From NCBI RefSeq assembly GCF_033473495.1, contig NC_088941.1, forward strand, positions 1,240,001-1,304,000: a DNA stretch of 64,000 nucleotides, given 5' to 3'. A program made the translations under genes and the position numbers. Of this stretch, positions 1 through 64,000 are shown piece by piece. The first letter of the stretch is position 1. Every line of letters begins with the position of its first letter. Source of the DNA: Cercospora beticola (taxonomy: Eukaryota > Ascomycota > Dothideomycetes > Mycosphaerellales > Mycosphaerellaceae). The notes below the pieces were generated by a model. The model searched no databases. It was not told the origin of the DNA and worked only from the letters and a program-made list of their open reading frames with translations.

Positions 1-3000
1 ATATACTCTCTAGGTTAGACTAGACTTAGTAGCTAAAGGTAATAGCTAGTCTTACTACTACTATATAGAGGTACTTTACTTTTTAGAAGGATACTCTCTA
101 TATAAACTTATATAGTCTCTAAAGTAATTATATTTAGTAGGCTCCCTTTTCTACTACTTATTTAATATATAAGCTCTATTTAAGTTTAATATCTACCTAT
201 ACTCTAAGGAGTCTAAGTAATAGTAGTAGTTCTCTATTAAATATCTAGATTTAGACTATAGCTTTAAAGTTATATTTCCTACTTCTAGTAAAGTAGATTA
301 GCTAATATTTCTATAGTATAAATTCTACTCTATATCTCCTTATCTATTCTTTATATTTCTAGTAGGCTTTCTTAAGTTGCCTATAGTTATCCTCTATTAA
401 TATACTATATATAAGGATATTAGAATTATCTATAAACTCTATTACTAAAGTAGTCTCTTTATATAGTATTAGGAGTAGAGTAGAGGTAAAGAAGAGGATA
501 AGGATTAGAGATAGAGTAGAGCTTTAGGGAATTCCTATATTTTAGAGCTTTAGTTAGTCTATAAATTCTCTAAGCCTTAGGTAGGTAGTTCTATCTTAGA
601 GGAATAATTAGATAAAGCTTATAGTATAGTCTAGGAAGCCTTTTATTCTAATATTATAAAGTAGCTTCTAGTAGGAAACTTTATTAAATGCTTCTAAGAT
701 ATTAAGGTAGAGTATAGATACTATAGCTCCTAGCTTAGTTTTCTAAATAGTTTTTACTTATTTAGTAATAAGGTCTAATACTAAGGTAGTAGACCTACTA
801 GGCCTAGTACCTATTTATTCTTCTAGAAGGAGCTTCTATTCTTTAGTCTTCTTAGATATTCTCTTAGTAACTATAGCTTCTAGGACCTTTACTATTATAT
901 TAAGTAGAGTAATAGGTCTATATACTCCTAGCTTTAAGTAGTCTAGTTTCTATAGTTTTCTAAGTACTACTATTATAGAGTACTTAAAAGCTTTAGAGTA
1001 GTATACTATCCTTAGATATATAGTAAAGAGTTTAGCTAGGATTAGGGAAAGTTGTTCTCTATACTCTTTAAGTAAGAGGTTTAGTATTTAGTTAGGTCCT
1101 AGAGCTTTATTACTAGGTAGTTTCTTAAGGACTCCTTCTACCTTCTTTAGTTAAACCTTAACCTCTATCTAGAATTAGAGTAGTAGTTAGGCATATTAGA
1201 TATTACTTAAGTCTACTTTCCTTAGGTCTAGGAAGAAGTATCTTACTAGGATTATAGCCTTCCTTTTATTAGTATCTCTATTATACTCTATATTAGCTAG
1301 GCTTAGGAAGTATAGTAGCTAGTACTCTTAGTTAGCTCCCTCTCTTACCTATTTAGCTATTTTCTAGATCTTCTTAGAGTCCTCTATAACTTCTTTTATT
1401 AGTCTTCTCTAAGCTAGGTTTTACTCTCTTCTTATAACTTTACTTCTTATATATAATACTTTAATATATAGCTTATAGCTCTATTCTATCTTATAGTTCC
1501 TCTATTCTCTTTTTCTCTTTCTTACTAGCTTTATAGCTTTCTTATATTCCTAGGTCTATACTATCTTTATATAGCTTAATAGTCTAGCTATTAGAACTAT
1601 CTCTTCTATAATTCTCTAGATAGAGAATTATATTCTATAAGCTAGTATATCTAGGTATTCTCTTATATTAAGTAGGAGTTAGTTAAGTTAGTTAGTATCT
1701 TAGACTATAAGGTTCTAGATTCTGTCCTAGTTAGTAGCTTTCTACTACTTTCTCTAGCTTCTTCCTTTTAGCTCTTAAAGGTTAATATAGAGAGTTATTC
1801 TAAGAGAGATATAGTTAGAGCTATATATCTCTTCTAGAAGAGCTTTATATTCTTAGATTAGGTTTTAGAGAGAGAGGCTAATAAAGACTAGGTCTAGTAT
1901 TTAGTAGCTAGCTATATATCCTTTCTATATAATTATCTCTAGCTCTAGAGCTAGCTATAGTTAGGCCTCTATAATTATTTTAATAAGCTTATCTACTATA
2001 GTATATTAGGTTTAGATTATATTTCCCTCCTATTTTAGATAGTAGAAGTTAAAGTCTCCTACTACTATATAGCTTACTTTTATATCTCCTAGGGTTTATA
2101 ATAGTACTTCTTAGAGTATAGGGATAGTCCCTTCTTATCTATAGCTTATTAGCTCTAAGGAGTTATAGTAGTTATAAATAGAGATAGTTCCTATAGGTAT
2201 CTAGACTTAGATAGTTACTAAGTTACCTATATTATAGAAGAGTAGTTTCTAGCTATTAGTTCTAATTTTGTCTAATATAAGTATTACTACTCTTAGGTTC
2301 TATTAGAGTAGAAGAACTATAGAGTATCCTTTCTTAGCCTTAGTCCTACTATTTATAGTATTAAGCTATAGTTCTTATAGTATAATTACTATAGCCTTTT
2401 CTATAGCTTAGCTATCTAGTAGTAGAGTTTAGATAGTATTTAACCTATTAATATTATATTAGTAGATTATTAGAGTTTAGCTACTTATAGAATTTATAGG
2501 ATTCTTAGAAGAGAAGCTTAATTAGATTAATATCTATATCTTTCTAGAGAGTACTTATTACCTCTTAGGTATTCTTATTCTCCTATATAGGAGAGAAGTA
2601 GAGCTTACTTACTTGCCTCCTACTAGCTATTACTATTACTATAGTACCTAGAGGCCTATCTTTATATCTAATATTCCTCTATTAAGACTTAGCTAGTAGA
2701 GCTTTCCTTTTAAGGATTATAGGTTCTATAGTACTATCTCTTTATATTAGGCCTAAGGCTACCTCCTATTACTTTTTAAACTACTCTAAGAATACTTTTA
2801 CTTTAGCCTTTATAGTAGCTTTATAGCTATATTAGAGGGAGTATATCTTATAGTCTTTCTTATAGTTATAGTATTTAATTTTCTTCTCCTTATAGCTATC
2901 TATCCTATACTTCTCTATATAGTTTCTATATATTTCTTCTATAGCTTTATAGTAGGTAGTAATATACCTAAAGCTATTATACTTAAAGTATTATATAATC

Positions 3001-3990
3001 CTCTACTATAGATAGTATAGTTCTACTATATACTATATTAACCTAATAGTAATACCTCTTCTATATATTTCCTTTATAGTCTATCTATCCTATACTACTA
3101 TTACTACTAATAAGAAGTTAGTCTCTCCTCTTACTTTCTAGTTCTTAAGCTAAAAGGCCTTTCTAATTTTAAGCCTATCTAGGAACTAGGTAAAGTTATC
3201 TTAGTTAAGCTAGACCTAGCTATTTATATTCTCTAGCTTCTAGGATATCCTAATACTATATATAATTACCTAGGTACTTAGTATCTCTACCTAGGCTTCT
3301 AGATATATAGCCTTAAGCTAAGATTAGTCTTTCTCTAGCCTATTTTTCTGTTTTTCTCTATAGAGAATAACTTTAAAATCTCTACTTAAGAGCTTTTATA
3401 TAGCCTTAAACTATTATACTTCTAGTTTCTTTCTAAGCTCTTTATAGCTTATCTTCTTTACTATCTCTCTTTCTTCTTAGTTTTCTATTCTTACTAAGAT
3501 AGTTATAGATATTTAAAGCTAGAGTCTTAGTATTATATATCTAATTTAGGCTATCTAGACCTATATTTTAGAGATAGTAGTAGTAGATATTAGGCAGCTC
3601 TAGAGAGTTTTCTAGATAGCTTAAAGAGTCTAGGACTCTTCCTAGTAGAGAGCGAAGTAGAGAAGAGCCTATTAGGCCTATTAGAGAAAAAGAAGAGTTA
3701 GAGAGAAAGAAAGAGTTATCTAGATATTAAGATAACTCTAGATCTATTCTATAAGTATTTTTAAGTTCTTTTAGATTATTAGTTTTAGAGTATTAGTATT
3801 AGTAGTTATTTTCTAGCTTTATTAGCTAGAGAGAGGTAGTTATAAGCAGATTTAGGCCGCCTAGAAGTTAGAGTTATAACTTCCTTCTTCTAGGCTCCTT
3901 TCTCTACTTATAGTATTATAGTATCGGTCGAGAAGTATTATTACGTATTAGGAGGCTTCGAGGCCTCCTACCGTCGTTGTCGTCGCCTAC
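1..3990 (-). mobile_element. RIP-degraded LINE retrotransposon, copy 1 (3' end outside window)
   Basis: Conceptual translation of the minus strand at about 240-490 gives a non-LTR reverse transcriptase with stops: a stretch reading FIDNSNILIYS matches the F-V-D-D-T-N-I-L-V-Y core, followed by YFTRSRKYN as in Tad-like fungal LINEs. The element runs right to left. Its 5' end is near 3,990, marked by a CpG-rich segment (3,900-3,995) with the inverted repeat AGGAGGCTTCGAGGCCTCCT. Copy 2 at 8,920-13,960 matches it nearly throughout, with differences that are mostly transitions. The 3' part lies left of the window. The endonuclease half should fall around 1,900-3,300 but is too decayed to delimit. 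Confidence 0.8.
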
Positions 3991-4079
3991 TAGAGCGCGT
4001 TTATATTTTTTTTAATAAAGAAAATATAGAAAGAAAGAAACTAAAAGGAAACTCTAAAAGTTATTTCTAGTTTCTATTA

Positions 4080-6920
4080 ATACTTATAGCTCTTTACTTA
4101 TTTTAAAATTAGAATATAAATAGTAGCTTAAGATTATTAATAACTTCTTAAGAAAGAAATAGACTTTCTTAATAAAGTCTAGAGAAGATATACTAAGTAT
4201 CCTTAGAGACTAGAAAGTAAAAGCTAAGCTATAATTAGGAAATCTTCTCTAGATTATAAGAAGTAATAGAATAAGAGAGCTTCTTACTATACTAAAGTAG
4301 TAGGAGAAGAAATATAGAATTTCCTTCTATATAACTAAAGTATATAACTCTATCTAGAATAAAGTAGTTAAGAAGTTAATCTAAACTTCTAAAGACTATA
4401 TAAGAGTAATACTAGAAGATACCTATATATCTATTAAATTCTAGCTAGAAGCTTTAGTAGCCTATATAGTTATTAGAAATTCTCTTTCTAATAGTCTAGA
4501 AATTAATAGATTTAAAGTATTACCTAAGGAAGCCTTTTTAGGTATTTAACTCTTAGTATTATACTTTAGAGTTTAGAGTTATAAAGTAGTAGTCTATATA
4601 GATCCTAAGTCCTAGCTAGTAGAAATAAAATTAGATAAACTAATAAATAGAAGTAAAGATACTATATTTATTAAGTATATTCCTAATACTACTAAAATAT
4701 AGCTCTTCTAGGAGCCTAATATAAGAGCTATTAAAGCCTATAATACTACTACTTAGTTTAAGTATAAGAAAGGAGAAGATATAGAGCTAAATATTCCTAA
4801 GCTTAATTAAGTAAGTAGTATATCTATTAGAAACCTAGTTAGTAGACCTCTAAAGAAGCTAATAGTAGTTATACTTTCTATAGCTACTATATCTATAGCT
4901 ATAGTAACTAAACCTATAGGTCCTAGCTAAATACTCTTTATATAGTTACTATTTCTACTAAAAAATAAGAAGGAGTACTAGAGAATAGAGAATCTAGAAG
5001 AAGAAAACTTTAAAGAACTATAACTCTAGTAGAAGAAAAATAGAACTACTAAACTACTTAAGCTAAGCTAGAAAGTTAATAGATAAGCTAGTCCTAGTAC
5101 TAGTAGGAGACTATATTCTAAAGTAAAAGGATTAAATATTATATAGTAGAACTTATAAGGAAATAGAAATTAGAAAAGGAACTAAAACTAAACTTATAGC
5201 TAAAAAAGAATAAGATCTATTTTAAATAAAGGACTAGGCCTAGAGCTAAAAGCTTATAGTATAGTAATAAGATAAGTACTTTAGAAGAGATAGAAAGAAT
5301 ATAGATAGAAGAAAAAGTCTAGTACTAAGTATTATAAAGTATTTCTTAGCTAAGTCTAAAGCTAAGAATAGAAGTAGATTTAGGAAGCTCTATTAGAGAT
5401 TTAGGAGTCTATATTTATAGTAATTACTCTTTAAGTCTCTATATAGAGATAAGAGGTACCTATTCTAAAGTTTTATAAAGAAGTAATTTAGGATCCTAAA
5501 TAGAGATATATATAGGAGAATATAGTCTAAAAGGAACTAACTATATTAAGAAGTAATAATATCTAGATAAAGGTTATTCTACTTAAAAGAGCAAACCTTA
5601 TTATATCTAAGTAGGTATTTAATATAAAGAGATTAATTAGTAGAGCTATTAAGAAGTTTAAAGTAAGACTAGTTATAAAAGGTTTCTCTTAGAAGTTTAG
5701 AGTTAATTTCTAAGAGACCTTTATACTAATAGTTAGATATAATACCTTAAGAGTATTTATAGCTATAGTTTATAAGAAGGATCTAGAACTCTACTAAGTA
5801 GATATAAATAATATATTTACTAAGAGTAAACTTTAAGAAGAAATCTTTATAATTCTACTACTAGGAGTTAAGATTCTACCTAATATAGTCCTATAAATCC
5901 TAAGAAGCTTATATAGACTAAAGTAAGTAGTAAGAGACTAGAATAAACTCTATATCTTAAAGTTAAAATAAATTAGGTTTATATAATTAGAAGTAGATCT
6001 ATACTTTCTTATCTACTAGAAAAGGAATATTCTAATCCTAACCTATATAGATAATATTCTAATTATAGTACTAAAGCTAGAAGATATACTTTAGTTTAAG
6101 GAATAGCTAGGTAAGGTATTTAAGATTAAAGATCTTAGAGAACTAGAGAAAATCCTTAGGATAAAGTTAATAAGAAATAGACAAGCTAGAACTTTAAAGC
6201 TTAATTAAGAATACTTTATCTAGAAGAACCTTATAAAGCTAGAAATAACTAAGGAGATAGCTAACCTAACTCTCTTACTAATAGATAGTTATAATAGCCT
6301 AAAACTAATAGGCTTATATAATAAGAGAGGGAATAAGATAGAGTACTAAAGCTAAACTAGTACCTAGATATAGCCTATAGTTATAATAAGACTAGATATT
6401 ACTTTCTCTCTTAGAAAGTTAAGCTTATATATCTTAGACCTAACTAAGAGGTATATATAAGCTCTAAAGAAACTAGTAAGATACTTAAAGTTATTCTAAG
6501 ACTTAGGACTAATATTTAGAAGAAATAGAGGAAGCCTAATAGAATATTTAGACTCTAACTATATAATAGACAAAGCAGATAGAGTCTTAATTCTTAGGAG
6601 TATCTTCTTCCTTTATAGAGCTCTAGTTTCTTAGATAAGTAGGAAGTAAAAGTCTATTATAATATTAATAATAGAAGCTAAGTATATAGCTATAAATATA
6701 TATATAAAGCAATCTTAGTTCCTAGTAGTACTCTTAAGAGAGATAGACTATATAGAGTTAGTAGAAGAATACCTATTCTAACTAACTATAAAAGTATATT
6801 CTAATATAGTAAGAGAACTAAAGCTAGTATAAATTATAGAAAATAATTAGATAGCTTTAACTCTTATTAAGGATATATATACCTATAAGAGATCTAAATA
6901 TATTAATATTATATATAACT
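4080..6920 (+). mobile_element. RIP-degraded Ty1/copia retrotransposon pol fragment
   Basis: Plus-strand translation, read through many stops, shows copia pol in order. An integrase C-terminal part lies at about 4,420-4,800 (KFWLEALVAYIVIRNSL). Reverse transcriptase is at about 5,690-6,300 (VRYNTLRVFIAIVYKKDLEL, then LILTYIDNILII at the YVDD site). RNase H is at about 6,590-6,920, ending in KRSKYINIIYNYIR, the equivalent of the family's KRSKHIDIRYHYIRE. No LTRs or gag could be identified. Homology stops abruptly at about 6,920, where sequence matching the LINE 3' end begins. The element is dead. Confidence 0.85.
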
Positions 6921-7740
6921 ATATTAGATAGATAATTCTTATACGCTAGTCTACCTCTTTTAACTAGAGTAAGTAGTACGCTCTATATTTTTCGTAGGTA
7001 GAAAAGCTCTTATACTAGTACTCTAGTAGAAAAACCTCCTTATATCTTTATATTTTATAGTAAGCTCTATATAGCCTACTACTTCTATAGTTTCTAGTTC
7101 TCCTTAGGATAATTTATATTATCTTAATAGTTTATTAGATCCTTTATAATATAGTTCTCCTTAGTTATTTCTTATATTATTAATTACTTAGAAGCCTAAT
7201 CCTCTTACTTACTAGCTTAGGGACTCTAGCCTATATATATAGTCTTTATCTCTATACTAGTATCTATATTAATCCTATATCTAACTCTTTCTTACTAGTT
7301 TCTAGAGTAGGTATCTCCCTATATAAATCCTACTTAGATTTTAACCTTCCTTAGTACCTAGTTATATAACCTATATCTAGAGAAATTCTAGTTTTTATAG
7401 AATATCTAGAATAGTAGGTATCTTTATAGGTAGCTCTAAGTATAGTATAGGATTAGATAGCTTATATTAGATGCTCTACTTTTAGACTTAAAGTTTCTAG
7501 AAAGCTCTAGAGTAGAGAGACTAGTCTGCCTTAGAGTCTTCTATTTAGATAAAAGGCTCCTAGTAGCTAATTGTTCTAGTATCTATAAAAGTACTACTAT
7601 TCCTTTCTTCTATTTCTACTATCCTTACTCTTTCTTATTAAAGCCTTCCTTTAAGTATACTTAGTTCCTCCTCTTTAGCCTATTTAGAGCCTAGGTTACT
7701 ACTCTAGCCTCTAGACCTATAGTAGTATTTACTACCTAGA
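6920..7740 (-). mobile_element. Probable LINE 3' fragment
   Basis: About 60 bp beginning GATAGATAATTCTTATACGC recur almost unchanged at 8,920, and weaker similarity continues for at least 200 bp. At 8,920 this sequence leads without a break into LINE copy 2, so I infer it is the LINE 3' end. The short TAGA repeats at its edge fit the simple-repeat tails of some LINEs. Its insertion would explain why the copia element stops at 6,920. The right edge is a guess. Confidence 0.4.
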
Positions 7741-8915
7741 AGGGCTATCTCGTAGTCGAGTATTAGAATCTTATAGTAGTTATACTACGCTAGCGTCGTC
7801 TTCGTATTCTTAGGAGCTCTCTAGTCTCTCTAGGTCGAAATTCTAGACTTTTTGTCGCCTTCTTCCTATCTCTATAGATGCCTAGCTACTCTATACTTTA
7901 CTAGTATAGCCGAAGCTATCTATTTCTACCTACGACTACGTAGAGGTATATAATAGGACTTCGTAGGCAATATAGGTTATATAATACTAGGTTATATAAC
8001 CTAGCTAATATCTATCTTAGAAGTAAAATATAACCTATAACTAACTAATATAATTAACTTAGTTAGTTCCTACTTATTATCTCTACTTCTACTATATTAT
8101 ACCTATCCGATAAGTACCTACGAGAATATAATTTAATACTATAGTTTATTATACGTATATATAATATAGCCTATCTTCTAGTATTTATAGTACTATATTA
8201 GTTATTAGCGTAGTTTATAAAATTAAGTATATACTAATTCTCCTACTATATAGAAGTACTATTCTTATAATAGGCGTACTATATTATTACCTCGAGTTAG
8301 ATAGACTATTATTAACTTATATATCTTTATACTATCTTTTTAGCTAATCTATATAATCTTAGCGATTTTAGTCTCGTTCTCTTTCTCTAGTATCTTAATT
8401 ACTCCTAGTCGGAGGTCTTCTATTTCGGTAATTATAGCCGTATAGTTAGTATTATCGACCTTAATTAGATAGAGCTAGTCTCGTAGTATATAGCTTTCTA
8501 GTATTATAGCTATAGTTTTTAATATTACTTCTTTAACTTATACTAACTTACTCTTACTTCTATAAGCTATCTAGATCTAGTCGGCGTTATATAGGTCCTT
8601 AGTTACTACTATATAGCGCTACTATTCTTATTCTTCGACTTCTTATATTTCTTTCTTTATATACTTTCTAACTATATTTAAATAGATCCTTACTTTCTTA
8701 GCTTTATTAGCTCTTAAGATATCGATTATATAGTAGAAGGAGTTTATAAAAGCTAATAGAGTTATACTTATAGTTAGGCTACGAATATTACTTAGTTAGC
8801 TATCTAGAAATATATATACTACTTTTATATATAAGTAAATTCTATTAGTAGATACGTTTCTATTAGCTAGTTATAGTTATTCCTAAATACTCGCTACTAC
8901 TTACTCTTATATAAT
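7740..8915. repeat. Unclassified RIP-affected repeat, CpG-retaining
   Basis: Like its neighbours this stretch lacks CpA and TpG and has no open frame, but it keeps many CpG dinucleotides, which the LINE and copia bodies have mostly lost. I found no recognisable protein remnant by reading both strands. It may be a different transposon family or one mutated at a different time. Confidence 0.5.
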
Positions 8916-8919
8916 AGAT

Positions 8920-11900
8920 AGATAGATAATTCTTATACGCCGGTCTACCTCTTTTAACTAGAGTAAGTAGTACGCTCTATAGGTTTCGGTTAGAGGAAAA
9001 GCCTTCGAAAAACTCTCGTATATCCCTTTATTTATAGCCTATATAGCCGCTTCCTTCGCTTCTATTTTCCTTCGGATAATACTAGGTATCTAGTAAGTCC
9101 TCCTCTTACTAGGCTCTATCCTTCCTATTCTCTCTCCTCTTATTCTCCTATACCTCTTCTCTTATAAGTAAGAATTAGTCTAGGACTCCTTCTTAGATAA
9201 GCTACTTTGCTATTATATATAGCTCTCTCTTTATATTAGCTAGATCCTTCTAGTTTATAAATACTTCTACCTAGAATAGTAGGTATCTTCTCTTATTCTA
9301 TTTTAGATAGAATATATATATATATATTTTAGTATCTTATGTTTCTATCTATATTTATAGTCTAGTATAAAACCTAGGACTCTCCTTTTAGTAAGATATT
9401 ACTTTATCTTAATATACTCTATTCTTAAGAGTATAACTATTATACTCTCTAGTCTAGTAAGTCCTTTATATAGAGTTAGTCTAATAGTAGAGGAGGTAGT
9501 AGTTTTCTATACTAGTAGTTATTCCTCTTCTACTTTTACTCTTCTCTCTTTCTTATTCCTTTTCTATCTTCTATCCTACTAGTATTTAGCCTACTATACT
9601 TTATAGCCTAGATATATCTATATCGTTATTTCTTAGCCTTATACTATTTAGAGGATTTCCTCCTATCTAGTTTAGGTTAGTAGTATAGGTTACCTAGCTC
9701 TCTTTTCTACTTATACTTGCCTTTTAATCTCCCTATACCTATTTTTAATATACTAATATATAGGTTAGGTATCTTGCTTTTTAGATACTTACTTAGCTAG
9801 GTCCTAGGTATATAAATAGAGAGGAGTAATATTTGCTTCTCTCTCTAGAATAGCTATTATAACTAACTTATATACTCTTATAATATTTCTTAGAGCCTCC
9901 CTCTAGATCTTCTTAATAGGTTTAGTAAAGTTCCTATAGTAGCTTTATATACTCTCTAAGTTAGACTAGACTTAGTAGCTAAAAGTAATAGCTAGTTTTA
10001 CTACTACTATATAAAGGTACTTTACTTTTTAGAAGGATACTCTCTATATAGACTTATATAGTCTCTAAAGTAATTATATTTAATAGGCTCCCTTTTCTAC
10101 TACTTATTTAATATATAGGCTCTATTTAAGTTTAGTATCTACCTATACTCTAAGAAGTCTAAGTAATAGTAGTAGTTCTCTATTAAATCTCTAGATTTAG
10201 ACTATAGCCTTAAAGTTATATTTCCTACTCCTAGTAAAGTAGATTAGCTAGTATTTCTATAGTATAAATTCTACTCTATATCTCCTTACCTATTCTTTAT
10301 ATTTCTAGTAGGCTTTCTTAAGTTGCCTATAGTTGTCCTCTATTAATATACTATATATAAGGATATTAGAATTATCTATAAACTCTATTACTAAAGTAGT
10401 CTCTTTATATAGTATTAGAAGTAGAGTAGAAGTAAAGAAGAGGAAAAGGATTAGAGATAGAGTAGAGCTTTAGGGAATTCCTATATTTTAGAGCCTTAGT
10501 TAGTCTATAAATTCTCTAAGCTTTAGGTAGGTAGTTCTATCTTAGAGGAATAATTAGATAAAGCCTATAGTATAGTCTAGGAAGCCTTTTATTCTAATAT
10601 TATAAAGTAGTTTCTAGTAGGAGACCTTATTAAATACCTCTAAGATATTAAAGTAGAGTATAGATACTATAGCTCCTAGCTTAGTTTTCTAGATAGTTTT
10701 TACTTACTTAGTAATAAGGTCTAATACTAAGGTAGTAGACCTACTAGGCCTAGTACCTATTTATTCTTCTAGAAGGAGCTTCTATTCTTTAGTCTTCTTT
10801 AATATCCTCTTAGTAACTATAGCTTCTAGGACCTTTACTATTATATTAAGTAGAGTAATAGGTCTATATACTCCTAGCTTTAAGTAGTCTAGTTTCTATA
10901 GTTTCCTAAGTACTACTATTATAGAGTACTTAAAGGCTTTAGAGTAGTATACTATCTTTAGGTATATAGTAAAGAGTTTAGCTAGGATTAGAGAAAGTTA
11001 TTCTCTATACTCTTTAAGTAAGAGGTTTAGTATTTAGTTAGGTCCTAGAGCCTTATTACTAGATAGTTTCTTAAAGACTCCTTCTACTTCCTTTAGTTAA
11101 ACTTTAACTTCTATCTAGAATTAGAGTAGTAGTTAGGTATATTAGATATTACTTAAGTCTACTTTCCTTAGGTCTAGGAAGAAGTATCTTACTAGGATTA
11201 TAGCCTTCCTTTTATTAGTATCTCTATTATACTTTATATTAGCTAGGCTTAGGAAGTATAGTAGCTAGTACTCTTAGTTAGCTCCCTCTCTTACTTATTT
11301 AGCTATTTTCTAGATCTTCTTAGAGTCCTCTATAACTTCTTTTATTAGTCTTCTCTAAGCTAGGTTTTACTCTCTTCTTATAACTTTACTTCTTATATAT
11401 AATACTTTAATATATAGCTTATAGCTCTATTCTATCTTATAGTTCCTCTATTCTCTTTTTCTTTTTCTTACTAGCTTTATAGTATTCTTATATTCCTAGG
11501 TCTATACTATCTTTATATAGCTTAATAGTCTAGCTATTAGAACTATTTTCTCTATAATTCTCTAGATATAGGATTATATTCTATAGGCTAGTATATCTAG
11601 ATATTCTTTTATATTAAGTAGGAGTTAGTTAAGTTAGTTAGTATTTTAGGCTATAAGGTCTTAGATTCTATCCTAGTTAGTAGCTTTCTACTACTTTCTC
11701 TAGCTTCTTTCTATTAGCTCTTAGAGGTTAATATAGAAAGTTATTCTAAGAGAGATATAGTTAGAGCTATATATCTCTTCTAGAAGAGCTTTATATTCTT
11801 AGATTAGGTTTTAGAGAGAGAGGCTAATAAAGACTAGGTCTAGTATTTAGTAGCTAGCTATATATCTTTTCTATATAATTATCTCTAGCTCTAGAGCTAG

Positions 11901-13960
11901 CTATAGTTAGGCTTCTATAATTGTTTTAATAAGCTTATCTACTATAGTATATTAGGTTTAGATTATATTTCCCTCCTATTTTAGATAGTAGAAGTTAAAG
12001 TCTCCTACTACTATATAGCTTACTTTTATATCTCCTAGAGTTTATAATAGTACTTCTTAGAGTATAGGGATAGTCCCTTCTTATTTATAGCTTATTAGCT
12101 CTAAGGAGTTATAGTAGTTATAAATAGAGATAGTTCCTATAGGTATCTAGACTTAGATAGTTACTAAGTTACCTATATTATAGAAGAGTAGTTTCTAGCT
12201 ATTAGTTCTAACTTTATCTAATATAAGTATTACTACTCTTAGGTTCTACTAGAGTAGGAGGACTATAGAGTATCCTTTCTTAGCTTTAGTTCTACTATTT
12301 ATAGTATTAAGCTATAGTTCTTATAGTGCTATTACTATAGCCTCTTCTATAGCTTAGCTATCTAGTAGTAGAGTTTAGGTAGTATTTAACCTATTAATAT
12401 TATATTAGTAGATTATTAGAGTTTAGCTACTTATAGGATTTATAGAATTCTTAGGAAAGGAGCTTAATTAGGTCGATATCTATATCTTCCTAGTAGATAC
12501 TTATTACTCCTTAGGTATCCTTATTCTTCTATATAAGAGAGAAGTAGAGCTTGCTTGCTTGCCTCCTACTAGCTATTACTATTACTATAGTACCTAGAGG
12601 CCTACCTTTATATCTAATATCTCTCTATAGAGGCTTAGCTAGTAGAGCTTTCCTCTTAAGGATTAGAGGTTCTATATTACTATTTCCTTATATTAGACCT
12701 AAGGCTGCCTCCTATTACTTTTTAAACTACTCTAAGAATACTCTTACTTTAGCTTTTATAGTAGCTTTATAGCTATATTAGAGGGAGTATACCTTATAGT
12801 CTCCTCTATAGTTACTATACTTAATTTTCTTCTTCTTATAGCTATCTATCCTATACTTCTCTATATAGTATCTATATATATCTTCTATAGCTTTATAGTA
12901 GGTAGTAATATATCTAAAGCTATTATACTTTAAGTATTATATAATCCTCTACTATAGATAGTATAGTTCTACTATATACTATATTAACCTAATAGTAATA
13001 CCTCTTCTATATATTTCTTTTATAGTCTATCTATCCTATACTACTATTACTACTAATAAGAAGTTAGTCTCTCCTCTTACTTTTTAGTTCTTAAGCTAAA
13101 AGGCCTTTCTAATTTTAAGCTTATCTAGGAACTAGGTAAAGTTATTTTAGTTAAGCTAGACCTAGCTATTTATATCCTCTAGCTTCTAGAATATTCTAAT
13201 ACTATATATAGTTACCTAGGTACTTAGTATCTCTACCTAGGCCTCTAAGTATATAGCTTTAAGCTAAGATTAGTTCTTCTCTAGTCTACTTTTCTCTCTT
13301 TCTTTATAGAGAATAACTTTAAAGTCTCTACTTAGAAGCTTTTATATAGCCTTAAACTACTATATACCTAGTTTCCTTCTAAGCTCTTTATAGCTTATTT
13401 TCTTTACTATTTCTCTTTCTTCTTAGTTTCCTATCTTTACTAAGATAGTTATAGATACCTAAAGCTAGAGCTTTAGTATTATATATCTAAATTAGACTAT
13501 CTAGGCCTATATTTTAGAAGTAGTAGTAGTAGGTATTAGGTAGCTCTAAAGGGTTTTCTAGATAGCTTAAAGAGTCTAGAACTCTTTCTAGCGAAGAGTA
13601 AGATAGAAGAGGGCCTATTAGGCCTATTAGAGAAGAAGAAGAGTTAGAAAGGAAGAAAGGATTATCTAGATATCGAGGTAACTCTAGATCTATTCTATAA
13701 GTATTTTTAAGTTCTTTTATATTATTAGTTTTAGAGTATTAGTAGTAGTAGTTATTTTCTAGCTTTATTAGCTAGAGAGAGGTAGTTATAGGCAGATTTA
13801 GGCCGCCTAGGAGTTAGAGTTATAACTTCCTTCTTCTAAGCTCTTTTCTCTACTTATAGTATTATAGTATTAGTCGAGAGGTATTATTGCGTTTTAGAAG
13901 GTCTCGAGGCCTCCCGCTATTATCGTTATCGCCTACTAGAGCGCGTTTATGTTTTTAGCT
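8920..13960 (-). mobile_element. RIP-degraded LINE retrotransposon, copy 2 (near full length)
   Basis: From about 9,949 to 13,960 this copy parallels positions 1-3,990 almost base for base, including the same 5' CpG-rich end with GAGCGCGTTTAT. About 1 kb continues to the left (8,920-9,948), which should hold the RNase H and 3' untranslated parts missing from copy 1. The minus-strand reverse transcriptase remnant lies at about 10,200-10,440. Stops interrupt every frame. The end at 8,920 is defined by the short TAGATAGA tract and by the matching sequence at 6,920. Confidence 0.78.
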
Positions 13961-14230
13961 ATTTTATTAAAGTTTAATACTATCTAATATAAGCTCTTAG
14001 ATTATTTACTTTATAATAAGTAAATCTACCTAATTAGGCGATAATTACTAGCTATCTAAGAGAGAGTATTAAGAATTAGCTAAGCCGGTAACTATAGAAT
14101 TAATTTATAAGCTAATAACTTTACTAATATTATAATAGAACTATTAATATTATTAGGTACTATACTAATATTAGAGGCTAATTATAATATTAGGCTATAA
14201 TAAGCGATTCTAGTATATATAGGCACGATT

Positions 14231-14625
14231 TAGGTACCTTAGATAGCACTGCATACGTAGATTCTTTATCCTTTGAATTAACAAGGCACCCTAATAGGCT
14301 CACAAGCTTGTCAGATGCCAAGACTTTATGTAATTCGTCGACGACTCTCATTCTAACGACTCTCCTCTTTCCTCCTCTTTTACCTTCTGCACTCCATCAT
14401 CTCTGGAGACGGGTCTATCAAAAAGCACTCACATACTCTGGCCTCGCCACAACACACTGAACGGCCTTGGAAACAAAGAAAAGCTGTACAAGCCGGCTTG
14501 CTTGCTTACCACGAAACGCCACCTCTGATCAGATCTGGACACCGCCGATGAGGGACCTGCAGCTGGGATCCTGCTTTCCGCGTCCAGCTGGCTATCATAT
14601 GTTGCTTGGAAATAGTGATTACTCA
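14231..14625. other. Transition zone, no gene seen
   Basis: Normal base composition starts here, immediately right of the RIP island. Only short chance reading frames are present and I see no conserved feature before the small-RNA unit at 14,626. Confidence 0.5.
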
Positions 14626-14709
14626 GGGAAGTGGCTCAAGAACAATGCTTAGCGGGAGGTGATCGCTTGCGGTCATTTCTGGCAAATGCTGGCAACAGTC
14701 TTCCCTTTT
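14626..14709 (+). ncRNA. Family R small RNA, dispersed copy R0 (predicted Pol III)
   Basis: The unit starts GGGAAGTGGCTC and ends CTTCCC followed by TTTT (14,706-14,709). GGGAAG and CTTCCC form the closing stem. Inside are possible hairpins AGCG/CGCU (about 14,651-14,667) and CUG-GCAA-CAG (about 14,688-14,699). A B-box-like GTTCGAATT lies at 14,754-14,762, 44 bp after the T run. It is preceded by TTACTCA. This is the same arrangement as four tandem units at 38.87-39.87 kb, although the middle is different. Overlapping short open frames are not credible proteins. The Pol III assignment is inference from promoter-like boxes and the T run. Confidence 0.6.
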
Positions 14710-14869
14710 GCTCAAGTCCATGACATTCTGGATACGAACCTGCCGGGCTCGGAGTTCGAATTGTGCATACTCGTCGCCTTACGTTGACATATCGGATGCC
14801 AATCTTCTCACTTTGTTTCAAGCCACTGAGGGTCTGTACAGTCTATCTCTTGTTACAAATCTTTACAGA

Positions 14870-16118
14870 TCACACGAACTTTCGCAGATATTCTACAAGA
14901 CACATCATCGCCAGACTCTGTCCATACGGCATACTTGTGACTGGAATGTCTTTATAATGCTGCAAGTCGTGGCCCATGCCTGTCCCAAAACTGGTGTCTC
15001 TCAGCTCTCCATCAGGCGCAATACGGCTCAGCACGGCCTTAACAGCTTTGGTGGCAATAGGCTCGAAATCTTTGCTGATATACCGCTTTCGGATCGCCTT
15101 TAGGATGCCGTAGGCGAAACCTGCGGTCGCCGAGGCTTCGACATAGCTGCCTTCGTTTTGAGGCACGTCCAGGAGCGTTCGCCACATACCCTCATCATCT
15201 TGTAACTTCTTCAAAGCTATGCATTGAGCTTCTAGTGTGTCGATAAGGTGCGTCCGAAGGCCATCTCCCGGCGGCAAGTCCAGCAATTCGATAAAATCCG
15301 GGATGAAGACGGTCAGCCAGCAATTACCGCGAGCCCATCTTGCCCGCGCAAAGTTGTGCCCAAAACCACCAGGTGCAGACTCGTCGAATTTCCAGCCGTG
15401 GAAAAACAGGCCAGTCGTGGGATCGAACAGATATTTGATGTGCAGCAAGACTTGTCGCTTGGCCTCTTCGATGTAGTGCGGCCGGTTCAGCAGTTTGCCA
15501 ATCTTGGCCAACGGGAGGACAGTCATCATGAGCGTATCATCCCACAGCTCGTAATGGTTGTAGGTGAGGTACGTGACGTGCTGCATGCCGCCAAAAGGCG
15601 TCCTCTCTAGCTCGTACATGGCCCATTCAGCCCACGAGTCGAGCCAAGGAAGGTACGTTTGCTCGCCATTCTTCTCATAAAGATATGCTAATGTGAGAAA
15701 GACAGCCATTGTGTTGATGTTTTTCGTCGTTCCAGTGGCCAATTGGCCTGTGAACCACGACTCAACGACTTCTAGAGCTTGCTTTGAACCAGTCAATGTG
15801 TGGTATTGCCACACGCCATAGAGGCCTGGTATGAAGTCAGCAGGATTCACTCCTGAAAGCTTCAATGAGCTTACCTATGCCGTGCGTCCACTCCCAGTCG
15901 TTCCATCCTTTGGTATCAATCACTCTCCCGTCCGGTAGTCTCAACAAAAATTCACCAGCCTCATCCTTGATGTTGACCAGGTTGTTGATCAACAGGTCAA
16001 CTTGTGATCGGATGTCCTTCGCGTACAAGCCATCTACACTCACGGATTGCTGCGGCATCTTGATTGGCTCTTTAAACCTAGTGGTTGCGATTCCTTCTCG
16101 CAGAGTCATCAGCAGCAA
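14870..16118 (-). CDS. GH105 unsaturated rhamnogalacturonyl/glucuronyl hydrolase
   Basis: Two exons: 16,118-15,875 and 15,825-14,870, joined across a 49 bp intron (15,826-15,874; donor GTAAGC, branch GCTGAC, acceptor CAG), giving 399 residues. The splice restores the family segment WTHGIGLYGVW. Family hallmarks are WNDWEW (Asp about 74), YELWDDTLMM (Asp about 177-178) and ARARWARGNCW; the Asp pair corresponds to the catalytic aspartates known from YteR. GH105 enzymes hydrate the unsaturated sugar left by pectin lyases, so the role is late pectin breakdown. No signal peptide is visible, suggesting an intracellular enzyme. An in-frame ATG at 16,109 is an equally possible start. The neighbour is a Dal5-type transporter, transcribed divergently. 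Confidence 0.9.
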
Positions 16119-16536
16119 TACTTGAGCTTTGCAAGTCTACTCCACTCGCTGGGAATCAGCCCGAAGACCGAAGGTTACCCAAGCGAGCTCGGTGTCCACT
16201 CCACATTCGAAATCCTTCCCCAGCGTGAAATATGCGGAGACTCCACAAACAATGCAAGCGTTACAGCTCGGCCAAGCCACTTCGGGCCATAATAGCACTT
16301 TGGGGGTCACAGGGCGCTTGGGGTTGCAGGACTTGGCACTGCAAACATGCGTTCCCTCCAATTGCTTTGCCTTTCGCAGGCTGTCGGCATGCTTCTCCAC
16401 GTGCTGTGCCCAGACCACTGTGCCGTACTTAGATGATCCGAGATAGTGCATAAGACCACGAGGTGGAACTGATCCGGGGTTGCAGCTCTCCTTTCTCTGG
16501 ATCTCCAAAGCACTCTCCGCCGGTACGACATCCATC
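16119..16536. other. Divergent promoter region, GH105 / MFS
   Basis: About 420 bp between the start codons of the divergent GH105 and MFS genes. No credible gene is present; overlapping antisense frames here look like chance. Shared control of the two genes is possible but no specific site was recognised. Confidence 0.4.
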
Positions 16537-18296
16537 ATGGGCAGCATCAGGAACAGCAAGGATGGCGTGGCCGCTGCCACTGCACCACAGTATCCCGATG
16601 AGAAGAAGAACGACTACAATGCAGCAGAGGTCGAGAGAGTACTGAGCCACGATGATCTGCGAAAGCAAGACTACAGCCGTATGGATGTAAGTACCGCCTC
16701 AGACAGAGCCTGGAAGACTATGCTAACAATTGTCTGCGCAGGCTGAAGTCGCGAAATATGCCAATGCCGAAGCCGTCGTGATCAGCGACTCAGAAAACAA
16801 GAGATTGAAGAAGCTCATCGACAAGCGTGTTCTGACCATCATGGTCTTCACATACTTCCTGCAAGCTCTGGACAAAGGCACACTCTCCTTCACCTCGATC
16901 ATGGGTCTTCGCGAGGACCTCAACCTTGTCGGACAACAATTCTCCTGGCTCACAACATGTATTTACATCGCCATCTTGATCGTCGAATACCCCATCAACT
17001 GGCTCGTGCAACGCCTGCCCATTGCCAAATTCCTCGGAACCTGCATCATTGTCTGGGGCACAATCCTCGCTCTCCATGCTGCAGGAAGCAACTTCGCAGG
17101 CATGGTCGCGCTACGGACTCTGCTGGGTATCTTCGAAGCCGTCTGCCAACCGACGTTCCTCATCATGAGTTCCATGTGGTACAAGCGAGAAGAACAAGCT
17201 CTCATCGTCAGCTGCTGGTACGCCATGAACGGTGCGCAACAAATCGTCGGTGGTCTGCTGGCATACTGCTTCTCCTTGATCGGTAACGAGGGTGCCGTGA
17301 AGTCATGGCAAGCCATTTTCATCGCATACGGAGTCTTCTCTGTAGGCTGGGGAGTGTTCGTCATCTGGTTCTTGCCAGATTCTCCCATGCGAGCCAAGTG
17401 TTTCACTGAGGAAGACAAGCGACTGATGGTCGAGCGTGTGCGAAGCAACCAGACTGGTCTGCAGAACAAGACGTTCCGAAAGGAGCACTTGTGGGAGGCA
17501 TTGACTGATGTTCAGTGTTGGTGCTACTGCTTGATTCAGATTTGCACGACTTTGCCAACTGGTGGTCTTGGAGCTTTCGCCAACATCATTATCAAAGGTC
17601 TCGGATTCACGACTTTGGAAGTGCAATTGTTGGCCATGGTTCTTGGTGCTTACATCATTATTGTTCTTTTCAGCTCTGCGTGGCTGGTCAAAAAGACTGG
17701 ACAGAACATTCTAATCATGGCTTTGTTCTGTTTGCCGTGAGTACAATCGAGCATACTCGCACCGTGGCAAGATGCTAACACTGCCGGCAGATCATTCGCC
17801 GGTACCATCGTCCTCATGACGGTCGAAAACACAAGCGTAGCGACAGAAGCTGGACTCCTGTTCTCCTACTACATCGTTCTGTCCTTCTGGGCAGCACAAG
17901 GTTTGGGAATGAGTCTGCTCTCTCGGAACGTCGCTGGTCAAACCAAGAAGAGTGTCGCAGTGACGATGAACTTCATCGCATGGGCTGTCGGTAACGCTAT
18001 TGGTAAGCTGAATTTCCGCCCCGCGCCTCACGTCAGCGTACTAATAAGAAGCAGGACCACAAGTCTTCCTCGCATGGGATGCTCCGCGCTACTTCATCGC
18101 TTTTGCGACCCACATCGGATGCTATACTCTGCTCATCCTCACGTTGATCGTCCTAAGGCTCACGCTGATGAGGCGCAATGCGAAGAGGAATAAGATCGCG
18201 GCTGAAGGTATCGATGAGGCGAACGACAAGGACACTACCCATGCGTTTGAGGATTTGACTGATAAGGAGAATGCTACCTTCCGCTACCAGTATTAG
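16537..18296 (+). CDS. MFS transporter, allantoate permease (Dal5)-like
   Basis: Four exons: 16,537-16,686, 16,742-17,736, 17,791-18,002 and 18,055-18,296, with introns of 55, 54 and 52 bp, each with GT-AG ends and a CTAAC- or CTAAT-type branch. The product is 532 residues. The cytosolic N-terminus is followed by about twelve hydrophobic segments. Family signs are the loop GVFVIWFLPDSPMRAKCFTE between the halves and GPQVFLAWDAPRYF after the last splice. This is the anion:cation symporter branch of the MFS, whose fungal members carry allantoate, vitamins or other organic anions. The substrate cannot be read from sequence. It sits divergently beside the GH105 gene, so uptake of a sugar acid is an open possibility. 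Confidence 0.9.
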
Positions 18297-18479
18297 GCAG
18301 GCGATAGTAATTGTGTATGTACAGCGTGGGAAGTAAGAAGTTCAGTGATTCCCGAGGCACTGAAAATTTCGTCTCGGACCATTATTCCACCATGACTATG
18401 ACTCCTGTTGCTCTTCTGTGCTAGTTCTGAACACCTCGACCACTTGCGTGCAGCAGCATGTTCTGTCTTTCGACTTGGT

Positions 18480-19049
18480 TCATACAAGAGACTCTCCATC
18501 ACGCGGGCCAGAATCTGCAGGGGAGGTGGAAGTCTTGTCATCTCCGTGATCGCTCTCCCGAGTATTCAGCTTGTGAAGATGGTATGGGTAATATATCTTC
18601 AGCCAGGTAGTGAATGCCACAAAGCCGACGCCTGCAACCACGTCCTGCACGAAAGCCATCTTCCACAATGATAGCAGCGACTGAGCTGTGATGCCTTCTT
18701 TCGCAACGATCGCTGCCCACTGCGATAGCCTCTCCAAATTGCATGCCCAAGCTACTGGGCTAAGGCCCACCACTGACGCCGAGTATTCAAGAGGCCGACA
18801 CCCAGGTAGGAGCTCTGAATACGTGAAGCGAAACCTTAGCCAGAGATATATGATGATACTGGCGAGTACAGGTCCGAATAGCACAGTCACCATTCCTGGC
18901 CATCGAGTAGACTTGATGTAGTATCGTGGAAATATATCGCCGCGCTGTGTGACATCAGGTCCCAAGATGAATATCAGCAAGATTATCGCGACCGCCCAAA
19001 ATTGCTCAGCTGTTGCCAGCGCGTGATGTAGCTCGTCCTGGCTATCCAT
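18480..19049 (-). CDS. Hypothetical membrane protein
   Basis: Single-exon frame of 189 residues. There are at least three strongly hydrophobic segments: about residues 17-30 (FWAVAIILLIFILG), 52-70 and 137-152. The C-terminal 30 residues are polar and acidic. I do not recognise a family. It is convergent with the MFS gene, 183 bp between stop codons. Composition and length argue for a real gene, but there is no conserved motif to confirm it. Confidence 0.6.
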   Translation of the reverse strand: MDSQDELHHALATAEQFWAVAIILLIFILGPDVTQRGDIFPRYYIKSTRWPGMVTVLFGPVLASIIIYLWLRFRFTYSELLPGCRPLEYSASVVGLSPVAWACNLERLSQWAAIVAKEGITAQSLLSLWKMAFVQDVVAGVGFVAFTTWLKIYYPYHLHKLNTRESDHGDDKTSTSPADSGPRDGESLV

Positions 19050-19672
19050 GATCTTGTTGAAAGAGCGTAAGCGAGCGTTCGGCTTTTTGTGAAAAACCGG
19101 AGTAGTGACTAGACTGGGTCTGGTGCAGCCGGCTTTGGAGTCCTGATAGCTTGCTGATAGATTATCCTAGTGAGTCGAGAGAGTAGCATCTGTATGTCAG
19201 AATAGTGTCTCCAAGGAGTGCACCGTCGCCAAGCTACATAGCAATTTTTTTTTGATAGACTTTGAGGCCCAAGGAAGCTTCCATCTTGAGCGACCCAGCA
19301 AGTGGATCGCGGTAAACTACCCAATTGCATCTTGGCCCTTGATAGTTTGCTCAGTCCCAGTGGTTCTTAATCGCACATGGCCCCCGAACGTTGATTTTGG
19401 AAAGTTGTCCTTGTGGCTTCGTGGCAGAAAATCCTAGATACGTCGATGATTCCCGGGGTAAAGCTCACTCAGCAGTAGAATAGAACAAATCGGAAGCAGC
19501 AAGGATTCAACGAAGCGCATTCCAGAGTGTCGGTGAGGCACAGTCATTTTGTTAGAGAGCGTTCTGCGTTCTTCGTTTGACCCTGACAATAATACTGTGT
19601 CTGATGTTCCGTCGTGATCGTGTTCGCTCATCTCGCAGTGTCTGATGCAAGCTATGTCAAGGATAGCTTTCA
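19050..19672. other. Intergenic, nothing recognised
   Basis: About 620 bp. Small frames on both strands lack family signals. It includes a run of nine T at about 19,245. No gene is supported. Confidence 0.4.
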
Positions 19673-20777
19673 TCAATGCATATTTTGCGAGGTGCGCAAA
19701 TGTATCTTCCTCGAACGACGTGATTGCGCAGCTGTGCGGCGCGCGTCCCAATCCGCCATCTGTTGCTCTGTGACTTTGGAGGAGGTCTTATCTCCCAACC
19801 TTGTCCTCTCTTCCGACTCTCGCTTGGCCCGTTCCGCTGCAATTTCAATATTCCTCCTTTTGAGTATCGCTTTCGCCTTCGCAGCTCGAACCTCGGCTTG
19901 GATCTCGTCGAAGGAGCGCTTGAAAGATATCTCGAGCTCACTTTCCGCGCTCTGGTGGGATTCGTACCGATTCCGACACCAAGTCACGAGTACGCTGGCT
20001 CTGTCAACCGGGAAACGAGCTAGAGGTCTTATGCCCTCCAGTAAAGCCTTCTTGGTCGGCTTCGGTGGCCGCTCCCACAATGGGCCTTGAGGAGCAGTCC
20101 AGGTTAGAGCATGCGCCAAGGATATGCGCACGCTAAGAGATTTGACGCCCACCAGAGTTCCGGCGTAGCCCAATTGGACGTTCGGCAAAGAGTCGCCGAC
20201 CAGAGCGACGCGCGTGATAGCTTTTCGCTGCGCTGGCAGAAGAGCTGAGGTAAAGGCAGAGAAAGCGTACTGAGTCGCATCGAGAATGAACTCGTTGCTG
20301 GAGTACGGGATGAGCGCTGCCTCGTGATACACCTGCCTACAAACTCGCAATAGTGCGAGATTGAGGCAGTCGTGTTGGCGATCTTTGCAGCATATGTGAC
20401 AATCCGTAAGCTCCTTTTCCTCGCCATAGAAGTGATCGGGGAAAATTTCGATATCGCCGTTCATTTTGTAGCGCTCGATCATCTGCTGCTCGGACAGCTC
20501 GCATTTGCATCTGCGGGCGCTCAGCACAGGGTAACGACCAGGTTTGCTAGAAACTCGAACTCTCTGCGTGTCGCCGCCAAACGCATACTCGTAAATCCGA
20601 TTGCGGATCTCGGCTGGCAATGAGAGGAAAGTGGACTCGCTGGCATTGCGACATGAGCTGTTGCAAAGGTCAGATCTGTAGCGGCTGTAAAAAATGCACA
20701 CCGGGTGATACTCACATTGCCCTAAGCTCGGCAGAGCACTCTTCGACATTCAGCAGCGTTCTTGATTGCCGCGCCAT
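19673..20777 (-). CDS. DUF7730 / F-box-like protein
   Basis: I propose two exons, 20,777-20,716 and 20,657-19,673, separated by a 58 bp intron with donor GTGAGT and acceptor CAACAG, giving 348 residues. The frame also stays open upstream of exon 2 to an ATG at 20,749, which would give 358 residues without splicing. The fungal signature FLSLPAEIRNRIYEYAF comes soon after the splice, and LLRVCRQVYHEAALIPYSSN follows, typical of DUF7730/F-box-like proteins of Pezizomycotina. The C-terminal third is rich in Lys, Arg and Glu (about residues 255-330) and may be helical. The function of this expanded family is unknown; degenerate F-boxes suggest ubiquitin-ligase adaptors, which is inference. Confidence 0.75.
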
Positions 20778-21344
20778 TTGGGTAAGAGTGCTTTCAACGG
20801 TGCTGCTAGAAGGGAAAAGGATGAAGTGGATATTTGTGCATCTGAGTTGGGCGCACGCTCTCAAATTTGAATGAATATTCTTCCGCAGAAGCTTATTCCA
20901 CGTGCTTACAAATTTTTCGATATCTGATTCCTGACCCACTAAATGGCAGGAAGATGAGGCCACCACTTTTGGAAGTTGTGCGCTGTCAACATCTATAGCC
21001 CGATCCAATCTAGCTGCATCAAAGCAAGCTGGTGCAAGGCGTTCATTTGATCCAAGCGGAAGCCTGTGCGAAGTCGTCACCCAGTACGCGGGAGAAACGC
21101 AATTGCCAGGTGATGCATGCAATTCGTTCTAGCTTTGTCGTTCCGAGCAAATTGCGGCCTCAACAGCGGGTATCACATGACGGAAACCCTAGGTAAGGCA
21201 TCGAGTGTTGGCTGAAGTTGTTGTCTACTTTGTCCGCATTGTCTACGCACGTTTGCTGATTGTCTCAGTTTGCCAGAAGGAGCAATCCGTTGCTTACGCT
21301 ACGGTTGCCTATACATGCCTTCGCAAAAGTGTACTGTCATCACA
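20778..21344. other. Intergenic, nothing recognised
   Basis: About 570 bp between the DUF7730 start and the first tRNA-like unit. An antisense frame continuing upstream of the DUF7730 start is probably 5' leader. CATCACAGGGG just before 21,345 is repeated before the other family U units. Confidence 0.4.
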
Positions 21345-21562
21345 GGGGATGTGGTCCAATGGTAAGATCCTCGCGTTCACTCTCGTAGTGTCCAAGCTCG
21401 CAGGCCGACTAGACACTCGAGGCCGGGTGGGAGCGCGTGTATACACCAATACATGTCGCAAGAAGGGCCTCAGTGGGCGAACAAGCCTGAAAGTCAAAGG
21501 AGCCTGATTGTGAGCCGTTGAATCGGTGCGAAGGGATGCCAGTTCGATTCTGGCCTTCTCCA
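21345..21562 (+). ncRNA. Family U tRNA-like unit 1 (predicted Pol III, long insert)
   Basis: 218 nt. The 5' end GGGGATG pairs with CTTCTCC at the 3' end, as a tRNA acceptor stem with one U-U mismatch and a discriminator A. TGGTCCAATGG is a good A box and GTTCGATTC a good B box. A run of five T begins at 21,566. The anticodon-stem halves CCTCGC and GCGAAGG are separated by about 140 nt rather than a 7 nt loop. In this insert 21,396-21,405 can pair with 21,502-21,515, and 21,414-21,424 with 21,466-21,475. It might be a tRNA with a giant intron, a tRNA pseudogene or a new RNA; the loop gives no sound anticodon. Confidence 0.65.
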
Positions 21563-21670
21563 ATACTTTTTGCGTGAAGTGTACGTGTTTGCTGCGTCTC
21601 TTGGCTTTTGCACAATCGTATTTGTTCTCTGATTTATGTGTACTGCGTAGAACGTTGCTCAGTCGTCACA

Positions 21671-21876
21671 GGGGATGTGGTCCAATGGAAAGATCCTCGC
21701 GCTCACTCTAGTAGTGTTCATGCTCCCAGGGGGATTCAAACACTTGAGGTGGGGTGGAGTGTATGTGAGTAGACCGGTATTCGCTGCGCTGGGGACCTCA
21801 AGAGTAAGCAGTACACCTGGGAGAGCCACGATATTGAATGGTGCGAGGGATGCCAGTTCGATTCTGGCCTTCTCCA
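21671..21876 (+). ncRNA. Family U tRNA-like unit 2 (predicted Pol III, long insert)
   Basis: 206 nt with the same ends as unit 1 (GGGGATG/CTTCTCC, A box TGGTCCAATGG, B box GTTCGATTC) and a T5 run from 21,882. The anticodon-type stem CCTCGC/GCGAGG is perfect. The insert folds into two consecutive 8 bp helices: 21,723-21,730 with 21,816-21,823 (CTCCCAGG/CCTGGGAG) and 21,743-21,750 with 21,795-21,802 (CTTGAGGT/ACCTCAAG). Unit 1 has helices at the equivalent places with different bases, so structure appears to be kept while sequence changes. The base at the tRNA position 33 equivalent is C, unlike real tRNAs. Confidence 0.65.
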
Positions 21877-22084
21877 ACATCTTTTTGCTGAATGTCGAAA
21901 CGTTTGCTGCATCTCTTGGCTTTTCGCAAGCTTGCTACCGTGCTGTGCGTAGCTGTGTAAGGCGATTCTGAGTAATTGTGACCAATTGTGTGATTCCGAG
22001 CAAGCTGGTGACGCAGGGTTGGCCATCTTCTTCTAAGAAGCAATGATGTAGCGTCCTCGATACAGTCACGCACGTTAGTCTGAT

Positions 22085-22137
22085 GAGAGCATCAACCGCG
22101 ACTCCAGATCGCAACGCGGCTCGTGGTGGCCTGCTCC
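22085..22137 (+). pseudogene. Decayed family U half unit
   Basis: Only the extreme 3' end GGCCTGCTCCA and the following flank (CCTTTTGCTTCGTGTG, shared with units 3 and 4) are recognisable. The A box is gone and the B box is not conserved. It occupies the place of a missing unit between units 2 and 3, which are 575 bp apart instead of about 310-330. Confidence 0.45.
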
Positions 22138-22245
22138 AAATCCTTTTGCTTCGTGTGTGCGTTTGCTGCTGCCCTTGGCTTTCAGAAAGCTTTGCCTCCT
22201 TTCTGTGCGTACTTGTAGGTCGCGAAAGGCAGCTTTGTCATCACA

Positions 22246-22446
22246 GGGGCTGTGGTCCAATGGTAAGATACCGCGCTGTCTGAGACTAGGGGAAAGTCCG
22301 TTTGAAATGGCGCTCTGTCTAGATTCACAGCATGCTATAGTGCCTCAAAAACACCATAGCACACTAGTCGAGCGACAGAGCTCCATTCGCGGTCGTGATA
22401 GTTGACTTCGGCTCGAGTGATGCCAGTTCAAGTCTGGCCTGCTCCA
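22246..22446 (+). ncRNA. Family U tRNA-like unit 3 (predicted Pol III, long insert)
   Basis: 201 nt. Acceptor-like ends are GGGGCTG and CTGCTCC; compared with units 1-2 the fifth pair changes from A-U to C-G, a compensated change. The A box is TGGTCCAATGG, the B box GTTCAAGTC, and a T5 run begins at 22,451. The insert makes a long hairpin: CCGCG (22,271-22,275) with CGCGG (22,388-22,392), and 22,306-22,319 with 22,374-22,387 in 13 of 14 positions. An extra 25-30 nt lie between this hairpin and the T arm, so the fold differs in detail from units 1-2. Confidence 0.65.
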
Positions 22447-22554
22447 AACTCTTTTTGCTTCGTGTGCGCATTTGCTGCACCTTTTGCTTTTCGGGAAACT
22501 TCGCCTCTTTTCTGTACGTACTTGTACGCCACGAAAGATAGGTCTGTCATCGAA

Positions 22555-22729
22555 GGGGCTGTGGTCCAATGGTAAGATACCGAACCTGCACCGATCGTGG
22601 TTGTCGCGTGGCGACCTCCAGTCTTGTAAGAAACACCGAATGGCGTTTTGAACCTGATAGAAGGCGTCATCCGCAGCATACCAGTCGCGTCGTGGTTCAG
22701 GGATGCCAGTTCGAGTCTGGCCTGCTCCA
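22555..22729 (+). ncRNA. Family U tRNA-like unit 4 (predicted Pol III, long insert)
   Basis: 175 nt, the shortest member. Ends GGGGCTG/CTGCTCC, A box TGGTCCAATGG, B box GTTCGAGTC and a T6 run from 22,733. The base stem CCGAACC (22,580-22,586) pairs with GGTTCAGG (22,694-22,701) with one bulged A. A perfect GTCGC/GCGAC hairpin lies at about 22,602-22,614. The middle is otherwise unrelated to the other units. Antisense frames across all units look like proteins but are only the reverse complement of these conserved ends. Confidence 0.65.
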
Positions 22730-22901
22730 TAATTTTTTGCGAAGGGTTTTGGCACCAGGCGCTATCGCTTCGCGCGATCGATAGCTATCGCTTTGCGACC
22801 AAAGCTTCACAGTGAGTGTCTGGCTCAAAAGTTTCCCTACCTCGGTGCGTACGAAGCGGACCACAAAGTTCCGGTCGTTTTGACGTCCCAGCACTTGTCA
22901 T

Positions 22902-23672
22902 TCATTTGGCCTCTTCCTCTTTCTTTGCCCTTCGATCGAGCACCTCATCCACAATGCCCCACTCCTTTGCCTCCTCCGCGCTCATGAAGAAATCTCTCTC
23001 CATCACGCTTGCAATCTCCTCCAACGACTTGTGCTTCGGGAGATGCGCCTGATAAATCTTATTCAACTGCTCCCTCACCCGCAGGATTTCCTTTGCGTGG
23101 ATCGCGATATCGGAAGCTTGCCCGCTGTATCCTCCGCTGACCTGATGTACCATAATACGCGAGTGCGGTAAACAGTATCTCCTTCCTTTTGCGCCTCCGC
23201 ATAGTAGTAAGCTGCCCATGCTTGCAGCTTGTCCGAGACAGATTGTGGTGACCGGGGATTGGATGTATTGCATTGTGTCGTAGATTGCGAGACCTGCTGT
23301 GACACTGCCACCAGGCGAGTTGATGTAGAGGTTTATGGGCTTTGAGGGATTGTCGGCTTCGAGGAAGAGGAGCTGGGCGACGATGGAGGCGGAGATGGTT
23401 TCTTCCACTTCGCCATTGAGGCAGATGATGCGTTCTTTGAGGAGTCGCGAGAATATGTCGGACGTGTGCCAGGCTCCATTGGTCATGTCGGTGACGAAGG
23501 GCATGGGCATGGCGGAGCGGGGAGTCTGAGGAGCCGCAGACTGCTGTTGGGCGGCATTGACTGCAGGTGGTGGTGGAAATGGCGGGATGGTGAAGTTCCG
23601 ACGCGTCTGGCGCATTTGGCGCAGAATGTGTGCTCGTGTAGCCCTCAGGCCAGGACGCGCGAGAAATTCCAT
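22902..23672 (-). CDS. clpP: Mitochondrial ATP-dependent Clp protease proteolytic subunit
   Basis: 256 residues from the ATG at 23,672; the frame is open 44 codons further upstream but the shorter form begins directly with an Arg-rich mitochondrial presequence ([21 protein letters not shown]). The catalytic triad is intact: Ser about 151 in [11 protein letters not shown], His about 176 in [10 protein letters not shown], Asp about 227 in ERDFFMS. The oligomer-forming [19 protein letters not shown] segment is present. ClpP forms a tetradecameric serine peptidase chamber fed by ClpX in the matrix. The C-terminus is charged ([11 protein letters not shown]). It starts about 106 bp from the divergent gene at 23,779, which also looks mitochondrial. 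Confidence 0.95.
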
Positions 23673-23778
23673 GTTGAACGGAGATAATGATGCTGTACGG
23701 ACGTGTCTGTGGACGAGGTGAAAGCTGAAGTCAGTGGCACTTCCGAAGCCGCAAGCTCCACCCACCTGCACTCGACGC
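23673..23778. promoter_or_regulatory. Putative bidirectional promoter, clpP / mitochondrial protein
   Basis: Only 106 bp separate the chosen start codons of two divergent genes whose products both begin with mitochondrial-type presequences. If a more upstream ATG of either gene is used the gap nearly vanishes. No specific motif was recognised. Confidence 0.4.
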
Positions 23779-24921
23779 ATGCTACACCTTCTCACACTCC
23801 TCATGCAACATGTGATGCTACATTCGAAGAAGCCCAGTCTACGTTCAGTAGCTGTGGCACACGGAACAACACGTTTACTATGGCCTCGGCGTCATGCTTC
23901 ATCCAATGCGTCCACTGGCCATCGGAAAGGGTACCGCGAAGCCCCGCCAGCCATCTCTGCAAGTGAGCCTACGATCATCTCCGAGGATGGCACGCGAACA
24001 CTGCGAACCCGCAAGAATGGCAGTAGAGCACTTCCAATTCCAGAAATTCTGGATCCTCTATACCTGAAAGCACGTCACAAGTACAGACAGCCCAAGGATG
24101 GGCAGACTGCCCAGACGAGCGGTACCTCCGAGCCACGAAGTGTGACACCCTTTCAGCAAGAACTTGCACTCAACCCATATGCGCGAGCTCTAGAAACGCC
24201 TATTCGGCAATGTGCTTTGACCAGAACAAGACTGCCCAGCGATCTCCTTCTTCCTTTTGGCCTGTTTATGCCACGACAAGGCGGTAGCGAACCAGGTCCC
24301 ACAAAGCCTTATTTCAGACCGCTCAAAGGATACGGGTATCGTACTGTTCCTCCACCAGGTCTGATAGGACACGTATCCTGGGTGCTCGCGAAGAATTCGG
24401 TGCTGCAAGCTTTGGGGGCTAAGAAAGGTCGAGGCAAAGGTGGTGGATCTTGGGTGAGACTTGCCGATCAGAAAACGAGAGACGACTATGCGACGTTGAC
24501 GAACAAGTCTGGAGGAGGTAATGTGAAGCCTGTAGCTGAGTGGCAGTGGGATACGCAGATGCCGGAAAAGGTCCTGGAGATCTTGAGAGGAAATGTCGTC
24601 TCCGGTCTCAAGTACGCGCACCCACATGGCCTTATCAAGAGGCTCGACGAGGTCGAAATCAAAGATGCATCTGCCGTCGTGAGATTTAAAGGGACAGAAT
24701 TGGAAGGCGGGACTGTGAACTGCTCCGCAGAGAACTGGGTCACTGATAAGTGGACTGGTATACCAAAGTTTGACCTGACGAAGCTATGCGAGGAGTCCGA
24801 GAGAGACTATCTCATATACAAGCTAGGCATCGAGGACGATGTCATGGTGATAGTCAAGGACTTGAAGAGCCTGAAAGCGGTCCTGGCTCTGGAAAAGGCT
24901 CAGAACTATGTCGACAACTGA
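23779..24921 (+). CDS. Predicted mitochondrial protein of unknown function
   Basis: 380 residues from the ATG at 23,779; the frame extends 15 codons upstream to another ATG (23,734). The N-terminus is hydrophobic then rich in Arg, Ser and His ([21 protein letters not shown]), as in mitochondrial presequences. The core has the Pro-rich segment [40 protein letters not shown] and a Gly/Lys basic loop ([11 protein letters not shown]). The C-terminal half is mixed alpha/beta. I do not recognise a characterised family. The style and its pairing with clpP fit a mitochondrial translation or gene-expression factor, but that is a guess. Confidence 0.75.
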
Positions 24922-25821
24922 AGCTGTCAAGCTCGCAAGTTGCTCTTATCTTGTGAAATGCCTCCACTGCAGAGAAGCAAGTTGCGATCGGACCACATTC
25001 TAATGGGCTGCAAGCCTCGAAGCAGGCCAAAGGCATCAGACCGCGAATTGAAGCTATTTCAATCCATTTATGCGACCGCGTGCACCTCTATCTGGCCCAG
25101 CAACTCAAGTCGGAATGATTTTCGGAGTTCTTGGAAGTGCTGGTGGCTTCTTGTTACAGAAAGATCTTCATCGCACCAAGTGAAGATTGCCACTTCGCAA
25201 TTTACTTCACTTTCACATTGGCTCAACATTACATGCCTACCTTCTTCCTTCTCCTTGCCGCCTTGCCACACCTTCATCCTACCACCGACTATAAGCATCA
25301 GCAGCCATATCAAATGCTTCCGAGCATCATTTACCAGAGGTGTAACACGTGCGAAAATTGACACAAGCTCGCCACAATCACGGCCATTCGCAGCGTCCGC
25401 CGAGTTGTGGTCGCGATGTCTCATCGTCGCCTGCAACTCGACGTGCACATGCGCGCACCTGTGCAGGCTCCGATTCGCACTTCAGTCGCACCCTTTTGCA
25501 CAAGATACTTCTCGTTCGGACATGTTCGCAACGGTCGCGAATGTGAAGTTCACTGTCCTCGCTTCTGCAGCCAATCAGAACGCGACTTCGTCAAATCACC
25601 AAGGCAACCGCGATAAACATGGGCGATGCATGGGTTCAGAGCTGCGTGGCTGCACGTCACTTTCAACTTCACGTACAAACGGGCGCAACAGACCCAGCGC
25701 ATCTTGAGCAAACGCGCAGCAGTCGCATCTCCGTTTGTCGCTGCTGCTTGATGGGAGCCACTGCGATCGCTTCGGGACTGCTTATCTAATATCTGGGAAC
25801 CCACCCCACTTTCTGGCCGCC
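24922..25821. other. Long intergenic region / upstream of spindle gene
   Basis: 900 bp without a supported gene. A 255-codon open stretch (24,940-25,707) has composition and residue usage unlike the neighbouring proteins and no motif, so I treat it as chance. The region probably holds the 3' end of the previous gene and the promoter and leader of the next. Confidence 0.4.
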
Positions 25822-28786
25822 ATGTCTCGAATCTCCATTACTTCGCAGACGCCTTGTCCTGCACCTGCGGCTCTCGATCCTTCGCACCGGCGCATCTCTT
25901 CTTTTGAGCTCTTTGGAGACGACACAACCAATATCGACTATACACGCGCCATCGATCAACCGCTCACTGGCATTAAACCACGAAGGCGAAGCATGATGGG
26001 GGGCCCGGCGAGAAAGAAGGCAGCACCCGTCACCATCTTCGAGGATGTTAGTGAGGAGAGCGAGATTACTGCTGGAGAAGTGAAGAAGCCGGTGCTTGGA
26101 AACAACCACCAGGTAAGTCACAGCACTTTGCTGGGTAAACCACCCGCGAAGCGCCCTCATGGCATGGCGGGCGGCGGCAGCACCTCTGGTACGGCGAGCA
26201 GCATTGGCTTGGGAATGGCCAGTCTTCGCATCCAAGATAGCAGAACTGGTTGTAACGGAGGGAACGATGGGTCACAAGGTCGCATCTCTGCTGGAGGGAG
26301 AATGAGCATTGGTGGATGTGGCGGACCAGTTGGCGGCAATGCAAGCTGGGAATCCCGACGCATGATCGGAATGGGAGGGAATAGACTGCATCCAGGGCGC
26401 ACCAATGTCAGTGAGGAGTTACCGCGCGGTAGTGGAGGTGCATCACTGGGACTTGGTTCCACCGTCAGGAAGCCCCCGCGACGACAGACCATCTTCGTGC
26501 CGGAAGATACTACGGTCATGACCATACACCCCGGAGCTCGCGATGACACTCATCGGATCGAGGACACGTTCCACCTCCCAAGCCTCACTGGACACCGAGA
26601 GTTACAGAGCGAAGAGAACTCTGGCGTCACCCAGAAGCCCGTACGCAAGTCGAGATCGTCACTGTTGGTGGCACCGAAGCGATTGCCTCTGCGCGAGACA
26701 CCCTCCACGGAGAACATACCTGGATGGGACGTGGCTGGAGCGTAGGTCACTCCGTCTATCACTGTAAACGTACCTCACTGACTCTATCTGAAGCGATACT
26801 GGCAAGGAGAACCTGCCACCAGCCGGACAAGTGCTTGCACAAAAGGCCGTGAAATCTTTTGGCATTGTCGAGCCCACTGAGACACGTACTCTGCCACGCA
26901 GTCTCTACGCACCAACGCAGGCCTCTCGCAGTAGGCAATCGATCGTGCCACGGGCACACGCCCAACTCACATCGGCGCCCTCGCAAATCCCACCGGGCAT
27001 GAAGATGCATACAACTATAGACTTTCGTAAAGACCGCCCAAAAGACAAGCCGCGCAAGACCATCACATTCATGCCTATCGATGAGCGTGATGCTTTTGCG
27101 CATACGCTCAACACTACCGGGGAGACTACTTGTCGGCCTACTGCACCAGTGCACGCTGACGACCATTCCCCGCCCTTGAAGGCTGGCTCGAAGTTGGATG
27201 AAGAGAAGCAGAGGATTCGTGAATTCGTTGCCAGCAAGCGCAACGAGCAACAACTTGCCAAGCTCCAGCAGTACCCAATACTCGAAGGCAATCTCTCGCA
27301 GCCGGCTCTTTACGAGGACAAGTGGTTGAGCTTCCAGGAAGTGGCACTCTCCGAAGTTATCAACGGGATCTTTCAACTCACTTCGCCGGCTCCAGCTATT
27401 CACGCCTCAGCGGCTGGCGAGTCTTTGAGAGAGCAACTCGTCAACCTGTATAATCGCCCGGAAGTGGCTAGCTTGCATAGCCGTCTTCAGGCTTCGCTCA
27501 AATACGGCGCACTTGCTCATCCGCAGCATTCGATTGGAACGCACCAGCCCACACAGGATCTAGGACTGCGGAAGCGCCTCATGAAGATGTGGCTGGAAGT
27601 ATACAACAACCAGATTCTGATCGAAGCTGCTCAGGTCGTTGCTGGCAGACAAGTACTTCAGCCTTTGAACACCTCACCTGGCTCATCCCTGGATCCAAGA
27701 TCTGGCAAGCGTGCCCAGACCGCTTTTCTCGAAGACTTCTTCGTCTGCGTAGTCGATGTTGATGCCGATCCACATGCCACCAGCGACGAGAGTCTCGACA
27801 CTCTGCGTTGGCAGAAGACCATGCTTCGAAGCTTGATGCTCGCCTGGCTCCTCGACCAGTCTGCTGAGGTTGGTATTGTCGACGGTGGCTGCCTCATCAC
27901 CCGCGACTCAAGCATCAAGACGACTGAATCCGTTCTACAGACACTTGGTCGTCATATGTTTCCAGCTTGCGGAGACATCATACGTACGCTCAAGCATCTG
28001 CAGTACGATGTACAGTACCGCCAAGATCCTCTCAAGGAGGTCGTCTACCATGTCACGAACATTGCGACGGACTTCCGCGATGGCGTCTTCCTCACACGCC
28101 TTGTTGAGACGTTTCTGTATGAACATATGGATCTCAAGGTACGTCGCATGATCTTCTCACATGTGGCTCTGCTAACGCCGTATCAGAAATCGGAGAACAC
28201 TTTGTCACAGTTCCTGAAGCTTCCTGGTGAAAACTCCTCGCAACGCAGCTACAACGTCCAGGTTGCCTTAAGAGCCTTGTCCGCCTACGATGTCTCCACT
28301 GCCAACATGGTCGCTGATATCGCCACTGAGGATATCGTCAACGGTCATCGCGAGAAGACCCTCAGCCTCCTTTGGTCTCTCGTGAGCAACTACGGCCTCT
28401 CATACCTCGTAGACTGGAAGAAGCTTGCCGCGGACATCGATCGCGTTGCCGGACATGCACTTGCGAACCTACCAGTCTCTCCAGCAGAACAAGAGGAGCT
28501 GCTTCAGCAATGGGCGGCAGCCTATGCCACCCAAGCTGGCCTTCACGTCGACAACCTGTCGACATCCTTCGCTGATGGCAAAGTCTACGCTGCTATCCTC
28601 TCCACTTTCGTCGAGAAACTCAACGTCAAGCCAGATGTACCAAGTGTGCTTGGGCAGCTCCGAGCTGTAGGTTGCAGTCAAGCTTTCAGCGAGAAGATTG
28701 CGGGCTCTGTGGGTGTCGTGGTGGGAAAGGAGACGGTGGTGAGCAATCTGACCTTCTTGGCGTCGAGACTGCTGCTCTTGGTATGA
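25822..28786 (+). CDS. ASPM / Sha1-like spindle protein with calponin-homology region
   Basis: Three exons: 25,822-26,741, 26,794-28,138 and 28,187-28,786, giving 954 residues. Intron 1 is 52 bp. Intron 2 is 48 bp, stop-free and a multiple of three, but has GTACGT, GCTAAC and CAG; removing it joins LYEHMDLK to KSENTLSQFLKLP, as expected in this family. The start has a perfect GCCGCC context. The first 300 residues are low-complexity and basic; a KEN tripeptide (about 311-313) follows the first splice. The C-terminal half has the DFRDGVFLTRLVE and SYNVQVALRAL elements of the ASPM/Asp calponin-homology region. Family members bind calmodulin and act at spindle poles or septa. A second good donor at 26,111 suggests a possible further intron. 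Confidence 0.85.
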
Positions 28787-29450
28787 GGATCACCGGGAAT
28801 TACGCATTGTGGGCTGGCTATTAAGTGATTGGATGGACGTGCTTATGCATGTAATCGCTCACCTTATGGGGACGAGTGCATGGAATGAATGACGATCGCA
28901 TGAGTACTTAATAATGACAAAGGATCGAACTGTAAAGATTTGTCCAATGTTCAGTGTCACGAAGCCTTTTCCTCTCGAAATTCGGGAATGTGCTTAGACC
29001 TCTCTGGGTGCAAAATGAGTCCCGGATCGTGTAGGAATGATTGTTGAGAGGCATATAACTTTAGTTCTGGTACCCGTAGATGTACAACAGCTATGAAGGT
29101 CTCTGTTTCCGCATGTCTTCGAGGGAAGAGTCGTTCGCGGAGCGTAGCGTCCGGGTTTCCTCCCTTGTGGACGCGCTCTGTGAAGGCCGCATAGAACTGA
29201 AGGACAATTGAGTAAGAATTGAGTGGGAAATGGGGCTGGGTTGTAGAATTGTACAAGTCGTATAGCTACAATAGCGACACACTACGAGCCCATACTCCCT
29301 GGTCTCGTCAGCTTTTGTGAACGCGCAGAGGACGTAGCTGCCAGCCCATATTGCGTCAAAACAATCAATACTGGCATTTTCGCGCCTCGGACTCCCTTCT
29401 CTCTTGAAACGCCAAACGCCTAGCCAATGTCTCGTGAATCGCGTCTTTTC
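28787..29450. other. Convergent 3' region
   Basis: About 660 bp between the stop codons of the convergent spindle and GAR1 genes. Nothing beyond probable 3' untranslated sequence was seen. Confidence 0.4.
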
Positions 29451-30115
29451 CTAATATCCCCGACCTCTGCCTCGAGGCGCACCTCTGCTGCCACCTCGGC
29501 TGAAACCGCCAGATCCAGAGAACCCGCGACCACCACCTCGTGCACCACCTCGGCTGAAACCTCCGCGGTCACCGCCCCGCCCTCTTGGTGCTCCGCGACC
29601 TCTTGGCGCGCCTCGTCCACCGCGTCCGGCACCGCCTGCACCTCTTGGCTTCTTCACTTTTGGTGCTCCTGGCGGTGGCTTGGGCTTTGGCAAGAACTTC
29701 TCCAGCGGTAATAGCTTATCGCCTCCAATGTAGAATTTGTCTCCGCTCTTGAAGCTCGTGGCCTGGATGCCTTCTTGCGGCTTGATCGTGAAGAAGACCT
29801 GGTTCAGTGGTCCGAGGATTTCATCGACTTTTCCCACGGGCGTCTTGTTCTCGAGGTAGATGGGGGCGTTGAAGTAGGGAATTTTAACGTTGATGGATTC
29901 GCAGACCATTTCGCCCTCGGTTGCGTGCAGGAAGCTGCCCATTTCTGTGGTTCATTTATCAGATTCTGGTGCCGTGAAATGTCGCAAGACTGGTACATAC
30001 CGTAGACTTGGTCTGGAGGACCGTATGACTGCTGGAAACCTCCTCTGCCACCGCGCGCACCGCCTCTGAATCCACCGCGACCACCGCGGTCTCCACCTCG
30101 TCCGCGGAACGACAT
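29451..30115 (-). CDS. GAR1: H/ACA ribonucleoprotein complex subunit 1
   Basis: Two exons, 30,115-30,001 and 29,944-29,451, around a 56 bp intron with donor GTATGT and acceptor CAG; 202 residues. The splice creates [18 protein letters not shown], the conserved start of the Gar1 core. The core continues [20 protein letters not shown] and [15 protein letters not shown], the beta-barrel that contacts the Cbf5 pseudouridine synthase. It is flanked by RGG-rich tails at both ends, as in yeast and human Gar1, which help bind snoRNA. The role is pseudouridylation of rRNA in the nucleolus and telomerase RNP biogenesis. It is divergent from the NSUN-type gene, another RNA-modification function. Confidence 0.95.
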
Positions 30116-30537
30116 TTTCGCAGCTCTTTTCGCCTGCTCCCTCTTATTCGATCGACCCTGTTCTCAGCCTGCGCTTCGAATGCGCAGATATGACGAGCTA
30201 CCTTTCAGTAGCTGCCACGGTCTAGCGAATCGTGTGTGGTGAAAGTGAAGGTGGTTGCAAGGGAGCTTGCTTCGTGAGGTTGAAGCTCTGGATAATTTTG
30301 CGATGCGATGGAGATCGGCATTTCTTTCCGCCGACACGTCTTGGCATTGCTTCGAGATTTCTCGACTTCACGTCGCTCCGTTCCTGGTCGCTATCGATTA
30401 TATGCTGTGATGCCGCTGGTCCACTGGAGTCGAGCTCGCCACATCACATAGCTGACAGTGAAGAGTAGTCTGATTGCGTCTTCCTCAGTGCCAAGGTGAG
30501 GTCAAAAGTTTCTTCTCGTGCCTGACATCTAGCAAGC
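30116..30537. other. Divergent promoter region, GAR1 / NSUN
   Basis: 422 bp between two divergent RNA-modification genes. No gene or specific site was recognised. Confidence 0.4.
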
Positions 30538-31740
30538 ATGACAAAGACCCAAAGAAAAGCAGCTTCGAGCGCTGCAGACGCATTCGATCGACATTATGCT
30601 GCCATTTGGGGCGAAGCGAGATGGCAGAACAGTTTGAGACCAGCTCTTGAGCAACCAACGAGATATGCGTGTTTGCTGAATCGTTACGCCCCTCTGGACG
30701 CGACCAAGGAGAAAATCAGCAGCCCTAACACGGAAGAAGTGCCTTTGAAGCTTCCTCAGCCTAGTGGGTCAGATGCTGCTTTGAATCTCCCGCTCAATCT
30801 GGTCGTGAGGCAAACCAAGTCTGCAGAAGATGGCTCTCCGGCCCCTTCCAGTGAACCATTTCCCGCGCCCGTCTCAGCGCCCGGCCAGCTATGCTCGCAT
30901 TGGAACTTGGATGCCGCATCAGCGCTGGTAGCACAACTACTTGACGTCAAGCATGGTGACAACGTTCTCGACCTGTGCGCTGCACCAGGAGGGAAATCGA
31001 TCAGTTTGGCACAGAATATCTGGGTTCAGCACCACGCCGACGATTCGGAGGCCAGAGCCAAGGTTTCCGAGCAGAGACCACTTCAGATCGGCACCTTGCA
31101 CTCCAACGAGGTCGATGCACCGCGACAGAGGCGACTGGCCGATAACTTGCGCAGCTACCTGCCAAAGGCATTATTCGATGCTCAACGGATCTCGACCTTG
31201 CGAATAGACGGAACATACCCAAAGGCTCACTACGAACTCGTCGTGAAGACACCTAATGGGACTGTCGGATATGACAAAGTTTTGATTGATGCGCCATGTT
31301 CATCAGAACGTCACATCATCCACGCTCATGCAAATGCAAGGCTCGGTGGCGGTGAAGCGCCAGAAATGGTCAATTGGCGGCCGGGCTCGTCGAAGCGCCT
31401 GGCTGAGACCCAGGTAAAGCTTCTGATGACAGGTCTACGGGCAGCTAAAGTCGAAGCTACGATCATGTATGCCACGTGTTCCATTGAGCCGACGGAAAAC
31501 GATGGAGTCATCGAGAAGATGCTGTCGCAGGTCGAGAAGGAGCGCAAAAAGGGAATGTTAAAGTGGACTGTGAGAGTCGGCTTTGGTGCCGGACATGGAG
31601 ATGTAGCGCTTGAGACTGAGCTAGAGAAGAGTTGGGCTGAGCGTACAAAATATGGCTGGATTGTGCTGCCTGACCATCCTGGTGGAGGACGCTGGGGGCC
31701 TTTGTTCTTCGCGGTCTTGACGAAGACCTCTACAGCTTGA
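30538..31740 (+). CDS. NOL1/NOP2/Sun (NSUN) RNA m5C methyltransferase
   Basis: Single exon, 400 residues. The SAM site is DLCAAPGGK at about residue 145. The two catalytic-region cysteines are in IDAPCSSERH (about 254) and YATCSIEPTEND (about 314); the TCS cysteine makes the covalent bond to cytosine and the PCS cysteine releases it in NSUN enzymes. The N-terminal part lacks the long acidic extension of nucleolar Nop2 and the PUA domain of NSUN6. The overall size and the short, charged N-terminus resemble NSUN4/NSUN3-type mitochondrial rRNA or tRNA methyltransferases. The exact subfamily and substrate are inference. Confidence 0.9.
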   Translation: MTKTQRKAASSAADAFDRHYAAIWGEARWQNSLRPALEQPTRYACLLNRYAPLDATKEKISSPNTEEVPLKLPQPSGSDAALNLPLNLVVRQTKSAEDGSPAPSSEPFPAPVSAPGQLCSHWNLDAASALVAQLLDVKHGDNVLDLCAAPGGKSISLAQNIWVQHHADDSEARAKVSEQRPLQIGTLHSNEVDAPRQRRLADNLRSYLPKALFDAQRISTLRIDGTYPKAHYELVVKTPNGTVGYDKVLIDAPCSSERHIIHAHANARLGGGEAPEMVNWRPGSSKRLAETQVKLLMTGLRAAKVEATIMYATCSIEPTENDGVIEKMLSQVEKERKKGMLKWTVRVGFGAGHGDVALETELEKSWAERTKYGWIVLPDHPGGGRWGPLFFAVLTKTSTA

Positions 31741-32442
31741 GCTATAGGGATTGCGCGCATCTTGTGATGCCAGCTTCAAGAAATGGCGGCAGTGCTTCTA
31801 TAATTTACACGCAGACAAGACATGGTCCTCCCAATGCGCTACCACACGGACGAGACGTCACTCGTACTGAGCTGGAAGGCGTAACAAGCGAGCAGATGCT
31901 AAGTGAACGGATTGTCGAAGACGCGCAACTGCTTTCAATAGCCCCAAGTGTTTGACAACAACACTCCGCGCCAAACATAAGTCTCGGTCCCCGATCCAAG
32001 CTGCCTTGAGACCAGGATTCCATGAGATGGCACGAAGAAGCTGCTTCAGTGAATCGCAATAGACGCTCAATGAGGAAGCAATGCTTGCTGGACGTAGATC
32101 GTACTGCGCGCATTCGTGCCTGACGTGTAAGGAATGATACACTTTCGGCTGGGCACATTGGAGACACCACCGCTGCACTGGAGGTGCGCCGTGCCTTCCC
32201 CGACATCTTCGGAAGGTGCAGAGAGGAAGTGAAGGCGCGGCCGGACCCCTGCTAGCGCGTGACGCCGTCTCTTTCCGTCAAAGTTGATTCCCGCTTGACT
32301 TCTGACATCTGCAGCAACATATCGACGTTACTCGCGAAGTCGTCCGCGAAAGCTCGCGAGTCCACCAGGTTGGTGTACCAAGCTGGCTTGATCTTCTTGG
32401 TCGTTCTTGCTGACCGTGACGCAGAGCAACACTTTCGCAAAG
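31741..32442. other. Intergenic, nothing recognised
   Basis: About 700 bp. A 133-codon antisense frame (32,206-31,805) has no recognisable motif. I do not call a gene. Confidence 0.4.
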
Positions 32443-33084
32443 ATGGCGCCGTCGCCTTCCAAGCTAGAAGCTTCTGGCGCTGTGGGCTTTCTCGATCTTC
32501 CGCCGGAGCTCCGCAATAGAATCTACAAGCTCTGCTTGATTGCTGACTCCTCCATCCGTTGCGCCGGGTACTTGCGTCTCGACCTGGGCAAAGTCACATC
32601 CGATATGTCCGGCTGGGACACGCCACCCGGACTGGTGACAAATTTACTTTCGACCTGCAAACAAGTCTACCAAGAAGCGATGCCAGTGCTCTACGGCAAC
32701 AATGCATTCTACCTTCATTCGGCAGGTTATAGATCCCAGTTTCCACTAGGCAATGACCCTCGGCAGCTTCCTACTCCCGTGCAAGCAATGCGCAAGGTTC
32801 ACCTCGGCAGAAGTCAGAATCAAGTCATTGCAATGCGTTTGCTCGACCTGCTGCGGAAATTTCCGGACTTAGACACTGTTCGTGCCACGGTGGGCTTCTA
32901 CCGCAATTTCCAAACACCTCGAACAATGGCCAAGGCCCTGAAGCCAGTGGTGCGGGATATGCACGCTGCGAGGAAGGGATCTGACAGGAAGGAAGCCATT
33001 GATGTTATTGAGCTGGAGCTCCAAGATCAAACCTTCGCCCAAGCGGTCATGCAAATACTCCGCAAGTCCTTGGGCTTGGCTTGA
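32443..33084 (+). CDS. DUF7730 / F-box-like protein, short
   Basis: 213 residues from an ATG in good context (AAGATGG); the frame extends 12 codons upstream. GFLDLPPELRNRIYKLCL followed by LLSTCKQVYQEAMPVLYGNN is the same fungal signature seen in the gene at 19,673-20,777. The two proteins share little else, so they are distant members. It lacks the basic C-terminal region of the longer protein. Function is unknown. Confidence 0.8.
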   Translation: MAPSPSKLEASGAVGFLDLPPELRNRIYKLCLIADSSIRCAGYLRLDLGKVTSDMSGWDTPPGLVTNLLSTCKQVYQEAMPVLYGNNAFYLHSAGYRSQFPLGNDPRQLPTPVQAMRKVHLGRSQNQVIAMRLLDLLRKFPDLDTVRATVGFYRNFQTPRTMAKALKPVVRDMHAARKGSDRKEAIDVIELELQDQTFAQAVMQILRKSLGLA

Positions 33085-33748
33085 CGCTTCCCATCGTCGA
33101 ATATGACCCATCGCAGTCTGTTGGCGTCTCAGCTATGGTATGAAGGAGCGGGTAAGTCCTACATGAGCTCTGATGAGCGAATGGGCTGCAATGGTTTGTT
33201 TGTAACCTTGCACCACACCGTTCAGAGCATTCATCGATGCGAACTGCATTGCTGACGAGCACTAGACAAGTGAGCATGGATGACTTGTGTTTCAATTGGC
33301 ATAAACAGAGGAGGCCCATCCGGGTTCCCGTCAGCATTGGCAGTGTACTGCACTCCGAATAATGTTGGCTCTCGTGGTACTACGGTTGGCCGTGGGCACC
33401 TGTCTGCGGACAACTCGAAGAGCTCTCCAGCCTGTGCGCATAAGAGCAAAGGGAGGATTCGTTGCCAATGTTGATTCAGCTGAAGGTAGCACGAAGAACG
33501 AGCACGTATGAACTCTTGCCTGGTTGTTCCCACCTAGCGAAAAGAAAGCATCTAGTGAAGAGAGCTTCATCAGAAAACGATGCCCTGAGCGACTAACTCA
33601 AGATCAGCACAAAAGCTTCCCCTCTGATTGTCGCACCCGCTAATCCAAGCGTACTATTACTTTATACGAACTCACTACCACAGCTACTGTACGTCCAGCC
33701 ACCACGTATTCTCCCGAGCCAAGAACAACGCAACCACCCGCGCTACAT
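33085..33748. other. Intergenic, nothing recognised
   Basis: About 660 bp with only short frames on both strands and no family signal. Confidence 0.35.
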
Positions 33749-33997
33749 TCAAGCTCTAGGAAACAGGTCTGCAACCCCTCCACGAATCATCTCCAGCTCT
33801 TTAGCGGCGTCCTCCGCACAGCCAATGTTGATCAAGCAGGGTCCTTCCGCAAAAGTCCATAGCTTGCCAGGTCCCAAGCAGCGCCACATGGCACGGCACT
33901 TGGCGAAGCCAACTTCCTTTCGTTCCTGAAGCACGTTGCTATCTTGATCGTCGTACAAAGAGGCAGACGTCATGCGGACTGGTATGCAGAGTTGCAT
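33749..33997 (-). CDS. Small hypothetical protein
   Basis: Open frame of 82 codons; a second ATG eight codons in gives MTSASLYDDQDSNVLQERK. It has four cysteines, no hydrophobic signal at the N-terminus and no recognised family. The polar, even composition is more protein-like than the surrounding frames. It is divergent from the secreted protein gene at 34,250. It could be noise. Confidence 0.3.
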   Translation of the reverse strand: MQLCIPVRMTSASLYDDQDSNVLQERKEVGFAKCRAMWRCLGPGKLWTFAEGPCLINIGCAEDAAKELEMIRGGVADLFPRA

Positions 33998-34167
33998 GTT
34001 GGTCGCAGAAATTTAGCGAGAAATGACCACACATGGTATGGTCGCATGATGATCCTTAGCGTGAGAGCGCATGGTAGTACAGTAGCTGAGCTCGGTTTTG
34101 TTGGTGAGATACGGTAGGAGCATGAAAGTTGGGAGGAAAGAGCCGAGTGAGGACATGGGGGAGGGAA

Positions 34168-34176
34168 TATATATAT
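34168..34176 (+). promoter_or_regulatory. TATA box of the M15-like gene
   Basis: TATATATAT lies 74-82 bp upstream of the start codon at 34,250, a usual distance for a strong regulated fungal promoter. Confidence 0.55.
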
Positions 34177-34249
34177 GAGCTGTGGCGATGCCACCTTGAT
34201 GGAGATTCACTTGAGCACTCACTCATATCAACCAATTAAATCAGCTAAT

Positions 34250-35066
34250 ATGCGTTCCACTTTCTTCATTTCCGCCCTGGCAGCTGTAGCCTCTGCAGCA
34301 GTCAACGATCCTTGCTATGGACCCAACGGCATCGCCGGTGTCTGTATAGACTCCGGTGCTTGCACCAGCGGAGGAGGCACATCGATCGCTGGCGCCTGTC
34401 CAGCAGATGCTGCCAATGTTCGGTGCTGTTTCAAGCCTAGCTGCGCCAATGGCTCTTCAGGCAACTGCCGCTGGCGAAGTGACTGCGCTGGCAGCAGTGT
34501 TTCGGGACAATGCCCAGGACCAGCTCAGATGCAATGCTGCTCTTCCAATGCTCAAGGCTGGGGAGGTTACAACAGGCCATCTGTTCCTGGTGTGGGCGCC
34601 TGCAAACAGGTTGCTGTCACTGGTGCCAATACAGTGATCAACGCTTTCCCAGGCCGCATTCGAGAGATCTTCTGTATCCGTGATTGCGCTTGCGGAAGTG
34701 GCAGTGATCACTGCTGCGGAAAGGCTATTGATTATATGTTGAGCGATGGTGGTGGTGTAAGTCTTCAGTGCCAGTCTTCCTTCGTTGCTTTTACTGATAT
34801 CGATCACAGCAAGCCTCCATCTCTGGTCGCCAGATCGCTGAGTGGGCCATGAACAACCGTGGCTCGCTGAACATGAAGTATGTCATTTGGGGCCAGCGCA
34901 TCTGGACTCCAGGTCGGGATGCTGTGACTGGATGGAACAACTGGCGCACCCAGGGAGATCGTGGATCCATCACCGCCAACCACTGGTAAGATGAACTTAA
35001 TATTGCTACTGCTCCAGAATCGCGCTAATCGTACATAGGGACCACGTCCACATCAGCTTCAACTAG
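34250..35066 (+). CDS. Secreted Cys-rich protein with VanY/M15-peptidase-like domain
   Basis: Three exons: 34,250-34,756, 34,810-34,985 and 35,039-35,066; both introns are 53 bp; 236 residues. The N-terminus MRSTFFISALAAVASAAV is a clear signal peptide. Residues 22-95 hold a cysteine-rich region with repeated C-C pairs. Residues about 105-236 resemble the D-Ala-D-Ala carboxypeptidase-like domain of fungal secreted proteins of the ARB_07487 type: KAIDYMLSDGGG, then RQIAEWAMNN, and a final NHWDHVHISFN with the zinc-ligand DHVH motif of the M15 fold. The upstream HxxxxxxD motif is represented only by D in KAIDYM. A role in attacking bacterial peptidoglycan is plausible but not shown. Confidence 0.85.
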
Positions 35067-35270
35067 AGGCTTCGGAAGCTTTAGGCATGCTTGACCAGTG
35101 ACGAAGAATGGCAAGCGAGAATGCCAAGCAAGGAAACATCCATGCGCGACGGAGGACAGCAGCCGGACATCTGGCTTGCAAGATGGTGTACACGCCACAA
35201 TGAATAGTGGCAGCATGAGTCTCCATAGACGAATATAATGAAAGAAGAAAGAACATTCCGCAATCATGCT

Positions 35271-37022
35271 TCACCGCTTCGATGACTTCGTGACTCGTCG
35301 AAAGACCGACCTAGGCCGGAGCGAAACATCTGTAGCAACGTACTGCACATCCGACACGATGTCATTGACAACCTCATGCACCGCGTCAGGAACAGTACAC
35401 GGCGGCGGTCTGAAGTCAATGAGATCAACGGGCTCTGCCTTCCCATCCACCACAATGTCGAGCAAGTACAGTTTCCGCGGCACATCGATGCGAACAGTAA
35501 CATCGATGCGTACCTTATGGGACCCTGCCTCCATGTGGGTTCCTGCGGGTTGTAGTCGCATGGTTTGTTCGATTTCTGTGATGCTCATGCTCATATCTTG
35601 AATCGGCGCGATGTCAAACCCGACTTGGGTATCTCCGATGCTACCAAGTAAGATTGCCAGGCGAGAGTTATCTGTTCTCCGTTGCAGGAACATGACAGCT
35701 GAAAGTCTACCAGCTCGCTTGATGATCTGGAAAGCACTCGCTTGTGCTGCTGCGATCCAAGGCTTGACAGTTGGCCGGGGAGCATGTTGCTGATCTGCCG
35801 GATCGAGAGGGAAATGTGCTAAGTGCATCAGGTCATAAATGTCTGATGAAAAGTGCAGATCTCGAGGCTGGAAGAAATGCCAGGGCATGAGCGCATCCGC
35901 GTCTTGACCAGATATCTTTTGCCGAACGTAAACGATACTCGGTCTGTTCGAACGGACTTCAAGCCCAAAGATCTGGTCGCACTGCACTCGTGAGTACTGA
36001 TTGATACCAGAGTCGAGCTTCTCCAGTTTGATACAAGTGAAGCCGAAGTATCCCCTTTGAGGAGATGGAATAGGACAATTGAGAGCTGCGTAGTATGTGC
36101 CGTCACCCACGGGCGTGAGATGAAAGTTGATCCGGAGTCCACGATTGCTGGGCTGGAACGGCTGTTCGTCTTCCCAGTCAGCATACCCGATAATGTTGGA
36201 CCTTTCCGCGAATGCATCTGGACTATCAGCCAGCAACCCATGACGGCCTGTAGAATCACTGCCGACATTAGCAGTCCAGGCAAATATGCTGTGGTCATTG
36301 CTCTCCTTCATAATTTGCTCCTGGAGTCGATGGAATGCATTGACAGCACCTTCTCCGTACAACATAGGCATGTTGACCTGGAATATTCCCATGAGACAAT
36401 ATGCTTTATCCTCTGGTCGGGTCGTCCTGCGATCAGCCGCCCAGGACATACGCTGGGCAATCGACACGGACTGCAGACTTCCAGGAGCGATCAGTATATC
36501 TTCAGAAATGCCAGTTCTTTCGGAGACCATGCTGCAAATGGCAGAGAACGTTTTGCTGCCCACACGATTCCAGTTCTTGTCGTAAAAAATGAGCTCCGAA
36601 GGCGCGATAAGTTCTTGCAAGGTCCAACCTCTCGTAAACCATTTCGATTCTTGAAGCTTCCGTGGCGATTCGAAGTCTACGTCTTCAAGATATGCGAAGC
36701 ACACTTCCGACTCCGCATACCACGTATACATCGAATTGATGGCTTCGGAGAGCTCTGCACTGCTGTCTTTGTTGATGCAGCAGGTATCACACCAGATCCA
36801 TTCGAATTCCCGTCCTTTCCATTCTCGTGCTCGTTTCATGGCGGCCGCGAGCTTCGGATACGCCTTCTTGGTCTCCGCAGTGCCATTCTGAATGTCCACG
36901 AGCAGCACTTCATCGTCTTCGTTCGCACTCCAGCAATGGCTCAAGATGGCGTATGGAGGTGTATGGCCATCTGCATCGGGAAATCTTCTCACTTCCAGGT
37001 TCTTGGTATTGAGCAGGCGCAT
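35271..37022 (-). CDS. HET domain protein (heterokaryon incompatibility type)
   Basis: Single exon, 583 residues. The HET domain opens at about residue 25 with YAILSHCWSANEDDEV, continues WCDTCCINKDSSAELSEAIN and YTWYAESEVCFAYLEDV, and ends with RGWTLQELIAPSELIFY. It is followed by RPEDKAYCLMGIFQVNMPMLYGE, typical of the HET plus DUF8212 architecture. The C-terminal 300 residues are less conserved. HET domains trigger cell death after fusion of incompatible strains in some fungi; most family members have no known partner. No NACHT or WD repeats are present. Confidence 0.92.
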   Translation of the reverse strand: MRLLNTKNLEVRRFPDADGHTPPYAILSHCWSANEDDEVLLVDIQNGTAETKKAYPKLAAAMKRAREWKGREFEWIWCDTCCINKDSSAELSEAINSMYTWYAESEVCFAYLEDVDFESPRKLQESKWFTRGWTLQELIAPSELIFYDKNWNRVGSKTFSAICSMVSERTGISEDILIAPGSLQSVSIAQRMSWAADRRTTRPEDKAYCLMGIFQVNMPMLYGEGAVNAFHRLQEQIMKESNDHSIFAWTANVGSDSTGRHGLLADSPDAFAERSNIIGYADWEDEQPFQPSNRGLRINFHLTPVGDGTYYAALNCPIPSPQRGYFGFTCIKLEKLDSGINQYSRVQCDQIFGLEVRSNRPSIVYVRQKISGQDADALMPWHFFQPRDLHFSSDIYDLMHLAHFPLDPADQQHAPRPTVKPWIAAAQASAFQIIKRAGRLSAVMFLQRRTDNSRLAILLGSIGDTQVGFDIAPIQDMSMSITEIEQTMRLQPAGTHMEAGSHKVRIDVTVRIDVPRKLYLLDIVVDGKAEPVDLIDFRPPPCTVPDAVHEVVNDIVSDVQYVATDVSLRPRSVFRRVTKSSKR

Positions 37023-37789
37023 AGTGAAACGTTTCGTGAAGATGCAGGCGAACGATTACATTGCGAGACTGGAGATGAGCGCTGCTCGGCACCGGATAGC
37101 ATGATCAGATGAACACAATCGTCCCTTCCTTCCATTGTGTCGAGACGCTCGCTGGTTTTAGCGCTTATCCTGCGAGAGCTAAATGAGGTGCGGCTGAAGT
37201 ATTTGTGCAACCCACATGCGAGGTGAACTTTGTAGGCGGCACGTCTGGCCAATTGAAGATCAACTCCTAGATGAAGGATTCAGCTGTGGCGCAGATCAGT
37301 TTGCCAAGACTCGAGCGTCCAAACACCACAATGCATCTTCCGTTCGCTTGCCATTCGCGCGGAAGAGGCTCAATCGCTGGAGATGAGTGATGAAGAAACC
37401 AGGAAACCGGCGTGTGACAATTGACCATAAATGGCAGATCATAGACGCGCGGGAGTGCCCGTGTTTGCTGCCGGCCCCTTTCATGCAGTTGTTGTTGTTA
37501 GGCGAGAAACACTAAATGACGAAGGATCCAATTCTGTGGGCGATCATTGAGGCGCAGAACTTTGGACCAGAACCCCGAGGTGAGAGAGGCTGCTTTGAAA
37601 GGGCTGACCTTTCCTTCCGTCTTCACTTCTCGTTGGAAGACGCGATCACATCAAGTCAGGCGCATTCGCAGTCACACCTTGATTCCTGGAACATCGACCA
37701 CAGGTGACACCTTGATCATCATCAAGAAGACCTCCGAAATACAGCTCAAGCCGACACAGTTCGCGCTCAACCACATTATCCTTCACACA
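37023..37789. other. Divergent intergenic region, HET / LITAF-like
   Basis: About 770 bp between two divergent start codons. Only chance frames were seen. Confidence 0.4.
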
Positions 37790-38487
37790 ATGGCATCGAA
37801 CATGACGACAGCGGAGAAAGACCACACGCCCGCGCCGGCGTACGAAGCGCCTGGCCACAAACCAGAATATCACCACTCAAGTCCTGTGCCGATGGAGACC
37901 ATCAATCGCGGGCCAGCAGCGTCCCCAGGTCCACAAATGGTTATGGTGCCGAATGTTGCTCCTCCACAGCAGGTATGCCAGACAGATCCCTTCTCGTTCG
38001 GAGACACATTGCCGATCTCAGGTTCTAACTCCTCTCAGCAAGCAGCGACTCAACTGAACCTCCTGCGCGACCAACCCGAGTTCATCTGGTGCCCAGCCAC
38101 GGGCAGAGTCTGCCAAACCCGGCCCGACAGCAAAGATTCCGACAAAACCTGGTTCGCAGTGATTGGAATCTGCCTCATTTGTCCATGTGTCGCATGTATC
38201 CCATTGAAGGGATGCTGTGGAGATGGAATGTTGCAAGGTGAGTTTCAAAATCCATCATCTTCCACCCAGTGAGCCAGTGTGGCAAACGAGACTGACTCTT
38301 GCATTCGCCAGACTGGGACCAGTACTGCACAGGCTGCGGCAAACAAGTCACACATCGTCCATACAATAAGGAAGCACAGATCTTCGCGCCAGATCACAAC
38401 CTTCCCACGAACCAAGGTGGGATGCCTCAGCAGTATGGTCAGCAGCCGATGCAGTATCAAAATCAAGGTCAACCGGTGTACGGATAG
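37790..38487 (+). CDS. LITAF-like membrane-associated zinc-ribbon protein
   Basis: Three exons: 37,790-37,972, 38,039-38,237 and 38,312-38,487, giving 185 residues. The first intron (66 bp) is stop-free and a multiple of three, so retention would still translate. The N-terminal 60 residues are Pro-rich. The middle has FIWCPATGRVCQTRP, a Cys-rich hydrophobic hairpin (FAVIGICLICPCVACIPLKG), then DWDQYCTGCGKQVTHRP. This is the CxxC / hydrophobic / CxxC plan of LITAF domains, though the first pair is spaced CPATGRVC. LITAF proteins bind endosomal and plasma membranes through the hairpin. The tail is rich in Gln, Gly and Pro. Confidence 0.75.
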
Positions 38488-38866
38488 AAGCCGAATGCTG
38501 TGTCGATTTGAGGTGGTTTCTTGGAGCCGGGTACGGAATGGCGAGAACAGCGGCCTGGGTGTTGATTGCGGGGACACAGAGGACCTGGTCATACCTAGTA
38601 ACGAATGATGTTGTATAGCATAAATGAAGCACGGCAATGGCGGAAGCCTCGTTTCTCTGAGCCAGTCCAGTGGTCCAGTCCGATGAAGAAAATCTGCCGC
38701 AATGATCAATTGTCGTTACCCGCCGCTGCAGGATACCGCCTCTTGTGCTCGCCGACGTGTCACACATTATCGGACTAGAAGTGGAACACCTGTTGCCAGC
38801 CGTCCTTCTCCGCCAATCCCGATCATGAGTAGCCATCATATGGCAAACAGAAACCCTGCTTATTCA
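38488..38866. other. Intergenic, leading into small-RNA array
   Basis: No gene seen. The last 80 bp (TTGCCAGCCGTCC and AGCCATCATATGGCAAAC) resemble the sequence preceding the later family R units, so the tandem repeat probably starts near 38,790. Confidence 0.45.
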
Positions 38867-38945
38867 GGGAAGTAGCTCTGTTATCACATATTGAGGTTGC
38901 CTGATCACCAACACCCGTCTGCGTTAGTAGGCTCTTCCCTTTTTT
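38867..38945 (+). ncRNA. Family R small RNA R1 (predicted Pol III)
   Basis: 79 nt including a six-T terminator (38,940-38,945). The closing stem is GGGAAG (38,867) with CTTCCC (38,934-38,939). Inside, a 3 bp CUC/GAG arm, GUUG/CAAC and CUGC-GUUA-GUAG give a cloverleaf-like plan. TAGCTC directly after the stem matches the start of an A box. A B-box-like TATTCGATTCC follows at about 38,974-38,984, 29 bp past the T run. TTATTCA precedes the stem. Confidence 0.65.
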
Positions 38946-39140
38946 GGCCTGTCGTCGATTGCGCTGTTCCTTGTATTCGATTCCTGTTGAGGTTCATGTC
39001 TTGTATTTTTGTCCTTCTAGCGGGAATGAGTGCTGCGATTGTGATGTATTCTCTGCACTTTTTGATACGTATCGAGTCGCCGCCGGGAGGTTCAGGGCTC
39101 GCATTGACATTGATGTAGTGAACAGAATTCTGCTGACTCA

Positions 39141-39212
39141 GGGAAGTAGCTGTACTATCAGAGACACATGCCAGAAAGCCATGCCGCCTGCTCAGCAGGC
39201 CCTTCCCTTTTT
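39141..39212 (+). ncRNA. Family R small RNA R2 (predicted Pol III)
   Basis: 72 nt with five terminal T (39,208-39,212). The stem is GGGAAG with CTTCCC (39,202-39,207). Internal hairpins are CUG-UACUAU-CAG, CAUG/CAUG and CCUGC-UCA-GCAGG; the last is one pair longer than in R3 and R4 and uses a different loop. A B-box-like GTTCGATCC is at 39,242-39,250. TGACTCA immediately precedes the closing stem. Confidence 0.65.
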
Positions 39213-39435
39213 GGGAATTGTCATCGATTCACCGCTCGACCGTTCGATCCCCGTTGAAGGCCACGTCTCGTTCTTTTGCCATTCCAGTAGAGATGAGTGC
39301 CACAGCTTTGATGCGATCTGTCTTTCTTTTTGTGACCCATCGCCGCTCCACGTCAGGAATTCCGAACGGAGACCTCCTGTCGCCAGCCGCTCCCGTCGGC
39401 GACCATAACATAGCAGTCAAAATCCTGCTGATTCA

Positions 39436-39510
39436 GGGAAGTAGCTCTGTCAAAGAGTAACTTGTCACCTTAGGGCGACACCCGTCTGCCTAGCAGGCCC
39501 TTCCCTTTTT
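39436..39510 (+). ncRNA. Family R small RNA R3 (predicted Pol III)
   Basis: 75 nt with five terminal T (39,506-39,510). This copy shows the fold best: GGGAAG/CTTCCC closing stem, CUCU-GUCAA-AGAG, a GUC-CC/GG-GAC arm, and CUGC-CUA-GCAG. The B-box-like GGTTCGATTCC at 39,542-39,552 is the best match to consensus in the array. TGATTCA precedes the stem. Confidence 0.68.
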
Positions 39511-39796
39511 GTTCCTCGTTGTCGATTTCGCGGTATTCGTGGGTTCGATTCCATCTTCCAGTGACCACTTGGTGAATTTGTCAAGCACACTCAGTACTCG
39601 TCTCGAACTTTTGCTTCTCTAGTACGAATGAGCGCGGCAGCATCTTAAGTAGCTTTCTTTCTGGGGACGTATTGTATGGTGTCGCCGATAGGGATTTTGA
39701 GCGTGGCTGCCTCTTGACTCTCGCCTGTCGCCAGCCGCTGCCTCCCGTCTCTCCCGCGCATGACCTTCATGTAGCAAACGAAATGCTGATGACTCA

Positions 39797-39866
39797 GGGA
39801 AGTAGCTCGAACAGAATTCTTGCAATTGCCAGCAAAATCCGTCTGCCTAGCAGGCCCTTCCCTTTT
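39797..39866 (+). ncRNA. Family R small RNA R4 (predicted Pol III)
   Basis: 70 nt with four terminal T (39,863-39,866). The stem is GGGAAG with CTTCCC (39,857-39,862). Internal hairpins are GAA/UUC, UUGC/GCAA and CUGC-CUA-GCAG. The B-box-like GTTCGAATCC is at 39,901-39,910. TGACTCA precedes the stem. A further T5 run lies at about 39,923, so a longer transcript is also possible. Confidence 0.65.
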
Positions 39867-39910
39867 GGTCTTCGCTGTCGCTGCTTCGTGCTGCCCATGA
39901 GTTCGAATCC

Positions 39911-40218
39911 GCTTCCAGCTCTCTTTTTGCACTTTTGCACTTTTGCCAGGCCACCACTCAAACCCCTACCACATTCACTTGAGCAGCCAGTCCTGATTCT
40001 GGAACTTTGATGCAATCGCATGCTTGATATTCATGTCCAAGCAATAGCCAATCATTTCATTTTGATCCTGGGTATCTTCTATTCATCACGCACATCAAAA
40101 CGCCACCTGCGATCCCAGCAAAACGCCTCGCCATGCCTTTGGTATTGCAGCATATATTTTCTTCACCGTATCTTCTCATTTGAACTGTTTTCGTCTCTTC
40201 CCGATCGAGTTCTGTATT
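39911..40218. other. Intergenic, nothing further recognised
   Basis: About 300 bp between the R4 B box and the 3' end of the OXR1 gene. Confidence 0.35.
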
Positions 40219-41265
40219 CTATGATCCCACATACCAAATTTCGACTCCCATGATATCGAATTTGCTCCCTTCTTCACTCAAAGGCTCATTGCCAAAGGTG
40301 GGACACGTCGCACTCACGCCATTACCCAAGCTTTGGTCCAGCCACAGCCCGTAGTGTCCATCTCCTCCGCCCACGCTGAAATAGTCCTGCTGGCAGAAGA
40401 TGGTGAAGTCGTTCTCGCCAGTGTAAGGAAACGCTTTGAAGCGTATTCTTTCAGGTGTTGTAGTCCCATTCTTGTGTCCGTTTGTTCCTGGCACTTTCAG
40501 TGAGGCAAGGGATGCACTACTATCTGTCCTCGGCACGCCGATGGTGGTCATGCGCTGCGCGTGTGTCGTGTCTTCGCTCGGCGGTGGTGGGAGATCCATG
40601 AGATCGGGCAGAGCGGGCAAGGTCATTGCTCGCCAGAGGAAGCACTCGCCATTGCCATAGTAGTGAGATTGAGGTTTAGGTGGGTCGGAGAGGTATGCGC
40701 CGAAAACACCGCCTGATGCATCACGCACCACCACAACGAAGCCTCCGCGCTTGCCTCGGTATGGGTCGCAGAGGTTGTACACAGTTGATAGTGTGCTGCC
40801 ATTCTGGTCAATGGAGTATATGAGGTGCCATTTCTCTTGCAATTGCAATCGTGGAGGGATCAGTAAGCGGATCTCCTCGGCTACAGCTTTGCGTAAGAGC
40901 TTCGCCTTGTGGCTGGTGCCATGTTTGTAGCCTTCTAATGTCAAGGGAGTAAGAGGCGGAGGTTGAAAGGGCGATCGCTTGCGAATGGGTTGCTGTGGCG
41001 GGTGGTAGACACCGGTCGTGGGATCAGTCATGGAGCCGTTGTAATTTGCGCTGAGAGCTTTGGCCAGCGGAGTGGGGGCTTCGTCCTCGCTGATCCTGCG
41101 GAAGAGAGATGAGGTGGTGTATCGGACGGGCTCGGCGAAGTAGGAAAGCGTAGAGAGAAGCGGATTGGAGAGACGGTTGAAATTATTAGGAGCATGTGTC
41201 GGAGGGCGAGGAGGGTCAGAGGGAGCGGAGGAGGAGGAATCGCGGTGTGCGGTGTCGGTGGACAT
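40219..41265 (-). CDS. OXR1: Oxidation resistance protein 1 (TLDc domain)
   Basis: Single exon, 348 residues. The N-terminal 100 residues are Pro/Ser-rich and contain the linker LSNPLLSTLSYFAEPVRYTT seen in fungal OXR1 proteins. The TLDc domain covers about residues 120-348: LIPPRLQLQEKWHLIYSIDQ, HGSTL-type NGSTLSTVYNLC, FGAYLSDPPKPQSHYYGNGE, CFLWR, then FTIFCQQDYFSVGGGDGHYG and GLWLDQSLGNG. OXR1 family proteins protect against oxidative stress and, in yeast, promote disassembly of the vacuolar V-ATPase. All family landmarks are intact. Confidence 0.93.
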   Translation of the reverse strand: MSTDTAHRDSSSSAPSDPPRPPTHAPNNFNRLSNPLLSTLSYFAEPVRYTTSSLFRRISEDEAPTPLAKALSANYNGSMTDPTTGVYHPPQQPIRKRSPFQPPPLTPLTLEGYKHGTSHKAKLLRKAVAEEIRLLIPPRLQLQEKWHLIYSIDQNGSTLSTVYNLCDPYRGKRGGFVVVVRDASGGVFGAYLSDPPKPQSHYYGNGECFLWRAMTLPALPDLMDLPPPPSEDTTHAQRMTTIGVPRTDSSASLASLKVPGTNGHKNGTTTPERIRFKAFPYTGENDFTIFCQQDYFSVGGGDGHYGLWLDQSLGNGVSATCPTFGNEPLSEEGSKFDIMGVEIWYVGS

Positions 41266-42287
41266 GGCGGCGGGCGGAAGAGTGGAGAGGGTGGTCAGTG
41301 GTCAATCGTGAAACGTAGATTGTGGAGCTGAGTGGTGCATGGTGTTTCCTCGTCACGATCGGCAAACAAACGTCGTTGGTCTGTGTCAAGAAGTTCATCG
41401 AACTCACAAACTCCCGCGCGATCTCACAACAAGCTCACCGAGCCAAGACACGTTCCTGGCACGTGAAATATAAGCAAGGATGCTGTCAGCATCTTCCCAG
41501 TCACAGGCTCCCTTTGACGAACGTCGCTCCTCGCCCGGAGTATTCAGACCTTCGTTTTTTCTGCGCTGTTTCCAGGCTGCCGACCGATCCTCACCGCCGC
41601 ATCCAAGCCAGGAGGCTGAAGCTCGTCCGATCCTGCAACGATCACGCGAAACCAGGCGTATCGCAGCGAAAGCGTCGAAAAGCCTGCCATGGTTGCCCAA
41701 TACTGTTACAAGATCTTGCCAGAGCGCCAGCGGAGCCCGCTGAATATCTGCCCGACGCGATTACTGTCGCTGCCTTATCCGGCATATCGCCTGTCTTCGC
41801 CGGAGTGGCTGAACTCAGCAAGCATGAAAGTACGGCGACATGGAGATCACTTCGAGCACTTAGGGTCTCCTCGATCTGACTGGCAAAACATTCACGTCCC
41901 GTGTCCCTTTGAGAGTGATACTGTTCTCGCGCTTGCAAATGACTGCGCTGTGACTGCGATTGTTCTGCCAGCACCACTCTCAGAGCGCGGCCCCCAAAAC
42001 CAACAGCCGCGGGTAACCCGACATGACCTCTCAATTCAAGTTGCACGACAGAATTCGAATTCATGAGCATATCAAGTGCCGGGGTGGGGATGAGCGCCCA
42101 GCAGTAGACCCCTCCCCGCTAAGTAGACTGTAGCACGAGATTGTGAAGCTTACCCATACGCTGCGAGCTTCAGCAACCACTCGCAGCCCGCCGGCAACCA
42201 CTGACAATATCGGCAGTTGACCTCAATGCTGTGAACACAAAAGCCTAGGTCCGCATCGTTCTGCAAACCTCCAGCACCTCAGCCACG
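41266..42287. other. Long intergenic region, no supported gene
   Basis: About 1 kb between divergent OXR1 and P450 genes. Frames of 98-185 codons exist on both strands (for example 41,322-41,879) but share no family signal and overlap each other. A CACGTG lies near 41,461. Confidence 0.4.
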
Positions 42288-43928
42288 ATGTCCATGTTAC
42301 CTCTTCAGACACTGTCGTACCTTCCATGGGTCGTGTTGCTTGGCTCCATTGGATGGGTGCTTTACGTGCGCTTCCTCCATCCTCTCGCCGGTGTTCCGGG
42401 CCCGCTCTTGCCATCCCTCACGCGCTTGTGGTATGTATGGAAGATCAGGGAGGGTTCCTTCGACGAAGTCAATCGTGATCTGCATCGAAAGTATGGAAGA
42501 TTGGTCCGCATTGCTCCCAACGAAGTCAGCGTCAGTGATCCAGAGGCTGTGACGTTGATATACGGAATCAAGTCGAAATTCACCAAAACAAACTTCTATC
42601 CAATTTGGAAGCCAGATGCGTTTGCCACGAAACATGCCGATCAGTTCACAGACCTCGATGAAGCCCATCATTCAGCTCGCAGACGGCTGTTGAGCAACAT
42701 ATACTCCATGTCTAGCGTCCTCGAATCCGAGGCCCATGTGGATGCATGCACAGAGCTTTTCATGGCGAGGCTCTCGGAGTTTGCAGCAAACGGGAAAGTC
42801 TTGGACCTTGGCACCTGGCTGCAAATGTACGCATTCGATATCATCGGAGAACTTTTCTTCGGCCAGGCTTTCGGCTTCTTGGAGACGGGATCTGATTTTG
42901 GCCGTTGGATTGGCACGCTGGACCGTTTGATGCCAGTACTGATCGTGGTTGCGATGCTACCCAATGCCTTCCGCCCATTCTATCTCATCTTCTGCATCAT
43001 GTTCGCTTCGACGAGAGCATCGCTGAAGGACTTCGAAGGCGTTGCGACCACTGCCAAGAATTACGTTGGTAGGCGCGAGGACATGATGAAAAGCGAGGAT
43101 ATCGAAGCCTCGGCAAGCAATAAACGTCGCGATATTCTGACCAAGTTGTTTGAGCTCAGAGCCCACAGAGGCGAAAAGGAAGACTTTGGCATCGCAGATA
43201 TCCAACAAGAGGGTTATGTCAACATTTTAGCCGGCTCAGATACGACCGCGATCGCCATGCGTGCCATCATCCATCAGCTCTTGACACACCCTGCCGCGTT
43301 GAACAAGCTCATGCAAGAATTGGAAGAGGCATTGCATGCTGGCAGGATCTCGCTGCCAGTCAAATTTTCGGACGCTTTAAAGCTTCCGTACTACAGCGCT
43401 TGCGTTAAAGAGGCCATGCGACTCCATCCCAGTGTTGGACTGGGCTTGCAAAGACACCCTCTTCCCGAAGGATGTGAAATCGCCGGAAGGTACTTCTCGG
43501 GATCGAAAAGCGTTCGTGTCGCGATCAATGCTGCTGTACTCCACTACGACACAGACGTATTCGGCTCTGATGCTGCAGGCTTCTCTCCTGAAAGATGGCT
43601 GGCTCCTGGTGCGGCAAACATGGAGGTATGTTGCAGATTGCATCTGCAGGACATTCGCTGATACTTACAACAGCGATATCTTTTGACCTTTGGCGGAGGC
43701 AGCAGGTATGTATTGTTGTTAATAGATCGCAGGAACTCTCTTGACTAATCGTACTCTCGCAGAACTTGCATCGGCAAGAACATATCTTTGTCGGAAATCT
43801 ACAAGATGCTCCCGCATCTGTTGCTCAAGTTTAAACTGGAATTGGCATATCCAGAGAAGCCGCTGAAGAAGAGCGATTGGTGGTTTCACAAGCAGGAAGG
43901 ATTGCTTGTGCGTTTGTCAGTAAGATGA
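42288..43928 (+). CDS. Cytochrome P450 monooxygenase
   Basis: Three exons: 42,288-43,625, 43,674-43,705 and 43,763-43,928, giving 511 residues; introns are 48 and 57 bp. An N-terminal membrane anchor (about residues 10-30) precedes the GVPGPLLPS hinge. The I-helix is AGSDTTA (about 315), the K-helix KEAMR has Glu 375 and Arg 378, and the haem loop FGGGSRTCIGKN places the ligand at Cys 459. The 32 bp middle exon carries the first part of the haem loop. The sequence is of the group often labelled pisatin-demethylase-like in ascomycetes. There is no secondary-metabolite cluster around it, so the substrate is unknown. Confidence 0.92.
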
Positions 43929-44578
43929 TGAGACTGACAACATCGATCGCAATCTTTGCAAGCATTGATTCTTCTCCTTGCGGCATTCAGTCTCGTTCTT
44001 CAAAACATTGTTGATAGTCTAAAGTATATTTGATCGTTGCTGGATACCACGGAATTCGACCACCCTCTGCAAGACGAAAAGCGTCATGCAAAGTCATTGT
44101 CGATACCCCGGTAAAGAACCATGTCGACACTTGTTGTGTTGTCCGAAAAAGGTCAAAATCCAATTTCTTCGCACGTGGCTTCCCAGGATGAGCTTCCTGC
44201 CTTTTGTTGGCGACCCACAACTGCCAGCTTCACCTTTCTTCCATCAACATCAGTCTTGGACACATTTGCCCATCATTGTCGCCATTTCACATCATCAAAT
44301 TGTCCCCTGACAACATTGCGATCACCGTGACACATGATGAACAAACTGCGATCTCCGCCAAAATGACGAGAAGCACATCCAAGCCGTGGAACCGAACCAA
44401 ACTTAACCAGGGACCAGTGGCGTAGAGAACCAAACCTTGCTTCCGGTAAAGTATGCGACTTCCTCGTATTCTAGAACTTCCCCCTCAGGAGCGTGAGTTC
44501 ACTTTTTCGTGAGTGAGAACGAGGACTTCTCTTCGACATCGATTTTCCTGTTTTATTCGAGCTGCGACTCATCTCGAA
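43929..44578. other. Intergenic, nothing recognised
   Basis: About 650 bp; short frames only. Confidence 0.35.
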
Positions 44579-44968
44579 ATGCAGCTTCGCGACCACTTAC
44601 TTCTAGGACTCTTTCTTACGACAGCGTCATGTGGTGCGCTGCCGAAGATTCCTGTGCGATATACCGCGTTGGCTGCGTTCTATGACGGCGCGTCTACGGA
44701 AGCTCCTGAGGACGCAGTTCGCAGCGCGCCCTTGACACATTCGGAGGCGGTCATGGCGGAGACCAGGTATCTTATGGAGATGGAGAGGAAGTGAGTGTGC
44801 TAAATCGCTTCCAAATCTGACTTTCAGCTCACGCGTCGTGGTAGGCACAGAGCAAAGGGCGCAGCCGTGTTGCAGCATGGAGACGAGCGATCTGACTGGG
44901 CCGGTGGCAGTGGCAGTGTGGAAGACTCTACTCTGGACGAACTTCCTAAGCAGGCGCTTCGAACGTGA
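44579..44968 (+). CDS. Small secreted protein candidate
   Basis: Two exons, 44,579-44,790 and 44,845-44,968, with a 54 bp intron; 111 residues. The N-terminus MQLRDHLLLGLFLTTASCGA is a signal peptide. The mature part is polar, with acidic and Gly/Ser-rich C-terminal sequence (DWAGGSGSVEDSTLDELPKQ) and no conserved domain. I chose acceptor GTAG at 44,841-44,844; an earlier CAG at 44,827 would make an unusually short 37 bp intron and lead into a Cys/Trp-containing frame ending at 45,080. The family is unknown. Confidence 0.45.
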
Positions 44969-45889
44969 ACGCGGGGCCGAATCTCCCAAGGACGGCGAGT
45001 GTTGCTCTGGAATTAACGACATCGCGGCATTCGCTCCATATTCTGACAACAACTCACGTGTTGCTGTGCGACGCATCTGATTTGCCGAGAGTACGAAGAA
45101 TAGAGGGCGTTCGGTGCTGTAGAGCGGCGAGAAATTATTGCGGACCGCATCGTTGGAAGAGTGCGAGGGCATCCTTCAGCCTTGTCTACAGCCTGGCCCG
45201 CGGGGCTCTGCATCTACGCAGTCACACGCCTCTGGACCAACGCCACATTGTCCCGCTGGGAAGTGGACGCATGCCTTGGCGGAGTCCGGATCTCGATCTG
45301 GTCTCACGAAACGCAGCGTTGCTACCAATCTGTTTGCGCATGTCTGCTCGCATGCGTTGTCTTCGCACTCGACGTGAGATGCGAGAACAGCCAACAGGAG
45401 CAATCCTACCGCCAGATATGTATCAGGTGTCTACGGTATGCAGCTATGTTTTAGCTCCGCACGCCGCCCGGCACCCGCACTGCGTGTAACATAGAAGTCG
45501 TTTGGAATCGATCTCCACGCCTGGACCTGCTGCAGCCATGTCCGGAACCGCCAACGCCCAGAGTCAGCCACGGCTGCCGAAGCGTGCCTCGAACATTTTC
45601 GCATTGCCTTCACACGTCTCTGCGGAGCGAAAGTGAGGCGGAGGCGGCGCTCGCATACCTGATGAGGTCGCTCACACCAAAGCTCTCGTGCAACAATCTT
45701 TAGACTATATCTAAGGCTCCGATAGCCGAACCTCCTGCCGCCAATCCTGGCGGTTCCATCAACTATCACGACTCCAAAATCACGACTCGCGAGCTAGCTC
45801 TCCAGTTTCGCCTGCACAACACTGACGGGATCTCAGAGGCTTTACAGAGGCTCTTGGCTCCTCCAAACAGCTTTCCGACACATTCCATC
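44969..45889. other. Region with uncertain small frames
   Basis: About 900 bp. Apart from the Cys-rich minus-strand frame at 45,176-45,403, nothing is supported. The frame of the C2H2 gene is open upstream of its first ATG back to about 45,705 and an acceptor-like TTTAG precedes that point, so an upstream exon of that gene may lie here. Confidence 0.35.
45176..45403 (-). CDS. Possible secreted Cys-rich fragment without ATG
   Basis: The frame begins with a hydrophobic stretch (LLLLAVLASHVE, signal-peptide-like) and then has eight cysteines in about 60 residues (ECEDNACEQTCANR ... AGQCGVGPEACDCVD ... GCRQG). No in-frame ATG is present before an upstream stop; the position given is the first near-cognate codon. 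It could be a second exon after a TAG acceptor at about 45,433, a decayed effector-like gene, or chance. Confidence 0.25.
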   Translation of the reverse strand: MLLLAVLASHVECEDNACEQTCANRLVATLRFVRPDRDPDSAKACVHFPAGQCGVGPEACDCVDAEPRGPGCRQG

Positions 45890-47136
45890 ATGAACAACTA
45901 CGTTGGCGGTGGCTACTTGCTTGCGCCGCCCACTAGTGGTATTGCGGGCTATGCATCGCGCATGTACAACACGGACGATGACCAGGAGGCGCTAGACGAC
46001 TTGGTAATTTCTGCGGAGATCCTGCCGGCAAATGCCATCATGCTGAATGTCTTCAGCGGCAGTCGATCTTGCATTAGTGATACCACCGGCTATGCAATGC
46101 CGGGAGACCTCGAAACGGCGCTTGTGTTGGGATATCGTTCCAACCAGCCATTCAAGTGTGATCTCTGGCCCGAATGTCCGTGTAGGTTCTCGAAACGCAA
46201 AAGCCTCTATCGACACATGAGAATGAAGCATCTTCACGGCGTGGTCGCAGGATTCCCGTGCCCGCACAATGCGAGCTGAGCTTTGCCCGGCAGGATATTC
46301 TCAAGCGCCACATACAAAGTCAGCATGAGGAGAAAGCTTCCCAGGTGTTATGCGTGGTTTGTAACAAGCATGTACGACCGAGGAGTCTTCCAGCACACCG
46401 GCTCGGTACAAAGCACAAGAACGCGCAACATGTGGCCGCACAATATGTGGCTGCAGAAATTCGGCACGCCACCATCGAATACTTGCGAGCATTCGCTGAG
46501 CGCGCCCCAACGCCAAATTGTCTTGACGCGATCGCTGATCCGGTACAGCTGATTGCGTGGGCATTTGTCAAATTCAATCCCTGGGGAACACAGAACAATC
46601 GCTGGATCAATTTCGCAGAGCCTCCCAATCCACCAATAAAGGTTTCTAAGGAGTACACCGCGCTGAAAGCCACGGTTTACAACAAATTACTCAATCTTCT
46701 GGCCTCTGGGAACGCTCTCAGCGACAAGGCACTTCCCGACGCTTTGAGCATCTTGACCGTGTTGGACGCCATGACGGACGGCTTTGAGGCCGGAGTGAGG
46801 CACTGTCGAGCTCAGGTCCGCTTGAAGTGCTCGCAGATCTTCAGTCCAGCAGATGCTGAGAGATGGGTACAAGAGGAGCCCTCGGCGGAAGCCTTCGATA
46901 CTGCCACATCCAGAGGTATCAGTGAGGGCTCAAGGCAATCCAGCCGGCACGTCATCAGATTACTCCTGAAGCTGATGCGCAGAGCAGCTGTGGACATTAT
47001 ATATATGCCCTTTCAAGATCAAGGCGTGTCGGTGTGGAACCGATTCGATTCTCTCACCCATGCCCAGTGGGCGGGCCATTATGAGCCACAATTGCGGGAA
47101 ATAGAGTCGCTCGCTCACGCGATACCAGGCGAATGA
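45890..47136 (+). pseudogene. C2H2 zinc-finger protein split by a frameshift
   Basis: Two frames join end to end. The first (to 46,279) holds finger 1, FKCDLWPECPCRFSKRKSLY then RHMRMKH. The second (46,258-47,136) continues with QCELSFARQDILKRHIQSQH, then a Cys2-His2-like VLCVVCNKHVRP and a long helical C-terminal region. The change of frame falls at about 46,262-46,268 in a C-rich run, exactly between the first and second cysteine of finger 2, and a one-base loss explains it. Without it the two parts would make a protein of roughly 415 residues. No intron with good signals spans the point. It may be a real null allele, a sequencing error, or an unrecognised small intron. The start is uncertain. 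Confidence 0.6.
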
Positions 47137-47783
47137 TATCTGGATATACCAGTGGCGCACCTTGAGAAAAGCTCTGCATCTGCGGGTTGCTCATCAAGCT
47201 TTGATTCCAGCAGACATGAGCACTTCGTTCTCAACACTCTCGGTTTACATGTGTCCCGATGGAGACACTTTGTCGAAGAGATACTTACGCCTTCTTCTTG
47301 GCGCTAGGAAGCATGGTTTGAAGCTCGTGGCTTCGAGACTTGCCATTTTACGGCATTACGGCCTGGCATGGTCTCTTCTATTCTGCCGTCCTGCTGTGAG
47401 AGTAGGATATGTTTCACTTAACTTCAAGTATTGGTACTGAGCACAAATGACAATATATCATATTCGACTACCGGTTCTACCAAATGAATGTCCGGTTATG
47501 AGAGTTGATCGCGAGTGTACAGCACAACGTCAGTCGCCATCGGATCGACAGACAGAACGACCGAAGGTTCCCCAATTGCATCCTTTTCGAATTACTCCTA
47601 CTTGTGTGTACCTGGCCGAAATTCCAATGATCGAAGATTTCAAGCTTGCTAGTTCCAATTTGACGTCTTTGGCGTCTGTCCAGGAAAGCTGACGCGGTCC
47701 ATTGCTCTAGATACCAAGAGCTATCTGCAGAGCAGCCGCCCTGTCCATGTGTCCCTAAGACTCGAAACGTCCGATGGGATTGA
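47137..47783. other. Intergenic, nothing recognised
   Basis: About 650 bp between converging genes; frames of 80-90 codons lack any motif. Confidence 0.35.
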
Positions 47784-48382
47784 CTAACAGCAAACATCGT
47801 CCGTGTCTGGGTCGCAGCAGAATGGCTTAGGTTGATTGCCAATGACGACGATGATACTGATGTCCTGAGGTTCATCTTTGATACAGCATTGGGATCCGTT
47901 AGGATTACCATAACACTGAGAACCATTACAGATTAGTTCAACGTCCTGTGCGTAGGGGATAGGTGGAATCAGGGTGGAGACTCACGTAAGATTCGTCGCA
48001 TGGTGAATAAGAGTCGCCATCATCACCACCACCACCACCACCACCACCACCACCACCGCCGCCGCCTCCTTCCCCTCCATTATCGGGACAAGGCTTGCCG
48101 TCGTTCGGAGCAGGATCGCAGTCACCGTTGCAACAGGCCTTGCCTTCGTACAGTCCTGGGATATCTGCGTACACGCATACCTTGCCGTTGCTACACTTTG
48201 TATAGTGTCAGCGACGTTTTGATGGAGTTGCTTGGATTCGTACTCACATTGGCTACGCATACTTCCTCTGGTTCGCAGTCCCGGCTGATGGTGTCGGACG
48301 ACTGGAGGTCTTCCTCCTCGAAAAGAGCTTGAGCGCTAGCGAACGATACGAGTGCAGCGGTGAACAGGGCAAGAGCATGCAT
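47784..48382 (-). CDS. Secreted Cys-rich protein with polyglycine tract (paralogue A)
   Basis: Three exons: 48,382-48,248, 48,195-47,986 and 47,915-47,784, giving 158 residues; introns are 52 and 70 bp. The signal peptide is MHALALFTAALVSFASAQA. The mature protein has cysteines in CVANCSNGKVCVYADIPG, GKACCNGDCDP, GKPCPD, a run of about 15 glycines followed by DDGDSYSPCDESY, and a last exon CYGNPNGSQCCIKDE ending CCDPDTDDVCC. The glycine run is encoded by a CAC/CCA-type trinucleotide repeat at about 48,013-48,060. The exon plan, cysteine order and C-terminus match the gene at 49,921-50,504. No known domain; effector-like by size, secretion and cysteine content. Confidence 0.75.
48013..48060. 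repeat. Trinucleotide microsatellite in coding sequence
   Basis: A (CAC)n run grading into (CGC)n on the plus strand encodes the glycine tract of the minus-strand secreted protein. Such tracts change length easily. Confidence 0.85.
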
Positions 48383-48464
48383 GATTCAGGAGTGATGATT
48401 GTATCCGAATAGGTGGATTGTTGGGTTGCTGGTGAAACTGTTGTAAGTCCGTCCTTAGACGGTC

Positions 48465-48472
48465 ATTATATA
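48465..48472 (-). promoter_or_regulatory. TATA box of paralogue A
   Basis: TATATAAT on the minus strand, 83-90 bp upstream of the start codon at 48,382. Confidence 0.5.
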
Positions 48473-49055
48473 GTCATTCCACTGCCCCTGTTGGGCAGTC
48501 CTATCCGTTCGTATCCTTGGGCAATCGTAGAACCAACATTAGCACTCCGCGAGATCCGCTAGATTTGGCTTTTTAGGCAGGTTCCGTTTTTACACACGCA
48601 TGGTGAGTTAACAAGAAGCGTCAGTACTCTCAATCCTTTGACAGGTCTGGATGTACGCCCAGAAAAGCAGTCTCTGCATGCGTCTTTTTCGACACTGCTT
48701 TGTCTCCATATCCATATACATACTAGAATCGGTGGGCCAGAGGGGAGTTTATCAAACCACAGCGGCCGCAAACGCGCTCTGTCAAGCCTGCTGTGTACAC
48801 ATGAACAGCAAGATCTGCAGGACTGCTCTGAACGCAAGCTTTGGGCCTGGTCTGTTCATGGTCAACAGTTGCAAAAGTCAAAAGGCTACACGATGTCCAA
48901 CAAGCAATATATCTTGTAGAAGCTTGTTTGCCTGACAGATTTGTTCTGCCTGCATCTTCCATGTTGACGATAGATGCAAACCACTTCTGACCTTCAAGAA
49001 AGTGCTCAGGCCAATGGCCTGAACGATACTAGTAGTGCGGTTGTTGATCGTTCAA
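48473..49055. other. Intergenic, nothing recognised
   Basis: About 580 bp with short frames only. Confidence 0.35.
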
Positions 49056-49572
49056 TCAAAAAAAGCCTGCACAGTCGGTCACAAGCTCACTATGCTCGCA
49101 CTCAATGCTCTCGTTGTCTGCCTTCAACCGGATGCCGGCTTGCCACTCGATGAGGCTTTGTAGCTGATACCATGTAGACCATATCTGGGAATCGTGATCG
49201 CTACAGGTAGCCATAATGCGATGATTCCTCTCGTGGATCTTTTCCCAGAGCTTCAGGCGGTTGTACGTTGACATGAACCAACAAGGCCATACTTGGGCAG
49301 TACATGCTGCAACCCTACCTTTCCCATCGACATGGCAGTCAACAGGACCTTGGTATCGATTTGCTGACTACAAGAAGTGTTAGTCTGATCAAGTGAAGTC
49401 GTAGCTAACTTTCATTCAAAGGCATGGGAGCGGCAAGGGTATCCCTTCCGTTCCCTCGGCGGATTGTACAGAAGTGATAGGTCTGATGATTGTCGATGTA
49501 GGGCTGCGTAGCAGTGGAGGTAACAACTGCATACAAAGGTGGTGGCGCGTGGTAAGTTCTCCTTTTGGCCAT
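49056..49572 (-). CDS. Unrecognised two-exon protein, tentative model
   Basis: Exons 49,572-49,410 and 49,363-49,056 join across a 46 bp intron with a strong GACTAAC branch, CAG acceptor and a weak GTTAGC donor, giving 156 residues from the first in-frame ATG (MAKRRTYHAPPPLYAVV). The joined segment reads PMPLNETNRYQGPVDCHVDG, then CTAQVWPCWFMSTYNRLKLW, and the C-terminus has TCSDHDSQIWSTWYQL. The frame is open upstream to 49,611, so a further exon with a signal peptide may be missing. It lies between the two Cys-rich paralogues, on the same strand. No family recognised. Confidence 0.4.
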
Positions 49573-49920
49573 GAACGACTGTACCGAATCCCCATCCTTG
49601 TCATATAACAATCAACGTCTACATACGTGAAAGCGAGCGTACTAGTGCAATCGCAGCTCACGCCGATATAGGCTCATTACACTACTGCCCAATGCCACTT
49701 TCCCTAGAGGCATGGACTTCCGGATTGCAACGCAATAAGCTCTGTGAATTGAGAGTCCACACTCAGATTATAGGAGAATCGGTTTGTCGGAAGTGAACAG
49801 CACATCGCCAATGTGCATTTCGGTAACTTCTTGTACGCCAAGTTGATACATCGGATTCATCCTCATTGCAATGCCGTTCCGTACCCTCGTTGGAAGCTAA
49901 CAGGAGCGCCGACAGTCCAA

Positions 49921-50504
49921 CTAAGTCGCATTATTGCAGCAATCATCTGCGTTTGGATCACAGCACTTTGGTTCAGAAACACGACTGAAAAATTCGGTAT
50001 AGACGTAGACGCAGCATTGTGTATCCGTCGTCTCCTTGGAGCACTGAATTGTCTTTGCATTAGAACCGGGTCATTATCGTTGTGACACAAAAGTGATACT
50101 CACTGTATCGCGATCTGGATCGTCATCGTCGTCGCATGGACGATAATCATCAGGTCCATTGTTGGGGGGCCCATAGCATCCTCTTGGATAGTCGTAACAA
50201 CAAGCTGCGCCCTTGTAAAAGGAGTAGTTTAAGTCGATGCAGTCTTAGCCATACTTGGTGGGACACTACTCGCTCCAAGTTATTGCCTGAGTAGGGGTAT
50301 TTGGGGCTCCCTTCTTACATTAGCTTTCAAGGCCTCTAGCGTGCCGCAGTCTTTGGCGTATGTTTGGCCATCTGAGTCCTCGGCAAGGCTCGCTACGTCG
50401 TCAAGATTGATCTCTTCTCCCAAATCGGCCTCTGTGGTCTCCGGCGGGTCATCAGCGCGGGTGAAGGCTGCGAGCGTAGCGCAAAGGAGAAAAGCAACAC
50501 GCAT
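49921..50504 (-). pseudogene. Secreted Cys-rich protein, paralogue B, with in-frame stop
   Basis: Exons by homology to paralogue A: 50,504-50,319, 50,265-50,104 and 50,043-49,921, introns of 53 and 60 bp, all in phase zero as in A. The signal peptide is MRVAFLLCATLAAFTRA. Exon 2 has GAACCYDYPRGCYGPPNNGP and RPCDDDDDPDRD; exon 3 has CSKETTDTQCCVYV and CCDPNADDCCNNAT, matching A. In exon 2, seven codons from its start, TAA (50,245-50,247) interrupts the frame. The only acceptor placing exon 2 after the stop would be out of phase. The gene is therefore either inactivated or spliced in a way I cannot see. Promoter and other exons look intact, so the damage may be recent. Confidence 0.6.
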
Positions 50505-50592
50505 GGCTGTTGGATGAGGCTTGAAATCAGCTTTCTGGATCGGTCTGTCAGGAAGTGAGGACTTGACATTTCGAGCTCCTTTAAGAGCCAGT

Positions 50593-50600
50593 CTTTATAT
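50593..50600 (-). promoter_or_regulatory. TATA box of paralogue B
   Basis: ATATAAAG on the minus strand, about 89 bp upstream of the start at 50,504, the same spacing as in paralogue A. Confidence 0.6.
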
Positions 50601-52409
50601 ACGCAGTCATTCTCTCTCCCAGCAACAATGATCTTTTCGGATTCCTTGTCAACCATAAAGACCAACACCAGCCCTCACTGCTCGACGAGCCACTTTTGGT
50701 CGTCGAGCCACGGTTGTCGATACACGTGGGACGACGGGATAAATCGTCTACGCTGTCGAGACTAACTGCCGTATTTTCCGGCGCGAGCAAGGTCGGATCT
50801 AATTCTCCGCAACAATTTGGCCAAAGATCCAATCAAGTTTCGTCTCCGACCTGATGGGCCTGTGAGCAGCAATGCATGGATTATAGAGCTTGTGTTAAGC
50901 TTCGTAGCCAGTCCAATTCTTGTGCGGTCCAACAAAGGTTGTCAAAGCTTGTCAACCAGGCAAATTGACCTTCGATGCGTAGTCCACATTGAGGTCGTTC
51001 GACGATCGTCCATCATGGAGCGTCAAGAAGTTCTGGACCGTGCAGTCGGGACGATTGCAGTGATGTGAGTCCCGAGAGAAAGTAGAAATTGGCAACGAAA
51101 GCGCAATGGGCTACCGCCCTCCAGGTCGTCCAGTTCCTTCATCATTGATTCACGCAGAACAAGAACTGTTATCATCATGACTCTGCCTGGGCCTCTCAGC
51201 ACTTGCCTCTTTGGTATAGAGCGGACACTGTTGGTATTGGAAGTCCATGCCATAGTCTTTTCGATCGAGGCGGTAGCCAAGAGAGCAAGCTGAAGCTTGC
51301 AAGCTAAATAAAAGTGTGGTCGTTCAGCTCGCCGAAGAGTATGCCGTATTCTTCGTATGCAAAGCGACGTCCACTCCAGTCCTGAAGCTCAAGACCAACA
51401 AGGATGCCCTTCTCGGCATCTAAACAAACAGCACGGTACAAAGTACAGTACCGAAGAAGTCAATGCTCGGATCTTCACGGAAGCAAATAGGCGCGGCGCG
51501 CGGCCGCTTAACATGCAAAGTTTGGTGGCATGATGGAACCTGCGTGCTGCGCAAGTGATTGCAGCAGATGTAGACGAGCTATCGAGAGATCCATTCGCCA
51601 CCCACATGCTGTAGAAACGAGCGGTCCTCAGGACTCCAGCACTGTTGACATTCTTTTGATGCTCGTGATTTAATGTGCCGTTTGAAGAAGCAAACGCAAT
51701 GAGCCTGATGAGCATCAGCCCACCTCCAGAATCCAGCCCACCTCCGGAGGGCGGGCCTTCACCACACGCAGGCATTGCTCTTCAGATGGCATCCATACCT
51801 TGACCTTCCCAAAGAGGCAAATCTGTCACCGAAAGCACCAGTGGCAAGGCACAAAAGTGCGAGCCCGAGGACTGCGCGGGGTGAGGTTGATGTTCGGTAA
51901 ATTACTATAAAAACAAGCGCTGCCAGGGTTCGAGCTTGATAGGATCGATGATGGCAAATGCTGGCTACAGAGAAACTTTGTTGCTCAGATTAGTCTTGAG
52001 TCAGGTAAGGTCTTGGTTGATCCTCAATAGCTCCATCTCTGGACAGCAAGTGGAACGCAATGTCTTGTTTCAAAGACAGAACGAATCGACCTGCAATGAC
52101 GCGCCTGCTCGTCCGTCAAGCGAGGCCGGCCGACGCGGATCGATCAGGGCTAATAACGCCGGATCTGAGCTTTGGAATTCTAGGAGCCTTGGGACTGTCT
52201 ATGGATGTAATACCTGACTTGTGCTATGTCGAGTTGGATGATTCGATCGATTGGTGATACAAGTACTATATCTGGGGTTGTCTCCATGCTTTCATAATGT
52301 CGTGCCGTCGTGATACATATGCTGCAGGCGCTGTTTCTCCTGTTCTCCCGAGTGCTTGTGTTCTGTTTCGGATACTCGTCCCATGCTTCAGAACATCCAC
52401 TGTCGCTTC
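50601..52409. other. 1.8 kb without a supported gene
   Basis: Several frames of 80-130 codons occur (minus 51,023-51,280; minus 51,389-51,775; plus 51,936-52,217). The first follows a hydrophobic LQLALLATA run on the minus strand at about 51,290 and could be a broken secreted gene, but it lacks an ATG before that run. None has a recognisable family. Confidence 0.4.
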
Positions 52410-53384
52410 CTAGAAAAGGAGTCCTCCAAGAAGCGCACCACCGAGCAAGCCACCCGCCAGGGGCATCGCCATACCACCACCGTACGGCCTGCCATAACCA
52501 TATCCTCCATACGGTCTCCCGTACGGCACCGCAGGCCGGATGTACCTCGCATTTGGTGTCGTGTAAATGCCCTGACTGTTGTACGGCTGGTAAGGGTTGT
52601 AACCGTATCCTCCACCCATTCCATGGCCTCCCGCGTACGGCGGTCTCGGAGGCTCCATGTAGATGTCCCTTCCTTCGCGATCTCTTCCTATGAGTTGCGG
52701 CTGCCCAGTTTCTGCAGCACGCTGCATCGCAGCGCGGACTTTGACGTGCATCTCATAAGCCTGTCGTTCTTCCTCCTCGCGCTGGCGACGCGCAGCTTCG
52801 CGTTCCTCGTGCGACATTCCCGTTACCTTGTCTTTGAGTTTGCGACCGAAGGAGACTTTCTCTTTCCCTTTTCCACCGTCTTTCCCGTCTGGTCGTGGCG
52901 GGAGTTCCGCATTGGACGCCGAGGAGGAAGTATGATTGCCAGTCTGTTTCTGGTAATGCTGCGGAAGATAGTCGTCTTCGTCATCGGAAGGAGCGTGGAT
53001 GTAGTCTTCCTTGGTCGGAGGGTGGCTACGTTTGTACGAGAGGCTTTCTTGTTCTGCTTGCTCGCGCTCTTCCCCAGATAGGCTGTTCAGGTATTCGTCG
53101 TCGTCGTGGGGGTGGTGCCAGATGGATCGGGGTGGTTCTTTGGTGGTGTCGACGAAGAATTGGTGTTGGTTTTGAGGATCGTAGCTGCGAACCCAACCTT
53201 TTGGCAGTGGGCGGCCCTCGTCTTCCATGGATCTGCGGTAGGCGGCAGACATGCCATCCTTGCCTGAAGCGCCTGGAACTTTGAGATGATCATCGTGGGT
53301 GGTGTTTGATGAAGCGGCGGGGCGCGATGATGCCGACGAGGAACCCGTGGCTTGTTCGTAGGATGGTGGAGGTGCGTCGGCCAT
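52410..53384 (-). CDS. WW domain protein
   Basis: Single exon, 324 residues. The WW domain covers about residues 59-93: PLPKGWVRSYDPQNQHQFFV then SIWHHP, with both signature tryptophans and the final proline. The N-terminus carries a PPSYEQA motif, itself a PPxY-like WW ligand. The middle is charged and probably helical (MSHEEREAARRQREEEERQA). The C-terminal 90 residues are Gly/Tyr/Pro-rich and end in a glycine-hydrophobic tail (GGLLGGALLGGLLF). Fungal proteins of this plan are common and poorly characterised; WW domains bind proline-rich partners. Confidence 0.85.
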   Translation of the reverse strand: MADAPPPSYEQATGSSSASSRPAASSNTTHDDHLKVPGASGKDGMSAAYRRSMEDEGRPLPKGWVRSYDPQNQHQFFVDTTKEPPRSIWHHPHDDDEYLNSLSGEEREQAEQESLSYKRSHPPTKEDYIHAPSDDEDDYLPQHYQKQTGNHTSSSASNAELPPRPDGKDGGKGKEKVSFGRKLKDKVTGMSHEEREAARRQREEEERQAYEMHVKVRAAMQRAAETGQPQLIGRDREGRDIYMEPPRPPYAGGHGMGGGYGYNPYQPYNSQGIYTTPNARYIRPAVPYGRPYGGYGYGRPYGGGMAMPLAGGLLGGALLGGLLF

Positions 53385-53631
53385 GATTGTGGTCGTGATG
53401 GTGCTGTTGATCCGGAATGTCGTAGGATGGAGAAAATGTTATAGTCTGACGAAGGGTGGCAACGAGGCATTGCTGCTGCTCCGCCGCTGCCTTGTGATCC
53501 ATATTGATGACGTAACCGTAGCTTCCGCGGGGCCCGCGATCTTTTCTTGGCACTACGCGACGCGTCTCAGTCTTCTCCGTCACAATCACAACCTCACTCG
53601 TCCAACAACACACTCACTCACTACCACCGAC

Positions 53632-53829
53632 ATGACAGCAGCACTCCGCGTCCATATAGTCGACTTTTGTAATGTCGGAGCTCCCGCGCAGCGGCGGAGA
53701 TTCGTCTGGGCACGCCGCCGTTGGGACGAACGATTGTTATCCCAAGAACACGCGCATCCGGCGAGCTTTGGGGTCGATGACAGGAACACAGCACTGCACC
53801 ACGCGTTTGAACGCGATTTTCGATTGTGA
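53632..53829 (+). CDS. Small hypothetical protein, weak
   Basis: 65 codons from an ATG preceded by a C/A-rich, G-poor leader (about 53,580-53,630) typical of fungal 5' untranslated regions. The product is Arg-rich with no domain. It is divergent from the WW gene. The leader is the main support. Confidence 0.3.
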   Translation: MTAALRVHIVDFCNVGAPAQRRRFVWARRRWDERLLSQEHAHPASFGVDDRNTALHHAFERDFRL

Positions 53830-54693
53830 CAGTACCCAAACTCACTCCTCCGATGGGCCACATCTCAGTCGATCAGGTTGCGGCTACATATCAGAGAAGT
53901 ACCGGGCCCGAGCGAAGCCTGGAACGCCGTTGCAAGCCGAATGGTTGTCATGCGAAGTTACGCCCGCGTCTGAAGTGCCGGCACGTCTGTTTGGTGTCCC
54001 CTATGCACGACCTGTGTACCGTCCCTCATCATGTCCCATCCATCTGAGCCTGCAAGCTCCTCTTTGACTCAACTCGGTCCGATGGTCACTCGATGCTGCC
54101 GAGTCCCGTGATGGTCGGCCGTTCCCAGCTAATTCGATCAAGCCAAGCGCAATTCGGTATTGTCAACAGTTCATCACAAGAGAGGGGCGCAAGAGGCAAC
54201 GCACGCGACCATGCGCAGAAGCCTGGCTTATAGGACGCTCCGTCCAACGCCTTCTGAAGGCTACCACCTGTCCAGGCCTCGACGTTGGGGTATCTCTAGC
54301 GACGAGCCACCACAACAAGCATCGCCACTTTGGCAATTACCACAAGAAGTTACTGTCGCCCTCGGCGAACCATCAGATGGTGGCCTTTGACTGTGGCATT
54401 GCTTTTCTTAGACACTATGAAAATCGTCCTATGCTCTGCCGGAGCAACTGTTGTCTAGCCTACATGCGACTCCACTAACGGTATAGAAGCACAGCTCTAC
54501 ATCCGCTGCCATGTCTTCTATATCTTGTGCAGGCAATGCTGCACCCTACATGCCTGCTCATCTCGAATCTCCTCCACATTCACAACTCCTTCTCCCTCAC
54601 TACCTCCCCGACACAACCTTTGCTGTTCCTCTCTCGTGTGGAACAAGCTGTGCCCCCACTTTACCTACCCAAGCAAACAGAACTTTATATGCG
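53830..54693. other. Upstream region of chitinase
   Basis: About 860 bp. The chitinase frame is open for 61 codons upstream of the chosen ATG, back to 54,511, but that sequence lacks signal-peptide character. Nothing else recognised. Confidence 0.35.
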
Positions 54694-57600
54694 ATGCCGC
54701 CACTACGGCCGACGAAGACGCGTGCTTCGAGCCTGGCGGCTTCTACCGGCCTCCTCATGGCGAGTGGCGTTCTCGGAGCTGGCTTTGACTCGTCGACCAA
54801 CATAGCTGCTTATTGGGTATTACTTCTCCTTTGATGCTCATCACTAACTCACTAATCGATGTCATGATAGGGTCAAAATTCTTACGGACAAGCCAATGGA
54901 CCTCAAGCGCAACAAAGCCTTGCAACGTATTGTGCTGATACTGACGTTGATATCATCCCCCTAGCTTTCATGATACAAATGACGGGGGGCTACAACTCAC
55001 GATACAACACATCTATCAACTCATACTTTGGGCTGAACCAGACGGTCGTGGCGAATGGGTCTGACGATACGACAGCATCAGGTGAGCAAAGAATGGTCGT
55101 GAACTTCGCTAACACAGGGAACAACTGCAGCATCTTTTCAGGAACCGGACTCCTCGACTGTGGAGAAACCATTGGCCAAGACATAACAACTTGCCAGGAA
55201 CAGTACAACAAGACGATTCTGCTGAGCATCGGTGGCGCCACGTACACGGAGGGTGGATTCGCGAGTGAAGATGCTGCCATATCAGCCGCAGAAATGGTCT
55301 GGAGGACTTTCGGTCCAACTGCTGATGGCGCAGAATCTGCATCTCCCGTTGCTGTTCAAGCCGATGCCCTTACAACCTCTCTGTCCGCATCCGATGCTCA
55401 AGCCACCACCGGCACTCAGACCCAGAATGACCTCGATGACAGTTCGCTGTCATCCGATACCATTGATGCTGCCGCCGAGACTGGCACAGCGCAGGCATCC
55501 AGTGCTCAAGCGGCCTCTTCCAGCGCGAATGCCACAGGCCAACAGCAACCTGCAGGCAGCGGCGTTGAATTTGTGACTGGGGACGAGAATCCTGGCTCAG
55601 CGCTCAACCCCTCCGCTACGGCAACGTCGACAGGCAACGATGCAATGGATACAAACACCATTCCAACTGTCAACCCAACCAATGCGGAGGCAGAGGCAGA
55701 CCCAACAGACTCCGCCGCCTCCTCGAATTCCGCTGCCGCCTCAGAATCTGCTGCTGCTCAAGACGCGTCTCTGCTGTCTTTTGTGACTTCGACTGTGTAC
55801 CGCACCTCTACCACGACGGAATTCGCGAGCGGAGCTGCAGCTACCGGCGAGGTCAACGCCGTCGCCAATGCCAATGTTTCCTCGAGCACTGTCGCATCAA
55901 ACTCCTTCGCTAATGTCACTACTGCCCGCCTGAGACGCCGACAAGCCGCTCCAGTTCTCCGACCATTCGGCAACGCAGCTGTTGACGGCTTCGACATTGA
56001 TATCGAGTCTGCAACGCAAAACTTCTTGCCATTTGTCCGACGCCTTCGCGAGCTGATGGACGCCGATGCCAGCAAGCAGTTCTACTTGACAGCTGCACCA
56101 CAGTGTCCTTACCCAGATGCCGCCGTCTCAGATCTTCTCGATAGCGAAGTCAGGTTCGACGCTGTTTTTGTGCAGTTCTACAACAACTACTGCGGCGTGC
56201 AATCCTACACCAACACCTCCGACGCTCAGGCCAATTTCAACTTCGACGCCTGGGATACCTGGGCTAAGAATGCTACATCGCGTTATGCTGCCAACAGCAC
56301 TAGCCTGACCAAGAGACAGTCGTCCGCCGCTCCTGCATCAGTCAAGGTCTTCCTCGGCGTGCCGGGCGGTGTGACTGGAGCTGGATCAGGCTATGCTACT
56401 ATTGAGCAGTTGACGCCCGTTATCGAATACTCGCAGAGGTTTAAGAGTTTCGGCGGTGTAATGGTGTGGGACATCACGCAAGCGAAGGCGAACGAGAAGT
56501 GGTTGCCTGGCGTGAAGCAACTCCTGGTCAACAATCCTAATGGCCGCATGGATGCCATAAATGGTACGGCTATCAACGGACAGGCATCCAATTCCACCCA
56601 GTCCTTGGCCTCTTCTGCTACCGACGCTGCCACCACGGAGTCTGCCAGCGCAGCGTTGTCATCGAACTTGGCAAACTCGACTGTTGCTACATCTAGCGAC
56701 GAGAGCACCGACGCGTCTGAAGCCGATGATTCTGCGTCCTCGTCTGGATCTCTGGATTCTGCTGACGTCTCGGGTGCCAATGCTTCAACTTCTGCGGGTG
56801 CTGATGCAGCTGCGAATACAGACTCTGTCAATGCGGCAGCAACAGATCTGGCCGCCGCCGCCAGTACCTCAGCTTTGGTTGCCTCTGCTGCTGATGGTAC
56901 AGCGGCCACACCAAGTGCTTTTCCAACCGACAATGCCGCTTCCAACGATTCCGCCGCTGCCAGCACCGCCTCGGACTTGGCCGCCACAGCTGCATCGGCA
57001 ACTCTCACTGAATACGTCGCATATGGAGCGACATACACGGCTTCTGTCGTAGCTGGAGCATCGTACACGGATTACCTCGTGGATGGTTCGACCTACAGAG
57101 TTTCTGTGGACGCCGCCGGAGCAACACAGACGGACTTCAACCCAACTGCTGCTACAGACTCTGCAGCAACAGCTACATCGGCAAACGATGCAGCGTTGAA
57201 TGGCACAGTGGCAAATGCTTCGGCAGCGAATGCCACCGCAACCAACGCGTCCGCAGCGAATGGTACAGCAGCGAATGCTTTGGCGGCAACGGCTTCAGCA
57301 GCGACTCTAACGGAGTATGTCACTAATGGTCAAACGTACACGGCATCCGTCGTGGCTGGAGCCTCGTACACCGACTATGTCGCCAACGGAGCAACCTATA
57401 GAGTCTCCGTCGACGCCGCTGGAGTAACACAGACGGATTACAACCCGGCTGCCGCCACCGATGCTGCGGCCACAGCTACATCAGCCAACGTTGCTGCAGT
57501 GAATGGTACAGCGGCGACCGCCTCGGTAGCGACAGCTTCAGCTGCGACACTCACGGAATATGTTGCGAATGGTCAGACATATACGGCGTCCGTCGTAGCT

Positions 57601-58206
57601 GGAGCATCCTATACTGATTACGTCGCCGATGGGTCAACGTACAGACAGTCTGTCGATGCTGCTGGAGCAACCCAAACGCAAGTCCTCGCAGCTGGCGCCA
57701 CAGCCGCATCGATCACGGAGTACGTCGCATACGGAACAACTTTTACCGCTTCTGTAGTGACAGGAGCTACTTTTACCGAATACGTCGCTGGCGGATCTAC
57801 TTACCGAGAATACGTCGATACCGCAGGAGCAACCCAGACCGAATTTGTCGATGCCGCGGGAGCCACATACAGTGGTTATGCGGTTGTCGCTGGAGCGACT
57901 TACACCGAATACTTTGACGCCGCCGATGCTACCGCGACCTCCCCGAATAATGTTCTGGTCGCATCTAATACTAACCTTGCAGTTCCCCTTTCTATTTCCC
58001 CCGCTTCGACCCCGACCCTCGCTGCCGGCGCTGCTGCAGCTCCCGTGAACGCGGCTGATCCGAATGCCGTGGCTGTGGCTGAGACTGTTGCTGCTCCTGC
58101 GGCTTCGCCTGTGGCTGTTGGACCTAATGGTGTGTGGAATGAGTATCCGGATGGTAGTGCGAGATGGGAAGATGGGAGGAGGATGCAGATGACTTGGAGG
58201 GCTTGA
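54694..58206 (+). CDS. GH18 class III chitinase, giant, with interrupted catalytic domain
   Basis: Two exons, 54,694-54,816 and 54,871-58,206, with a 54 bp intron; 1,152 residues. The signal peptide (about 1-31) leads into GFDSSTNIAAYWGQNSYGQ, the class III chitinase start, joined correctly by the splice. LLSIGGATYTEGGF and the catalytic DGFDIDIE (residues 413-420, acid Glu 420) are intact, as are QFYNNYCGV and MVWDITQA. Between WRTFGP (about 185-190) and LRPFGNAAVDG (about 403) lies a Ser/Ala/Thr-rich insertion of about 210 residues that ordinary members lack. A C-terminal region of more than 550 residues is Ser/Ala/Asn-rich with tandem repeats. RLRRRQ and LTKRQ inside the barrel look like kexin sites. 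Probably cell-wall or secreted. Confidence 0.9.
57000..57920 (+). repeat. Tandem protein repeats in chitinase tail
   Basis: Four imperfect repeats start at about 57,000, 57,302, 57,543 and 57,705. Each has the pattern TEYVxxGxTYTASVVAGASY followed by a TYR-SVDAAGxTQT segment. The first three are separated by Ala/Thr/Asn spacers that vary in length; the fourth follows almost directly. Confidence 0.8.
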
Positions 58207-58832
58207 GTATGATGATATGATGTATGAATGAAGGGACAACGATGTATGATGAACGATGAGTGTTATGGTATGAGCGACGATAAAACGACAAAAGAGGTGG
58301 AGTGATGGGATGAATGGTAATGAATTGGCACGAAGGAATGTAATGACTGGTCGCATGGACGGGCACGGAGGTTGTGGATTGTATTTGCATGGATTCGGAG
58401 TTCATGGACTGGTCGGTTGCATAGGGCACGGAGTTTGGATGGCAAATTTGAATGGTTTAAACAATGGAGTACCACCCTTCCACTTTCTTCTTCCTTTCGG
58501 CATGATCTGGTGTGATGGCGGTTGCGTCTACTCTTGGTCTCTTTCCCACTCTCGTCCCTTTTGGTTTTTTCCTTGTTCATGCCAGGTGTAGAGCATCAAC
58601 TATAGTTGAAGAGGCAATGACGATGGCTAAAGTGTATCATTCAATGCTAGCCAGTGAGCGACCTTCGAGCACCGTGAAGGACGATATGAAATGAGGACGG
58701 GCGAGGATTGTAGGGTTTCAGAAGCGGCTCAAGCAGATCATCAAGTTGAGAGATATAGGAAAAGAGAATGCTTGAGAGCACTCGATGTCTTTCGCTCCTC
58801 TATCTACCTAATATGTAGAAGGCAGGTTTTGT
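58207..58832. other. Convergent 3' region
   Basis: About 630 bp between the chitinase and RINT1 stop codons, beginning with ATGA-rich simple sequence. No gene seen. Confidence 0.4.
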
Positions 58833-61340
58833 CTAACTCGATATCTCCACTCTCTGCCTCAGAATCGCTCGCGCATCCTGTTCACTCAATGTGTCTAAGC
58901 CCAACTGCTCCAACACGAGTCTTGCGCTCTCGTTGTTCATGAACACTAGTCTCTCCGCTTGGAAGAGACTCATCGATTTCGAGCCATCCGCCGCATCCCT
59001 TGGGGAAGATGGAGTGCCATCAACGCCATCGGCATTGTCGTCATCGCCCCAAGCAGCAGTCTCGTCATCATCGGCATCATCAATGTTGCCCTCAGGAGAA
59101 GCGATCTGTACACGCGGTATCTCCCCTCTGACGGGTAAACTCAATAATGTCACACCTTCGAGCAATCTCCGCAGGCCGATTTGCGCTTGTCCGGTGCCCA
59201 TGTATCGATCAATGACATTGCATAATGCTCCGAGGTCTGTTGTGAGTTGGGTCGCGCCGGCAGTTGAGAACGCAGATTTGCCCTGTAAGACGTAACCCCA
59301 GATATAAGTCTCGATGGCATGGCAAACTTGTCGTCCGATTCGTCGTAGAGGCGCTTTGCCAAGAGCTTTGCGCAGGAAAGCAAAGTACTCAGTTAACAGG
59401 TTGAGCGCAGGGTCCAGTTCGGCGGAAGAAGCAGAGCTGGTAGAGCTAGACAAGGATGCCCACGTGTTGACTGCACTGTAAGGTTTGAGTGCTTGTTGGA
59501 CATCATACTTCAGTGTCTCAATGAGGACGTTTTCGCTTCTGGCACGAAGGCGGTGGTAGCTCGAGGCAGTTTCATCGAACAGAGCTCCTTCTAGGCCACC
59601 TTCGTTTTCGGCGCCGAGTGCGGAGCTCGTCTTCTGCTGGAGTTCAGACCAGCTACCGATCCTGTTATTGGCAGTCTCGGTGCTCTTGTGGCGATTGTTC
59701 ATCTCGTCCCAGAGCTCCAGAAAGAAGAGATCGTCGCTCCAGTCACGCATGGCGCGTTCCAGGTAATCTGCAGAGCCGAAAATTCTACAAAGTCGGTCGA
59801 GACCCTTGACACCTTGGAGATCTGCCAGCTGCTCCTTAGACACGTTGGCCATAGTACGACCGAGAGTGGAAGTCATGCTGGAATATGCATCCAAGGCTTG
59901 CTGCAAGCGGCCGTGGTAGGTATCGAAAATGTGGATCTGGATATCGATGAGGAAACGTACGCGTTGACTGTAGCTAGAGAGATAACGATAGCGGCCAGTG
60001 ATTGTTTCGAGAAGATCATTGAGACGGACGGCGGCCTTGCTGGGTGTGGTTGCTCCCGCGCTCACTGCATCATGGTCGAGCTCGCCAGCGTCAGAAGAGT
60101 CAATAATGTTCTGGTAGCGGGTCAAGGCGAAATCGCGTTCGAAGGAAAGCCACTGATCGAAGTAGTTGCAGGTCTCGAGAAGGAAGTAGGACAGGCCACG
60201 CCAGATCAGCGCCGGCGAAGAGGGAGAGTATGAGTAGTCGTCTTTAATGACGTTGTCAAAGCGGATCACTTCTTGCACCAGATTGCTGAAGAGGCCGGGC
60301 TGGGAGGTGGATTGGCGGGCTACATTTTCCAGCTTGTCCTGCAGCATGGGAAGAAGAGCGGTGATCAAGGCGGAGATGGCATCGATATACGCAGGCGTGA
60401 AGGCAAGGTCCGTGCGGCCAAAGTGCTTGAGCAAGAGGGGTTGCAGGTTGTCTTGAACAAAGCTCGAGCATTCAGCGATCAGTTCGAGGACGTGGTTCAG
60501 GAAGATTTCAGGCTTGTCAAGTCGGTTCGTGGGCCGGTTGCCGGAGAAGTGGTAATCGAAGCGTTGCTCAAGAGGGTGGACGAGCACTTCGAACGGCAGG
60601 AGTGGAGGCGGATCGTCCTTTTGCTGCTTCTGCTCTCGGGCTTCCAGTTCGGGCTTCTGCAGATCCAGCAACCTGCCGATGATAGTCTGCCACTCCTGCT
60701 CCAACGCGAGAGGCACGTGGCCTTTGGTCTTCGGCCAGTTCATCTTCTGCAGCGTTTTCTCCAGGTTGGCCGCAATGGCCGTGCGAACGGTGCCTCGTAG
60801 GTCTTTGACTGCACGCTGAATGTGATCGATCAGATGCGGGGCTGCACCTTCCGTGGCATCGTGTAGTGCTTCCAGACCTGCCGCCAGCTGCTGCAGCTGC
60901 TTATACGGCGCGAGTGCGGCATCATCGTCCTTTCCGAGTTGTGCCAGACATTCACCCTTCAATCGGTCGACTTCGTTCAGCAACTCCACGTATCCTGCCG
61001 CCATGTCCAACTTTCGCAGCTTGGCCATAGTCGCCTCGAATGTGACGACAGCATCGTCGCTGGTGTCCGACTGGGTGATGATCTGTAGTCGGAGATCGAT
61101 ATCGCTCTGCTCTTGCTGGAATGTCTGCACCGAAGCATGAAGGGACGACTTGTGGGATTCGTAGGTCCGCGTGGCCTCGTCGTGGTCTCGCTTCGCATCT
61201 TCGAGCTGGCGCTTCAACAAGTCCTGCTGTTCCTGGACCGTGGCCAGCAACGCATCCAGCGAGTCGAGATCAGCAGCTGACTGCAACTTGTCATCCAGGT
61301 AGTCCTGCACTCGAGTGTCGGCGTCCATGGTGCCAGCCAA
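58833..61340 (-). CDS. RINT1 / Tip20-family vesicle tethering protein
   Basis: Single exon, 835 residues from the ATG at 61,340; another ATG four codons in is possible. Residues about 25-100 form a heptad-rich coiled coil (LLATVQEQQDLLKRQLEDAK). The family landmark HPLEQRFDYHFSGNRPTNRL with DKPE follows at about residue 270, and the C-terminal half is all-helical (FDQWLSFERDFALTRYQNII, FFLELWDEMN). RINT1/Tip20 is a subunit of the Dsl1 (NRZ) complex, which tethers Golgi-derived COPI vesicles at the ER. An acidic low-complexity insert (DDADDDETAAWGDDDNADG) lies near the C-terminus. It is divergent from the RdRP gene with 152 bp between starts. Confidence 0.88.
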   Translation of the reverse strand: MAGTMDADTRVQDYLDDKLQSAADLDSLDALLATVQEQQDLLKRQLEDAKRDHDEATRTYESHKSSLHASVQTFQQEQSDIDLRLQIITQSDTSDDAVVTFEATMAKLRKLDMAAGYVELLNEVDRLKGECLAQLGKDDDAALAPYKQLQQLAAGLEALHDATEGAAPHLIDHIQRAVKDLRGTVRTAIAANLEKTLQKMNWPKTKGHVPLALEQEWQTIIGRLLDLQKPELEAREQKQQKDDPPPLLPFEVLVHPLEQRFDYHFSGNRPTNRLDKPEIFLNHVLELIAECSSFVQDNLQPLLLKHFGRTDLAFTPAYIDAISALITALLPMLQDKLENVARQSTSQPGLFSNLVQEVIRFDNVIKDDYSYSPSSPALIWRGLSYFLLETCNYFDQWLSFERDFALTRYQNIIDSSDAGELDHDAVSAGATTPSKAAVRLNDLLETITGRYRYLSSYSQRVRFLIDIQIHIFDTYHGRLQQALDAYSSMTSTLGRTMANVSKEQLADLQGVKGLDRLCRIFGSADYLERAMRDWSDDLFFLELWDEMNNRHKSTETANNRIGSWSELQQKTSSALGAENEGGLEGALFDETASSYHRLRARSENVLIETLKYDVQQALKPYSAVNTWASLSSSTSSASSAELDPALNLLTEYFAFLRKALGKAPLRRIGRQVCHAIETYIWGYVLQGKSAFSTAGATQLTTDLGALCNVIDRYMGTGQAQIGLRRLLEGVTLLSLPVRGEIPRVQIASPEGNIDDADDDETAAWGDDDNADGVDGTPSSPRDAADGSKSMSLFQAERLVFMNNESARLVLEQLGLDTLSEQDARAILRQRVEISS

Positions 61341-61492
61341 TTCACCAGCGTCAGTGTTTCAAAAGGACTGCCGTCTTCACATGTTGACAGCTTGGAGGTG
61401 TGAAAGTTGGTCGCGGCTGCTGATTGGCTGTACAAGCGAGGCGCCCTCCACTCCACTTCCACCTTCACGCACCGCAACTGACATCGCCCCTC

Positions 61493-64000
61493 ATGGACAT
61501 CTACGTGTCCAGTCTCCCCAGCACCATCACTCATCGCGAGCTGGAACGCACTTTCGACAGGCCGCTGAAGCAGTGCGGCGTACATCAGTTCCACATCGAG
61601 AAATTCCGAGGCAAACCGAGTGCCAATATCACTGTCCTCGATGTCAATGCGGGCGAAGCCTTTCTCAAGGCCTTTGGGACCAATCGCAATCGACGTCCTC
61701 TGCTCCCTCTTCGCTATGGCAACAAGCAGTTGCACATTGCAAAGAGTCGCAATGAGCCAAGCGACTTCTCTCTGCGTGCTCTGATGCATGAGCAGACAAT
61801 ACAGCTGCAGAAGCCCAAACCAGCCCCAGAAGCCGCCCAGCCCAAGGCCAGCAACGAGTTCCTCTGCGATGTTCTGCAATGCGGCAACTGGGAATCCTCC
61901 AAAGACGCTCGTCTCCGAAGCCAACCAAAGCTCATCTTCATCACCCACGCCTCTCATCACGTCTCCGGCAAGGTCATCTTTGGTCGTCGAGAAGCACGTA
62001 TCATCTTGGATGTTACAGGCACCCTCAAACACCGCGTCGATATTCCTTACCAGGACTGCCACGACATCGTGCTTGGCACGTCCGATTTTCCCTCTGTGAC
62101 CTTCACCTGCTATACTGCACCAAAGATGTATGAATTCGACATGTTCGACGACCACGATGGCCTTGGTACTCTGCTCGCACAGATGGCCGCAGCCAATCTC
62201 GGGAACCGCACGCCACAGCAGACCAACCAGCCAGCAAGAAAGCACCGTATCTCCTCTCTGAACCCCGCACATGCACGCGCCGTCGGCCATTGTTTCGTCT
62301 ACAGGATCGGACTGCGTGATAGAACCAAGCTGTCCAACATCCGAACGATCGTGTCCCGCAGTGAGAAGTGCGCTGTCCTCGGCCTGAAGACGGCCGTGGA
62401 CATCCCACGGGAGACCATGGATGCAGCTTTCACTCGCCTCAATCACGAGCTTTCTGACCAGAGCAGATATGGTAACCGACCTTTTCAACTCCTCTTCCAG
62501 ATCGACCGGCTGGCGCGAAACGGATTTCTGCCACCGGACAAAGTCGCAGATCTGCTGCCACGCATATCCAGAATCCACAGGGCGCACGGCTTGCACGAGA
62601 CTGTTTCTGGACTGCGTCTGTTCGCTCGAAATCTACCGATGCCAGGCCCAGAGTCTCAAGCTCAAGACTTCTCTATCGGTGCTCTCGAAGAAATGCTGGA
62701 AACCTGTGTCGCCGGCTATGATGCGTATGCGCCTGACAACCCCTACGAATTGGCAAAGCGCTACAGTCATATCAACCTCATCCACAAGGTCATCATCACA
62801 CCAACGTCTATTCGACTAGCAGGGCCTGAACCGGAACCAACCAATCGCGTCTTGCGACAGTATTCCGACAAGACGGATCACTTCGTCAGAGTCCTGTTTC
62901 AAGAAGAGTCTGGTGGCAGAGTAAGCCACGACTGGAACAGCAATTACAGTCGAATTTATCACGAACGCGTCAAAGGCATCCTTGATAACAGTATCCTCAT
63001 CGCTGGCAAGGCTTTCTCTTTTTTGGGTTTCTCGCACTCGTCATTGCGCAGTCAGTCATGTTGGTTCATGGCTCCCTTCGTCAGAGATGGCACTCTCATG
63101 CTCGCGGAGCATGTCCTCAAAGCGCTCGGGGACTTTTCGAAGATCCGTACTCCCGCGAAATGTGCCGCCCGTATTGGCCAGAACTTCACCGATACCAACA
63201 CGAGTGTGCGCATAGAGCAGGAGCAAGTCTTCAAACTCGATATGGTTGTACGGAATGGTCGTGATTTTGCAGATGGCGCAGGCACAATCTCATTGGACCT
63301 GCTGCGAGAGGTGTGGCAGCGTTATGGTACGAAGCGGATGCTGAAGCCTACAGCTTTGCAAATTCGGTTTCAAGGCGCAAAGGGCATGGTCGCTCTGGAC
63401 TCCCGGCTGCGTGGCAAACGCCTGATGCTACGGGACAACATGACAAAATACATCACCGAGTCAGTGTGGGATTTTGAGATCTGCGGCGCGGCATTTCGTC
63501 CGCTTCCTATGATTCTCAACCGACAGTTCATCAAGATCCTTGAAGGTGAGTGCTCCACACGCACCACTCAACCAGTTGTATTGACACAGTGATGACAGAT
63601 CTTCTGGTGCCACTGGAAGCGTTCACGACGCTACAAGACGCAGCAATGCGGCGACTGAAAATGATGACGCAGTCTTCAATCAATACCGGCCACTTCTTGG
63701 ATGAGGTCTCGCACAGCAAGGCCAGTGGCTTGCCCATGTTGATTCGATACCTGGGCCAGATCGGACTCGACTACCACACCGACGAATTCTTGTACAAGGC
63801 CGTGGAGCTCGCAGTGATCGCTGAACTTCGTGACATCAAGCAGTAAGTGCATCTCAGAATCATCGCTGCAAGGCATTCTTTCATCCGCAACTACAGATGG
63901 TCGGCCGCTCAAAGGCTTGACCTCGAGCAAAAGTCCGCTGCAAAAGCCCCTCTGATACCCAATTGCCCTTCCTCCGCCGGCAATTATGAAAGCAGTGCAA
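61493..64000 (+). CDS. RNA-dependent RNA polymerase (RNA silencing), cut by window end
   Basis: Exons 61,493-63,545, 63,590-63,842 and 63,897 onward, with introns of 44 and 54 bp; about 803 residues are visible. The start at 61,493 begins an RRM-like segment (MDIYVSSLPSTITHRELERT); an ATG at 61,424 is alternative. The later part has cellular RdRP family features: DHFVRVLFQEESG, FSFLGFSHSSLRSQSCWF, NMTKYITESVWDFEICG and LMPRTLNRQ-like LPMILNRQFIKILE. The catalytic DxDGD motif lies beyond the window. Such enzymes (QDE-1, SAD-1 and relatives) make double-stranded RNA for quelling or meiotic silencing; which class cannot be decided from this part. Confidence 0.92.

Follow-up and report, generated by a model that had tools for sequence, protein, structure and literature searches.

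Animal vault and Y RNAs are short RNA polymerase III (Pol III) RNAs with paired ends and a 3' oligo-U tail, which occur as few paralogues with variable middles, and vault RNA genes have their B box inside the RNA. In filamentous fungi, Pol III RNAs of small size other than the housekeeping ones have been little described.

In yeast, according to excerpts of one report, SNR6 combines a TATA box at -30 with an extragenic B box located 3' of the terminator (PMC9136082). In Neurospora, the main loci of microRNA-like small RNAs (milRNAs) are Pol III-dependent and have T-runs, and milR-1 is described as having no predicted A or B box in the excerpts of the corresponding report (PMC3547838).

Here we describe a family of short RNA units in Cercospora beticola, four of which are arranged in tandem. 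The reading that we favour, at a probability of about 0.7, is a Pol III non-coding RNA (ncRNA) family with a split promoter of the U6/SNR6 type, a fixed scaffold, and a placed, variable stem-loop. No description of this family was seen among the matches listed in searches of open-licence PMC papers, and we take the RNA family as undescribed and its genes as genes of a known kind.

Tandem array of four RNA units

In the window, i.e., the whole stretch of 64,000 nucleotides that was analysed, a scan found four exact copies of GGGAAGTAGCT, all on the + strand and starting at 38867, 39141, 39436, and 39797 (spacing 274, 295, and 361 nt). Each copy opens an RNA unit (referred to as u1 to u4 respectively) that ends with a 3' hairpin, CTTCCC, and a terminator-like T-run. 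Measured without the T-run (for u1, from GGGAAG to CTTCCC), u1 spans 38867..38939 (73 nt), u2 39141..39207 (67 nt), u3 39436..39505 (70 nt), and u4 39797..39862 (66 nt), and the T-runs on the same strand are T6 at 38940..38945, T5 at 39208..39212, T5 at 39506..39510, and T4 at 39863..39866 respectively. The common start GGGAAGTAGCT, the CTTCCC end with T4-T6, and the differing middles that the initial annotation had described were borne out in all four window units. Its count of five copies has to be corrected, as the window contains four and the genome six.

Conservation along u1-u4 is uneven. In u3 coordinates, mean pairwise identity in the 5' flank is 33% at -90 to -41, 58% at -40 to -13, and 79% at -12 to -1; within the RNA it is 100% at +1 to +11, 33% in the middle, and 88% over the 3' hairpin, stem, and T-run; and 3' of the RNA it is 51% up to the B box, 73% in the B box, and 44% beyond. 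The gene-like parts of the four units are held, and the remainder has drifted. The middles align near the level of shuffled sequences (pairwise score z 1.1-2.3 over six pairs), and in the u1-u2 comparison, the middle did not diverge significantly faster than the spacer (Fisher P 0.16).

Copies of the family in the genome

Six copies were found in the C. beticola genome, namely the tandem u1-u4 and two dispersed members, u5 on the minus strand of contig C2 (locus L006) and u6 on contig C3 (locus L008). The window is part of contig C7, and its ORF at 42288-43661 shares 100% identity with a C. beticola protein. RNA length across the family is 57-77 nt, and both GGGAAGTAGCT and CTTCCC are invariant in all six copies. 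The 11-mer GGGAAGTAGCT alone is not rare, with 24 exact genome matches vs. 37 for its reversed control. Searching with both ends, the pattern GGGAAGYRGYN{38,68}CTTCCC gave nine genome matches vs. three in the control, six of the nine being the family, and a second pattern of this kind gave 13 vs. seven, among which exactly the six family members were found. The search for copies relied on sequence patterns and on a DNA query, and would have missed any copy with an altered terminal stem.

The DNA search with u3 as the query matched u3, u4, and u1 only, and did not recover u2, u5, or u6. When GCAGGCCCTTCCCTTTT was searched with up to two mismatches, five of the nine genome matches (vs. seven in the control) belonged to the family, and no family-like start was seen at the four others (L027, which was read, and L026, L028, and L029, which were scanned by script). 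The middle of u1, the one middle that was queried genome-wide, has no second genome site at up to three mismatches. A further candidate, GGGAAGTGGCT at 14626, has CTTCCC in range, but the B-box-like site close to it lies on the opposite strand, and it was dropped as a copy.

Promoter-like elements and probable Pol III transcription

A Pol III B-box core, TTCGANNCC, is located downstream of the RNA in 6/6 copies, starting at +110, +103, +109, +106, +97, and +97 in u1 to u6 respectively, which leaves 36, 35, 38, 39, 19, and 39 nt between CTTCCC and the core. The B boxes of the array, all downstream of the RNA on the + strand, are TATTCGATTCC at 38974..38984 (u1), CGTTCGATCCC at 39241..39251 (u2), GGTTCGATTCC, an exact consensus match, at 39542..39552 (u3), and AGTTCGAATCC at 39900..39910 (u4). 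Between stem and B box, u1-u4 have their T4-T6 directly after the stem; u6 lacks a T-run directly after the stem, but has T4 at +70 ahead of the B box, and u5, with its B box also downstream of the stem, has only T3 ahead of it.

Additional T-runs, often CTTTTGC, are present 3' of the B boxes of u1-u4 on the + strand (39006-39010, 39274-39277, 39609-39612, and 39924-39928), and are perhaps back-up terminators. By eye, the B boxes of u5 and u6 sit between short segments that are complementary to each other (TCGTG..CACGA; AAGTCG..CGACTT), with T-runs after them, and read-through at these two genes could extend the RNA by an additional 3' hairpin.

The core TTCGANNCC occurs in none of six look-alike loci, examined out of seven non-family matches to both ends (the match on C9 was left out). 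Its background of 18 in 2 x 100,391 bases translates to about 1.3e-3 per copy for +97 to +110, a figure that includes the family's own sites and a range chosen after the copies were seen. Taken as a class, B-box-like sites show no enrichment in the window (39 vs. 42.6 expected), and neither does the class GTAGCTN{82,105}TTCGANNCC in the genome (28 matches, six of them the family, vs. 72 in the control); the case therefore rests on the fixed place of the core in copies that are defined by both ends.

Upstream, a TATA-like motif near -30 is clear by eye in u5 (TTTATAATG) and u6 (TTTATATGG), and degenerate in u1-u4, where the + strand stretches at -30 are CATATGGC (38837..38844), TGATGTAG (39111..39118), TAACATAG (39406..39413), and TCATGTAG (39767..39774) respectively. 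TAGCT, which is similar to the first bases of an A box, is found at +7 in 6/6 copies; the remaining A-box consensus fits poorly in u1-u4, and we take the A box to be partial.

For comparison, the genome's own U6 gene, identified by its only match to RF00026 (U6) at 3146896-3146997 on the minus strand of C2 (locus L018), has CATATATT at -31, T6 at +99, and a B-box-like TTCGAATC at +213. A B-box-like CGTTCGAATCT in this gene lies 108 nt past T6 (core position), and the layout is like that of yeast SNR6.

Judged by these elements, the family members are very probably Pol III genes. They look like genes with a split promoter of the U6/SNR6 type, and not like tRNA genes, because the B box lies outside the RNA, a TATA-like motif (degenerate in u1-u4) is located near -30, and the elements follow one another as they do at the own U6 gene. 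The suggestion made in the initial annotation, that these are short Pol III transcripts and not ordinary tRNAs, is thereby well supported at the sequence level, mainly by features that it had not cited.

The row of B boxes could alternatively matter as DNA. TFIIIC boundary sites are known in yeasts, and the array may represent a TFIIIC-binding cluster that acts as a chromatin boundary between its neighbouring genes, with the RNA as a by-product. Its four B boxes lie within about 0.9 kb, in a gap bounded by the end of an apparent + strand gene near 38488 and by that of a - strand ORF at 40219, the two being apparently convergent. A boundary would leave unexplained, however, why RNA ends, 3' hairpin, and T-run are kept, and why u5 and u6 occur as single dispersed copies with the same ends, and we consider this explanation unlikely.

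Predicted RNA fold

Taken singly, the shuffle-tested folding energies of u1-u4 are mostly unremarkable (z -1.66, -1.46, -3.42, and -1.07 respectively). The terminal stem is predicted in 6/6 copies (mean pair probability 0.87-0.99), and the 3' hairpin in five of the six (0.89-0.99), the exception being u1, where it is not favoured (0.05). Within u1-u4, changes in the 3' hairpin are one-sided, with both sides altered in 0/14 consensus pairs, and the compensation between these copies that had been claimed for this hairpin is of the wobble type only. Over all six copies, its second pair is U-G, C-G, U-A, or G-C (pairs were counted by hand because MAFFT misaligns the u6 hairpin), and the sole two-sided change, in u6, hinges on the u6 alignment.

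A middle hairpin with four Watson-Crick pairs and a loop of 8-10 nt is present at one place, 2-5 nt 5' of the 3' hairpin, in 5/6 copies, and its stems are all different (GUUG/CAAC, CAUG/CAUG, UGUC/GACA, UUGC/GCAA, and AGAG/CUCU). With the choice of geometry allowed for, none of 2000 dinucleotide-shuffled sets reached this hairpin in five copies, and for u1-u4 alone P is 0.001. P was also computed under 32 further settings with 600 sets each, and ranged from 0 to 0.69; stems of 5 bp give no signal (P 0.47-0.69), and when wobble pairs are allowed and real window DNA serves as the background, P lies at 0.03-0.58. The geometry fails in u5, which instead forms at this place a hairpin of 5 bp with a loop of 3 nt. 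The middle hairpin is not favoured in u6 (pair probability 0.26, vs. 0.81-0.99 in the others). The folding energy of the whole middle is not unusual (combined z +0.5), and a 5'-anchored hairpin, corresponding to a D-like arm, is unsupported (2/6 copies, P 0.41).

The predicted fold that we accept has a terminal stem and a 3' hairpin; one middle hairpin, fixed in place but free in sequence, is added to it with moderate confidence. A full cloverleaf was not accepted, since its 5' (D-like) arm is unsupported, and the term cloverleaf-like was an overstatement. Three hairpins had been proposed for each middle, of which one middle hairpin is retained (in 5/6 copies), a common first hairpin is not, and the last is not favoured in u1. 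A maintained fold may be spoken of for the terminal stem, for the 3' hairpin in copies other than u1, and with moderate confidence for one middle hairpin, and not for the full cloverleaf.

The predicted stems also bear on whether Dicer or a different nuclease might cut the family RNAs into microRNA-like small RNAs. With two Dicer_dimer matches in the genome, a route through Dicer would be available. The usual Dicer substrate is far longer than the 4-6 bp of these stems. The main Neurospora milRNA loci, being Pol III-dependent and having T-runs, would favour such precursors, whereas milR-1, with no predicted A or B box in the excerpted report, speaks against them (PMC3547838). Overall, this explanation appears very unlikely.

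Relation to tRNA genes and other known RNAs

At default settings, ARAGORN called no tRNA in the window (the array was run without the intron option), and Rfam gave no match at 38500-40200 up to E 10, which together rule out an ordinary tRNA. With no Rfam match in the array, U6 snRNA and a known Rfam RNA are likewise ruled out. A Y RNA with Ro60 was rejected, as an exon-wise search for TROVE/Ro60 gave no match in the genome (the control was positive in 1/14 genomes); a search for the major vault protein also gave no genome match, but none of the control genomes was matched either.

A second tandem array in the window consists of tRNA-shaped genes on the + strand at 21345-21562, 21671-21876, 22246-22446, and 22555-22729. 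Their 5' end reads GGGG(A/C)TGTGGTCCAATGG.. and their 3' end CCAGTTC(G/A)A.TCTGGCC(T/A)(T/G)CTCCA followed by a T-run, and long inserts occupy the place of the anticodon loop. ARAGORN makes four calls here when introns are allowed (introns of 104-133 nt, four different anticodons), and the Rfam tRNA cut-off is reached by the last gene only (29.5 bits). A decayed tRNA-shaped copy, noted by eye, may be present near 22100-22150.

That the family itself consists of functionless decayed tRNA genes or tRNA-derived repeats, as its GGGAAGTAGCTC start (which we take to resemble a tRNA acceptor and A box) and the tRNA-like array about 16 kb away might suggest, is highly improbable given that neither ARAGORN (default settings) nor Rfam (E<=10) makes a call, that drift affects middles and spacers but spares ends, T-runs, and B boxes, and that just six copies were found.

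Proposed scaffold and variable stem-loop

In the favoured reading as a Pol III RNA family, ncRNAs of 57-77 nt would be transcribed from the four tandem genes and from one gene each on C2 and C3. Their split promoter would comprise the B box outside the RNA (past the T-run in u1-u4), together with TAGCT at +7 as an A-box-like element and a TATA-like motif near -30. The invariant 5' and 3' ends would close the terminal stem adjoining the conserved hairpin, and would form, with the 3' oligo-U, a fixed scaffold. Fixed ends and an oligo-U tail suggest common partners, and La together with one or more further proteins presumably binds this scaffold. Between the ends, a stem-loop of 4 bp with a loop of 8-10 nt would be kept in place while its sequence changes completely. 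We infer that the RNA functions as a protein-bound scaffold showing a variable loop; most likely, the scaffold would carry an RNP shared by all copies, and the loop particular to each copy would either make a specific contact or vary freely. Our confidence in this mechanism is much lower than that in the genes being Pol III genes.

It is conceivable, and in our estimate unlikely, that the family is a fungal display system of paralogues, in which one Pol III scaffold (terminal stem, 3' hairpin, oligo-U) has been multiplied in tandem and each copy has its own loop of 8-10 nt, borne on a stem of constant position and variable sequence and pairing with a different short RNA target. If true, the array would amount to a few RNAs that act in trans as guides or as antisense RNAs.

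The signature of both ends and a downstream B box provides a handle for finding the family in other Dothideomycetes. Furthermore, with its fixed ends, putative U6-type split promoter, and placed sequence-free stem-loop, the family is directly open to tests of expression and of partners.

Comparison with known systems

In size, closing stem, and TAGCT start, the family is similar to tRNA genes. Unlike these, it has a T-run after a closing stem of 6 bp, a 3' hairpin whose loop of 3-4 nt stands where a tRNA has its T-loop, and no consistent 5' arm. Its likeness to animal vault and Y RNAs is one of plan only, and the family differs from them in having no Rfam match.

Like the Neurospora Pol III milRNA loci, the family is fungal and would give short transcripts ending at T-runs; it differs in that neither an A box nor a B box is reported as predicted for milR-1 (PMC3547838), and in that its own stems have just 4-6 bp. 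Compared to the own U6 gene, where 108 nt separate the T-run from the B core, the distance from terminal stem to B core is only 19-39 nt in the family. The order of elements is like that in this U6 gene and, by the available excerpts, in yeast SNR6 (PMC9136082), i.e., a TATA or TATA-like element near -30, the RNA, a T-run, and then a B box outside the RNA.
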